NCBI RefSeq assembly: GCF_027942865.1
Contig: NC_134507.1
Coordinates: 35,579,711-35,643,710, forward strand
Source: Odontesthes bonariensis
Lineage: Eukaryota > Chordata > Actinopteri > Atheriniformes > Atherinopsidae
Reading direction: 5' to 3'
Length of the DNA: 64,000 nt
A program made the translations under genes and the position numbers. Under the pieces are notes generated by a model that was given only the letters and a program-made list of their open reading frames with translations, did not search any database and had not been told where the DNA came from. This document shows, one piece after another, positions 1 to 64,000 of the stretch (the stretch's first letter is position 1; each line of letters opens with the position of its first letter).

Positions 1-2972
1 AAATCCTCAATTCTAAAAAGATGGCTTTGGCCAACCTGCTGGACACTAAAGTACAGGGTGCGCTGGTCCGGTCCCGGCTCCAGGCCATTACGGAGATGGA
101 CGCTCCGACGAGCTACTTCTTCGGGCTGGAGAAGAAGGAAGGGCAGAGCAGACAGATCCACTCCCTGCTCTCTGAGACGGGGCAGGTGCTGACGGAGCCC
201 GGCCCAATCAGAGAGAGGGCTGCTGGGTTTTACGCCTCACTGTATCAGAGTGATTTTACCGAAAATGACGCGCTGATGGGCGAGGTCTGTGCCGGCCTCC
301 CTCAGCTGTCTGAGGAGCTCAACTCCCTGCTGGACAGGCCTCTGGCTCCTCAGGAGCTGCAGGCAGCTCTGCAGAGCATGCAGGGGAGGAAAGCTCCGGG
401 CATAGACGGGCTCACGGCCGAGTTTTACAAGGCTTTCTGGGACATCTTTGCCCACGATCTTTTGGATGTTTTTAACGAAAGCCTGTGGTCTGGGTCACTG
501 CCAGTCTCGTGCCGTAGAGCCGTCATCACTCTGCTGCCTAAGAAAGGCAACCTGCAGGACGTGAGGAACTGGCGTCCTGTCTCTGCTCTGCACCGATTAC
601 AAGCTCCTGTCCAAGGTCTTAGCCAATAGGCTGAGGGGCGCCATGGAGCAGGCTCTCCACCGGGACCAGACGTACTGTGTGCCTGGCAGGTCTATGGTAG
701 ATAATATCTACCTCATTCGGGACGTTTTGGAGGTCTCCAGTTCATTAGGCTTGAACACGGGATTGATCTCACTGGATCAAGAAAAGGCTTTTGACCGCGT
801 TGAACACGACTTCCTCTGGAAGGTCATGGGGAGGTTTGGGTTCAGCGCTGGTTTCATAGCCAAGATGAAGGTGCTGTACAGTGACATTGAGAGTGTGCTG
901 AAGGTTAACAGTAGCCTGTGTGCTCCTTTTAGGGTGCATAGAGGCGTCCAGCAGGGCTGCGCCCTGTCTGGGATGCTCTATGCGCTCTCCCTGGAACCCC
1001 TCCTACACATGTTACGCTCGTCTGTCCGAGGCCTGTTTTTACCTGCTTTTAACAGCAGTGTAGTTTTATCGGCTTACGCCGACGATGTCGTTGTTTTTAT
1101 TAAAGACCAACAGGATGTGAGTGTTTTAAACTCCATCATCACCAAGTTCTCCCTTGTGTCTTCTGCGAGGGTGAACTGGCGGAAGAGCGAGGCCCTGGCT
1201 GTTGGCGAGTGGCGCGAAGGCCTCCCTGTTCTCCCCCAATGCCTGACCTGGAAAAGGGACGGCTTAAAATATCTCGATGTTTATTTGGGGAGCAACGACA
1301 TTGTCCGTAAGAATTGGGACGCTGTTTTAGACCAGGTTGAGAGCAAGCTGGCTAAGTGGCGGTGGCTCCGCTCCCAGATGTCCTTCAGGGGGAGGGTCCT
1401 GGTTTTGAATAACCTGGTGGCCTCCTTGTTGTGGCACCGGTTGGCCTGTCTGGACCCTCCGCCTGAACTGCTAGCCCAGATTCAGGCTAAGATGGTCACC
1501 TTTTTCTGGGACAAGTTTCATTGGGTGCCTCAGTCTGTTTTGTTTTTATCCAGAGACGAGGGGGGCCAGGGCCTGGTCCACCTGGCCAGTAAGACAGCCA
1601 CCTTTAGACTCCGGTTCTTTCAGCGGTATCTGACTGGACCAGAGGATCTGGTGTGGCGGGACGTGGCCAGCTGCATTCTCAGGCGTGTTAATAACCTGGG
1701 ACTGGATGCTGCTCTGTTTTTTACTGATTTTAATTCTCTAAAGTTAAGTGGGTTGCCTCCTTTTTATCGTGGTGCTTTTAAGTCCTGGGCGCTGTTCCAC
1801 ACTCAAAGAAGTGCTACGTGTAACTCTCTGCACTGGCTGTTACAGGAGCCTCTGGTCTGCGGTGCCAGGCTGGGCGTCTGCTGCAGTGCTGTGCCCGGTC
1901 TGCAGGGGGCGCTGTGCAGATCTAAAGTCGTCCGTCTGCATCAGCTGGTGTGTGCTGCTGGACCGGCGCTCGCGGACAGCCGAGCTCTTTGGGAGTGCGC
2001 TCCCTCCGCCTGGTGGAGAAGTGCCTGGAGCTGTGGAGGGGGAGGCTGACGGAGAAGGAGAGAGGCCTTCTCTCATTCGGCAGGGGTGAGGCGGAACCTG
2101 ACCCCAGGGACCCGTACCCCGACATCCACCTGAAGCCTGTGTTGGCGGCGCTGAGTGGGCCTCTGCTGACGTCCTGCAGCGCGGTACAGCTGAGCCTGCA
2201 CTCGGCAGATAAGAAAGCTCTGTACGCGTCCTGCGTTAAAGCCATCCACCAGAGGGGCCTGTGCGGCAGGCCGGAGTGTGTGTGGGCCGGGAGGCTGGGT
2301 GGGCTGAGGCCACAATGGAGGGTCCTCTACAAGCCACCTCTAAAAAAGAGAACAGGAGATTTCCAGTGGCGAATTCTCCATGGCGCCATCGCGACAAACG
2401 CCTTTTTGTCTAAGTTTAGTCCCAGTGTTATCAATGTCTGTCCTTTCTGTTCCCTGCCCGAAACCCTGTTCCACGTTTTTACTGAGTGCAGCAGATTAAC
2501 AAGTTTCTTTAATGTTCTAACTCATGTTTTTGGTTTGTTTGATGTTCTTTTCACTGCACCCCTTTTTATTTGTGGAGTTAAGTATTGTCAAACCCAAAAG
2601 GAAAAGTGTACACTCCTTAATTTTTTAGTTGGTGAAGCTAAGTTGTCCATTTATTTAACTCGCAGAGACGAGCTGAAGGGAGAGCCGACCCTTGCCCCAG
2701 AAACGCTGTGGAGGTTCCACGTGAAGGCCAGGTTAAACCTGGAATTTTCTTTCCACAGGCTCACCAGGAACCTGGACGTTTTTGTGCAGCAGTGGGCATA
2801 TAAAGGCCTTTTGTGCCACGTAGCTAATGGCAAATTATTGTTTGCACCTTTTCTGTCCTGATTTGTTGCCTGAGCTGTCGTTGCATCTGTTATTTATTTT
2901 TGACCTGATTTAGTGTCTGAGCTGTTGTTTAAGTAATTAAATGTAAATAAAGTTGTGTTTAAAAATAAAAAA
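1..2972 (+). mobile_element. L1/Tx1-clade LINE, 3' part
   Basis: Non-LTR retrotransposon entering the window part-way through ORF2 and running to its 3'UTR. The upstream endonuclease and ORF1 lie outside. After the ORF2 stop there is a short AT-rich 3'UTR with an AATAAA near 2946, an A-rich stretch and then a CTT repeat. The clade call rests on the style of the reverse transcriptase (CVPGRSMVDN, LDQEKAFDRV, GVQQGC, YADD), which resembles fish L1/Tx1 elements. Not intact. Confidence 0.85.
21..2861 (+). pseudogene. LINE ORF2: reverse transcriptase and C-terminal region, frameshifted
   Basis: RNA-templated DNA polymerase used for target-primed reverse transcription. The N-terminal linker is followed by the thumb/finger region (RKAPGIDGLTAEFYK, NWRPVS near 570), then LDQEKAFDRV near 770-800, GVQQGCALSG near 943-970, the catalytic YADD at 1075-1086, and a long C-terminal region. 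A Cys/His cluster (CPFCSLPETLFHVFTEC, near 2440-2490) is the zinc-knuckle-like end of L1-type ORF2. The reading frame shifts twice: once near 585-592, where the ...CTDYKLLSK block is in another frame, and once near 1955-1990. The polymerase core is intact, but this copy cannot make a full protein. Confidence 0.85.
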
Positions 2973-2973
2973 A

Positions 2974-2996
2974 TCTTCTTCTTCTTCTTCTTCTTC
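2974..2996 (+). repeat. (CTT)n microsatellite at LINE 3' end
   Basis: About eight CTT units lie directly between the A-rich 3' end of one LINE and the 5' region of another. It may be a target or tail sequence of the elements. Confidence 0.8.
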
Positions 2997-3455
2997 GAGT
3001 GAGAGGAGTGTGAGTGGAAGAGCTGAGAGACAGGCTAAGTGTGAAAGTGGTTTTTCTGCCCTTTATTCGCTATCCTTGTTTTCTCTGGTTAATGTTTAAT
3101 TAGTTGTGTTTGTTCTGCGTACTTTGTGTAGTGTTGTAGGGTTAATTTCGACGTTTTTTTCTTAATTGTTTGGTGCGCTTCCCGGCCGCAATGGCGTCTG
3201 GCGGCTTCTCCGCGCTGTCCCGGAAACACGGCATCCGAGTTGGTGCCGGTTCCCTGTGCAGCGTGGAGGAGGTTGCACTGGTCGTGGGACAGGTTATCGG
3301 GCACGGGTCGGTAAAGTCCGCTGTCCGCATGAACAGCGCGGTAGTTTAATTTTTAGCAAAGGTGGAGCAGGTGCACAGCCTGGTGGAGGCGGGCATCACT
3401 GTTAATGGGCAGTTTGAGCCGGTGATGCCGCTAACGCAGCCGGCTACTAAGGTCA
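2997..3455 (+). pseudogene. 5' end of a second L1/Tx1 LINE with start of ORF1
   Basis: About 190 bp of presumed 5'UTR lead to an ATG at 3191. The frame reads MASGGFSALSRKHGIRVG and continues to SVKSAVRMNSAVV, where a TAA at 3347-3349 interrupts it. It then resumes as FLAKVEQVHSLVEAGITVNG and PVMPLTQPATKV. The RMN-AVV-FL and lVe-GI-v-G pattern is the N-terminal region of fish Tx1-type ORF1 (nucleic-acid-binding) proteins. The copy stops where the inverted-repeat element at 3461 begins, so it is a truncated second insertion in head-to-tail order with the first. Confidence 0.65.
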
Positions 3456-3460
3456 GGGTA

Positions 3461-3955
3461 GTCGTCCACTATTCCGGCACGTCAAGCCGTATCCAACGCA
3501 TTCAATTAATTTTCAATGAAATCCGCCGATCGTTGTCGCCGTGCTCGCAAAGCATGCTGGGATTCCGGCACGGCGAGCGGGGGACTTGCGGCAAGTCAAA
3601 AAGTTGGGCTCGCTCGAACTTTATGCAAATTTGCCACGGCAGACGGAGTGCGTTATCCAATGAAAGTAGATCATGTGATCTCCTGTGTCGCAGCAGCAGC
3701 AGCTCTCCTCGCTCGCAGATCCACAGCCATGGTGAAATACGAAATAATGTTCCATTGCTGACGATTTATACACATTCATTTTCCTCCAAAACTCAAATTT
3801 TTAGAGGGAGAAACTTCGGTTGGTTAAAATCACAAGTTATTTACTTTCCCCCGAAGCCATTCTACACGCCCCACACACCCACTGTAGTAGCAACACGGCG
3901 ACAACTAGGCATCCAATCCGGCGAGTTACGTTGACGTGCCGGAATAGTGGACGCC
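3461..3955. mobile_element. MITE-like element with 25-bp inverted ends
   Basis: The left end CGTCCACTATTCCGGCACGT and its reverse complement at about 3933-3952 form near-perfect terminal inverted repeats. Both ends are bordered by TA (3459-3460 and 3956-3957), a candidate TA duplication. No coding capacity was recognised inside. It breaks the LINE ORF1 fragment on its left. Confidence 0.7.
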
Positions 3956-4141
3956 TAGCCTTACTTAGCCAGGTTCAAGGAATCTAAAACATGGGCGCCC
4001 AGGCTTAGTGTGTTGCACAAATGCCAAGCCAGGATGAGCAGACACGGATTCATTAAGCCAGGTGAAAGCGATCCCGGATAAGTGCTGCACACGGCTTTCT
4101 GAAATAGACCCCACGATCGATTATAGATTCACTGATTCACC

Positions 4142-4297
4142 ATGGCAACAAGGGCGGCGTATTTCTCCCCAGCAGAGCAAGAACTATTAATAGAAGCATA
4201 TGAAGAGGTGAAGGAGAAAATAACGAAAAGGAAATACTGCCACAGTTAAAAAACAAAGGAAGCAAGCGTGGCAAACCATTGCTGACCGCCTGAATGC
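4142..4297 (+). pseudogene. Harbinger Myb/SANT-like accessory gene, first exon
   Basis: The ATG at 4142 opens MATRAAYFSPAEQELLIEAY, followed by a lysine-rich stretch. A one-base shift near 4240 moves the frame to KKQRKQAWQTIADRLNA. The Fs-eEqelLie-Ye and AW-tIADrLNA pattern is that of the SANT/Myb-like DNA-binding protein that helps PIF/Harbinger transposases enter the nucleus and bind ends. A consensus donor (GTAAGT) follows at 4298. The frameshift makes it a pseudogene. Confidence 0.6.
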
Positions 4298-5286
4298 GTA
4301 AGTAGTGCACAAATACACACTCACCACTCCACTGAAACTATCACAATTAGGCTACAATCCAAATCAAATGTTAATTAACATATTTGAAAACATATTTGTA
4401 GGAGGAGTTTTATAGGATTGCAGGTAAGAAAATTTTTTTTAAAAATTACAGTTACAATTACAATGTTAACATTCAGAGTAAGATACTCATTGCATCGTAT
4501 TACAGGTTTCCCCAATGTCATTGGTGCAGTGGACTGCACACACATCAAAATAAAATCCCCCTCAGGTGGCCATGAGGGGGATTTTGTGAACAGGAAAAAC
4601 TTCCACAGCATTAATGTACAGGTGAACATGACTTTTGATAAAGTTAATTAATGAACACTGTACATTGCCTGTGATGTGCATTAATTGGTTTAACATCTTA
4701 TCATTTCAGATGGTCTGCAATGCTGACTATTTGATCAGTAATGTTGTGGCAAAGTGGCCCGGCTCGGTCCACGACTCCCGAGTGTTTCGGAACTCAGAGA
4801 TCTATCGGCGCCTATCACAAGGTGAGCCACAGAACCTCTATTGATAACCACTTTTAACTTCATGGCTGTGTTAAGACTGTCACTACTTATGAGGTTGTGA
4901 TGGTAACATTTTGTATTCACAGGTGAATTCCTGGGTGTATTGCTGGGTGACAGAGGGTACGCCTGCCAGCCTTTTCTGCTCACTCCATTTGCAGACCCTC
5001 TGGAGCAGGGGTCTCCAACCTTTTTCCCATCTGAGAGCTACTTACACAAAATAAAAATGGCCGAGAGCTACTTGTGTTTTGTAACATTTATTATCATTGC
5101 TCATTTTGAACAAACAAACTCAATAAGCCTTCTTTTCCTGAACATTTGCAATATGTTACTGTCCACATCTCACATTCTGTATTAAAACATCACAAAAATA
5201 AAGAACAAAAATTGCATTCACAATAAAAACCATTTAGTTCAGTTCAATATTGAGCAGTGAAGGTGTGTGAGTGTGTGAGAATGTGT

Positions 5287-5950
5287 TCAGAAGTTCAGCC
5301 TTTTTAGCCAGTGAGATGACTGACACTGCAAGGAGTCAACAAGAGAGGTGTATGCTGGAGTGTATCCACTTAAGTTCACTCTTATGGAGTCATTTAAATG
5401 TTCATCGGTCAGTCTCGTTCTGAGCTTTGATTTCAGGACATTCATGTCAGAAAAAGCTGACTCACAGAGGTATGTAGACCCAAACAAAGCAGACATTTTC
5501 AGAGCTGCTTGGTGAAGATTTTCATAATCATATGGCTCTACCAAGCTCCAGAAATGCTGTGAATGCTGCTGAGACTTTAACTGCACATTGTTCTGAAGGT
5601 TTATAACCTCTATTTCCATTTCCTCAGGATCGACTCAGAAAAGTTCAGCCATCTGTCCTGAAATCTCACTTATGTCCACATTCATGAAAGGGTTGGCCAT
5701 AAATGTCACACAGGGCTCAAGTTTCTCAAAGTCACTGAATCTGTCAGCAAACTCCTGTCCAAGCCTTGATAAGAGTCACAATACTTGGACACATTTAAAA
5801 CGCTGGCTGCACCTGTGTGACTGTCCAGCATCTTTGAGATAGAGGGGAAGTGCTGAAATCTTCTGCTTTTCACTTGCTGAATGTACAATGACAGTTTTGC
5901 ACTGAACGCCTTGACAGCACTGCTCATGTTGTCGCCATCGTAAACTCCTT
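5287..5950 (-). pseudogene. hAT transposase C-terminus
   Basis: Read on the minus strand, about 5950-5706 gives DNMSSAVKAFSAKLSLYIQQ and a following segment. After a break it gives the hAT C-terminal dimerisation block (FGSTYLCESAFSDMNVLKSK, then RTRLTDEHLNDSIRVNL) ending at 5287. This region lets hAT transposases dimerise and resembles the fish SCAND3/ZBED5-like lineage. Frameshifts near 5620-5770 and the insertion at 5956, which removes the upstream catalytic part, make it a remnant. Confidence 0.8.
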
Positions 5951-5955
5951 CTCAC

Positions 5956-6431
5956 TAGCCTAGCAAGCCAGACCTGTACAGCTTTTATTGACGCTGGATA
6001 GCAGTGTGGGCGGGATAAACGGTTGTCTGTCAAGTTGCGTCTGCACTCAACGCCACGGAATAGGATGGTGCAACAACCAATCAGAGCGTCGTCCCACCAA
6101 CAGAGCAAGCTGGTAAATTAAACTTTTACCGTACCCGGTGAGCAAAACTCCGAAAACGTCCTTTTTTTTCAAGAAAAACTTAAGTGCAGTTATCTGTTCG
6201 TCTCGCAAAGAAAATTTTATATTTAAATCTTCTAGAGTCGCTGCCAAAGCCAACTCGAAAGCCTGTTGGCTGGGCGCAGCCACTGTTTACCTCTCTCTGG
6301 AACTACACACTGAAACGTAGCACCTCTGTTGTCACTAGGTAGCCCGGCCCCGACCCCGCTCCTCACGATTTGATTGGCCTGATTAAGTTTCGATTTTCAG
6401 CCTCGCAAAACGACCACAAGTGACTAGACTA
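5956..6431 (-). mobile_element. Short element carrying RecQ-like helicase start (copy 1)
   Basis: Inserted in the hAT transposase gene. The left end reads TAGCCTAGCAAGCC, matching the TAGCCT start of two related elements at 7994 and 48896. The right border is less certain (GACTAGACTA at about 6431), and no target duplication could be identified. Minus-strand coding sequence encodes the N-terminus of a RecQ-like helicase only. Confidence 0.55.
6105..6283 (-). pseudogene. RecQ-like helicase N-terminal fragment (copy 1)
   Basis: Starts MAAPSQQAFELALAATL, followed by the RecQ-style Q-motif region (FSLRDEQITALKFFLKKKDV) and motif I GVLLTGYGKSLIYQL, a P-loop like the RecQ LPTGFGKSLIYQ. The third-position proline of the usual motif is leucine here. 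The helicase part stops just after motif I; motifs II-VI, RQC and HRDC are absent. ATP-dependent helicase activity is therefore impossible. In autonomous relatives this would be the first helicase exon (inference). Confidence 0.75.
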
Positions 6432-6954
6432 GCCCGGGAGCAAATTCAATTTGCGGTCGCTGGTCAGACACTCAGATTTGCCGAGAGACCAATTAAGTTT
6501 TCAAATTAATGTATGATTCATTGGCCCTTTGGCGAGCTACTTGGAAAGGGGCGGTGAGCTACTGGTAGCTCGCGAGCGACGTGTTGGAGACCCCTGCTCT
6601 GGAGGCACAACTGGCATACAACCATGCCCATGCCAGAACAAGGGCCCGGATAGAAATGACATTTGGCCTACTGAAGGCACGCTTTCAGTGTCTGACCCAC
6701 CTGAGAGTCAGCCCAGACAGGGCATGTGATATCATTGTGGCCTGTGCTGTCCTCCACAATGTGGCCTGCCTGAGAAAGGAGAGGGCCCCCAGAGTGCCAG
6801 CTCTCATAGACTGGGACATTCCTGCCATCTTCCCGGATGACGACTGTGGTCGGCTGGTCAGAGACCAATATGTGTTAAATTATTTTAATTAATATGCATG
6901 TTGATTTAATTTGGGCCTGCAATGGCAGAGGATTTTTTGTTAGGTTTTTGTGCT

Positions 6955-7025
6955 GTATAGGCAAGGCAATTTTATTTGTATAGCCCATTTTTACAAACAG
7001 TTTGTCTCAAACTGCATGCTGTGAT
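6955..7025 (+). repeat. LINE/SINE 3'-tail-like fragment
   Basis: Contains the phrase aaggcaattttatttgtata, a wording common in fish LINE 3'UTRs. It lies downstream of the Harbinger transposase stop. Short and of low certainty. Confidence 0.3.
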
Positions 7026-7585
7026 TCTGTGCTTTTTGTCTTGTAGAGCACTGTGTGACTTCAGTTTTGAACGGAGCTGATGGTTTACTTGCTTTGATTC
7101 ATCCTTGTTCAATAAAGGAACATCATGGTACTCTCTAATGTGTATTTATATTTATATGGTGATGTACTTTATGTGTAGTGTGTGGGAAACTAAATTATCT
7201 GATGATTGCAATTAATGATCACAAATGTTTCAATAATGATAGTGGGTATAGTTAAATGGTTTAACAATATGTTCTAGGCAGTGGAATAAATATTGGTTTC
7301 CATTTGTGGCGACCGCCGACTGAGATAAGGAATGAGATTAAGGAGATCCTGGAACTTAGCCTGGTCTGGAGCAGGCTAGCTTCACAGAATAAATCTCCAT
7401 GGTAACTTAGGTCTGAACATATCCCACTTCCATCCAACTTTTGTGCAACTGGATCACGGATAAGTTGATCCAGGATAGCCAACGTATCCTGGCTTAATCC
7501 CTTATCTTAGTTTTGTGCAAAGGGCCTCTGAAGCACTGCTGTAAACAGTTATGGCACCATGTTGACGTACATAATAACACCATAA

Positions 7586-7657
7586 GGCACAGCTGGGATT
7601 TGAACCCAGGATCTCCTGTTTACTAGACAGGCACTTTGACCAACAGGCCACAGCGCC
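7586..7657 (-). tRNA. tRNA-Thr (AGU anticodon)
   Basis: On the minus strand the cloverleaf begins GGCGCTGTGGCCTGTTGG. The anticodon arm CCTGT-CTAGTAA-ACAGG gives anticodon AGT (Thr), the T arm CTGGG-TTCAAAT-CCCAG is perfect, and the 3' end is CTGTGCC. One acceptor mismatch (T-T) is present and no T-run follows closely. Its downstream flank (about 7530-7585) matches the flanks of the tRNA-Thr genes at 31-32 kb, so it is a dispersed copy of that unit. Confidence 0.8.
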
Positions 7658-7697
7658 ACATGGTTCATAAAACTGATGAAAGAATAAAGAGCAGAGG

Positions 7698-7945
7698 TCC
7701 GTTTCACGTAGCAGGTTTAGTGAAAACTCTGAGTTGATTAACCCTGAAATAAGGGAAACCCTGAGTTTTCCGTTTCACAAAGGGAGGTAACTCAACCCAG
7801 AGAAAGAGGGGTAACTCTAGCCTGTTTCACACAGAGGTAACTTAACCTCTCGGTCAGTTACCGTAGTAACAGACTCTCTGAACCTAACCTGGTCGGGACC
7901 AGGTTTTATTCAAGAAACCTCGAGTTTCTTTCTGTCTCCGCCCTC
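7698..7945 (+). mobile_element. Harbinger-type MITE end (copy 1)
   Basis: Begins GAGGTCCGTTTCACG and contains AGTGAAAACTCTGAG, GGGAAACCCTGAGTTTTCCG and CTCGGTCAGTTACCGTAG. About 200 bp match 26533-26738 with few differences. The long-inverted-repeat element at 7950 appears inserted in or next to it. Confidence 0.6.
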
Positions 7946-7993
7946 ATTTAGCCACTGCGGTCACGCCATCTGCGCTTCGGAGAGGCACGCTCG

Positions 7994-8607
7994 TAGCCTG
8001 ATTAACATAGACTTTCAAATCTCTTCGAGATTCTGGTCTGACCAAGACCATAACGAATACGATTCGAAATGGCCTGGTCAACCCGCCTCCCTCGGGTTGC
8101 TACTGGTTGTGGCCAGAAAAGGCTGTGCCTAAGCTTAAGCCAATCACACCACTCTTTCCTCTGACGTATGATTTAGCTACCAGCGGGGCTAACTGGTAGA
8201 TTAAACTCTTACCAAAGCCAGTAGGGAGCAAGCCAGGCGAAAACGTCTTTCCTGTCAAGAAATGATTCAAGGGCTGTTCTTTGCTCGATTTTTAACGAGA
8301 ATCTCCCGTCGAACACTTTCATTACAGCATCTACAACAGTGTCAAAAGCTTGATGCTGCTCCATGTTGATATTGAATGAAGAGCTTCCGTGTACAATCCA
8401 TGGGTTGAGTGGCAGTTCAACCACGTCACTACCTTGAACCCGCCTCTACCCTGGGCCGTTGGCGCTGCTCAAAGTTGATTGCTTCCCGACAAAGTGGGTG
8501 GAGTTCCCATTTTTTCGGGAACTCGAATCCACCTGAATGAGCAGTTTGCCTGAGTAAGTGTAGCAGAGCCGAAGGTGTTGCGTCACTGCGAGGGCGGAGC
8601 CTGGGTA
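7994..8607 (-). mobile_element. Short element carrying RecQ-like helicase start (copy 2)
   Basis: The 614-bp insertion is flanked by a perfect 9-bp duplication GCACGCTCG (7985-7993 and 8608-8616) and lies in the left arm of the inverted-repeat element. The right arm shows the uninterrupted site. Ends are TAGCCTGATT and, inverted, TACCCAGGCT. Minus-strand coding contains a RecQ-like P-loop. Confidence 0.8.
8190..8364 (-). pseudogene. RecQ-like helicase N-terminal fragment (copy 2)
   Basis: From the minus-strand ATG at 8364 it reads MEQHQAFDTVVDAVMKVF, then FSLKIEQRTALESFLDRKDV. A frameshift in the next codons moves into LPTGFGKSLIYQ (about 8191-8226), the canonical RecQ motif I. The order and spacing equal copy 1, although the residues outside motif I are largely different. 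The helicase is cut directly after motif I. Confidence 0.75.
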
Positions 8608-9142
8608 GCACGCTCGCGCTAGCTACACTTGAAAATCGAGTGCCCGTTTACATCTCGTCGTACGGTAAAGCGTGTGAGTGGATTTATGGTGCATTCAAGT
8701 GCACCCCGTAAACTCAGAAATCTATATCAAAGTTGATTTTTCATTTGTTGGAGTATACACCTGTCATTACTTGGTTGTTTTTTTTACTACATTCTTTTTA
8801 ATGATTAAAACAAAATGATAGAACAAAATTATTGAAGCATATTCAGAATCAAACTCATTTCTGCATATTCAGATTTGAAAACTTCATTTAGAACCAAATC
8901 AAAATGTTCTCTCCACCAGATTCTTGTTCTACATGTCCCCAGCTACCTCTGTGGTGATTTTCAAGTTATTTCACTGCATCTTTGTTTAATAATCTGATGT
9001 TGAAATCATACCCAATGCATGATGTTTTAAAATATTAAAGATAAAATATTAGATTAACAGCAGATTAAAATATTAATAAAAAATAAAAAAAAACAATTGT
9101 TTTCTGCAAACTCCACCAGAATCTTCTTCTACATGTCCCCAG

Positions 9143-9158
9143 TATGTGTATGTGTGTG

Positions 9159-9202
<44 letters not shown>
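9143..9202 (+). repeat. (TG)n microsatellite
   Basis: TG dinucleotide run in the left arm of the inverted-repeat element. The right arm has the corresponding CA run at 10577-10602, shorter and interrupted by an AT. Confidence 0.9.
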
Positions 9203-9204
<2 letters not shown>

Positions 9205-9242
9205 ACCATATTCCTTATTGGACATCCAGCCCTACCTGCACC

Positions 9243-9461
9243 TGTCAGGGGGGTGTAGGGGAGGTGAAGGTAGGACACGGATGCGGACTTCAATATAGAA
9301 TACTGAGTTTATTAACAAAAACAAAGTACAAACAAAAAGCGCGGCAGGGCAGGGCGGGGCAGGGCGGGACGAGACGAGATGAGACGAGCAATGGCAAAAC
9401 TAAAAACCAAGACATGACCCGAAACACAAAAAACTTAAAACATGAGTCCATGGGCGTGACA
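9243..9461 (+). mobile_element. Possible solo LTR or short TG...CA element
   Basis: A 219-bp insertion beginning TGTCAGG and ending GTGACA, flanked by a 5-bp duplication GCACC (9238-9242 and 9462-9466). The opposite arm of the inverted-repeat element (around 10537-10550) has the uninterrupted sequence. TG...CA ends and a 5-bp duplication are the signature of a solo LTR, but no polyadenylation signal or family was recognised. A degenerate G-rich run lies inside at about 9340-9390. Confidence 0.55.
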
Positions 9462-10576
9462 GCACCAGATCCAAATCAACTTGTCATCTCTACCTTGTCT
9501 GCACCTCTCATCAGTGCACTAACACCCCACAGTGAGCAGTTTAATAAATACACCCTATCATAGTGGCCACTTGCATGGAAGATTTTGTTGAGAATTTGAA
9601 TAAAATGTCTTCTCAGATTCCCAAAGAAACTTAATATTGATAAATCTGATGTAGCAATCAGATTTAACATATTTAGAAATGATTTAACAGAACTATATTG
9701 AAGATCACATAATGAGGACATTACAGTTAAGCCGTTACACAACTAAAACTATAATTTATTTTCCATCCTAATGCCTACACTGAACTGTCGATATAGTGTG
9801 GCTATAGGTTTAAGGGTATAGGTGATCTATCTAGCTGTGTACAACATAAAATTGTTATCAAGAAATAGTTTATTTGCTGTGTCATATGAATGCAAACTTT
9901 TTCCAAAAAGCTGGACAATTAAGTTTAACATGGAGATGTGAAACTTAAAATAGGGAAATAAGTCAAAAAATGAAGGAGTGCAGATAAATAATGGAGAGAT
10001 ATGGTATATTTAACCCCATAAAACCACATCTCGATAAAATACATGGTATTACACAGGAACATCTGGGCAACAGCTGAAAAAAAAGGACAAATTGTTTGTT
10101 TTGTTTATTTAACAGTGTATTTTTTAATTCCAACATGAACAAAAGCTATGTCAGACGTAGCCGTGAACCTTGTGTTTGAAATCTCAATATTTAGGAATAT
10201 GCAGCAGTAAAGCAACATGAAAGCCAGGATAGGAGTATCTGGAGATGTGTTGTAGATTACATGCTGCATATATATTTGTCACATCCACTGTTGCTCTGAG
10301 CTCTGGAATTGCCAGTCCATGGTGCTAAAGCTCCACAACGTCCCATCATTTCAAGTCAAGAATCAGGTCATGCCTGGGCCTCCTTCATACACAGTTTTGA
10401 GTTAGCTTGCTTATTTTTTAAACTGCTCACTGTGAGGTGTTGTGGTGATAATTTCAGTTTGGTTCTGTCTCTTCCCTGTTTGGCTGTAGTGCACTGATGA
10501 GAGGTGCAGACAGGGTAGAGATGACCAGTTGATTTGGGCTGGTGCAGGTAGGGCTGGATGTCCAATAAGGAATATG

Positions 10577-10602
10577 GTCACACACACACACATACACACA
10601 CA
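10577..10602 (-). repeat. (CA)n microsatellite, mirror of 9143-9202
   Basis: CA run in the right arm of the inverted-repeat element. Confidence 0.8.
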
Positions 10603-11135
10603 AGGACATCAAGCAAGTAAAAGGCACAAATGGTGAAATGAAACCACATTATGAAAAAGGAAAGAAGAAGAGTGATATAAAGAGATGGGGGGATGTGACC
10701 GATGATTTCAGCATCAGATTATTAAAAAATGATGCAGTGAAATGACTTCAAAATCACCACAGAGGTAGCTGGGGACATGTAGAACAAGAATCTGGTGGAG
10801 AGAACATTTTGATTTGGTTCTAAATGAAGTTTTCAAATCTGAATATGCAGAAATGAGTTTGATTCTGAATATGCTTCAATAATTTTGTTCTATCATTTTG
10901 TTTTAATCATTAAAAAGAATGTAGTAAAAAAAAACAACCAAGTAATGACAGGTGTATACTCCAACAAATGAAAAATCAACTTCGATATAGATTTCTGAGT
11001 TTATGGGGTGCACTTGAATGCACCATAAATCCACTCACACGCTTTACCGTACGACGCGATGTAAACGGGCACTCGATTTTCAAGTGTAGCTAGCGCGAGC
11101 GTGCCTCTCCGAAGCGCAGATGACGTGACCGCAGT

Positions 11136-11546
11136 ACTTTGTCGTCCCCTGCTAGCTCCACAATCACTGTCAGCTCCTTTTTGAAGCCGCCGTCTTTCGC
11201 ATTCTCCCCTGCATTCCTCACATCATTCAAGCTTGCATTCCTACTTTCTCCCTTCCGCATTCACTTCTCCATTCATTCTCATTTTCTCCTGCATTCATTC
11301 TTTCATTAATGGCGCTTTTCCACCAGCTCGCTTCGGCTCGGCGCGCTATTGCGAGTGAGTACAGTCTGCGAGAAAGGTGAGTGGTTAAGTTCGTTTTTTA
11401 AAAACATGTTTAGTGCCATATGTGTCTCCTTCTTTAAGAAAGTATTATGTCAATTGAATATAAATATAATTCATTACAAACGTTTTTTTGGGGAAAAATG
11501 TCTTTGCCTTGACACAAGACAAAGACATTTTCCTGGGCTAGCTTAA
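11136..11546. other. Interval without recognised gene
   Basis: Pyrimidine-rich stretch with repeated cattc/gcattc phrases, then a GC-rich patch near 11310-11350. No coding feature is supported. Confidence 0.5.
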
Positions 11547-11894
11547 AGGTCCCATGGCATGAAAATTTCACTTTCAGAGGTTTTTGAGCCTTAAAATGAG
11601 TTTCTCTAGTCTCCTTAAATCACCCCAGTGAGTAGAAATTGCGAAATGTATTCACAGAGCAGTACAGCATTTCCTCCATGTTTTGAACAGAGCGCCTCGA
11701 ATTGTCTCGTTGACTCAAGGCTCCTGGTATGACGTCATGCCAGGATAGAGCTCATCAAAATTTCCCACCCCCTCTCTCCGCCACGCCCTCTGTCTCCACC
11801 CACTGCTGGTAAACTACCTGTATATTACCCGCCCAACTCATGTGGAGTAGACCGAGACTCGACACGACTTAAGACAGTCACAGAAGATACAGCA

Positions 11895-13124
11895 ATGGCT
11901 TCCAAACGACGTTACCATGCGAAATGTACTGTGCCAGGATGTGAAGATGAAGAGAAGAATATGTTTCCGCTTCCACCCTCTGTCCCTTTGAAAACGGAAT
12001 GGCTAATTTCATTTAGAGGGACGGGTGCCCATGCATGTTCCAAAGAGTGTCAGTGTTTGCGCGACACATTTCAGAGGAATGCTTTCACAACCCTACACCT
12101 GAAGTTGAAGCCTGGATCAGTGCCAAGCCTTGCCGGTCCATCAGCTACCCACACGATCAAGTAAGTCATAATTATTTGCTAGCCGCTAGCACTTTATGGG
12201 TGACAGCTAACTAGCCAACATTAGCTGTGGAGGTATTTATCCATGAAACCTACACTGCGCTACAAAACCAATACTCTGTTAAACTGGTTAGATTTGGAAA
12301 ATTGGTTGTAAAACAAGACATTTGTCTTTTGACCAAGTATCTTACGTGTAGGGGACTACATACAGCATGAATACTTAGGTAAGCAAGTCTAGTTCTGTTC
12401 TGCGGCTAGATACGTCTGTTACACGGAAAATGACGCCCGACGATAACAATTCATATTTTGTAAGCCTTTCTTTAGATTGGTGACTTTATATTTTGAAAGC
12501 TTTTGTTACGGTTTGGTGACCTTTTTTTTTTTTTTTTTTTTTTTTAACGTTGAGTCGTTTCTGCGTCTTTCGTGTGTGATATGCGATCGGGTGTTGTGGC
12601 TGGGTGAAGGATGTTTAGCAAACGTTTGCTGACTTCCCTCAAACATACACCATTACGTATCTGTCAATTCGAACACAATTTTACTTCAAATCTGTCGTGA
12701 CACGTCAGTTTATCACGAGTGTAATGCTCAGCTTTCGAACCATGAGATGTGTGCTCTCTATCTGCATCAGGTTCACTCTTCACTGGCCAGTACATTAAGT
12801 GCTCAGTCCAGACATCCCGGACCAGGGATGCTATATATTCTATAGCATTTTGGAAAACAGCTTTTCAAATGCTCTCCCATGATGATGCATGTGTCTCTAC
12901 CAGCTATCCCCCACCACCATGACAAATGAAAATTATGTGAGAAACACCGTTTACACATTGTTTCTTGTACTTTCAGACTGTACTTGGCAGCGATCCACTT
13001 TAATGAAAATGCAAACCGACCACAGGCCCAGACAGCAGACGGTGTACCTCCTCTTCAAAATCTCCTTTCCCAAATCCAAGAAGGGAGAGTGCAGTCAAAC
13101 GTCAAAAGACTAAGCCAACCTTTG
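11895..13124 (+). pseudogene. Kolobok THAP-type transposase, core missing
   Basis: Exon 11895-12160 opens MASKRRYHAKCTVPGCEDEE, with the first Cys pair of a THAP zinc finger, then FPLPPS and KTEW, ending with a GSVPSL box close to the THAP AVPxF motif. The second ligand pair is disturbed (CSKECQ in place of a C-x2-H arrangement). A perfect donor GTAAGT follows. Exon 12977-13124 reads LYLAAIHFNENANRPQAQT and onward, resembling the C-terminal region of Kolobok transposases. The two exons join in phase, so a spliced product would lack the whole catalytic core. Confidence 0.65.
12521..12545 (+). repeat. Poly-T tract
   Basis: About 24 consecutive T within the Kolobok-like element. Confidence 0.9.
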
Positions 13125-14690
13125 GTAAGACCTCAAAAGTTCAAGAATTCAAGTCCAACTACTTTTGCCTTTATCAAATTTACTGAGGTTAATTCCAACA
13201 AATAGGAATACAAAAAATGTGAAAAATAGCAATCTAAACAAACATAAATATATATATAGAACAGATATAAATATATAAATAAACATTGAAATGTACAAAT
13301 GACTAACTGAAATATACAAATGTTGTGCTTGTACAGTGTGTATGAATGTTCTGTGTGAAAGGGTATGTGGATGTCCTGATGGACCTAATTTTTCACACGC
13401 GAGGCAGTCTAAACCCGGTGCAGTGTCCTTCATCATCGGGGTACTCTGCACGGATACGCAGGACCACACAGGCAGGAATGACCACTCTGATCCGGCGACC
13501 CAAAAAGCCCCAGCACCACGCCACGAACTGCCTGTAGGCCAAATACCTGAAGCGCCTGGAAGAACAGATAGAAAAAATGACACTTGAAGAGAATGTTGTT
13601 GTTCTTCTGTTATTGCTATGTTGTACATATTTACATATTCCTAAGGATTATTCTTGATTGTGTTTTAATAATGTCTTGTAAATAAATATACAAACACTCT
13701 TCATACTGTCTGCATAGCTGAATTATCAGGCTCTGTTGGGTGGGTGTACTGTAAACTCTTATGTATGTGGCTATGAGTGATTATTTTACAACGCTTACCG
13801 ATGCGTTCTTCTCAGGCGTAAACTGCCAAACAGGTAGATCCAAATGTTTACAGTGTTACCTGAGGGATCTCCATGCAGCATCTATTCTCCCTTTCTGTGG
13901 GCATTATCTCGCAAATTCCACATTGACACCTATTATTTAAAAAAAAAAAAAAAGGCAGTGATATTCTGTTTTCAGGTAATGCCGGCAAATATAACAATGA
14001 AACATCTTTAGTGGCAAGTAAATGAGTTAACATGTGAGCATGGAGAATAATTACATGCTGGTCAGAATACTATCATGTTTTTTGCATGCCATAGGCTACT
14101 GTATAACTACATGGGCAACGAACAGCTGGCTGTTCCCAGTGAAGACGGGCTACTAAAAAGGTGTACACAAAAATCTGTAGCATAAGTTTCACTTCGTGTA
14201 GTTACACTTTGGATCCAGCACCTGGTCAGGATATGATGAGGTATGTTTTTTTTTTTTTGTTTGTTTTTTGTATATTACAGCATGTAAACCTTTGTCTAGA
14301 AAACTTGGTTATAAATCGCTCCCCTTATGTCAACACTGGGTGGAGAATCATTTGCATGTTGGCAATGTGTACTATGGGAAATACTTTGGCAGTGTTACTG
14401 TTGTACAATGCAAGGCGACATTGAGAAAGTTATTGGTGTAGAGACTGGAGATGCCAGCAGCCATACTCACTAATGTTAGCACTGCAAATACGTGCCCACA
14501 TTGTAAAATAAGTTGGGAACTTATACGTTTTGTAAGCAAAAATAATATTTTAGGTAGTCCTGATGTAGTGACTACAATTTCTGCTCTAATTAGGCTACCG
14601 TAGGCTAAGCCACTGCTATATCTGCGCACCTCACAGTGGTTCGGACCGACCCAACTATAAACGTTTCCAGACATAACATTTCAAACTCAC

Positions 14691-14815
14691 CATTCTGAGA
14701 CGTTTAGCTGAAGGCGCTGCTGATCTGCAGGTTGTTGCTGAACTGCCTGCGCTTCGGCTTCAGGGTCCAATTCCGGGTTGAAGGCGAAAGGTACGATGGT
14801 TTGCTCAACTGCCAT
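14691..14815 (-). pseudogene. Second Kolobok gene, first exon (P2X7-associated type)
   Basis: The minus-strand ATG at 14815 gives MAVEQTIVPFAFNPELDPEA, a Gln/Ala-rich linker and RLQLNVSEW. It ends at a good donor (GTGAGT, complement 14685-14690). The -RLQ-nVSEWC context precedes a cysteine-rich domain in fish proteins that resemble the P2X7 receptor C-terminus and often sit in such transposons (family recollection, not tested). The downstream cysteine exon was not found. Confidence 0.5.
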
Positions 14816-15087
14816 TTCTATTTTTTTTCCTACTAGCAGGCAGCTAACATGCGCGGAGCCAAAACAGAGAATCAGACACGCCCCCATTCAGCCATGACAC
14901 ACCCCTCGCGCTCCTCCTTGCTTCTCATTAGGAAAACGGCACTGGAGAGAGCTCTGAAATGCGGCTTTCTTCTAAGTGGCCAAATCTGCGTTTTCCGGGT
15001 GAATTTTGAGAACGCCTGGGGGTATAACATCCTGAAGCCTCCGAAAGCCCATTTAAAGCGCCGCTACTATACCATGCCATGGGAACT

Positions 15088-15447
15088 TTAAGGTTCCCAA
15101 TTATGCTGAAAAGAATTGTCCATTAAGACGAACATTTCTTTATTTGGATAATGTGTTTCATAAACGGGGAAGAAAGAATTATATTTCACAAGCTACGATC
15201 GAGTTTTGACACCAGAGGGCGTCAAGGTCATAAATGTTCTTCGACAGTTAACCGCTTTGAAGAAAATGGCCGCCCATAAGAGTTGTCAATGCATTGCTCT
15301 TGTTGAAACTAATTATGTAGTGTAAATTACTAGAGGTGTTCGACGGCGCTGTGTTTATATATGTAAACACATGTATTTTAAATGGTACTGAGTAATGGTA
15401 ATGGTCCGCTTTTGCTTTGGAAAATTAAATAAATTGATTTTAAATAA
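15088..15447. other. Interval without recognised gene
   Basis: No coding or repeat feature recognised. Confidence 0.5.
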
Positions 15448-15680
15448 GGCTGCACGGTGGTGCGGTCGTGTGGGTTCTCTCCGGGTACTCCGGCTTCCCT
15501 GTCCAAAAACATGCATGTTAGGTTAATTACTGTGTCTCAAATTGTCCCGAGGAGTGAGTGTGAGCGTGTGTGTGGTTGTTCGTCTCGTTTGTCTCTCTCG
15601 CCCGATTACCCTGGGATAGGCTCCAGCCCCCGACCCGACCGACGGATTAAGCGGGTGTAGAAAATGGATGGATGGATGGA
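15448..15680 (+). mobile_element. (GGAT)n-tailed fish retroposon, internally deleted
   Basis: Contains GGCTGCACGGTGGTGC, TCTCCGGGTACTCCGGCTTC, AAAACATGCATGTTAGGTTA and GGGATAGGCTCCAGCCCC, and ends in ATGGATGGATGGATGGA. This is the widespread teleost retroposon. Compared with the copy at 17654-17994 it lacks the segment after GGTGGTGC. Confidence 0.8.
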
Positions 15681-16176
15681 GTTTACATAAATTGCCTATT
15701 CAGTACAAAACCAGTTCGGTATCATTTTTGGACAGCTGACTTCAGGCACTATGAAAATGAGTGCACAGGAAATTAACCTTAGACATAATGAACTGCTCAG
15801 TTAAGCAATGTATGATGGGAAACAGAGGCGGGACCTTCCGTAAACCACAACCATGCAATTTTAAGGAGGTATTCAGGTGCTCATGGGAAATGCACAACTC
15901 CTCAGCAATAGAACTGTATATGCTATTGTAGTAATTTACTAAATATATCAAACATGTACAGGTAAGTGAGTGATGGTTCATTGTTCTGGTGATGAACACA
16001 ACTGTAACATGTGACTAACATAATGGTAAAGCTAGGTACAAGGAAATTCCAAGGGAATGTTTGTATTTGTCATTTTTTAAACAGAAAATTGTATATATAT
16101 ACACATGTGGATGTGTGTTTATATATCTGTAAATATTGAACTCATTCCTTTGTCTGTGTTCCTCTTGTCTTTGCAG
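15681..16176. other. Interval without recognised gene
   Basis: AT-rich sequence upstream of the split gene at 16177. No promoter could be assigned. Confidence 0.4.
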
Positions 16177-18358
16177 AATGGCACTAAAAGAGCTGCTGAC
16201 CAAAAAGGCCCTAGGGCCACATTTTAAGCCCCCTACGCTGCGAGTGCAGGTACTGTGCAGCAGAGTACACGCGAGGGTGGTTGCTTGGGACCTCAGTGAG
16301 GTCTCAGCAACCCCCCCGCTGTACTAAGACGAACAAGTCACTACTCTGACACTTTTGGAGGAATTTTCCTCCAAAGTGGATGATGGGAAGGGGTACCTCA
16401 TGAGAGGGTACACCCTGAAAGGGGTTTCTCCTCCTCGCACCATTTGGGTGAGCAGGTAGACCCAGTTTTTTAGGAGCTCCCCATTAGATATATCCCCAGA
16501 GCTCAAGAGCCAGGCCCAGGCTCTGCTTTTCCCTGAGTCCAAGGACACACAAGTTGGAGAAATCCAACAGGCAAAGGGCCTCATGACTGTTGTGGGGCAG
16601 GTCATGGAAGTAAGTTAGTTCTATGTAAAGATGAAACATCACATCATAATGCACAGAGATAAATCAACATAACAAAGTTAACAGCACCTGCTGTCAGCCA
16701 ACTTTGCTAATCCTCTTGCAATTTTAGGAAGAAGAGTATTTGATAAGATAACAGTGAAATCTGTCATTTTACCATAACCATCAACTTTTTAGAACACTTC
16801 TGTAATTATTCATCAGGCCGGGATAAAATGATCTAATTGACTGACTACTGTGAGTATGAATGGTGTTATTAACACTTTCATCCATTTTGTTTTTTAGTTA
16901 TCTGCAATAAAGAAGATCGTGATGGGGAGAGAGCCGGTCCCAATGAGGACCCTGCAGCTTCAGGAGGTAAGACGAGACATTGTGAAGAGGACAAGGATTG
17001 GGTGGGAGAAGCAGACTTCTGAACAACTGAACAAACTGATGGTGTCAGATCTGCTTTTTAATGCACTCAAGTTTAATATTTTCTACAGTCGGCCTGGAAT
17101 TGTGGCATGTGCTAAAGTTCTTTTCATATATCTAAAAATAAAACACCTATGTTTACTTAAGCCAGTTGTATTAGAATTACAGAGCAGTACTCTGTGAGGA
17201 CTATAACCACAACAATCTATTTTATGTACAGGGGGCTGCCAAGGTCGATGTGGCCCTCTGGAGGGAGGTGGCCATCGCTAAGGTGGAAGTCGGGGCCACC
17301 CTCAAGGTCACACGTTTAAAAAGGGGAAAGTCAGCGTATCAGGACCAGCTGAACAGCACAAATTATTCAGTGCTGGAGGTAAATTTTTAAATGATGAGAA
17401 CATAAAACAATTATAACAATAAAGGCACCACAGTAAATAGTATATATTTTCTAATAAACATGAATAACATGAATAATGACGCATCAAAGGTGTTTCGTTA
17501 ACACTTTTGTCAACACCAAATACACATTACTTCTTCTTTGGTGAAAATGCCATCTTTAAATGCACTACAGCCACCAAAACACTTCATAATTCACCCAAAA
17601 CTGACTTGTGCTGCCATAATTCTGATAAAAAAAATAATGTAACCTGGCAAAACTATCCATCCATCCATTTTCTACACCCGTTTAATCCAACTCATGGTCA
17701 TGGGGGGCTTGGCGCCTAATCCCAGTCATCATTGGGTGGGAGGCGGGGTACACTGTGGACAGGTCGCCAGTCCATCACAGGGCCACACAGAGACCCACCA
17801 GACGAACAACCACACACTCACCCCTAGGGACGATTTTAGAGACACCAGTTAACCTGCCATGCATGTTTTTGGATGATGGGAGGAAGCCAGAGTCCCCGGA
17901 GAGAAGCCACACATACATACAACCATACAGAAAGAAACTGAACATGGAACCCTCTTGCTGTGAGGTGACAGTGCTAACCACCGTGCCACCCCAGAAAAAC
18001 TAGTCGAGAACTAAATGTTTACAAAGCTAAAGACCACTAACGTGTATACATCACAGATGTAAACAGGGCTTGTATCCCCCATTTTGTTGATGTGACATAT
18101 TATCATGTTGATGAGACTAATTTGTTGTCTCCCTCACAGATGCTCAGTGCCAGTCCAACATCGGCCTTGGCCATTGAGGTGCTCGGGGTTCTGGAGGGGG
18201 AGACGGAGGGCGTGGTGGACCTCATCCTGGGAGACGACTCCCAGGTTAACATCAGTGCTGCCCTCTGGGAGCCCATGGAGGAGCTCCTCGCCAAGGGGAG
18301 GCTATATGTGGACCTCCAAATGAGGGGAGCAAATAAAAGCAGTGGAGGCTCCACTTAA
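16177..18358 (+). pseudogene. Five-exon gene of unknown function, possible OB-fold protein
   Basis: Candidate exons are 16177-16249, about 16328-16609, 16898-16966, 17232-17378 and 18140-18358, with good acceptor and donor sites. The last three join in phase 0. Recognisable segments are SSKVDDGKGYLMRGYTLKGV, QAQALLFPESK and KGLMTVVGQVME (second), a 23-codon exon (third), AAKVDVALWREVAIAKVEVG and LNSTNYSVLE (fourth), and ALAIEVLGVLEGETEGVVDL (fifth). The V-V-G and AKVDVALWRE patterns resemble strands of OB-folds in single-stranded-DNA-binding proteins; this is inference. One in-frame TAG interrupts exon 2 (after TIWVSR), so it is probably a decayed copy. I do not recognise the family. Confidence 0.5.
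17654..17994 (-). mobile_element. (GGAT)n-tailed fish retroposon, near full length
   Basis: Minus-strand copy beginning GGGGTGGCACGGTGGTTAGC with a tRNA-like A-box region and ending in an ATGGATGGAT tail. Short matching flanks (aaact) may be its target duplication. It lies in the last intron of the split gene at 16-18 kb. Confidence 0.8.
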
Positions 18359-19480
18359 TTAAATCTATTTTAGTTTTCAATCAGTTCTTTTTTTTGTTCA
18401 AATTTAGAAACTTTAAATGTAAAAGAATCTAGTTTTTTTGTTTATTTGTTTGTATTTTGTTTGTTTTTCATCATTAAATGTTTATTCAGTATTGGATTCA
18501 GCTATTTTTTTACTCATAGTCACATACCTCTGCTAAAAGGTTCAAATGAGCCAGTAAAGCATCATAGAAAGAGCAAAGAGCAGTTCCACAGTGCATGGGG
18601 ACATGGTAATACACATCAGTCACATGATTTAATTCAATGAAATATCAAATTGATGTATTTATTAAAAACAATTGTACATGATACTTAAAGCTAGTGAAAC
18701 ATCTTCAGTTTAAAGATTTTTACAAACATTTGCGCCACACAGTCGTCACTTCTTGGACCTTTCCGAATGCCCTGTGAACATCTGGTTTTTATTCGCGTTC
18801 TCCCAGAAGGTGAGACGCTCCCCACCCCGGTCTGTCATCAATTTGATAAACTATGAAAGTGTAGCTGCTTACATAAATTACATAAGTTGTATTTAACTGC
18901 AACTGAATGAAAATAAAATGCAGTGTTAGTGTAAAAACATTCAATCCATAGAATGTTAGAATAGAGTACAACAGGTACAATGGATATGTAACAATGTTTA
19001 AACTGATAGGAGTTGTCAGAATATGATTCTTTCTAAATTATTTTTGAAGGTGAACAACTGTAACATGATTTCATTAAAAGAAACATCTAAATTTTGTATT
19101 TGGAATACTCGTCATGCCCCTGAACGTCTCTGAACATTAAACGGCTCACTCTTCTTCGTTTGCAAAGGTAAGTCTGACGCTGTCTAACTCTGTCTTTCCC
19201 AAATGAGGAATTTATGAATCTATGACTTTCAGGGAGAGGACTCAGTCTCCTCCTCCCCCCCAGATACTGTCACCTGGAAATACTGAATGAATGTGTGGAC
19301 TGGTGATGATTATACTGTGTGCATTAATGTATGTTTTACTGACAGTTTTAGTCCAAACCTTCCATTCAGACTGAAATATCTCAAGTGTTTCCAGTTAAAG
19401 CGAGTGTCCCATGTCAGCAGAAAGTATTTCCTTATTTCTGTCAAATCCCCATTTTACTGTCCTGTTCCTGTGGGCAGTGT
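18359..19480. other. Interval without recognised gene
   Basis: AT-rich; only short unsupported frames. Confidence 0.5.
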
Positions 19481-20056
19481 CACTCAGTGGGTCTACATGA
19501 TGAGAGGAACTCCATTACAGCTATAGTTGGGTTCTGCTCCTTATTTGGGCGAGGGTAATTCTCCTTGGATATGTGGCGGTGAATGAATCGTATCAGAGGC
19601 ACGAAGCGTGTCATACCCCGGTATGATAGGTGGCGATGAACCCATTCCAGCTGTTGCTAACAGAGCCACTTCCTGTTGACCTCTGCACCACCAACAACAA
19701 CAACAAACTCAGGCGTTGGAGAAAGATGGAGAACGCAGAGCCAGATGAAGCTACGTCCCTCTACATTTGGTCTGTGATGAGCTGCTTGTTGCACAAACTC
19801 GATGCCCAACGGAGCATTCTCCATCGCGTTGTTTGTTTCTTTCTGACGGCGACAACAACAGGAATATCGTCTCCTTTGACTTCCGGGTCACGACCCCGGG
19901 AAAACATCTGGAGCATGCGCAGAACGCAAAGTCTGATTCACCACGTGCTTCAGCGTCTACAAGCAGGTTTAGTGTGACTTTCAACCCAGTTATCTCGGGG
20001 TCTCAATCCGATCCGATCCAGTTCTTAGTCAGATTAAGGTGTCTACATGCACTTAA

Positions 20057-21482
20057 AGGCCTACAGGAAGGTGATTTTTTTTGCACAAAACTGAAATAGC
20101 TGATCGATTCCTTATATACCATGGAATTTTTTTATGATTTTAAAATAATTTTAGGCCCTTGGATAGTCCTGATTAGGCCCAATAAACTATCACCACATTT
20201 GACTCGAATTTGGCAACTGCCAAGTCTCCGCCAGGTGGAGAGTGGAAATCTCGGCAGAGCGATCATCAAGATGATTGCTGATTTCAGGGCAACCATCCCG
20301 CGGTGTGTCCGCTCTCCGCCAGGTGGATTCCCCCTGAGCGTCCGCACCGCAGGGAGCTGAACACGGCGGGATGGCTCCGGCTGATTTCACCAGAGAGGAG
20401 GCGGCGGACAGGGAGGCACAGACACAAGACCGCGGGTCTCTCTGCTTCCTCTGTCCCCGGTGGTGTGAGCTGCTGAGGGCAACACACGCACCCACAGCAC
20501 TTCGTACATCTACTCGCAATAAAAACTGCACCGAACCCAACGTTTTATTGCCTTCACCACTAGAGCCTGGCTCGGGCCGGATTTTTCTGTCCGAGCCCGG
20601 CCCTCAACCGACGGAAAAGTTCTCAAATCCGACCTGAGCCCGAGATTAATTAAAATATTTGTGTCCGAGCCCGCCGGAAGCCCGAGACCAGTGACCAACG
20701 CAAGACGGCGCACCCTAATCAGTGAATACACATCGGTGACAGCGCGCCATTATCCACCATAATCCATTATAGCTTAAAGCGTTTGCACACAGTGGATTTC
20801 CCCCTCTCATTTTCCACGACTTTCAGTTCTCCAGAAGCTATTTTTCTTTTAATGTCCTCCATAGCGCTTCCAGCCAACTGAGCTCGGCTGCACTGATCGC
20901 ACGTGTTTAATGTAAAGTTGTTTGAATGTTCGATATGCGTGCGTGCGCACCGAGCATGCACAGACCACAGATGCACACAGATGCATGCTGCACGGCATGA
21001 GGCACGAACAGCCTACCAACATTTTCATTTATGCATATTCAATTATTTATGTTTATCACAAAAACTGACGTTTGCAATGAACTGAAACCTGTCCTCTGGC
21101 TGTTTATAATTTTCACCATGTCTGCTTGCTTTCGAGCCCGACCCGAGTCCGACAAGACATTCTGATTTTTTTGTCCGAGTCCGGCCCGGCCCGTCGGGTT
21201 CCGACCGGGCCCGTCGGGCTTCGGTCGGGTTGCCATACTCTATTCACCACTCAACAAGCATACTAATAGCGGCAGCCAGGAAAACCCATGGCACCTGTGA
21301 CGTCACACGGAAGCCCCGCCCCCAGTTTGGAATTCCAGGAAGGATTTCCAAGCGGCAAATTCAAAATCGCAAATTTCATGCGTTTATGAAATGTTTTGGT
21401 GTAGAGTCCAATGATCATTATTGTTCCTCTGTGTATGTATTATCATTATGTATTGGGTGTGGTGTCAGCTTTCTGTAGGCCT
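20057..21482. mobile_element. TTAA-flanked element with AGGCCTACAG ends
   Basis: Inverted ends AGGCCTACAGGAAG and AGGCCTACAGAAAG with TTAA on both sides (20053-20056 and 21483-21486). The related copy at about 50590 has an uninterrupted single TTAA, showing the empty site. No transposase was recognised; Kolobok or piggyBac type by target. Confidence 0.8.
20561..21242 (-). mobile_element. hAT element nested in the TTAA element
   Basis: Ends TAGAGCCTGG and inverted TAGAGTATGG with an 8-bp duplication TTCACCAC (20553-20560 and 21243-21250). Rich in cgggcccggc phrases near both ends. The minus strand at about 20767-20860 reads MEDIKRKIASGELKVV, like the start of a BED-finger hAT protein, and stops there. 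So it is a non-autonomous deletion derivative. Confidence 0.85.
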
Positions 21483-21556
21483 TTAACTCAGTCTGATTGT
21501 AATTTAGCCAATGATCCGAGCCTTTCAGTGCCATGTGACCCCACTCAGTGATTGAC

Positions 21557-22115
21557 AGGTAAAGCAGCCAATAGCAGCAGCTCAGCACATGACGTCCACT
21601 GCAGGGCAGCTGGCAGAAGATGAGACTGTGCTGCTTCTAACTTTGTCTCATCAGTTAATATCTGTGGAAATAAAGCTGAAATGGCAGCACAGCTGAGCTC
21701 TCTACATGCTCTGAGTGTGAAAAGCCCACAACAACCGCAGCTCCATGTCCCAGTGACACACAGTCAAAGTTGCAGTGGTGTTTTATTTAGCTGCTGTGTC
21801 CTCAGCTGGAGGAATTTAACTGACTACTCTCTTTTCCTCCTTTCTTTAGACTAACTGAACTCTGACCCCTGCTCCTGCTCTGACTGGTGAGGAGCAACAT
21901 TTACTTCCTTGATGGTTGGGTTCCTGCTACCTGCTCTGTGTCATATGAAGTGGAGCTTCCTGTCAGTGCCCAGCAGACCTTTTCCCTCTCAAACTGCATG
22001 AGTGAAGTGAAACATTGATCATTAGTCAGAGGACAGATTTAAGATCAGATTTATTGATCATGCATACACACAAAATTTGTCCTCCGCTTTTAACCCATCC
22101 AGGCTGGCACCTGTT
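21557..22115. other. Interval without recognised gene
   Basis: Mixed-composition sequence; no feature supported. Confidence 0.4.

Positions 22116-22199
<84 letters not shown>
22116..22199 (+). repeat. (AC)n microsatellite
   Basis: About 42 uninterrupted AC units. Confidence 0.95.
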
Positions 22200-22201
<2 letters not shown>

Positions 22202-25200
22202 AGAAATAAGACTTAATTCTCCCTCAGCAAGAAGACACAGCTTTGATAATTGAGTCTGTGATGCCCTCTGGTGCTACACAGAAGCCATTACGGGACACAA
22301 CTTACAATTTTGATTGTTAACATAATTACCATCTTTTCATATTATAAGACAGTGATTCTGGATATTCACTGACCGACCAGCATTGCTTCGCTCTACAGAA
22401 GATGAAACGCCGGCTTTGTTTGATTGACGCAATGTGTGAGCTGTGAATGTGAGACATGTATCAGTGTATCAGTGAAAGCTACATTAGGATAAGTGATGCA
22501 AAATAAAACCCAATGTTAAGTATGACTTTTAGGCGTTTAAGTGTACAACTCATGTAAAAGACTTCTATATATTCATCAGTTATTTTTTTATTAATGTTTA
22601 ACTTACAGTTGTAAAAATAAGTTTAACTCATTTTAGATAGCAAGTAAGCAATAAACTTAATCTCTTTTTTTTGGATGGGTCAGTAAAAGGACCAAGTATA
22701 AGACTACTGAACACTTGGCAGAGGCCAAGTACCTGTATCCCTGCCAAATGCAGGACCTGATCCAACCACTGACAAGAAAGTACTGTAGTTAGTTTCTTTC
22801 TCTTTATCAGCAGATTGTGCGGTACTCTGCCGCCACCTACTGTTGCGCGCTTAGTACTGCAGTCTGTGGCACAAACTACATCTTAGTTGGGCTTCCTGGT
22901 GAAATAAACAAACAAAATTGACATATCTACGTTCTTTTGTGTGTCCCTATTATACTGTAAAATAATCGCTTAGGCTTTGATTATTTGAAAGCTGCAGTTC
23001 CTGTCAGGAGGTGTCACCATGAAGTCAAACCTGGAACCACCATCTGCTTACAGTATCTTTCTTTGCTGATATTTTACCTGCGTAGAAGTAAAGGCACTGT
23101 TGTAAAATTCCAGTTCATTCAAATTCAGCACATCACATTTATGGACACCTCGGACGAGCTGTGGAACTAAATTGAAAACATACAGAAACAGTACATATAT
23201 GTATATACTTTGAAGAATATCAATTCCAAATATAATAGATAAAGAAGGAATGTCACCCACTTACAGAATTGTGAGCATATCAATCAGTTCCACCTTTGCT
23301 AATAAAGACATGAGTTTAACTTCTTTCATGCACCCAAGATACACACAACACTAACTGAAAGAATAAAGTTACATCCTCTCTGTTTTTTGTTTATAACCAT
23401 CCAAAAAAGACCTAGTAGCGGTCAATTTCTAGTTCATGCTGGCGGCCACAGACTGCAGTGACAACAAAGTGAACAGTAGTTACATTCTAAACAGAAACGT
23501 GGACAAAGAAACACTTTTCCAGTTTGCTTCTGCATCTTAGTTACAGAAGCATGACCAAGATGCATGAGTTGCCGTCCTCTCATTCACTTCCACAGGCTGC
23601 TTGGTTACCACTGTCTGCTTATCTAATTTTGGTGACTGAAAAGTGGATGAAAAAGATTTTATGATTGAAACATGGTTTACATGAAGAAGAAATAATGAGT
23701 AAACTGCTTAGGGGTAAATGTAGTCTCAATTTAGATGAGGACAGATATTTATGCCTGGATGAGGTACGATACTAGATGTATCGTTGAAATCATGTCAAGG
23801 GCTCATTAATCCAAAAAAAGTTGCAGTCATGGGAATGTGTTGGTGATGGACAAGAGGCTGAGTACTGTGAACTGGTCGTCCCATACATGGCATGGAAACC
23901 ATTTGTTTCTCTTGAATGTCCGAGCCAGTGGCTCAAAGAAACTGAACTAACTAATAAATAAGACTGACTTTGTGCTGGGTACTGCCCTGGAGCTGGTTGT
24001 GCACAGGAGAATGTTGCCAAAGCTGCTCAACATAAAGAACAACGCTACACGCTCTCTTCATAGTAATTAAAGAGTCACGTGTGTTCTGTCAGAGGCTTCT
24101 TCAGCTTTGCTGCAACATGGAACGATAGGGGCGGTGTTTCCTGCCAACAGCAATAATTCCATGCAATGAAACAACAACATTAGAATTTCACTCTTGTGTT
24201 GATAAAATATCATTTCATTCTATTCTATTTCATTCTATTGCATTCCATTCCATTTCAATACAAAACTGGGTAGCCAGGAGGAAACTGCACAAAGGACTGA
24301 TAGAAAGCTGGAAGTTTGAATACAACTGGGGATGATCAGGTACGTGGATGCAAGCATGCTGATTTCAGAACATGTAAAAAGTGAGGGAAGCGGCACCTGG
24401 GGACAGGGGAAGGAGACAAGGACAATGAAGACCTCTTTTAGGTGGAAAATAGCAAGACAGAAGAAAAGAAAAAGAATGAAGGTTCATGACCAAATAGGTG
24501 AGATGATAAGCCACCTGTATCCTAACATGGTACGGTCAGAATGATCACAGATTGAATGGCTTTTGTACAAGAAAAGCCACTTTCAGTCACCTTCAGACAG
24601 AAATACTAATACGACACGGCTATCCAAATAAAACCATCCTGCTGGTCGTTGTTTTATGAAGAGAAAAACAAAGTTTATGGGGACATACTTGGCTTTGTCT
24701 TTATAACAATAGAAGACTTTATAACAGTGAAGACCATAAAGATGCTCAAAGCTAAATTCAAGAAGTAACATAAAGGAAAACAGACTCATTTTCTCAGTTC
24801 TCTGATTTGAGTGATAATTGTTGTAATGACAAATAAAAGGCGAGAGGTCTTACTTAAGAGTGGACTTAAGAGTCTTCTGAACAATAATTGAAGCGTGATG
24901 ATGAATTGGCACTGCAATGAAGTTAGCCGGATCTTTACGACTACAAATACTAGTCATGATTGTATTTTAGTTCAATATTTTTAGTATTTCACTGAGCTGA
25001 CAAAAGAGCTACTGTAAAGCAGATATCAGAAATGCACTGCTGATAAAGAGTTGTGTTGCATGAATTGTGACAATGACAAACCCAAGCGACAACCACACAG
25101 TAGTGCAGACTCAGTACTACTGAGTTTTCCCATCAAAAGAACTTCACCCAAATGCTTAGCCAACTTTACACCACATATGCCATACAATACGTGCCTTAAC

Positions 25201-26190
25201 ACAGTACTTAACAGAACAAACAGATATGTGGGAAGTCTTTAAAAGCAGCTTCAGAGCGGCGTTCTGAGAGGTTATTCAATTTCAGCTTTCAGTACTATGG
25301 ACAGCGCAAACAAACAGCGCTGTCCGTGGTTCTGCTGAAACCCTACGCCCTTGATTCGAATATCTAATAAATTACATGCAACATGCGCAAACCGATAAGA
25401 GAATAACAGTACAGATAGACACAAAGTTGGAATGGGGCATTTTGTTAGTAACAAATGAGCTTCTTGATCCTGTCAGGCAGCGTTTATGGAAGGTCTCGGA
25501 TCCGTTTTTTTTTCCCTTTTGTATTTTTCCCTCTAATTCCTCATCATAAATTCCCAAATTTCAGCAACAATAGCTCAAGCTTTTGGCTGCTTGATTTTCT
25601 AAGACCAGAGATGATATTGAAAAGTTGCGTGCTCTGTGCCTTATAATCCACCTTCGAATTTGTTTTTTTTTTTCAATCGAGATCAGAGGCAGAACACGTG
25701 CGTAAGAGGGTGACGTCATTGGTAGGAACGCCCTTCTCAGAGGTGTCACTTTGATTTCTGTGTGTCCTGTTTCAGTTTGTTCTCGAACTTTTTTGGAGAA
25801 GATTTAAAGGGATACAAGGTAATTTAGCGGCAGTATAGCGATCTCTACTGGTCAACCTGAAATTCTACACTGTCGTAAAAATGCCCCCCCCCCCCCAAGG
25901 CGCAATGAATGTATGAGACCTCTGACCTATTCGTGCAACCTGGCAGATAAACGACAGCGACCATGTCTTCTGAGGTACATTGTCTGTTTTCCCTATGATA
26001 ATTTGGTTGTTTTGCTTGTTTGTATTATACACATCCACTAACTAAACATCGTGGCGAATGCTGCCGTTGTGTTATTTAGTCAGTGCAGTTAGGTCATCTG
26101 ATTCACAAGTGTAGACTGCCCACGTAAGATACTATAATCAGAGATTTTCTAAAGAGAGAACTCAAGATAATATGCTATAATACTGTTGAC
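22200..26190. other. Four kilobases without recognised gene
   Basis: AT-rich, low-complexity patches only, for example repeated cattctatt phrases at 24210-24260 and a poly-C run at 25883-25896. Frames are short and unsupported on both strands. No splice-linked exon series was recognised. Confidence 0.5.
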
Positions 26191-26191
26191 C

Positions 26192-26530
26192 TGCAGGTTG
26201 TCTGGTTATGTTGTTGTTGTTGTTGTTTACCTGCAGGTTGTTTAGGTATGTTGTTGTTGTTTACCTGCAGATTGTGTGGGTATGTTGTTGTTGTTGTTGT
26301 TGTTTACCTGCAGGTTGTTTGGGTATGTTGTTGTTGTTTACCTGCAGATTGTGTGGGTATGTTGTTGTTGTTGTTTACCTGCAGATTGTGTGGGTATGTT
26401 GTTGTTGTTGTTTACCTGCAGATTGTGTGGGTATGTTGTTGTTGTTGTTTACCTGCAGGTTGTTTGGGTATGTTGTTGTTGTTTACCTGCAGGTTGTTTA
26501 GGTATGTTGTTGTTGTTTACCTACAAGTTG
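26192..26530 (+). repeat. Minisatellite of TACCTGCAG-(GTT)n units
   Basis: Eight or nine tandem units of about 33-45 bp, each with TTTACCTGCAG, then GTTGTTTGGGTAT or ATTGTGTGGGTAT, then a variable GTT run of three to six triplets. Two unit types alternate irregularly. Long frames across it are a by-product of the lack of stops. Confidence 0.9.
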
Positions 26531-26532
26531 CT

Positions 26533-26738
26533 TTGAGGTCCGTTTCACGAAGCGGGTTTAGTGAAAACTCTGAGTAGATTAACCCTGAAATGAGGGAAAC
26601 CCTGAGTTTTCCGTTTAACAAAGGGAGGTAACTCAACCCCGAGTAAGAGGGATAACTCTAGCCTGTTTCACAAAGAGAAGTAACTTAAGCTCTCGGTCAG
26701 TTACCGTAGTAACAGACTCTCTGAACCTAACCTGGGGG
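26533..26738 (+). mobile_element. Harbinger-type MITE end (copy 2)
   Basis: Same 200-bp sequence as 7698-7910. It stops where the next Harbinger element begins. Confidence 0.6.
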
Positions 26739-27228
26739 GTATTCCACGAAGCTGGCTTAGCGGAAAGCCTGGCTTATTTTGCTACTTCTGGCTAAATTTA
26801 GCGAGAGTTCCGTTCCATAAAGGTAGCTTATTTGAACGCCCGCTGAGTAACCATGGTAACTTATGCTGCTGAACTAGCCTGGTCCCGGGCAGGCTAAAGT
26901 TGAAGCTTAGCTTAGCTGCAACTCAAAAAATGTCCGAGCGGCTGAAACGGACTCCGGAAAGAAATGTTCACCAAGAATTCTGCGCTCCCGCAACTCATGT
27001 CTTGTCTAGTCAAGGACTGTACAAACAAGATATTAGATAAAACGCAGGAATTAAAACATCTTCCCATATTAAAAATATGACCTCTGTCCTTTCAGGCTGC
27101 TGCTCCACATTTACAGTAGCCGATAATGTAAAACAACCCACTGGCTGAAGTATTTGCATTAAGTTCATCATCTCCCTCAGGCTTCCCTAATGTTATCGGT
27201 GCACTACACTGTGCCCATGTACGCATCC

Positions 27229-27444
27229 AAGGCAATTTGTAGAGCACAATTTGTACACAAGGCAATTCAAAGTGCTTTACAGCTACATAAAATCACAAGA
27301 AGGCAATAAAATCATTCCAAAAAACAAAAAAATCATTAATTAATTAATTCAAAAGTGAAGAGTGCAGATAAAATAGTTTCAGGTGTCATATGCACATCTA
27401 AATAGAACTGTTTTCAGGCTGGATTTAAACATTGTCACATTGTC
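27229..27444 (+). mobile_element. LINE 3'-tail insertion in Harbinger exon
   Basis: The phrases CAAGGCAATTCAAAGTGCTT and a poorly conserved 3'UTR-like stretch interrupt the transposase exon between HVRIQ and APARPVEADY. The flanks ccaaggc and ccaggcc look like a decayed target duplication. Confidence 0.55.
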
Positions 27445-28078
27445 CAGGCCCCTGCTAGACCCGTGGAGGCTGACTATCTAAACCGAACATTTTTCCATAT
27501 CCTAAATGTTCAGGTACACTTGGGGATAATTGTCCATAGTCTCTGAACTGGATTTCTCATTTTGAAAAACACCACATCAACCCCTTTGAGTAATGCTGAG
27601 CAATGTTACATTTATGCCCTGTGGAACCTCATCATTGACTCCTATCCTCCGTGCATACAGATGATCTGTGATGGAGGTCATTTCATTTCCAACATTGAGG
27701 CTAAATGGCCGGGATCAGTTCATGATTCTAGGATCTTCCGAGCATCCTCACTGGCACAGAGGTTTGCACAAGGCGCAAGAATTTTACTTACCTGAAGGAG
27801 TGTACTTTTGAAGTAAGGTGTAGCATAGGCAGAATTTTGGTAATGTAATGAGAGGTCAGGTGTAGAGGTCATCTTAAGGAATTTAAAGTGCTCGTCATAC
27901 TTTATTATTGATAGCCATATAAGGTACATATTGCATCAAATTGCCAAGTCTTAACACATGTATATCCATCCAACATTTCTCTTATTCTGCAGGAGAGTTC
28001 AATGGTGTCCTGCTTGGGGACAGAGGCTATGCATGCTGGCCGTACCTCCTCACGCCATATCCTGATCCAGGAACAAGG

Positions 28079-28204
28079 GCATGCACATGCACATGCACAT
28101 GCACATGCACATGCACATGCACATGCACATGCACATGCACATGCACATGCACATGCACATGCACATGCACATGCACATGCACATGCACATGCACATGCAC
28201 ATGC
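28079..28204 (+). repeat. (ATGCAC)n hexanucleotide array
   Basis: About 21 perfect hexamer units in frame with the Harbinger transposase, encoding His-Ala dipeptides. Confidence 0.95.
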
Positions 28205-28262
28205 TAAAACAAGGGCACGGATAGAAATGACCTTTGGCCAAATTAAATACAGGTTCATTGCT

Positions 28263-28894
28263 TAAACTTCTCAGGCACCATGGCTGACTTCTGACAGAGC
28301 CATCTGTTAAATTAATAGTATACTTCATATTTTATACATTTTGTCTTGTGGACAACTTTTCAGGCTCAAGTCTTTCCTCCTTGATTCGCTGCAGGTTGTA
28401 GTGCCTGAAAGGACTCAGTTTCTCCTGACACAGTGAGGGACCTATATACAGGGACCCATATTTCCTTTGATCCTTATTGTTGTGACCTTTGAGTTAGAAC
28501 TTCTTTTCAGAATTTAGCATTGACACAGTAGCAGTTTAAGTCAGAGCAAGTGTAAGAAGGCTAAATATACAGAGATGATTTATAACTTTCCACACGTTTA
28601 GGTCATGGCACCCCACTGTGAATATAAATGTAAAAAACACATTTCTAACACTTTGCATGAACCGTACAATAATGACAAGTTTGAGTTCAAGTTGTGTTGA
28701 ATTGTTTAATTATTATTTCATGTTTCTCAAGCTGTGGAGAGAAAACAGAATTAAATACAGTTCACAACACGGAATTCTCCTTTATCTGAATTTATACTAA
28801 CAAGCAAGACCTTGAAACGGGACACGGAAATCTTATTTCACTCCTTGGCGATAGTTGTCTTTTCATCTGACGACTGTATCCGCTACACAGAAGT
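28263..28894. other. Interval without recognised gene
   Basis: No feature recognised. Confidence 0.4.
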
Positions 28895-28966
28895 TCCTCG
28901 TTAGTATAATGGACAGTATCTCCGCCTGTCACGCGGAAGATCGGGGATCGATTACCTGACGGGGAG
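28895..28966 (+). tRNA. tRNA-Asp (GUC), probably decayed
   Basis: Starts TCCTCGTTAGTATAATGG, with anticodon arm CCGCC-TGTCACG-CGG around anticodon GTC and 3' end ACGGGGAG. The T arm reads GGGGATCGATTACCTG, where the 3' stem should be CCCC, so two pairs are lost. A TTTT follows at about 28976. Likely pseudogene, but the promoter boxes are recognisable. Confidence 0.7.
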
Positions 28967-29459
28967 AGCTCTGTCTTTTATCAGCTGCCTGCCACCAAGT
29001 GATGATTGCTTTGATACTCTCACCCATCTTCGGCCTAAATATCAATAGCCCCCTTCAAATGGCCTAACATGAGGCCAGGTTGCTTCGGTCAAAAGCCCTT
29101 TCCCATTTACTGTGGTGTTAAGTGCAAACCAAGACCTTATAATCAATAATGTGCCTTTTGCTAATGATTCTGTCCTGCCCAAAGCACTGTAGAAGGTTGT
29201 GACAACACAGCTAGTTGAGCAGTGGTCAGAAGATTCTCATGCAACAAGTCCCTTGGCTGTTGTTTAACAGGGCTCCTGAAGCAAACAAATAGTAGGCATA
29301 GCATTTGGAAGCAAGAACTCTTCGGAGGTTCAGCGGCCGTAATAATCTTTAAACTAGATGATGCAGTGCCAAAATAGCAATACGGCATGGTATTGCTAAG
29401 CAAGGAGTAAACTTGGGTTGCCTTGCCAGTGAAAATAGTTCTCCAGGAGAAGTCTGCAA
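28967..29459. other. Interval without recognised gene
   Basis: Unique-looking sequence between tRNA-derived loci. Confidence 0.4.
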
Positions 29460-29500
29460 TGTCAGAAGTGGGATTTGAACCCACGCCTCCAGGGGAGGCG
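29460..29500 (-). pseudogene. 3' half of a tRNA-Leu gene
   Basis: On the minus strand it reads CTCCCCTGGAGGCGTGGGTT, AAATCCCACTTCTGACA. This is the long variable arm, T arm and acceptor 3' strand of tRNA-Leu. The 5' half is absent, so it cannot function. Confidence 0.7.
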
Positions 29501-29691
29501 CACATCATTGTACAAGTACAAAATCTTTCTGACCCTTATTTGATCCCATACTGCAGGAGCAAGAAACAGCTGTGCTTTGTAAGGGAAAGAGAAGCCAGAG
29601 AAGCAGCGAGGAAGCTGCTAAAAGATGCCAAAGCGTGTCGTTGTGGCGCGCGTGCAGTGTGTGTGTGTGTGGAAGAGCAGAAAGAGCGTAA

Positions 29692-29987
29692 AAAGACTGA
29701 GTCCTGCTGTATTACTCAGGCTGCTCTACAGCATCTATTCACATGCACAATCCCACTACTGAGCAGCACGGGGGCTTTGCCCTGCTCCGTTTCCCACCTG
29801 GGCCGTTGCACCCCTCCTTAGACAACCTGGTGTTCCCGGGCTACCCCAGGCGCACCATATCCATACCCAACTTAGTGCGGACACCCGATGGACATAGTCC
29901 TCTGCAGCTCAGAACTCCTGAGTTCAAACGATCCACCAGCCTCAGCCTCCCGGTAGCTTGGATTACAGGCGCGCCCCCGCTCCCGGC
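29692..29987 (-). ncRNA. 7SL (signal recognition particle) RNA gene
   Basis: RNA scaffold of the signal recognition particle. The minus strand begins GCCGGGAGCGGGGGCGCGCC, continues with the Alu domain (GGGAGGCTGAGGCTGGTGGA), the helix 5 segment GGGTGTCCGCACTAAGTT, the S domain (AACACCAGGTTGTCTAAGGA, GGAAACGGAGCAGG, CAGTAGTGGGATT) and a returning strand ending GCAGGACTCAG followed by TTTTT. All domains are in the right order over about 296 nt, the normal length. A CRE upstream suits a real RNA polymerase III 7SL promoter, so this may be functional, although some loops differ from mammalian 7SL. Confidence 0.88.
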
Positions 29988-30029
29988 GACAGGTGCTCTC
30001 ATTCAAGCAGGTTTTGGGCTTTTTGATCC

Positions 30030-30037
30030 TGACGTCA
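30030..30037 (-). promoter_or_regulatory. CRE/ATF site upstream of 7SL
   Basis: Palindromic TGACGTCA, 43-50 bp upstream of the inferred 7SL start at 29987. Human 7SL genes need an ATF/CRE site at the same distance (established knowledge). Confidence 0.65.
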
Positions 30038-30070
30038 TCAGCGAGCTAATTTGCTGTCGAAGAACGAAAT

Positions 30071-30470
30071 AAAGCATCTTTTAAATGTTAAAGGCTGATC
30101 AGTGATGAAACATTTTGACAAAATATGGCTGACTGATCAAGTTTGACGTTTGATATCGATGAAACATTTTTCTTTGGTGCTCCGTAAAACCTCAATTTCT
30201 GATCAGCTTCAGAGGAGTTTCTCATTTCTGCTTCTTTAACACTGACAGATCAGCTCACCAAACATTTAAAAAGGAATGCCTCTAAATGTCCTCCATCAGG
30301 TGTCTCCTTTTTGTACAGTTTTATTTCAGATGTTACACACATTAGCCTGTTCTCAGTCATGTAGGAAAGTAGTTCTCTTCTTATGGGAATCATCTTTATC
30401 ACATTGAAACACGCTGTTTAAATACACAGATAGGAGCATTTTCAGTGCCAAATATTCAAAGTTTGCTTTG
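30071..30470. other. Interval without recognised gene
   Basis: AT-rich, no feature recognised. Confidence 0.4.
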
Positions 30471-30474
30471 TTAA

Positions 30475-30665
30475 AGGAGACATATTTTACCTCTTTAAAC
30501 AAGTTAGAATTGGTCTATCGGCTATACAAAACATGCTCATGAAGTTCTTTGCACAAAATCACTCTCACATAAAGAGATTTCACCAGCTCTATTCTTGCCA
30601 GTTTCAGTCTCTCCCAAATTGAGCCGTTTAAAGGGCTCTGTCACTTTTATGCAAATGAGCTGTGA
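30475..30665 (-). mobile_element. End fragment of the AGGAGACATA TTAA element
   Basis: TTAA at 30471-30474 is followed by AGGAGACATATTTTACCTCT. About 190 bp match the reverse complement of 55370-55561. The other end is missing. Confidence 0.75.
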
Positions 30666-30721
30666 ATTAAGGGTTCATTTGTTTTCAGTGCAGAGCTTCT
30701 GCAGTCTCCAGCCTGACTCAC

Positions 30722-31036
30722 CTGTGGTGCGTTTCTGGAGACCCAGGTGTCCAGCAGCAGCTCCAGTCTCTGCCGGTGATACCTCCCGGTGGTTTTCACA
30801 GCCACGAACAGGTCAGCCTGTGTGAGCCGCTCACCGCTCTCGTCTCCCGGGCCAGCCGCCTGAAATAAGTTGAGAAAACATCCGCGCCCCCTGCAGCCGG
30901 CAGCTCCTTCTGGTGTCCGCCAGTGAGCAGAGCATCCCGGCCACCAGCCGACAGGTGACCGCGGCGACAGCAGCGTGAGGTCCCGCTGAGCTGAAGGCGA
31001 GCCTCGGTCCCCCGGCAGGCTTCCACATGTTCACTG
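30722..31036 (-). pseudogene. Fringe-like glycosyltransferase, exon 1 remnant
   Basis: Fringe proteins are Golgi beta-1,3-N-acetylglucosaminyltransferases that modify Notch. The minus strand gives GADVFSTYFRRLARETRA in one frame and, after a one-base shift, QADLFVAVKTTGRYHRQRLE and LLLDTWVSRNAPQ. It ends at a perfect donor GTGAGT (complement 30716-30721). The FVAVKTT-x-HR-RL-LLLDTWVSR block is the hallmark at the exon 1 end of Lfng/Mfng/Rfng. Upstream, MWKPAGGPRLAFSS and a moderately hydrophobic stretch could be the signal-anchor, in yet another frame. The following exons (FTDGED and onward) are not found. It is probably a partial gene duplicate, not a retrocopy, because the intron border is kept. 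Confidence 0.6.
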
Positions 31037-31109
31037 CGTGGATGGGTTCACCACTTCGCTCATGGGCAGAAAAGAAGTGTTTACTCAACAGCGGGACCTC
31101 GCGCTGTCG

Positions 31110-31490
31110 CCTTAAGATGTTATTATTTACATCAACATGATGCCATAACTGTTTACAGCAGTGCTTCAGGAGTGCTGGACTTCCAAAACAGTCTGTACTT
31201 GGAGGCACTTCATCTCATGGCTTTAGTTATTCTTGAGGTACAGAAGATTAAACTGAGACTTAATCCAATGTTTTCACATATAGAGATAATTTGAATAACA
31301 TCATGCCCTGTTTTATGCAGAGATCACATGAATTTCGGAAATAAATCACAAAAAACACTTCCTGAGGTGGATCCAGTTCCTGCTCTTTATTCCTTCATTA
31401 GTGTTATGAACCATGTGGCGCTGTGGCTTAGTTGGTCTTAGTTGCCTGTCTTGTAAACAGGAGATCCTGGGCTCAAATCCCAGCAGTGCC
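31110..31490 (+). repeat. tRNA-Thr repeat unit 1
   Basis: The flank from CCTTAAGATGTTATTATTTA to CTGCTCTTTATTCCTTCATTA precedes a tRNA-Thr. The same flank recurs at 31995-32110 and 32184-32440, and in part at 7530-7585, so tRNA genes here were multiplied together with their flanks. Confidence 0.75.
31417..31490 (+). tRNA. tRNA-Thr (UGU anticodon)
   Basis: GGCGCTGTGGCTTAGTTGG start, anticodon loop CTTGTAA (TGT, Thr), T arm CTGGG-CTCAAAT-CCCAG, acceptor CAGTGCC. T54 is replaced by C and the D region has extra bases. No close T-run. Confidence 0.7.
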
Positions 31491-32110
31491 TGTGGTCCTT
31501 CAGAGTGTGCTATGACTTAGCATATAAAACAGCTTATTATCAGGGTTCTACTAAATGCATCTCACTGGTCCACTTAATAAAAGTGCATATAAATAGCCCA
31601 CAGCTTTTAAAGTGTCATTTATGCCTATTTTATGCTTTCGGAGTATAATTTTACTCCGTTAACATAACAAGTCAATTGGTTAGGGTACAGTACGGTGGAG
31701 GTTCTCCTCCTGTCACACCACATAACATCAAAATGAACATACAAACTGTGAAATAGTCAGAGTTAGCGTAAAAGCTGAGGGTAGGACGTCATTTCCTCAA
31801 AATACGAAGTGTAAAATAATAAGTAAAAGCATAAAAAAGCCTTGTAAAAACAGGGTCAATGACTTGGCGTGTAATAAGTACACCGCTTCATGAGATCAGG
31901 CTGTAACTGGTGAAAGTGCCTTCCTCATGAACACCAGGGTCTGAGTTGAAAACCCAACAATATCTGCAAGATACAATGAAGTTTTGAACCAATTGGAGGC
32001 ACTTCTACTCATGGCTTTAACTTTTCTTGAGGTACAGAATCACAAAAACCACTTCCTGAGGTGGATCCAGTTCCTGCTCTTTATTCTTTCATCAGTTGTC
32101 CAAACCATGT
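31491..32110. other. tRNA spacer
   Basis: Unique sequence to about 31990, then part of the repeated tRNA flank. Confidence 0.4.
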
Positions 32111-32183
32111 GGTGCTGTGGCTTAGTTGGTCAAAGTGCCTGTCTAGTAAACAGGAGATCCTGGGTTCAAATCGCAGCAGTGCC
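32111..32183 (+). tRNA. tRNA-Thr (AGU anticodon)
   Basis: GGTGCTGTGGCTTAGTTGG, anticodon loop CTAGTAA (AGT), T arm CTGGG-TTCAAAT-CGCAG with one mismatch, acceptor CAGTGCC with wobble pairs. Confidence 0.75.
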
Positions 32184-32443
32184 TTAAGATGTTATTATTT
32201 ACATCAACATGGTGCCATAACTGTTTACTGCAGTGCTTCAGGAGTGCTGGACTTCCAAAACAGTCTGTACTTGGAGGCACTTCATCTCATGGCTTAAACT
32301 ATTCTTGAGGTACAGAAGATTGAACTGGGACTAAATCCAATGTTTTCACATTTACAGATTATTTGAATGACATCCGGCTCTGTTTTATGCAGCGATCACG
32401 TGAATTTCGGAAATAAATCACAAAAACCACTTTACTTCTTTTT

Positions 32444-32515
32444 GGCTCGTTGGTCTAGCGGTATGATTCTCGCTCTGGGTGTGAGAGGTCCCAGGTTCAA
32501 ATCCCGGACGAGCCC
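32444..32515 (+). tRNA. tRNA-Pro (UGG anticodon)
   Basis: GGCTCGTTGGTCTAGCGG start, anticodon loop TCTGGGT (TGG, Pro), T loop TTCAAAT, acceptor ACGAGCC with discriminator C. The cloverleaf is essentially complete. Confidence 0.82.
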
Positions 32516-33121
32516 TTCCCTGGTCTGCTGGCCTTGTGTCTCTGCTTTGCTGTGAAATCAGAGAATGATTGAATCAATGACGATAACATTGAATGCATTT
32601 GGAATCAAAGCCACAAATAAGGAAATACAGCTCAAACCTCCACCACTCATTCTGAAGTTGCTTCAAGTCCTTCTTAAATGAATTTCTTAACTGGAATTTG
32701 AAAGACAGATCCATGCATAAAAAACCTGTATCATGTAAGCACACCCTCTGCAGTGTTATCTAAAGCAGTTTTGGTATTTGTTCTATAAATCCAGATTGAA
32801 ACACTTTCAAGTCAATGGTAGAGAAATGGAGCTATAGATCTGTTCTGTCTTAAAGTTGGGCTTCTTCATAAAATGTGTTGTGAATTGGTGAAACCTGGCG
32901 GTGAGTATTGACTCATTGGTCTCAGGAGTTTTTGTGGGCTGTTCAGTGTATGTGCCTAATAACTTCACTCATGTTGAGGGAAGGGAGAGCCAACTCCAAA
33001 CAATATAGGCTCATTGCTATGGAAAAGTCAAAGAAGAAAGAAAGCAATCACAAATTCCCAGGATTCCATGGCTACGTCACCTATCCGCATGGTCTCACGA
33101 AACGCAAAGAGAACACCTTTT
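32516..33121. other. tRNA spacer with left arm of an inverted repeat
   Basis: Contains 32940-33009, the partner of 33327-33405. Otherwise no feature. Confidence 0.4.
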
Positions 33122-33405
33122 GGCTCGTTGGTCTAGGGGTATGATTCTCGCTTCGGGTGCGAGAGGTCCCGGGTTCGAATCCCAGACGAGCACTCCTACT
33201 TTAAGAAACCTATACGGAAAGCTTGATGTTTAACTTTGGGTACCTTCCTTGATCTCAAATGTGTCTCTCTTTGCTGCCCCAAATTGTTAATTAAGAGTGC
33301 TGATAACTGCAAAAATGTCCTGTCTTCCTATATTGTTTGGAGCTGTAGCAGTTGGCTCTCCCTTCACTCAACATGAGTGAAGTTATTGAGGACATAGACT
33401 GAACA
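32940..33405. repeat. Inverted repeat enclosing a tRNA-Pro gene
   Basis: Arms 32940-33009 and 33327-33405 are reverse complements with a few mismatches and one small gap (both contain AATAACTTCACTCATGTTGA). The loop of about 315 bp carries tRNA-Pro. Confidence 0.8.
33122..33193 (+). tRNA. tRNA-Pro (CGG anticodon)
   Basis: GGCTCGTTGGTCTAGGGG, anticodon loop TTCGGGT (CGG, Pro), T loop TTCGAAT. The acceptor 3' end ACGAGCA loses the first pair and the T stem has a mismatch. No close T-run. Confidence 0.75.
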
Positions 33406-33761
33406 TGCCCTAACATTCGAGCCACTGACAACTCATCTTTTTTTTTACAATGCAATTTTTAGCTAGACAAACCGTTATCCCGGCTTTTACTTGGAGTTTA
33501 CGTTGACCCTCCACGAGTTTACACTCACAGCTAGGATTTGTAGTGTTACAGATTCATTTACACATACTTTTGGCAACTAATCTCCACGTTAGAAAAAGAG
33601 AAATTTGAAATAAAAAAAAGATGGAAGAAACACTGACATTGAGTGAGCTGAACTGAAAGTTGTAGGATGTTTCTATTCGATGATCGAACGTACCTTCCGA
33701 GGGTATCGTTTTGCTATCTGTGGCCCCGGGCCCTTGTATGACGTCTAAAGTTGCAAACCCT
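33194..33761. other. tRNA spacer
   Basis: Holds the right arm of the inverted repeat; otherwise nothing recognised. Confidence 0.4.
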
Positions 33762-33833
33762 GGCTCGTTGGGCTAGGGGTATGATTCTCGCTTAGAGTGC
33801 GAGAGGTCCCGGGTTCAAATACCCGATGAGCCC
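33762..33833 (+). tRNA. tRNA-Pro-like gene with AGA anticodon, degraded
   Basis: The body GGCTCGTTGGGCTAGGGG and acceptor ATGAGCC are proline type, but the anticodon loop TTAGAGT gives AGA, a serine anticodon (one change from AGG). The T stem is shifted and mismatched. TTTT follows directly. Probably a pseudogene. Confidence 0.65.
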
Positions 33834-33898
33834 TTTTCTGGTATTTTGGCCTTGTATTTCTGGTTTGCTTTGAAATCTACGCATGACCTAAGGCCTGA

Positions 33899-36310
33899 GG
33901 CCCCGTTTACACGATAGGAAGACGCAGATATTTTCCTGCGGTTTGGCCTCTCATTTACACCAAAACCCCGTTTTTATCACAGAAAATGATTATTTCTAAA
34001 ACCTCCGGCCAAAGTGGAGATTTCTGATAACGCTGGTTATGTGTCAACTGGGAGAAACGGCGTTTTAGGTTCTTAAACGTCACATTATGTGCCAGAAAAT
34101 GCTTAACGTCATGCGAGCGCCTTATGTTTGCAGTTTGTTTGGCTACTGATCAGGATTATCATGGATGATGTTAAAGTTCTCCTAATTTTTACGTTTGTGC
34201 AAATGATTCTGGCCTTATTGCATTTGCCACCCCAAACCTGCTCGCACAGTTCAAAATAGAGGAGCACCACTCTTCCGTGGCCGCTCCTGCGTCCAGTATG
34301 CACTCAGGGCCGTATTAAGTCAATGTGGTGCCCCTGGGCACTAAACCTCAAGTGCCCCTAGGCTACATTTTCAAACGTATTCATTCAAAATCAGTAACAA
34401 TTAAAGCAGCAGCATCCATCTATGTACAGTATGTAGGATTATACAAATATCTCCATTTAAAACCAATCAATTCAATATCAATCCAAACAGCATCCATATA
34501 TTAAAATGTACAGATTCAAAATGTGTATCAATTCAAAGAGCATTTGTCTATATTGAAATATATTATCAATTCAAAGAGCATCCACCTATGCAGCACTAAC
34601 AACACTCCTATTATCCAGGGGGACGTCATTGCCACAGCCGTCCCAGAGCACCATAAGTGGTCTCCCCAGAATGCCAAACCACGCACACTTAAAAACTTAA
34701 TCAGGGTGCTTGCTCTTTTTCCAAAACAAATTCCAGACTTTTTCCAGACTTTTTTAAAACTGAGACTTTTTTTCCCCAAGACCTTAACTTTATGTACTTG
34801 TAACTTGTGTGCCTACTGCCTACTTCATTGGTTGAGATTGTACCAACTGTGTTTATTAGAGATGTTCATCTCTAATAAGTATTCAATGAACAAATGCATT
34901 ATTCACAGTAAATTATGCTTTTACTGATGAAAACGTTTCAAAACATGAAAATCACAAGTACATGAATTTCACATCAAACAAGTGTCACAAAAACTATATA
35001 TTAAAAAAATAAATGGATGGATGAATGTATGTAGAATTCAGTCTCTTCACTCACATCTCATCCCATTAGGCTAGTACAGTAAGTGACCAGTTAGTAAAAT
35101 TATAGTTTTATAGCCTACCTTCCTATTTCTCATTTCACAATGCCTTTGAGCATACTGTAAAATTCTAACATACATTTATTTTCCATACTTTATTAAGACT
35201 TTCACACAAAATCCAAGAATTTTCAAGGTCTGGAAAACAGTGCTTCAAAATTCCATACTTATTAAGACTTGCAAGACTTGCGCAAGCACCCTGTTAATCA
35301 CGGCCACAATGCGTCGCAACACCTCTCTCCAATACTTTGCCGCATCCTCTTTTTGTTGTCTGAGAACAACATCAACCGTACCGCATTCCGTGACCTCCTG
35401 AGAAGTGCGAGCAGACACTCGCGGTGGCTTGCGCTCTTCTCATGGGCTGTGACTCTGTCCGGGTGTTTCCAGTCACTGTACCCCTCGGTGAAAGCATTTT
35501 GCTGCCCGGCCAGACATTTACACGAACAAAAAATACAACATGCCGGTTGAAGGGGAATAGATTAGCCAATCTCAAGACACTGACTGTTTGTTCGGCAGCT
35601 GGCATTGGATAAGATCATTTGTAAGAAACCTGGTTTTCTTACCGTCGTGCCGTGCTGATGCTGCATATTTAGCCGCCCGGTTGTGGTAGATGGTGGGACC
35701 GTTAGCAATAGCCAGCTGGTTGTCGATGTTTTTTATAAAGAAACGATCTAACACTGGAACATTTTTAATTGACGCTAAACTTTTCTATTCAGACAACCAC
35801 TCAATTGATGTATATCCATTTTTTTTTTTTTTTTTACCGCGTTTTTTAAAAAACATGATGCATTTCACCACAGGTGGACTGGCTCAACTGACAGGTTGAG
35901 GGAGGGGGCTTAATGTTCACATTAGGCCACTATTGCTCAGAATTATGATATATCGTTGCTGTTCTTATCACATTAGTTTTAATAATGAATTTTATATGAA
36001 TATTTATGTCAAGTGTCAAGTGTAACCATTTTAAGTACAAACATTCATGAAAAAAATATTTTTAAAGTTTGTCGTGTGGTGCCCCCCCACTGGCTGTGAA
36101 TGGTTGGTGCCCCTGGGCACTGTGCCGCAGGCCCATATAGTTAATCCGGCCTTGATGCACTGACTGTCTATATTTCCCTCTTATTGTCTTCAGTTTTGTT
36201 GTGATATTTGCTCGCGTCATCTCCTCCTTCACATGAGGAAAGTCCTCTGAGGATTTTGATTGGCTTGCAATCGTTTCTCTAAATACCCGGCTACGTGTAA
36301 ATGTGGCCCA
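33899..36310 (+). mobile_element. MITE with GGCCCCGTTTACACG ends, split by hAT
   Basis: Left end GGCCCCGTTTACACG and inverted right end GGGCCACATTTACACG. The body resumes on both sides of the hAT at 34305-36154. Superfamily not resolved. Confidence 0.55.
34305..36154. mobile_element. hAT element, non-autonomous
   Basis: Ends CAGGGCCGTATTAA and inverted CAAGGCCGGATTAA, both followed by a GTGCCCCTGGGCAC palindrome. The flanking duplication ATGCACT occurs at 34298-34304 and 36155-36161. No transposase domain was recognised in 1.85 kb. Confidence 0.8.
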
Positions 36311-36312
36311 AG

Positions 36313-36709
36313 ACTATGACTACGGCTACACGAAAACGAAACGAGGTTTTTTTGAAAACGGGTACGAAAATTCTTGCGACCACATGGCAACACGCTGCTG
36401 TAAAGACTCAGGTCCAGACGAAAACGGATGAAAACGATGAAACGATGCAGTACACACGCCACGCTGTGAGACAATAGAGAAGTGTTAAAATTGGCTCACA
36501 GCGTCAATGTTTGACTGACGCAAAAACGTTTTAGCTGTAACAATGGAAACGAAACGAGGCCGTTTTCAAACTTTCCCACTCTGGAACCCGTTCTCAAAAT
36601 CTATCGTTTTGGGGTAGTGGGAACGCCGGCTCCGTGTGGCCGCGACAGCGAAACGATAAGAAAAAGTATCGTTTACAGTGAAAAACGTTTCCGTGTAGCC
36701 GCAGCCTAT
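36313..36709. mobile_element. MITE with CTACGGCTACACG ends
   Basis: Inverted ends TATGACTACGGCTACACG and CATAGGCTGCGGCTACACGG. The interior is rich in gaaaacg/cgtttt phrases and non-coding. Confidence 0.65.
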
Positions 36710-36934
36710 GTGTCAACTCGTGGACAACTATGTGAGTCCATTGTTGCCAGTTAACTGCAGCCTTGCACCTTTCAGCAGCAGCTGTTACCGCTGAGCAATC
36801 AGTTCCCTCTGCACTGAGGATCATATGAAAGCAGCTCCTGCAGCTTCAGGTTAGTGTCACAGGGCTCTGAACTTTGTGTTAGTGCAGTTTGGCAGGAGCA
36901 GGTCCCAGGCAAGCTTTAATTATATTGCAGCAGA

Positions 36935-37761
36935 ATGAGGTGAGTAACTTCTAGTCTATCCCAGTGCTTCTAAGTGGTGGCACTGAACCTCTGCTGCCTT
37001 AAATGTCTGAGGCAAGCAGAACCTCATTTGGTCGCAGCATTACACTATGTTTATACAGTTAAGCTCAACAGGACTGGGCATGTTAAGGGGAGGTGGTGGT
37101 CGGACCCCACTGGTCTCTAAATGTACTCAGAACTTCATATGAGATGTCCCTGTTTCTGCAGGGTTTTGTGGATTTCTTGTGTGCTGATTGGAAGCATCGC
37201 CTGCATTCCTGCACAAAACGGTAAGCTGATCCCAATCAAAGCTCAGCAACTAAAAGCAGTTTAAATTGACTCGGGGTGTAAATGGAAGGCTGCTCTTAAT
37301 TCTCTGTTTCCTCACCCATGTATTCAGTTTATGGACAAGATCTATCTAAGCCAACGTATCAGAAACAAACTGGAACCAGTGGTTCTGGAGCTCCTGGCAG
37401 CAATTACCAGTTTGAAGATGGGAGCTGGAGCCTTTCATCTGACACCAGCGGCGAGGACGAGCCAGTCTTCACTCCTGTGACCGACGAGGATCAAGTCTAC
37501 GCTTACAAATCTCGGTCCCGCTACAACAAGAAGCGTGTGCTGTTCAGCCAGTTCCGCTACAGCCCAACAGAATCTGAGCCAGACCACGGCAAAACATCTC
37601 AGCACAAGGTTCAAGTTCAGAGCGGCTTCTGAGGATCTTTCTGGTGAGGCTCATTTTACTCTGCATGTGTGCTCTCTGTAGCTGCTGGTAGGTGACCGAC
37701 TTTCTTTGTCTTGCAGATCTGCATATTCTAGAGGCATCGCTGCTGCTACCGCTTGAATAAA
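36935..37761 (+). CDS. Gene A: small secreted protein, 122 aa
   Basis: Coding exons are 36935-36939 (ATGAG), 37162-37220 and 37328-37632. A 3'UTR intron runs 37644-37716, and a terminal UTR exon carries AATAAA at 37756. The product begins MRVLWISCVLIGSIACIPAQ, a good signal peptide. Next come Gly/Ser-rich (TSGSGAPGSNYQFED) and acidic (SSDTSGEDEPVF) segments, then a basic block YAYKSRSRYNKKRVLFSQ and a tail ending VQVQSGF. No cysteines follow the signal region and no known domain was recognised. Introns are phase 2 then phase 1, as in genes B and C. The third coding exon has a mirror copy at 63529-63833. Likely an extracellular structural or matrix protein; function unknown. Confidence 0.75.
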
Positions 37762-38585
37762 TGGCTTTAACTTGAATACCTCGTTGCTCCATCAAATGGC
37801 TCCTCGCTGTCTCTGGGTCATCCAGTTGTGGGTTGGAGGGGATAGTTGAGGGCCTGACAGGTTCACATGACTTAATCCTATAAATAAGATGTTGGCATTA
37901 ACGTAAGGACAGTATCTGCTCAAAGGTGAGCTTGTGAAGGTCTTGACGGCTTCAGCTTGGAATGCATTCCCAACTAAAAATGGCTGAAAAGCCAACTGCA
38001 GCTCTTAGGCCGTAAGGTGAACCCCGTTTTCGTTTAGGCTCGCTCCGTGCTCTCCGAACTACATGCCCGTTAGCTGATAAAAATGACCAACTTATTTTGC
38101 ACATATAAAAAAAGTTTCGCGTCACAGAATCCTGTACTTTTTTTAAACCGAGACGTTTTCTGAAGATATTTTCCGCAGGGCTGAATGACGATTTTGACGT
38201 CACAAGACACCACGTGACCGCGCTGGACCAATCACGTTGCCGATTTACGACAACAAACTGGAAAAATGACAACCTGTCTGATGCTGTCAAAACTAACCTA
38301 CAGAAAGGAATCTCGCAAAATATCATTTTAAAGTGAACATAAAATAATAATTATCAACGATAATGCTCATTCATATATTTCTGACTTGAGCCAATTTAGC
38401 CATTTACCATTCAGGTATTCATTTACTGATTTATTCACTAATAACTATACAACACATAACAAAATCAAAACAAGTAGGGCATACACATCAACCGGCATAA
38501 ACTTATATACATAACCATAATAAAAGGAATGATACAAATGGAATAGAATGAAGGTAAAAAAAAAACATTAAAAAACGCACGCAGA

Positions 38586-39901
38586 CACATACACTATTCC
38601 TCACTGTCAGTGTCAGGGCAGCTGTCATCTTCTTTATCCTCGGTTTCCTTTGTGGTGTTTGAACAGCTGGAACACCTGCACAAGTCTACTTTATTAATAC
38701 TTTATTAATCCCAATTAGGGAAATTGTTTTGTTGCAGCAGCATACAGTATATGAAAACAATTAAAGTAGTGAAAAACAAGCAAATAGAATAGAATAAAAT
38801 AAATAGAAAATAAAATAAAATAATATAAAATAAATAGAAATAGTGAATAAAGATTTGCTATATACAAATCTACAGTGTTTTTTGTTATTGTTTTTTAGGA
38901 GAGACTTCAAGCCTATTGAGGTTGAAGTTCTCTTCCAGCCAGAGGGGAGGTGTTGTAGATGGTGATGGCTGCTGGTAGGAAGGATTTCCTGAAACGGTCC
39001 TTGTGACAGTGGAGCTGGATGAGCCTGTTGGAAAAGGAGCTCCGCTGTCCAACCAGCAGCTGGTGGAGAGGATGGGTGGGGTTATCCATGATGGATAACA
39101 GTTTGTTCAGTGTCCTCCTCTCCACCACCGATTCAAATGAGTCCAATCTTTTGCTTTACACATGACCTTATTATTTTAGCCTGATAATTTGCCCTTTTGC
39201 AGTGCTGGTGGAGGGCATCACTTGTTGGGGAGATAGATAATTCTGGCAAGGCTGATGATGCCATACAGAAAGCTTTGTACCTAGCCTCATTGATGTTTTC
39301 TGCAGTTGGCTGATCGTACAAATGGCATACATATTTGGAAAGTAATGCTAATGTAGAGTGGTCCAAGTTAAATTCAGTCCCCAGATTTCTGAAAGTTCAG
39401 GTAGACATCTTTCTCGCATGCCACAGCAAATGTCTTCTTTTTGCCTTGTGGAGTCACACCCAGTGAATGTGTGGATCCCAATCAAGGCTGAACACACACC
39501 GGCTCCGAGAGCTGATGACACCTTGGTAATGTCCATTATGCGTGTTCTGTTGCCCTTCCCTGTGAAGAAGTACAAGCTGCATGGCAAATCTTTCTGCAGA
39601 CTCACAGCAATGACTGCTACATCGGTGTCAGGGCTCTTAATAATGACAGTCTTATGTTCCTGTGCAGCATGTTGTGCATGCAAAAACACCAGTGTCACAT
39701 TCTTCGTGGTCACACTGCAGGTCTTCCACAGCATGAACAGACTGCACACCTTCCAGTACAGTCACGGTGACATTGGTGTTGATGTGCTATGTACAAGCTG
39801 AGGTTTCTTCCCACTGCTGTAAGATCAGCATGTGGCCACGCATCGTATAAGAACTCAGCAAGTGCTTCTTTATTTGTTCCTTCTGATTCCTTCCATTCCA
39901 C
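38586..39901 (-). pseudogene. Transposon protein with SPDTDV and TGCD motifs
   Basis: Minus-strand pieces in order are HADLTAVGRNLSLYIAHQHQ (39.85 kb), TVIIKSPDTDVAVIAVSLQK, IGIHTFTGCDSTRQKEDICC (39.45 kb), YVCHLYDQPTAENINEARYK, DALHQHCKRANYQAKIIR (39.2 kb) and, beyond an inserted LINE, LCRCSSCSN with an acidic end and stop near 38586. This is a widespread, poorly named protein family in metazoan genomes with SpDTDV, HaltGCD and RANYQ motifs; I know of no assigned function. Several frameshifts and the LINE make it non-functional. The N-terminal part is missing. Confidence 0.65.
38690..39150 (-). mobile_element. LINE 3' fragment inside the TGCD transposon
   Basis: Minus-strand coding MDSFESVVERRTLNKLLSIM, LVGQRSSFSNRLIQL and RKSFLPAAITIYNTS is the C-terminal tail of a fish non-LTR retrotransposon. 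It is followed by a 3'UTR with the common phrase AATTTCCCTAATTGGGATTA on that strand. Clade not resolved. Confidence 0.7.
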
Positions 39902-40334
39902 CTTGTGCAGGTGAAATTCTGTGTTTCCTCATGCTTAACAGAAGATATGTGCATGTAACAAATCTTTCGGTCGAAATTTCGTCTTCTTCGGTACTGCTGG
40001 ATGATTGCGCTGCTGCTGCGGTGCTGTTTTTGTTTACCAGCTCAGCTGACATACCAGCTCTTCGATTCGTCCATTCTGATGACGTCTCAACCGTGGCACC
40101 TCTCGCGAGCCAAATTGTTATTACGCCTGCCGAATATGTACATACGCCTTGCCAGGCACTAGTTATTCCTTTAAACGTTGCGAACTAAAAAAGTACTGTG
40201 TTCTGAGCGGCGAAACTTTTTTTTAAACCTCAACATAACTCAAATCTTTTTATGAGCTGAAGCGTGTTTGGTTCGGAGAGCGCGGAACAAGCCTGGTGAT
40301 CTGAAGGAGTTTTCGAGGTTCACCTTACGGCCTA

Positions 40335-41940
40335 TCTCTGACAGCAGTGGGTAAAGGTGTGGCCTTGAGCTCATCAGAAGATTCCACTGCTGCATATTGT
40401 GCTGAGGGGGAAACCTTTCCACTCTGTAGCAGTCCTCACCCTACAGCTCTGGGTAAGGGCAGACCCATCAGATGCTGGGGCCATGTGAAACCTGGACAGT
40501 AGTTTCTGCAACTCCATGACCGAGGATGGCTTCATCATATTGTCTGTGGTTGCAAAGGTCTTGTACTCTGAATACTTGTAATGAAGCTTGTGCTACACAA
40601 ATCAAAAGATGTGGCAGCTACTTTTAGTGAAGTCGCTTGGCAACAAAATTTATAGGCTCAATGTTCTCAATGCTCAATGGTCCATCTATATGTGAGAATC
40701 AGATGTCTTACCTGGTCGTCCCTGCAGCAAGCACACTGCCTGTGGGGACTACTTGCAAATAGTCGACATATATTGACATAATTAAAAGAAAAACTTCTGT
40801 GGACTTGTTTCCACACTTTAAGTCACTCACATTGTTAACCTGCAGGTTGCAATTTAAATATGAACATGATAAAGTCTGGTCTTTGTTGGATTTAATGAAA
40901 GTAATTATGAGGACAGATGATGTGAACTACTAAACAAATGTTAGTGTTCAGAATTAAAACAACCTGGGGATATAAATATTCTCATTTTCATAAATATGAA
41001 GTTCAGGTGTGACAGTCAACATTTTACAGTAAAAAAGACTCTCAGAAACTTAGACCCATATTAAAAAAGAGCATTATTCAAATAGACGCATTTTCCCTTT
41101 TAAATGAGTTAAAAATGTAACTTTAACTTCAGTGTATTTTCAGTACAGTTCCACCTCACTGATGGCTGCTAAAGCCTCCACAGTACAAAGAACAGAAAAC
41201 AGTCGCCTACAGACTATAAAGTGCTCAAATGTCACATTTCCCATGTTGGAAGTTTGCTGTGTCACAGGGAGTCTGTGGGAGTCTGTGGTTCTCACAAGGC
41301 AACAAGTTTTCAGGAGGAATGATGGAAATCCACAGAAATCGTCAAGACAAATTTGAGAAACACTTCCAGATATGAACAAAATGATGGCACAAGGTGCTTT
41401 AAACATTTAACCTCCGTTATGTCCTGTTTAATCAACTTCATCTGAAATAAATCTAAGATCTCCTCCATATCACTTAATAAAAGAGCAGCTCTGCATCATG
41501 TTGTCTCACGTTTCTACATCTCATCTCAGATATTAATCTGAGCTTCAAACATCTCAGAGTGCGCATAAGGCAGTTAGCGTGACTTTAGTAAGAATCCACC
41601 CTCTGCTATGTTCCAAACACATCCATGCTTCTAGATCCTGGATGGATGAGAGAGCTGCAGAGCTATAACCTGGAGTCCTTCAGACCAAATCTCTGTCACT
41701 CCCCTCACACTCCCCAGCCAGAGATTAGGGGCCCACAGTGATCTGCAGGACTTTGGTCCAGATGTTTAACACCGTATCTGACCAAGCGGAATTCACCTTC
41801 TTTAAAACATCCCATGTTCATTCCTCACATGTTGCAACAAACCTTTTTAAATGGGATGTCAGAAGTGTTCATTTTCAGAGCTGAATTGAATGCAGCACGA
41901 TCTGACTGGGTCCCAGGTGAGGTTTATGAGTGTAATTAGA
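40335..41940. other. Arm 1 intergenic DNA between genes A and B
   Basis: Non-coding sequence conserved with 57.9-60.2 and 62.84-63.2 kb in reverse complement. The insertions found in arm 2 are absent here. Confidence 0.6.
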
Positions 41941-41956
41941 GCAGGTAGAGCACCAA

Positions 41957-41963
41957 TATAAAG
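41957..41963 (+). promoter_or_regulatory. TATA box of gene B
   Basis: TATAAAG about 117 bp upstream of the gene B ATG, conserved in arm 2 (CTTTATA at 58044-58050). Confidence 0.6.
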
Positions 41964-42079
41964 TCAGCTGCAGCCTCAGATGAGTTACAGCACAAATCTT
42001 CTCTCAACAGCAGTCACTAGATTGCTGTTTTTGACCAGTTTTATCTGAATTGTGTTGCTGCTGTTTTGTCTTGTTCAAC

Positions 42080-45000
42080 ATGTTGTTTAAGGTTTTCTTC
42101 AGGTGAGTCTTCATGTTTAATGGTTTAGGTTTTTGTTCTCCTATACACTAAAGTTTCTTTCTTTTCTTTTGAAATCCAAACAGGATTTCCTGGCTTTGTG
42201 TCCTGCTCTTCAGCATTGGAACATGTTATCCCCCCCAGAAAAGCAAGTATATCAACATTTAGGTGCACTTTATATAAAGGCAGCCAACATGGGAAGTTGT
42301 TTAGGAACAGGCACGTGCACAGATAGACCCCTAGTGGTGCTCAAGCACCTGCCCTTTTGCCCTGGATGAGAAAAGTGCCCTTTCTGCTGGTGCCCAATTT
42401 TTTTTATAAATATAATTTTAAAAAAATGACCTTTTCTGTCATCAATTCCCCCCAACTCTGTTTCGATATCTGACGGTGCATTTATTTGAGTTCTTGTGAG
42501 AATTTCGCCCCGACATGCACCGCGGCGCCCACAAGCCTCCCACGCGCCCTTCCCTCCTCCTCCTTCACTTACTGCCTACTGCGCGTGCAGTGCTGAGCGT
42601 CAGGCTAAACAGCTGAAGCCAACTTCTTCTCTGACTCGGAGCATCAGACAGACAGGTAATGACAGTGCAATACCCCGACGTTGTTTGGTGATAAATTAAC
42701 AACAACAATTAGCGCCGCTGAAAACATTACGTCGCAACTGGTCTGACGTTTGCTAAAAAACAAACAAAAAAAACCCTCACGAAATCCATGATTTAAAAGC
42801 CTTGCCCAGTTGTTTACTGACGTTTGTCATGTTTAATGAAGAGAGAGGGGAGGAGAGAGGCAGGCAGACATTAAATATTTTAATTATTGAAAAGAAAGGT
42901 AGGTCTTAAGTTGAGCTACATGACAGTCTGGTGAGGTAATGTGGTAAGCACCCCAAACCCAGAAGCAGAGGAAGCTGTCCATGTTCTTTGGGACTTCTAT
43001 GAGGAAAATGAGGACCAGCTGAAGACAGAGCTAAAGGTGTTCCACTCCAGCTTTCCCTTGAAGAACCTGCAAGAAATCCTTGCCATTGTTTAAGAGAACA
43101 CTGGCCAGCTCATCTTTCCAACATTTGTGAAGATGGTAAGGATCTATGCAACACTGCCAGTGACAACAGCTTCAGTGGAAAGATCCTTTTCAAAACTGAA
43201 GATAATAAAGACCAGGCTCAGGAGTCTCTGTGGGGAAGAAAGACTCTCCGACCTTCTCCTGCTTGCCATTGAGCACGACATTGAAATAAATCATGCTCCT
43301 GTGAAGATCCTTTAATTTATTCAGAGCAGAGTTTTAAGTTAAAAGATTTTTTTTATTATTTAACATATTATTTGGTTATACAATATGGCCTTGAATGAAT
43401 GAACCTTTACCAAGTCACAAGTACCAGCGAAATTGTAGCCATCAGCCCGTCTTTTTTTTTTTTGTCTGGCCTTGTTTTTGCCTATTATTCATTTATTTAT
43501 TCAATTTGATCATTTGAGTTAGTATTGGTTGCGTTAACAAAAATAAATATATACGTTGAAAATATCCGACTGTGTTATTTATTTATTTATCATTATTTTA
43601 ATTTCATGTATAATTTTGGCGATGGGTGCCCATTTTTTTGCTTGAGCACCTGCCCCCCAAAATGTCTGTGCACGTGCCTGTTTAGGAATGAGAGAGAAGA
43701 GGGTCTGCAACTATATTAATCATGCTGCACCAAATCTTCCAATATATTAGACTTCAGGTTTAATGACCCACTTGAACTGCAGATACTCCTTTAGCTTTGT
43801 TTTTGTTACTAAACATATTGGCAGTGATACAGAGGCTACTGAGAGCATGACTAACCATGCTGTCATACTCTGCTTCAACTAATTTCTGGGCTCAGGTCAA
43901 AACAGTGGATCCTCTGGCTCTGGTAGTAGCACGTCTGGGTCTGGCTACGGCAGCAGCGGCTCCTCTGGGTCTGGCTACGGCAGCGTCTCCTCTGGCTCTG
44001 GCTACGGCAGCAGCGGCTCCTCTGGGTCTGGCTACGGCAGCGGCGTCTCCTCTGGGTCTGGCTATGGCAGCGGCACCTCTGGGTCTGGTAGCGGCTCCTC
44101 TGGGTCTGGCTACGGCAGCGGCTCCTCTGGCTCTGGCTATGGCAGCAGTGGCTCCTCTGGCTCTGGCTACGGCAGCGGCGTCTCCTCTGGGACTGGCTAT
44201 GGCAGCGGCACCTCTGGGTCTGGTAGCGGCTCCTCTGGGTCTGGCTACGGCAGCGGCTCCTCTGGCTCTGGCTATGGCAGCAGTGGCTCCTCTGGCTCTG
44301 GCTACGGCAGCGGCGTCTCCTCTGGGACTGGCTATGGCAGCGGCATCTCCTCTGGCTCTGTCTACGGCAGCAGCGGCTCCTCTGGGTCTGGCTACGGCAG
44401 CGGCGTCTCCTCTGGGTCTGGCTACGGCAGCGGCGTCTCCTCTGGGCCTGGCTACGGCAGCGGCGTCTCTGGCTCTGGCTACGGCAGCGGCGTCTCCTCT
44501 GGCTCTGGCTACGGCAGCGGCGTCTCCTCTGGCTCTGGCTACGGCAGTAGCGGCTCCTCTGGCTCTGGCTACGGCAGCGGCGGCTCCTCTGGGTCTGGCT
44601 ACGGCAGCGGCGTCTCCTCTGGGTCTGGCTACGGCAGCGGCACCTCTGGGTCTGGTAGCGGCTCCTCTGGGTCTGGCTACGGCAGCGGCACCTCTGGCTC
44701 TGGCTACGGCAGCGGCGTCTCCTCTGGCTCTGGCTACAGCAGCGGCGTCTCCTCTGGGCCTGGCTACGGCAGCGGCACCTCTGGCTCTGGCTACGGCAGC
44801 GGCGTCTCCTCTGGCTCTGGCTACGGCAGCGGCGTCTCCTCTGGCTCTGGCTACGGCAGTAGCGGCTCCTCTGGCTCTGGCTACAGCAGCGGCGTCTCCT
44901 CTGGGCCTGGCTACGGCAGCGGCACCTCTGGCTCTGGCTACGGCAGCGGCGTCTCCTCTGGCTCTGGCTACAGCAGCGGCGTCTCCTCTGGGCCTGGCTA

Positions 45001-45582
45001 CGGCAGCGGCACCTCTGGCTCTGGCTACGGCAGCGGCGTCTCCTCTGGCTCTGGCTACGGCAGCGGCGTCTCCTCTGGCTCTGGCTACGGCAGCAGCGGC
45101 TCCTCTGGGTCTGGCTACGGCAGCAGCGGCTCCTCTGGCTCTGGCTACGGCAGTGGCGGCTCCTCTGGGTCTAATGCTGGCTTTACTGCGCAGGACGCAG
45201 ACTTTGCCCGTTTCCTTGCTGCCCTAATGAACTTGAAGATCGACCGTTCTTTCCCACAGTCTGCCTGGACCTCCGACCAGGTCCCTAAGGACACATCTGA
45301 GATGCGCGCTGTATACCCTTCATCCCACGTCGTCCAGTCCAGCAATGGCTACCAACGAACCCGCGACTCCAGTTCGTACGCCAAATACTCCCAGGATGCT
45401 TTTGACCACTTTGATGCCAAGACTGGGTCTAAAGGGCAGAAGTTGTAGTAAGGTAAAGCTGGACTAGTGTCTGAAGTATTGAGACTCCTGTATCAATACT
45501 GACCCCTTCATTTTTCTGCAGGTGACTCTCATGGACACTTCCATGGAGATTCCAACATGTGGCTGAGCTCTGGCAAAATAAA
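42080..45582 (+). CDS. Gene B: secreted Gly-Ser-Tyr repeat protein, 544 aa
   Basis: Coding exons are 42080-42102, 42184-42242 and 43896-45448. The terminal UTR exon starts at 45532, with AATAAA at 45577. The signal peptide is MLFKVFFRISWLCVLLFSIG. After YPPQKSQNSGSSGS come about 40 degenerate units of GSGYGSGVSS (30 nt) over residues 30-455. A unique 90-residue C-terminus follows (NAGFTAQDADFARFLAALMN, SYAKYSQDAFDHFDAKTGSK). The exon 2 donor must be GC (GCAAGT at 42243), since the only nearby GT site puts the repeat out of frame with a stop. Intron 2 holds a hAT insertion. The product resembles loricrin, silk or egg-coat-like structural proteins in composition only; no homology claimed. Confidence 0.8.
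42308..43680 (+). mobile_element. hAT element in intron 2 of gene B
   Basis: Ends CAGGCACGTGCACAGA and inverted CAGGCACGTGCACAGAC, with the 8-bp duplication TTTAGGAA at 42300-42307 and 43681-43688. Arm 2 has the uninterrupted TTTAGGAA (about 57700). A hAT C-terminus lies inside. Confidence 0.92.
43007..43315 (+). pseudogene. hAT transposase C-terminal remnant
   Basis: Reads LPVTTASVERSFSKLK, IIKTRLRSLCGEERLSD and LLLLAIEHD, the dimerisation block of the zinc-finger MYM/TTF-type hAT proteins. An upstream fragment (about 43007-43090) ends at an in-frame stop. The catalytic core is missing. Confidence 0.8.
43910..45175 (+). repeat. 30-bp coding repeat array in gene B
   Basis: Units of TCTGGCTACGGCAGCGGCGT plus CTCCTCTGG variants. 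A 138-bp higher-order block repeats near 44074 and 44212. All three plus frames lack stops for long stretches. Confidence 0.9.
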
Positions 45583-46009
45583 CTTGACCAATAATACGTG
45601 GTCTGTGTATTGAATACTTGATCTCAAGGTTTGTTTTCACTTCATAGAAGATTTGAGTCTTCACCACACCCACTGAGGCTGACTCTGCTTTTGAAGGGCA
45701 AACTGAATACTTCTGCTTTAAATTCTACCACTACACGTTTCCTTCTCCTCATGGTTGAATTGCATTACACAAACCCAGACCAAAATAACTTGAAGCTCAA
45801 TACAGTGGTCCTGCTTGCCCTTGCACAATGAAGGTGCCTCAGTTAAATCTGCACTCGCTGGCCTTTTCCAAGCTTTAATTGCATGTGACTCATTAGCCTA
45901 TGCTACGTAGCTTTGCTCCTCCTCTGCTTGGTGTCTTCTGTGTGCCTCAACAGAGCCATACATCCCTCTTAACCAACTTTGTCTCGACTTGCCTTCTGTG
46001 TGTGAGGCC

Positions 46010-47208
46010 ACTGCTTCATACAGACTCGGTCCTTAACGTGGCATTGCACATCTTCCCATGTTGGTTTTCATCTTACACAAGACTTGAATATCTCCTCTGC
46101 TTCTGTTTTCCTGATTCTACCACATGTGGAAGATGCATTTTTGAATTCCGTCAAGCTCAAAGCTACATGATCAATTACCAAAATATTTTCTAACTTAGTT
46201 TCAGATCACTTTCAAAGTACTCTCCCACACTAGGCTCGGATACGGCTCTCTAGAAAAGGTCTCCAAACAGTTCTAGCAGAGTCCCAGTGAATGGAGTGTG
46301 GAAATTATTAGACCTTTTCCTGAGTGACTGGAGAGCTGTCCAGGGTGTACCCTGACTCTTTCAATTGGCAGCAGGGATAGGCTAAAGCAGAGCTACTCAT
46401 TATGCGGCTCCTCAATCTTTAATTGGCGGCTCGCACTCGCATAGTAGCTTATGACAATATGGTAACAATAACCAATTTTTTCAAATAACATACGGCGAAC
46501 ACTGCACAGTACTAAGTATTAATTAAGGCTTAAAGGTGGGGTAGGGCTTCTTTTTCTGGAGCATTTTTTTACTCTGCTAGGGGTAGGCTAATTGAGCTAG
46601 CCACGCTAGGTGGCTCCACACTGGCAAAATGGACCTGGCTCGCTATCGGTTGATTTTCAACAGTAAAGAGCCGAGCTTCCAATTGATGAATTGACAGATG
46701 TAGTGGAGGAGGGTTCTATACCCTGGGCCCTCCAATGTTGATTAGCCAGACACTAGAGGAACTGTTAACATTGGTTATCACATCAAAGGCCAGCCCAATT
46801 ACATTAAAACTCTATTTCGCACCGGCCCACCGGGAAAAGTCCCGGTACTCCCGATGACCAGTCCGCCCTTGCATACAATAAATACATTATTACTGACCTG
46901 GACAATGATGCATTAAGGTTCAGTTACTGTTGTCCCATTTTTAATCACATATATAAAAAGGATCCCTGCTTCTGTTTTCATTTACATCTCAAACACCATT
47001 CATACAACCCATGTTTGCCACCATTGCCTGGGCTCTATGAACATGTGCTGCATATTATTTACAGTTCAGATCATAAAGCTGAAAAAGAGAGGGTATCCTC
47101 ACAGTTTTGCATGACATCACAGTGGAAACATGTCATCAGAGGACATGACATCACTGTAGTTTCTAAAAGCCTGAAAGGCAAAGCGCCTGAAAAACAACAC
47201 GTACTTAA
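46010..47208. other. Spacer start with transposon ends
   Basis: About 46730-46873 ends with a fish hAT terminus (inverted CAAGGGCGGACTGGTCATCG). At 46529 a TTAA-AGGTGGGGTAGG phrase marks the end of another TTAA element. No gene recognised. Confidence 0.5.
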
Positions 47209-48128
47209 AGGGGAACTCCGGGGCATTTGAAGCGTGTTTCCATTGCTAGAGGTTGTCAAATACTTCTAGTAGGACACAGAGAGGTCCAGATCTGCGCTCC
47301 CTGTGTGGAGATCGCTCTGTCCGCACAGCCTGTCATGCGAGGCTAATACGTGGTGGCTAAGGGGCAAGCGCTAACCTTTCCACGTAAAACAACAACTTGC
47401 ACACTGCAGAAACGTCACACCACTTTATAACCCATCCGACAATAAAGTCACAAGCCTTACCATCAAAACCATATGCATGGTTCTCACATTACTGGTATGG
47501 GGACGTTACAAAACAGCTTTATAAACAGCATAGAACTCACTGGCTGGTTGTAGGCTCGCGCATGTGAAAGCCCAAAAGAGTCGATGGACGATAATCCCAT
47601 ATACAAAACAATTATATTCTCTAGAAAAACTACGTTCAAGTATTTAAAACATTACAACAATATTACTGGGCATGTATTGTTGTAATGTTTTAAATACTTG
47701 AACGCAGTTTTTCTAGAGAATATAATTGTTTTGTATATGGGATTATTCTCCATCGACTCTTTTGGGCTTTCACATGCGCGAGCCTACAACCAGCCGGTGA
47801 GTTCTATGCTGTTTATAAAGTTGTTTTGTAACGTCCCCATGCCAGTAATGTGAGAACCATGCATATGGTTTTGATGGTAAGGCTTGTGACTTTATTGTCG
47901 GATGGTTTATAAAGTGGTGTGACGTTTCTGCAGTGTGCAAGTTGTTGTTTTACGTGGAAGGGTTAGCGCTTGCCCCTTAGCCACCACGTATTAGCCTCGC
48001 ATGACAGGGTGTGCGGACAGAGCGATCTCCACACAGGGAGCGCAGATACGCACCTCTCTGTGTCCTACTGGCAGTATTTGACAACCTCTAGCAATGGAAA
48101 CACGCTTCAAATGCCCCGGAGTTCCCCT
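47209..48128. mobile_element. Foldback element, two 454-bp arms around 12 bp
   Basis: A 920-bp palindrome with ends AGGGGAACTCCGGGGCATTT, flanked by TTAA (47205-47208 and 48129-48132). Arms 47209-47662 and 47675-48128 are reverse complements with scattered substitutions and equal total length. Kolobok/piggyBac type by target site. Non-coding. Confidence 0.92.
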
Positions 48129-48156
48129 TTAAAAAGTCATTTAGACAAACGCTAAA

Positions 48157-48611
48157 AAACAACAAGCAAAACGAGTCAAAGCAGAACATCCTCTCCTGCA
48201 CTTCTGTGGGGTGACATAGTAGATGAAGAGATTCTGGAAAATGAGTCGGAGGGTTTCTACATATTTCCCTTTGAAAGTGGCAAAGAGGAAAGTTGTGAGG
48301 AACCCGCCAACAGGCCAGAAGCTGTAACAGCGAGCTCAGGAAACCATCAATCCCAGGTCTCTGCTGCTTCCAACACACCCAACACAGAAAATCTGCTGTT
48401 GTTAGAGGAGCAGTCAGAGGTCTCTGCTGCTGCTGGGACTCCTCACTTAGAGGATGTCCAGCTCCTGCAGAATCATCCCCAGGCCTCTGCAGCTCAACAC
48501 GCCAAGAGGAAGTTTACAGATTCAGGAAGCTGTCCCACTCCCTCTGTGGGCAGCACTCAGAGGGAGTTTTGTTGTCAGCTCAGAGAGCTGGACTGGACAG
48601 AAAGAGTCTAA
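48157..48611 (+). pseudogene. Open frame of unknown family
   Basis: An acidic, Ser/Ala/Gln-rich frame runs from after a TAA at about 48154 (SPALLWGDIVDEEILENESE, GFYIFPFESGKEESCEEP, then SQVSAAS and EVSAAAG repeats) to a stop at 48609-48611. Upstream the frame is broken by stops and by the foldback element, although KAKRLKNNT and KSHLDKR flank that insertion in phase. Part of it (48251-48370) is duplicated at 48773-48895. Not recognised; may be a decayed exon. Confidence 0.4.
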
Positions 48612-48772
48612 ATACAGATCAGGTTTCTACACATACTTCTGCAGCTGTCACTGAGCACTGATGTTGAAGATGATCGTCCTGTTGTGACCAGTTGTGGGTC
48701 AGACTAAATACAGAGCACCTTGAACTAATACATATCATCCTTTTCTTCAGTAAAGCATAAAGTATGTGTGAG

Positions 48773-48895
48773 GGTTTCTATATATTTCCCTTTGAAAGTG
48801 GCAAAGAGGAAAGTTGTGAGGAACCCGCCAACAGGCCAGAAGCTGTAACAGCAAGCTCAGGAAACCATCAATCCCAGGTCTCTGCTGCTTCCAAT
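48773..48895 (+). repeat. Duplicate of 48251-48370
   Basis: Nearly identical GGGTTTCTATATATTTCCCT to GCTGCTTCCAAT segment, the second copy of an approximately 520-bp tandem duplication. It is interrupted by the element at 48896 and resumes at 49496. Confidence 0.85.
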
Positions 48896-49495
48896 TAGCC
48901 TGGGCGAAAGCCGACTGTTGACTCTGTCAAACAGTCTGGGAAAACCCAAGAGGAATCCGTTTCCATGGAGGGCGGGACCTTACCCAGCAACTTAAATTCA
49001 TTGGAGTAACGGAGTTCCCTTGACCAATCATAATGTTTAGAAATGACGTTGGTTATGCGCCGAGGTTCATGCTTACTCTCGCGAGGCTCTAGCTCGCGAA
49101 TCACGCTTCCCACATCCGCTTTCATTATACCGGTACCATTTGATAAATCAAACTTTTCCCAAAGCCAGTTGGAAGGAGAGCTTCGACATCCTTGCCACTA
49201 ACAATATTGAAGAGGCATTCCTCTTGCTCTCGTTTTAATTGTGTAATGATCTCCAGAGTTGAGACAACTTCATGGATAGCTTCTAGCGTTCTTCTGTCGC
49301 CATGTTTATTTCCACTGCAGTTGAACTACAATTATATGGACTACAATGGACTCCGTGCGTGAGTTCTGTGTCACCACTCGCAACTGTTTGATGATTGGCA
49401 AAACACTGAGCGAACCGAGGTAGGGGGATTTGGCCAGACTATGTGCAGAGCCAAAATCTTTGGGCAGAAGTACGTAGGATGGCGTCGCCAGGCTA
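48896..49495 (-). mobile_element. Short element carrying RecQ-like helicase start (copy 3)
   Basis: A 600-bp element with ends TAGCCTGG and CCAGGCTA and a perfect 9-bp duplication GCTTCCAAT (48887-48895 and 49496-49504). The tandem duplicate at 48355 shows the empty site. Minus-strand coding contains a RecQ P-loop. Confidence 0.88.
49129..49302 (-). pseudogene. RecQ-like helicase N-terminal fragment (copy 3)
   Basis: The minus strand starts MATEER at about 49302 and shifts frame. It then continues EAIHEVVSTLEIITQLKREQ, EECLFNIVSGKDVEAL and LPTGFGKSLIYQMVP, a perfect RecQ motif I preceded by a Q-motif-like segment. Nothing of motifs II-VI follows. Third independent case of the same cut. Confidence 0.75.
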
Positions 49496-49619
49496 GCTTC
49501 CAATACACCCAACAAAGAAAACACATCTACACGTAGAGGCACGTCTACTTCTACACCAGTTCCTACGCTTATGCGGGTGACTCATGTAAATACAATATTT
49601 GATATAAACTCGTGTCAGC

Positions 49620-49940
49620 AACAGCCAGCATAACAGTGTGTCCTTAGCCAACGTACAAAGAAGCATAAACTAACGCTTCCCCAGCATCCTTTTGCAGCTT
49701 TATGGTGGAACCTCTGGGAGCTCCTTCTTGTTCAGGGTTTGACTCCAGTTCAGACTGATAGTGTTGTTCCATTCTACCAGAGTAACGTTCTTTTGACCAA
49801 CTTTCTTCCTCCCCCGCAGCTTGCTCGGCAGTTACCATGGTAACGAGAATCTAGCTTTCTCAAGAATTTTGACCAAAGCCTATCTCACACATTTCAGTAA
49901 GACCTCGGGAAATTGTACCAAAAAGGGCAAAACATGTCTC
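49620..49940 (-). mobile_element. End fragment of a TTAA element with short coding start
   Basis: The right end GGCAAAACATGTCTCCT is followed by TTAA (49941-49944), matching the AGGAGACAT family. The minus strand from 49838 reads MVTAEQAAGEEESWSKERYS, possibly the N-terminus of the accessory Kolobok gene. Confidence 0.45.
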
Positions 49941-50168
49941 CTTTAAAGGACCAATAAGAGCTAAATCTCAGACTCTACAGGCCTCAGTTAACTTGTTAAA
50001 TGTGTGAGTGGGTCGGTGTGAAAACTCAACATCTAGGCTGTTATTTCCAGCTCCTACATGTAACTGAAATTCCGAGAGAAACTCAGAATAAGTGCACAGC
50101 AATAGACAGTACAACGTTTGGCAGTGACTAAGTGCCTTTAGCACAGACAGGAGGGTGGAGCTGAGAGG

Positions 50169-50650
50169 TGATATTCAGTGGGTCTATATGATGAGATTAA
50201 TTCCATTATAGCTATGGTTGGGTTATGCTCCTTATTTGAGCAAGGGTAATTATCCTTGGCTATATGGCGGTGAATGAATCGAATCATAGGCACAAAGCAC
50301 GTCATTACCCGGTACGATAGGTGGCGCTGTACCCGTTTCAACTATTGCTAATAGAGCCACCTCCGGTTGACCTCTTCACCACAACCAACAACAACAACAA
50401 ACTCAGGCATTCGAGAAAGATGGCGAACGAAGGGCAAGATGACGCTACGTCCCTCTACATTTTGTTTGTGATGAGCTGCTTATTGCACAAACGCGACGCA
50501 CAACCGAGTTATCTCGGGGTCTTAATCCGATCGCGAGTGACCCGATCCGATCCGATTTTTTGTCAGATTAAGGTGTACACATGAACTTAATAAATCAGTC
50601 TTATTTTAATTTAGCCCTTAATCCGATTCTTTCAGTGCCATGTAACCTCA
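50169..50650 (+). mobile_element. DNA transposon family X, copy 2
   Basis: Same as 19484-20056 plus 21487-21540 but without the TTAA insertion. The coding start MANEGQDDATSLYILFVMSC is at 50420. Internally deleted. Confidence 0.6.
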
Positions 50651-50782
50651 CTTAATGAGGCTGATACCAGACCAACCAGATGAGCCTCCAGCGTCCACCT
50701 GTCCTGATAGTCCCTCACAAGCAGCTGTCTGTTGTTTAGCTCGTTAAGCTTTGATTGGTCTGGGCTGCTCTGTGGCATTATT

Positions 50783-50788
50783 TATAAA
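50783..50788 (+). promoter_or_regulatory. TATA box of gene C
   Basis: TATAAA 41-46 bp upstream of the gene C ATG; implies a very short 5'UTR. Confidence 0.6.
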
Positions 50789-50828
50789 CCTTCACCCTTG
50801 CTGTTTCCTCTCATAGCTTGTTTTCACC

Positions 50829-52294
50829 ATGACAGCTGCTGGGTTCTTCCTGAGGTATAAGCACAAGCTGCCTTTTACAGTTTTTGTTTGATTGGAAACA
50901 TTGGTTAACATTGCATTCTTACTCTTTGTTGTACATAATTTCAGGGTTTCCCTCTTTGCCTTGTTGACAGCTGCTACATGGGGTTTTCCCACTAAAGGTG
51001 TGCTATCATCTGTTGTGGTAAAACATTACATGCTTGCTTGAATCAGCTTCTGCTAAACTTGTTCTCATGCACCCAGGTTCAAAATCAGCAGGCCAGAGCA
51101 GCAGCGGCACAAGAGCTGCAGGTCATTTTGGCTCTTACCAGGGAGCAGCCGCTGGCCGCCCGGTGACCGTGCCCAACACTGCTTCCAGTAACACTTATAT
51201 GGCGACACCTGTGCTGGTCTCTGGTCAAAGTCAACCTGTTCTTCAGGCTGACCCAAGACTCAGCGGCTATGGCTCATTTGTGCCAACGCAATTGGTTGTC
51301 CAAGCTCCCGGTTTTGTCCAAGCTCCTGGCCTTTTCCAAAGTGCTCTTCAGGCAGACACAAGATTCAGCAGCTCTGGCTCCGTTGTGCCCGTGCAAATGG
51401 CTGTGCAAGCTTCTGGTGTCCCACAGGCTGTTCAGACGGGTCCAGCATTGAGCAGCTTGAGCTCTGGCCTGCCTGCAACAGGATACTCTACTGTCACTTA
51501 TGTGCCTGTTGACATGGGATCTGACGCTGGCGCTCTGCAACCTGGAGCTGCCCAACCTGGACCACAAGGTAAATCTTCTGCTTGGAGTGTAGATGGCCCA
51601 AAATATGTTTGGAGTGGAGCTTTTAAGTTTACATCCTAGGAAACTGGGATGTCAACACTCTGTGCTATCAGAGCTTCTGCTGTGAAAAGGACTAATGATG
51701 AAATGTCTCCACACAGAAACCCAGTGGGCTATCGCTCCCTCAGTCTTTGAGGATGCGTCAGCCCAAGCCCTACGCCTCACTGACGTTCTCCCTGCAGCCC
51801 CTCTGTCACCACCTGGCCCTGTCCTCCAGTCAGGGGAGACCTCCAGTGTCACGAAGGAAGCTGAACTCGGGAATTACCAGCAGCAGACGGAGGAATTCGG
51901 CTACCCGGATGATCGCCAAGGGTCTGGACCGGGATCCGCAACCGTACTGGTGCCACGCTTTGGTGTGGGTGGATCTCCTAACTTTGACTACAGGCTTTTG
52001 TACGGCTTGTACCCCTCTGGAACCTACAGCACCTTCAGCCAGCAGCATGAGAAGGGCAAAGACTACTTTCAGGATGTCCACTACTTGAAGGAGCATATTA
52101 CTGACAGCCATGGTTCTGGGCAGCAGAAAAAGTTCATCCCAAGTGCCCGCTAGAGCTGAACATGATGTGCAGAGGGTATGTTGAGTGGTACCTGCAAATG
52201 TCTTTATCTCAATGCTCTAACTAATCTGGTTCTGTTTCAGATTGAAAAGCTGAAACCAACGTTATAAGAAGATTCTTTTTAGTCTTTGAATAAA
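50829..52294 (+). CDS. Gene C: secreted Pro/Gln/Ser-rich protein, 335 aa
   Basis: Coding exons are 50829-50854, 50945-50997, 51077-51568 and 51717-52153. A UTR intron follows, with AATAAA at 52289. The product starts MTAAGFFLRVSLFALLTAAT, a signal peptide likely cut near WGFP. Exon 3 holds two imperfect repeats of about 35 residues (QPVLQADPRLSGYGSFVPTQ and SALQADTRFSSSGSVVPVQM) with QAPGFVQAPG-type runs. Exon 4 encodes an aromatic C-terminus (NFDYRLLYGLYPSGTYSTFS, then KGKDYFQDVHYLKEH). Exon layout and intron phases match A and B. It is the only gene seen in the spacer of the inverted duplication. Function unknown. Confidence 0.8.
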
Positions 52295-53875
52295 GTCTTG
52301 TCAAATGATCTAGCTTCAGAATGATTAAGGGAAACGATGTCCTATGTACACCATCTGGGTTCAAGGCAAATGGCAGGCATCACCTGTCATATTTGACTGG
52401 GACGTTCTGCTTTTGGTTTCAAACATGGCTTCTTAAAGCTCTGCATCTTGAGGAATTGCTATGAAGGTGTTAAATAGTTGAACCCTTTGCTCAATTGACT
52501 GTAGCAATCAGCTACAGCATTCTTTGCAGCCATTTCTCTACACCTGTACATGGCAGCCAGACACAACCCCTTCTATGCAGTGCATGCTTCAAATTGGTAC
52601 AACTTTGTGCCACCACGTAACTCCGGGCAAAGATTGCTGAGTGCACGGTAGCCAACCTGAAGGCTTGCCAAACAAACATTTTGCTTGAAATACCTGGCTG
52701 GTTACTCCTTAAATATTATTCTGCAATTAAACCACAGCCAGTGCTGTCTTTAGCAGTGTCATGTGATGACCTTGTCTGGGTTTTTCCCCCATTCCCTGCA
52801 GATGGAATGCTAAAGTAATCGCAAGCCAGTGGCTAATGACAGTCAATGGCAGTTTAAACATATTTGAGTTTAATATTATGCCATGTTCATTTGGGTGCAC
52901 ATTTTCAAGATGTAACCTCATGTTAATGGTGGTCAAATGATGAGCTAACCGTAGCTTTTTTTTTTTTTACATAAGTCAACTTTCAGCAGTGACTCCTGTG
53001 ACCTGTCCCTGACCCCGTCATGCAGTGTGCCGACTCAAGGCAGACAGCAGCTGCACAGATGTTTTTCCACATTTGACTATTAATTTTCACCTTTGTCTGT
53101 AAAACCTATTCAAATTTAGAATATTCTTTGACAACCCTACCTTGTACCACTCTACTATTGTGCTTTAATAGGCAACTTGTTGCCTTTCCACTCTGTAATG
53201 GCAGGTTCTGCAGTTGTGCCAGAACATGCCTATTGATCCTCTGAATTTACAACTTCTAGATGGGAAGTCAGATTTCCTAGTTGGTATCCTGGGTAAGCTT
53301 TATCCAGTCCTTGTACAGTTGGAAGTGTACATGGTTTACTGAGTAAATGTGAAATCTTTCATTTGCTATTCTGCTCTAACTCACTGAGCAAAGTATTGGT
53401 AGAACTAATGGTGCTCTCCCAGTACCCAGCTCCTCATCCAGCTTTCAAATTTCTATCCAGCAGTTTTTGCTCATAAGTGGTCCAGGAAAGATGTTGGAGC
53501 AAGTCTAAGCGAGAGGATGTGTTGCTGATGCCATTTAAGAAAAATAAAGTTGATTTGAAGACTGGTTTGTCTATGAAAATATAGAAACTATCTTTTGAAT
53601 TTTAATCCTCCATAGATTCCTCAATTGGCCTGTTTGCCTTGTTTTAATGTGCTCTTTTCATGTCTTGTACACGGTTTGTTTTTATTGCTGAGTTAATATT
53701 TTACTGTTTTCTGCAAATGCTTTTATTAGTGTGGTCATTTTACAATCCTTGTATTTTGTTTCATTCCATGTTTGTCCTTTTTAATTGCTATATCAAACCT
53801 TGTTTTACATTTTGCTTGAAAAATGCTCTATAAAGTCACAAGCCCTGCCAATCCCTGAGATGCTCAGAGAATGTC
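52295..53875. other. Interval without recognised gene
   Basis: Downstream of gene C; AT-rich, no exon or repeat recognised. Confidence 0.5.
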
Positions 53876-53879
53876 TTAA

Positions 53880-55561
53880 AGGGGACATATTATGTTAACA
53901 CATTGACTCCCAAGTCACATAAAACTATGTTTTTACTGCCCATAATAAAGCAATACAAATGTTTATTAACAATGTAAGAATAAAAAAAAAAGTTTAAAAA
54001 TACACTCTCAGAAAATAAAGTACAGAATTGTACCTTTAGGGGCACGATGGCTTGTCACTGAAGCAGTACCCTCTGAAGGATAGTTTTGTACCCTTATACT
54101 GAAGTAGCTTAACACAGACTGTCTATTATACCCCAGCATGTAGAAAAAAGGGTACATATGTGTACCTTTTACCACTTCTTAACCCGAACTAGTTGAGTTT
54201 ACTAGAAAATCGCGTGGAAACCCGTTGCCTTATCCCGTTTAAGTTTTTACAAAACATGAAACTAAACCTTTTAAGTTGTATTGGCATAGATAACTTAGAC
54301 ATATTCAAGTTTACATTAGTAGTCTTTACTCAAAACCATTAGTTCACATAACTTATCTCTTTTCTGAAGTCTAGCCAATCATTTTAAGTCAAATGCACAT
54401 AAATATGTATAAAAGCAACACTTAACATCATTTGTTAATATAAGTAATGTATTGTCTTCCAATTTAACTAATGAATGATACTGTTTTGATTTAGAGATTG
54501 TATAAAATATTGTAGCAAAGGTAGAGGTGGAGACAGGAAAAGTCTCAGTCCAGATTTGGTGCTGATTTAGTTAAAATGCAACACGAACAAAAACCTTGTA
54601 CTACACCGTCACTGCGTACAGAACATAAACATAAACCCATACAAACTCTACCACAGCACTAAATACAGCACATAACGGGGAACAGAGAGCACCCATAATG
54701 CAATGCGGCAACACACCCACAGCACGCCACAATATATTGTTTAAAAAGAAAATTGTATGGGAAGGAAGAAATTAAAAAATACATTTAAATTGTTCAAGTT
54801 CTTTTATTTCAGAAAACACTGAAATTAACAATGAACACAAATAATTCACTGCAGCAATAATGAATTAAGACTGGTGCAGTCTTAAGCTAACCTTTAGCAA
54901 ACGTTTAGCAACCAAACCGATCATAATAATTGCTTTACACGCTCTTCCGTCTACTTAGTGTAGTTAAAACTACTTTAAAACATCCACAGTTTATTTTTAA
55001 ATACACAATTCAGTTTTCTCCAAAAATCGAGCAGGTCACGCTCTCACACAGGACAGGTCTTGACTCTCAGTCGAACTTCAAATAGGCTCCGCCCCTCCCT
55101 CACAGAACGTAACTTTATATGTAATCTCTGCCTAACATGATCATTGCAGTGTATATTTTCAAATTTCTAATCCAAAGAACTAATTTGATTTAGTAATTAC
55201 ATAGATTTTTACAAAACATAATAGAATAAGTAATGAACACTAAAACGTTTAATTGAAAACAAAATCCGGGTTTACAGTGTACATATATGTACCTTTTGGA
55301 CCCTCAAAACAAAAGGGTAAACAGTACACGCAGCCAGAGGCTACTCATGAGAGGGGCGGGGCGTGGCCAGCAACAGCTTATTTGCATAAAAGTGACAGAG
55401 CCCTTTAAACGGCTCAATTTGGGAGAGACTGAAAATGGCAAGAATAGAACTGGTGAAATCTCTTTATGTGAGAGTGATTTTGTGCAAAGAACTTCATGAA
55501 CATGTTTTGTATAGCCCATAGACCAATTCTAACTTGTTTAAAGAGGTAAAATATGTCTCCT
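53880..55561. mobile_element. TTAA element with AGGGGACATATTATG ends
   Basis: Ends AGGGGACATATTATG and inverted AGGAGACATATTTTA, TTAA at 53876-53879 and 55562-55565. The interior, about 54.0-55.3 kb, has GTACCTTT-rich borders suggesting another nested element. No transposase recognised. Confidence 0.8.
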
Positions 55562-55634
55562 TTAAGTCTTGTGTAGGATGAAGATCCCAACATGGGAAGA
55601 TGCAATGATGTCATATTCAGGACCGAGCCTGTAT

Positions 55635-56410
55635 TAAAGGTAGGGTAGGAGATCCTGGATTTTGCGTCCAGCGAAGCTGCATTTTGAAAATACACAGGTC
55701 AAAAGTCCCAACCCCTTTCTTCAGACTTTCCCCCCGAAGGCACGCCTCTAGAGCAGTGATTCTCAACCGGTGGGGGCGCGGACACACTCACAGGGGGGCG
55801 CGAGTAGACTACAGGATGAGGGAAAAATTTTTTTTTTTAAAAAAAAAATCACGAAAATTCCCTCCTCAAAAATGCAAGAAGTTGGACTATTGTTTGAGTA
55901 GTTTCATTTCAAATTTAACAGGGGGTAGTATTTTTAGCCTGCAACATCACGTCACGTGTCGTGGGGGTGGGGCTGTGAAGGGGGGGGCCTCAACTGCAAT
56001 GAACCATCTTAGGGGGGGCCCTGCTTGCAAAAGGTTGAGAACCCCTGCTCTAGAGTACATGAGCACGAAGGTGCACGAGCGCTGTTCTGACAACAAGCGT
56101 CGATCGTTGCTATATTCAGTATGCTAACTATGTTTAATAATGCTAGCTAAGCTGGCTCTAGTTTAGCTTCCGGGCATACGTAATTTGTTCACGAAGGGTA
56201 CGCGCACAGGGGGAAGGAGGAGCAGATTGCAGTTTGATGGACGCATCAGAACGCAATCATCGTTAACAGTCCGTTCAATATGATTGGATAGTTTGTTCCA
56301 AGAGGCCACTAAAACTTTTAATTGGTTGCAATGGGGGTGTGAAGAGTATTTCAAGCAATATGTACAGGGTCATGAGCCCTCCAGCCGGTGTCCCAGGTGA
56401 GATGAATAAA
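55635..56410. mobile_element. Partial TTAA element, interrupted by hAT MITE
   Basis: TTAA-AGGTAGGGTAGGAGATCC near 55634 resembles the fragment at 46529. Non-coding, right end not found before arm 2. Confidence 0.5.
55754..56047. mobile_element. hAT MITE
   Basis: Ends CAGTGATTCTCAACC and inverted CAGGGGTTCTCAACC, 8-bp duplication CTCTAGAG at 55746-55753 and 56048-56055. 294 bp, non-coding, G-rich. Confidence 0.92.
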
Positions 56411-56839
56411 GGCCGCACACACAGAAGGCAAGTCGAGACAGTTGGTTAAGAGGGATGTATGGCTCTGATGAGGCACACAGAAGACACCAAGCAGAGGAGG
56501 GGCAAAGCTACGTAGCGTAGGCTAACGAGTCACATGCAATTAAAGCTTGGAAAAGGCCAGCGAGTGCAGATTTAACCGAGGCACCTTCGTGGTACAAGGG
56601 CAAGCAGGGCCACTGTATTGAGCTTCAAGTTATTTTGGTCTGGGTTTGTGTAATGCAATTCAACCATGAGGAGAAGGAAACGTGTAGTGGTGGAATTTAA
56701 AGCAGAAGTATTCAGTTTGCCCTTCAAAAGCAGAGTCAGCCTCAGTGGGTGTGGTGAAGACTCAAATCTTCTATGAAGTGAAAACAAACCTTGAGATCAA
56801 GTATTCAATGCACAGACCACGTATTATTGGTCAAGTTTA

Positions 56840-57924
56840 TTTTGCCAGAGCTCAGCCACATGTTGGAAGCTCCATGGAAGTGTCCATGAGTCACCTGCAG
56901 AAAACAGAAGGGGTCAGTATTGATACTGGAGTCTTAATACTTCAGACACAAGTCCAGCTTTACCTTAGTACAACTTCTGCCCTTTAGACCCAGTCTTGGC
57001 ATCAAAGTGGTCAAAGGCATCCTGGGAGTATTTGGCGTACGAACTGGAGTCGCGGGCTCGTTGGTAGCCACTGCTGGACTGGACGACGTGGGATGAAGGG
57101 TATACAGCGTGCATCTCAGATGTGTCCTTAGGGACCTGGTCGGATGTCCAGGCAGACTGTGGGAAAGAACGGTCGATCTTCAAGTTCATTAGGGCAGCAA
57201 GGAAACGGGCAAAGTCTGCGTCCTGCGCAGTAAAGCCAGCATTAGACCCAGAGGAGCCGCCGCTGCCGTAGCCAGAGCCAGAGGAGACGCCGCTGCCGTA
57301 GCCAGACCCAGAGGAGACGCCGCTGCCGTAGCCAGACCCAGAGGAGACGCCGCTGCCGTAGCCAGACCCAGAGGAGACGCCGCTGCCGTAGCCAGACCCA
57401 GAGGAGACGCCGCTGCCGTAGCCAGACCCAGAGGAGACGCCGCTGCCGTAGCCAGACGTGCTACTACCAGAGGATCCACTGTTTTGACCTGAGCAAAGAA
57501 ATTAGTTAAGGCAAAGTATGACAGCATGGTTGGTCATGCTGTCAGTAGCCTCTGTATCACTGCCAATATGTTTAGTAACAAGAAACAAAGCTAAAGGAGT
57601 ATCTGCAGTTCAAGTGGGTCAATAAACCTGAAGTCTAATATATTGGAAGATTTGGTGCTGCATGATTAATATAGTTGCAGACCCTCTTCTCTCTCATTCC
57701 TAAACAACTTCCCATGTTGGCTGCCTTTATATAAACTGCACCTAAATGTTGATATACTTGCTTTTCTGGGGGGGATAACATGTTCCAATGCTGAAGAGCA
57801 GGACACAAAGCCAGGAAATCCTGTTTGGATTTCAAAAGAAAAGAAAGAAACTTTAGTATATAGGAGAACAAAAACCTAAACCATTAAACATGAAGACTCA
57901 CCTGAAGAAAACCTTAAACAACAT
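56840..57924 (-). CDS. Gene B': short-repeat copy of gene B, 201 aa
   Basis: Coding exons are 57902-57924, 57762-57820 and 56965-57488; the AATAAA complement lies near 56840. Signal peptide and C-terminus match gene B. The repeat array has only about seven GSGYGSGVSS units, giving 343 fewer residues. The exon 2 donor is again GC (GCAAGT), in a 59-nt exon. The stop differs: the gene B TAG is TAC here, adding a Tyr before TAA. No transposon lies in its intron 2. Frame open throughout, probably functional. Confidence 0.8.
57240..57470 (-). repeat. 30-bp coding repeat array in gene B'
   Basis: About seven 30-bp units, more uniform than the array in gene B. Confidence 0.9.
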
Positions 57925-58043
57925 GTTGAACAAGACAAAACAGCAGCAGCAACACAATTCAGATAAAACTGGTCAAAAACAGCAATCTAGTGACTGCTGT
58001 TGAGAGAAGATTTGTGCTGTAACTCATCTGAGGCTGCAGCTGA

Positions 58044-58050
58044 CTTTATA
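58044..58050 (-). promoter_or_regulatory. TATA box of gene B'
   Basis: Complement of TATAAAG, same position relative to the ATG as in gene B. Confidence 0.6.
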
Positions 58051-58671
58051 TTGGTGCTCTACCTGCTCTAATTACACTCATAAACCTCACCTGGGACCCA
58101 GTCAGATCGTGCTGCATTCAATTCAGCTCGGAAAATGAACACTTCTGACATCCCATTTAAAAAGGTTTGTTGCAACATGTGAGGAATGAACATGGGATGT
58201 TTTAAAGAAGGTGAATTCCGCTTGGTCAGATACGGTGTTAAACATCTGGACCAAAGTCCTGCAGATCACTGTGGGCCCCTAATCTCTGGCTGGGGAGTGT
58301 GAGGGGAGTGACAGAGATTTGGTCTGAAGGACTCCAGGTTATAACCTCGGTTCTAATACGTCACAAACACGTCAAAGTCATGAAATTGGGGTCCAACACA
58401 TCACATGTCCACTTCACTAGTGGGAGCTGCTACTTGGGTTTCAAGGGGAAAAAAGTGAGCTCAGCGTGACATAAGACTGGAGTCTTAGTAAGTTAGCCTG
58501 CTGAGTTCTGGAAATAACTCTAAAATAATGTTGACTCCTTGGCAGGAATAAGGAGCTCTGCAGCTCTCTCATCCAGAGGATCTAGAAGCATGGATGTGTT
58601 TGGAACATAGCAGAGGGTGGATTCTTACTAAAGTCACGCTAACTGCCTTATGCGCCCTCTGAGATGTTTAA

Positions 58672-59343
58672 AGGTGCCATGGCATGAAAATAAATGGAGG
58701 TTTTTATATATTTATAAAGGCTTTAGTGGTCCCCTTATACTGTATCTGAGTTTTTTTACCAAAAATTCTGCCTTGGTGCAGAATTACAGCCAGTCCCGAA
58801 AATGAGCTTTCCTAAGGATCCTCAGAATGAGCTGTTTAGGGTCTGCAGCTTTAAATGCAAATTAGGGGGAGAAAGGCGGGGCAAAGTGGAGGGTGGGGGT
58901 GGAAACATTCGTTGGTGAAATGTTTGGCGCACACATACACAAATCTCTTCGGTTCTGCCGTCACTTTCCCATAAAAAAAACTAAATCTGTCCACTGGCTC
59001 TTTAGAGGTTCTGATGCAGGAGCTCTAAACAGATTATTTACATCCATATACAGCGCAATGAGCTGGCCAAAGAGCTGTGGGCGGGGAAAGGCAGTTTTGG
59101 CATAGCCATATATGGGCTCTGGGTGGAAATAACCTCGACATCATATGAGGCTCCACGTCATAAGAGGCAGCTTTCCCGATCAGGCCATCTGCATGGTCAC
59201 ATTACCAAAGGCGGAAAATAATTTCCATTGCACAGTTTAGGTCTATCGTCACTTTTATCCACTGGGGGGCCGCAGGCAGGCAAGAGGAACTCATATTAAT
59301 GTTAAACAACCTTAAAAAGTGAAAATTTCATGCCATGGCTCCT
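58672..59343. mobile_element. Non-autonomous Kolobok-like element
   Basis: Ends AGGTGCCATGGCATGAAAAT and inverted AGGAGCCATGGCATGAAAT, TTAA at 58668-58671 and 59344-59347. Arm 1 has the empty site (TTGA in the corresponding place near 41551). Short relative of 11547-15087. Confidence 0.9.
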
Positions 59344-59347
59344 TTAA

Positions 59348-60215
59348 AGCTCAGATTAATATCTGAGCTGAGATGTAGAAACGTGAGACAACATGATGCA
59401 GAGCTGCTCTTTTATTAAGTGATATGGAGGAGATCTTAGATTTATTTCAGATGAACTTGATTAAACAGGACATAACGGAGGTTAAATGTTTAAAGCACCT
59501 TGTGCCTTCATTTTGTTCATATCTGGAAGTGTTTCCCAAATTTGTCTTGGATTTCTGTGGCTTTCCATCATTACTCCTGAAAACTTGTTGCCTTGTGAGA
59601 ACAACCACAGACTCCCACAGACTCCCTGTGACACAGCAAACTTCCAACATGGGAAATGTGACATTTGAGCACTTTATAGTCTGTTGGCGACTGTTTTCTG
59701 TTCTTTGTACTGTGGAGGCTTTAGCAGCCATCAGTGAGGTGGAACTGTACTGAAAATACACTGAAGTTAAAGTTACATTTTTAACTCATTTAAAAGGGAA
59801 AATGCATCTATTTGAATAATGCTCTTTTTTAATATGGGTCTAAGTTTCTGAGAAAGTCTTTTTTACTGTAAAATGTTGACTGTCACACCTGAACTTCATA
59901 TTTATTAATGGAAATGAGAATATTTATATCCCCAGATTGTTTTAATTCTGAAAACTAACATTTGTTACAGTAGTTCACATCATCTGTCCTCATAATTACT
60001 TTCATAAAATCCAACAAAGACCAGACTTTATCATGTTTATATTTAAATTGCAACCTGCAGGTTTACAATGTGAGTGACTTAAAGTGTGGAAACAAGTCCA
60101 CAGAAGTTTTTCTTTTAATTATGTGTCAATATATGTCGACTATCTGCAAGCAGTCCCCACAGGCAGTGTCCTTGCTGCAGGGACGACATCTGATTCTCAC
60201 ATATAGATGGAACAT
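59348..60215 (-). other. Arm 2 intergenic DNA
   Basis: Matches arm 1 at about 40.7-41.55 kb in reverse complement. Frames here are shared noise, not genes. Confidence 0.6.
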
Positions 60216-60729
60216 TTGATGTTGCATTATGCCCAGTATTAATCAGACATGTTTGTTCATGTTCCAGACAGGATAGTGAATGCTTTTGTGCACAGTCCAC
60301 TGTGTGGTTGTACAGCTCACAACTTAACTGAATATATTCCAACACCTGGCTCGCCTTCTTGCATCCAAATGTAGAACAAAATAGATGTTTGATCTGTAAA
60401 ATCTGATGTAATGGACAGAATCAATGAGAGTTGTTGGATTTATTAATTTATTTAACACATTTATTCTAACCCTCCCTGGGTTCTGGGGAGGATTCATCCC
60501 TCCATCAGGCCTGATTTTCAGTCTTCTTGTGCCATTTTTCATAGCTCAGCCTTTTCTCCCTGTTTCCCCTCCTTAAGAACGGCTTCTTGACAGCCACCCT
60601 TCCATGGAGCCCATTTCTGATGAGCTGAAGGTACAGATGCATCTCTCAGGGAATTACCTGGTTTCTGCAAAAATGCCATTTCATGCATGTCAAACTGTTA
60701 TTTTATAGATACAAAGAAATGGGAACAGA

Positions 60730-61265
60730 TAATAATAAATTGATTTGTATAGCACCGTTCAGAAAATAAAATTCACAAAGTGCTTCACAATACGATGCAA
60801 GTCAACGTTTCATATACACACACACATAAGAAAACACAGTAATAGCAGAAAAGCATGAGGCTACAGAGCAGATGGGCACTTTAAGAACGGATAAAAGCTA
60901 TTTTAAATAGGTGGGTCTTCAGATTCTTTTTGAAAATGTCTAAAGAAGTTGCAGACCGTAGACATAGGGGAAGAGAGTTCCAAAGAGTTGGAGCCAATAC
61001 CTCAAAGGCACGATCACCCTTTGTCTTTAGACAAGAGCGGGGGACAGTCAATAAGCTCTGGTCTGAGGACCTAAGAGACCTGGTTGTGTAATAGGGGTGG
61101 ATCAGGTCACAGATGTAACCAGGTGCCTGATGATTAAGGGCTTTGTATGTGATAAGAATTTTAAACTGGATCCTGAACCTTATAGGCAGCCAGATGAGAA
61201 ATTCTTCCCATCCCTGAATTTTAGCTTGAGCAGCTACTGATGATGCGGCCCTTTTGGCCACCTGG
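60730..61265 (-). mobile_element. L2-like LINE 3' fragment (1)
   Basis: Minus-strand coding LIWLPIRFRIQFKILITYKA, RSLRSSDQSLLTVPR, RAFEVLAPTLWNSLPLCLRS and FKKNLKTHLF, then a 3'UTR with gctatacaaatcaatttatt. C-terminal end of an L2-type ORF2, 5' truncated, HWLP-motif frame slightly broken. Confidence 0.8.
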
Positions 61266-61539
61266 TACCCGCTTCAGGTCAACCTCCTGAACAACCCAAC
61301 ACAAAAGGCCTTTTTCTACAGTTTGAATTTTTCCCTACAAGCTAATATTCACAAGCAGGTCCTATGCTACTGTCCTGATAGGCAATGATGACCTTCTGGC
61401 CACACCTCTGCAATTGAGGCTGAGAGGCTCCTTTCAGTTCCCATGACCCAACCTCAATGGTAATGTACATTTAATAAAAATACTCAGCTTTGTGTTTAAG
61501 ATGTCATGAACAGGGTCCTCTACTAGATGTTTGTCCCCA

Positions 61540-62835
61540 CCAATTCAATTCAATTCATTTTTATTTATATAGCGCCAAAAACAACAAATGTCATCTCAAG
61601 GCACTTAGTAAGTCCAATTCAAGCCAATTGGAATTCAATTAATTAATAATAATCATAATTCATAAAATAATCCAATTCGTTCATATAGAGCCAATTCAAA
61701 AACAATTTCCTAGCTAAGAAAACCAACAGATTGCACTGAAAACTTTTTGTTTTTCGGTCCAATCTCCCGGCCTGAGCGGCGTGCCTGAGGCGACTGTGGA
61801 GAGAAACGACTCCCTTTTAACAGGAAGAAACCTCTGGCAGAACCAGACTCAGGAAGGGTGGCCATCCGCCTCGACCAGCTGGGGTTTGAGAAGACAGAAA
61901 GGGGGGGAGGGCCGCAGCGGCGGCACTGTAACACCATTCGAAGGATATCTGTTGGAACAGGAAAATACGAGTTAATGACCACAATAATGTCACATATACA
62001 TAAAGAGAGTAAAGTGAGGAAAGGTGTGTCAGATGAGGCCCCCCAGCAGTCTAGGCCTATAGCAGCTTAACTATGGGATGTTTCAGGATCACCTGAGCCA
62101 TCCCTAACTATAAGCTTTATAAAAAAGGAAAGTTTTAAGCCTGGTCTTAAAAGTGGAAAGGGTGTCTGCTTCCCGGACATTTACTGGCAGCTTATTCCAC
62201 AATTGAGGGGCCTGATAACTGAAGGCTCTGCCTCCCATTCTACTTTTAGAAACTCTGGGAACCTCAAGTAAACCTGCAGTTTGGGAACGAAGTGCTCTGT
62301 TAGGAAAATATCTTACAATGAGATCTTTAAGATATGATGGAGCTCGGTCATTAAGAGCTTTATATGTAAGGAGAATAATCTTAAATTCTATTCTGAATTT
62401 AACAGGGAGCCAATGAAGAGAAGCTAAAACTGGAGAAATATGATCTCTCCTGTTAGTTCTCATCAGAACTCTGGCTGCAGCATTTTGGATCAACTGAAGG
62501 CTTTTCAGAGAATATGTAGGACAGCCCAATAATAAAGAATTACAGTAGTCCAATCTTGAAGTAACAAATGCATGAATTAGTTTTTCTGCACTACTCTGAG
62601 ACAAGATGTTCCTGATTTTAACAATATTACGAAGGTGAAAGAAGGCAGTCCTAGAAACCTGTTTTATATGAGAGTCAAATGATAAATTCTGGTCAAAAAT
62701 AACTCCAAGGTTCCTCACTGTAGAACTAGAAGCCAAGGAAATACCATCTAGAGTAACTATAGCTAGACAATTTCTCCCTGAAACGCTCAGGTCCACCTGA
62801 TCCAACTTACTTCCAGGTAGTAAGTGACAACATTG
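61540..62835 (-). mobile_element. L2-like LINE 3' fragment (2)
   Basis: Minus-strand frame to the stop at 62104 includes TVRNLGVIFDQNLSFDSHIK, TSRLDYCNSLLLGCP, LQLIQNAAARVLMRTNRRDH, SLHWLPVKFRIEFKI and YKALNDRAPSYLKDL. The 3'UTR ends near 61540 in the usual L2 aattgaattg-type tail. The frame continues upstream into arm DNA (about 62836-62904) by chance. 5' truncated; encodes only the part C-terminal to the polymerase core. Confidence 0.85.
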
Positions 62836-63399
62836 AGCCAATAAATTGTTCCCAAGCCACTTCACTAGAAGTAGCTGCCACATCTTTTGATTTGTGTAGC
62901 ACAAGCTTCATTACAAGTATTCAGAGTACAAGACCTTTGCAACCGCAGACAATATTATGAAGCCATCCTCAGTCATGGACTTGCAGAAACTACTGTGCAG
63001 GTTTCACATGGCCCCAGCATCTGATGGGTCTGCCCTTACCCAGAGCTGTAGGGTGAGGACTGCTACAGAGTGGAAAGGTTTCCCCCTCAGCACAATATGC
63101 AGCAGTGGAATCTTCTGATAGAGCTCAAGGCCACACCTTTACCCACTGCTGTCAGAGAGCTGCAGTTGGCTTTTCAGCCATTTTTAGTTGGGAATGCATT
63201 CCAAGCTGAAGCCGTCAAGACCTTCACAAACTCACCTTTGATCAGATACTGTCCTTAAGTTAATGCCAACACCTTATTTATAGGATTAAGTCATGTCAAC
63301 CTGTCAGACCCTCAACTATCCCCTCCAACCCACAACTGGATGACCCAGAGACAGCTAGGAGCCATTTGATGGAGCAACAAGGTATTCAAGTTAAAGCCA

Positions 63400-63999
63400 T
63401 TTATTCAAGCGGTAGCAGCAGCGATGCCTCTAGAATATGCAGATCTGCAAGACAAAGAAAGTCAGTCACCTACCAGCAGCTACAGAGAGCACACATGCAG
63501 AGTAAAGTGAGCCTCACCAGAAAGATCCTCAGAAGCCGCTCTGAACTTGAACCTTGTGCTGAGATGTTTTGCCGTGGTCTGGCTCAGATTCTGTTGGGGT
63601 GTAGCGGAACTGGCTGAACAGCACACGCTTCTTGTTGTAGCGGGACCGAGATTTGTAAGCGTAGACTTGATCCTCGTCGGCCACAGGAGTGAAGACTGGC
63701 TCGTCCTCGCCGCTGGTGTCAGATGAAAGGCTCCAGCTCCCATCTTCAAACTGGTAATTGCTGCCAGGAGCTCCAGAACCACTGGCTCCAGTTTGTTTCT
63801 GATACGTTGGCTTAGATAGATCTTGCCCATAAACTTAATACATGGGTGAGGAAACAGAGAATTAAGATCAGCCTTCCATTTACAACCCGAGTCAATTTAA
63901 ACTGCTTTTAGTTGCTGAGCTTTGATTGGGATCAGCTTACCGCTTTGTGCAGGAATGCAGGCGATGCTTCCAATCAGCACACAAGAAATCCACAAAACC
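63400..63999 (-). CDS. Gene A': copy of gene A, first exon beyond window
   Basis: Minus-strand exons are 63941-63999 (signal peptide, 59 nt) and 63529-63833 (305 nt, same length as in gene A, stop TCA complement at 63529-63531). The terminal UTR exon has the AATAAA complement near 63400. A few substitutions from gene A are visible (for example Ser for Asn at the exon 2 end, Ala for Thr in PVADEDQ, Thr for Ser in FRYTP). The acceptor of the main exon is AAG where gene A has CAG. The frame is open, so probably functional. The five-base first coding exon is outside. Confidence 0.75.
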
Positions 64000-64000
64000 C

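Follow-up and report, generated by a model that had tools for sequence, protein, structure and literature searches.

Short elements carrying the start of a RecQ-like helicase gene in Odontesthes bonariensis as probable deletion derivatives of AcademH-type transposons

Three short elements in the window analysed here, a stretch of 64,000 nucleotides from Odontesthes bonariensis (C2:35579711-35643710), are very probably internal-deletion derivatives of three different AcademH-type transposon families, judging from sequence comparison across the whole genome (945 Mb in 187 contigs). The elements, which we call E1, E2 and E3 (Table 1), had been picked out in a sequence-only reading by the beginning of a RecQ-like helicase on the minus strand. 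This start, running through the P-loop, is present in all three; it is broken by one frameshift in E2, and stop codons lie upstream in the frame. As that reading had supposed, they represent different subfamilies: E1, E2 and E3 belong to families F, G and A, respectively, each of which recurs in the genome.

Table 1. Coordinates in the window of the three elements, their coding remnants and their insertion sites
Feature	Position	Strand	Remarks
E1, right-truncated fragment of a non-autonomous element, family F	5956..6462	-	left end TAGCCTAGC genuine; right end missing
Helicase exon 1 remnant in E1	6086..6285	-	P-loop LLTGYGKSLIYQ; start approximate
E2 target-site duplication, left copy	7985..7993		GCACGCTCG, exact 9 bp
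E2, 614-bp non-autonomous element, family G	7994..8607	-	ends TAGCCTGATT...GAGCCTGGGTA; TAGCCT start
Helicase exon 1 remnant in E2	8169..8365	-	P-loop LPTGFGKSLIYQ; one frameshift; start approximate
E2 target-site duplication, right copy	8608..8616		GCACGCTCG, exact 9 bp
Empty site paralogous to the E2 insertion site	10895..11135	-	single exact GCACGCTCG; 97.9% over 241 bp
Empty site paralogous to the E3 insertion site	48249..48391	+	joined flanks 97.2% across the junction
E3 target-site duplication, left copy	48887..48895		GCTTCCAAT, exact 9 bp
E3, 600-bp non-autonomous element (MITE), probable AcademH-type family A	48896..49495	- (helicase sense)	ends TAGCCTGG...CCAGGCTA
E3 deletion junction	49128..49133		overlap of two parental arms, which share 2-3 bp; deletion of ~7.8 kb
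Helicase exon 1 remnant in E3	49128..49305	-	includes P-loop LPTGFGKSLIYQ; start approximate, placed by hand from the parent
E3 target-site duplication, right copy	49496..49504		GCTTCCAAT, exact 9 bp

Insertion sites and genomic copies

E3 opens with TAGCCTGGGCG, the TAGCCT start, and closes with GTCGCCAGGCTA. At least 40 full-length matches to it were found in the genome at 98-100% identity (own copy counted). The 9-bp target-site duplication is exact in all eight copies compared, which amount to five independent sites, four of the copies (L001-L004) being a single insertion within duplicated stretches of C2; pairwise identity among the eight is 98-100%. The target at the paralogous empty site in the window differs by one base.

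E2 likewise has at least 40 matches at 98-100% (own copy counted). Its duplication is an exact 9 bp in 26 of 30 copies, with one or two mismatches in the other four, and 15 of the 30 copies are 98-100% identical to one another. We scanned the whole window for TA[GC]CC...GG[CG]TA termini lying 100-2000 bp apart and flanked by a 9-bp duplication with at most one mismatch; the scan returned E2 and E3 only, and repeating it with the flanks shifted by 10 different offsets found none each time. Given the duplications, the scan with its empty controls and the empty paralogous sites, E2 and E3 are real insertions. The claim of two elements with perfect 9-bp duplications and visible empty sites is thus borne out for these two, both empty sites lying in the window, and the duplications hold up across copies.

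The case of E1, which has at least 40 genomic matches at 91-100% (own copy counted), is different in part. All three elements had been read as starting with TAGCCT and ending soon after the P-loop; the limits given held for E2 and E3, but the end placed at 6431 for E1 did not stand. We judged the boundaries from both ends of 10 other copies. The left end is genuine, since the sequences to its left are unrelated in three of the copies (on C14, C17 and C20). These same three relatives extend beyond 6431 to ...TTTCTAGGCT plus one base, followed by a target-site duplication that is an exact 9 bp in two of them and carries one mismatch in the third. The window copy diverges from them at about 6462, complete relatives run about 27 bp beyond its break, and no target-site duplication was found at its flanks. 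The remaining seven of the 10 copies (on C3, C27, C22, C28, C6 and C19, and one on C2) share both the left flank and the right break of the window copy, which indicates that the truncated form has itself been copied inside something larger.

Surroundings of the elements

The stretches around E3 (47396-50995, L001; L002-L004) and E2 (6494-10107, L044; L045) recur on C2 between 33.4 and 38.9 Mb at 98-99% identity, insertions included; the region seems to have undergone segmental duplication recently and on a large scale. Fourteen of the best 40 matches to E1 fall at 32.6-39.6 Mb of the same contig. Elsewhere in the window, positions 43851-45445 hold long GC-rich arrays of short repeats that are open in several frames (Ser-Gly-Tyr-Gly type), a similar open frame lies on the minus strand at 56968-57501, and open frames at 3-2858 resemble by eye a LINE-type reverse transcriptase.

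Full-length parents and their two genes

We traced parent elements by searching the genome with the RecQ profile TIGR00614. The search gave loci with two long open exons, none of them above the model's whole-protein cut-off, the exons having been scored singly. The parent of E3 (C23:30514301-30522661; 8,361 bp) has the ends of E3 and the 9-bp duplication GGAAAATTG on both sides, and a second full-length copy of family A on C19 (8,143 bp) is flanked by GGAAAGATC; the two are about 98% identical over their aligned parts. A helicase-bearing DNA transposon family, as had been suggested from the window, is confirmed by the parent, which has both termini and encodes the helicase in two exons, and the proposed genome search for full-length relatives yielded both family A parents.

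Against the 8,361-bp parent, E3 aligns in two arms that meet at one junction: bases 1-238 match the left end (93.3%) and bases 233-600 the right end (92.7%). E3 is a MITE-type internal-deletion derivative: both of its ends are common to a longer coding element, the middle of which is lost. MITEs are short elements with many near-identical copies, formed as internal-deletion derivatives and mobilised in trans; the window elements resemble them in length, in their many near-identical copies and in sharing ends with a longer coding element, and a piece of coding exon remains in them owing to the subterminal place of the helicase exon.

Family A has two convergent genes, the helicase reading from the right end inward and a DUF6589 gene from the left end inward. 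The helicase coding sequence starts about 190 bp from the right end. Its first exon holds the P-loop and the DEAH box (donor ATG|GTGAGT) and its second the remaining motifs (acceptor TTTTAG|GTACC), both splice sites being good ones. The helicase exon had been called terminal, which is right as to its place in the element, though it is the first exon of the gene and not the last. The exons match PF00270 and PF00271 (DEAD and Helicase_C) above cut-off, and the GKS, DEAH and GRAG motifs were recognised by eye. Comparing exon 2 among families A, B and E gave pN of 0.32-0.36 against pS of 0.72-0.79, the pattern expected of a protein kept under selection.

The second gene matches PF20231 (DUF6589) with E-values of 2e-17 and 7e-24 in family A (L039 and L043) and 4e-27 in family B (L041), its reading frame being divided among several ORFs. 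It is presumably the transposase of these elements, and we infer that DUF6589 is the Academ transposase, an enzyme of DDD/E type. Of the two genes that had been expected between the ends, a RecQ-like helicase was found in two exons, while a transposase is present only on this presumption. A literature search found no paper naming DUF6589, and no viral relatives of the protein were confirmed in viral_contigs with two peptide patterns. The nuclease of AcademX is XPG; no XPG nuclease was present among the 12 ORFs of the elements scanned against Pfam.

Two further features adjoin the parents. The C19 element borders sequence (L043 1-177) that by eye resembles a C2H2 zinc-finger array. On C23, a 1,991-bp inverted repeat with 100% identity (L039 4380-6370 against 7911-9901) covers the family A parent's right end and continues past the stretch read; it is an artefact of the assembly or else an inverted duplication of very recent origin.

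Classification

Short terminal inverted repeats are an Academ trait. The ends TAGCCTGG and CCAGGCTA are perfect inverted repeats over 8 bp in both E3 and its parent, and those of E2 agree at just 6 of the first 20 positions. Two further traits of AcademH are present: a RecQ-type helicase, by its DEAD and Helicase_C domains and motifs, and a 9-bp target-site duplication, within the 9-10 bp range, in E2, E3, the E1 relatives and both family A parents.

The sequence-only reading could name no established superfamily with a helicase and 9-bp duplications, but AcademH fits: in the relevant passage of PMC10045372 it is linked to a helicase and makes target duplications of 9 or 10 bp. By such descriptions in citing papers, as far as the passages concerned go, the elements appear to belong with the AcademH type, which the window families resemble in having a RecQ-like helicase beside a second gene, 9-bp duplications and short inverted ends, a likeness of description. 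The window elements differ from AcademH in being short deletion derivatives and not full-length. AcademX, the classical Academ group of the same superfamily, is given in that passage a nuclease and duplications of 3 or 4 bp, against the helicase and 9 bp seen here; the length of the duplications rules it out, and no nuclease was found among the 12 ORFs scanned.

DEAD and Helicase_C domains together are assigned to AcademH, KolobokH or Helitron in an excerpt of PMC10799480. KolobokH shares with the present elements a RecQ helicase, which in both would lie within a DDD/E transposon, and Kolobok-1_CCri carries such a helicase on its complementary strand (PMC9587614, in the portion describing it), so that a Kolobok lineage also carrying a RecQ helicase might be considered; the same portion, however, gives Kolobok TTAA duplications and has KolobokH occurring only in fungi, against 9-bp duplications of varied sequence here. 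We regard this origin as extremely improbable and reject it on the 9-bp, non-TTAA duplications.

A superfamily of its own, combining a DUF6589 transposase with a RecQ helicase and separate from AcademH, would agree with the likeness to AcademH being one of description and with the literature search, which turned up no paper naming DUF6589, but the founding AcademH paper (Kojima 2020, Mob DNA 11:15) names animals and fungi in its title. The helicase and the 9-10 bp duplications are moreover features reported for AcademH itself (PMC10045372, in the passage cited above), and we consider a new superfamily very unlikely.

Position of the P-loop and deletion breakpoints

Searching at the protein level with the helicase segment immediately after the P-loop, we scored all 61 candidates, obtained 56 matches and read short stretches at 14 of the 56. 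Eleven match E1, six of them in one piece (375-382 bp, 90-96%) and the other five over shorter lengths or in pieces, with a lowest identity of 81.7%; the terminus TAGCCTAGAAATCT is present in eight of the 11. One stretch (C18:1351080) is 93.4% identical to E2 over 440 bp and begins with the right end of E2, TACCCAGGCTCC. The remaining two belong to family E and, matching it only, to family D. For E1 and E2 this comparison covers the helicase-side arm only, and their breaks were placed by the point at which the last residues diverge, since the stretches end 7 bp past the breaks. Family D (L031) was excluded from the breakpoint counts below, its apparent end recurring in the window without a second end. 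The recurrence, at 28475-28563, is an 89-bp segment that starts TAGCCTTCTT and is 95.5% identical to this apparent end of the helicase locus in family D; no second end matching it was found.

In each of the six families with an end that we could place, the distance from that end to the P-loop codons is about 330-415 bp. Counted in nucleotides from the helicase-side end, PTGxGKS occupies 328-348 in family A, 394-414 in B, 331-351 in C, 380-400 in E, 346-366 in F and 380-400 in G. This agrees with the suggestion that the helicase exon simply forms the end of the element. Because the short elements contain the first helicase exon only, they could also be unrelated MITEs that took up fragments of a host RecQ gene, a reading that we find barely credible: the same exon is carried by seven families (A-G), with the P-loop at a similar distance from the end in the six placed, and a full-length parent, both of its ends included, has the helicase gene in two exons. 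Host gene capture is rejected on the strength of the family A parents.

With the P-loop so near the end, a deletion that keeps the helicase-side end may keep the P-loop codons too. The breaks of the window elements lie about 370 (E3), 402 (E1) and 439 nt (E2) from the helicase-side end; measured from the GKS codons, the break comes 24 nt further on in E3 and 36 nt further on in both E1 and E2. That three families all break some 24-36 nt past these codons would be expected if the P-loop-coding DNA were a cis element, a binding site or enhancer required in every mobile derivative, and a need for the exon in cis had been proposed. For families B, C and E, we used 900 bp from the helicase-side end as a query against the genome and tabulated breakpoints in the best 40 of the first-look candidates for each (565, 1846 and 877, respectively). 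In family B, 32 of the best 40 end before the P-loop motif, mostly at 308 (21) and 291 (9), and eight keep the motif. In family C, 32 of the best 40 end before the motif (324-329), four inside it and four keep it. Among the best 40 of family E (L011), 35 end before the motif, three inside it (388) and two keep it; breaks recur at 388 (three), 327 (12), 262-273 (10) and 213-222 (12), with a single break at 246.

Altogether 99 of these 120 matches (best 40 per family, full-length copies included) end before the P-loop, seven inside it and 14 keep it. Tables of the best 40 favour longer matches, and the share of derivatives without a P-loop is thus if anything understated. The same breakpoints occur on many chromosomes, which suggests that the partial matches are two-ended deletion derivatives. 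Such recurrent derivatives without a P-loop refute a general need for it in cis, and a required cis element is most unlikely also in that the three window cases were picked out by a reader through their recognisable motif. The three were indeed noticed because each keeps that motif. The breakpoints differ among the tables for families B, C and E, so the position of the break is variable, and the view that the elements were all cut at the same place holds for E1-E3 and fails for most copies listed in those three families. That the three window breaks fall so close together is a small coincidence, not fully explained. The shortest breaks lie just 213 bp from the end (family E, best 40 of 877), and the recurrent breakpoint groups of this family may indicate the shortest end that still allows movement.

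It is also conceivable, at a very low probability, that the helicase promoter and first exon retained in E1-E3 are active, the short copies being transcribed and their truncated start or small RNAs regulating full-length elements. If true, this would account for three families having settled independently on a break just past the P-loop.

Proposed origin and implications

Derivation from AcademH-type parents by internal deletion would run as follows. A full-length element of family A (8.1-8.4 kb) carries the DUF6589 gene, its presumed transposase, at the left end and the convergent two-exon helicase at the right. In E3, as the two arms aligned above show, an internal deletion brought together some 235 bp from the transposase side and some 370 bp from the helicase side; E1 and E2, whose retained helicase-side arms measure about 400 and 440 bp, would likewise owe their other arm to parental elements. 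The right arm happens to include the P-loop, since in family A helicase coding begins some 190 bp inside the right end and the P-loop lies at about 330-415 bp. Faulty gap repair or replication may have produced the deletions. The short copies would then have been moved in trans by the transposase of full-length relatives, perhaps with their helicase, the target being cut with a stagger of 9 bp, to judge from the duplications.

Elements that seem to hold only the start of a RecQ gene would thus be leftovers of larger, helicase-bearing transposons of the AcademH type, and they leave the classification of known transposons unchanged. This one genome holds several such families, with long open helicase frames in full-length copies and short copies that are 98-100% identical, and would be a good place to study the superfamily, for example whether its movement needs the helicase.
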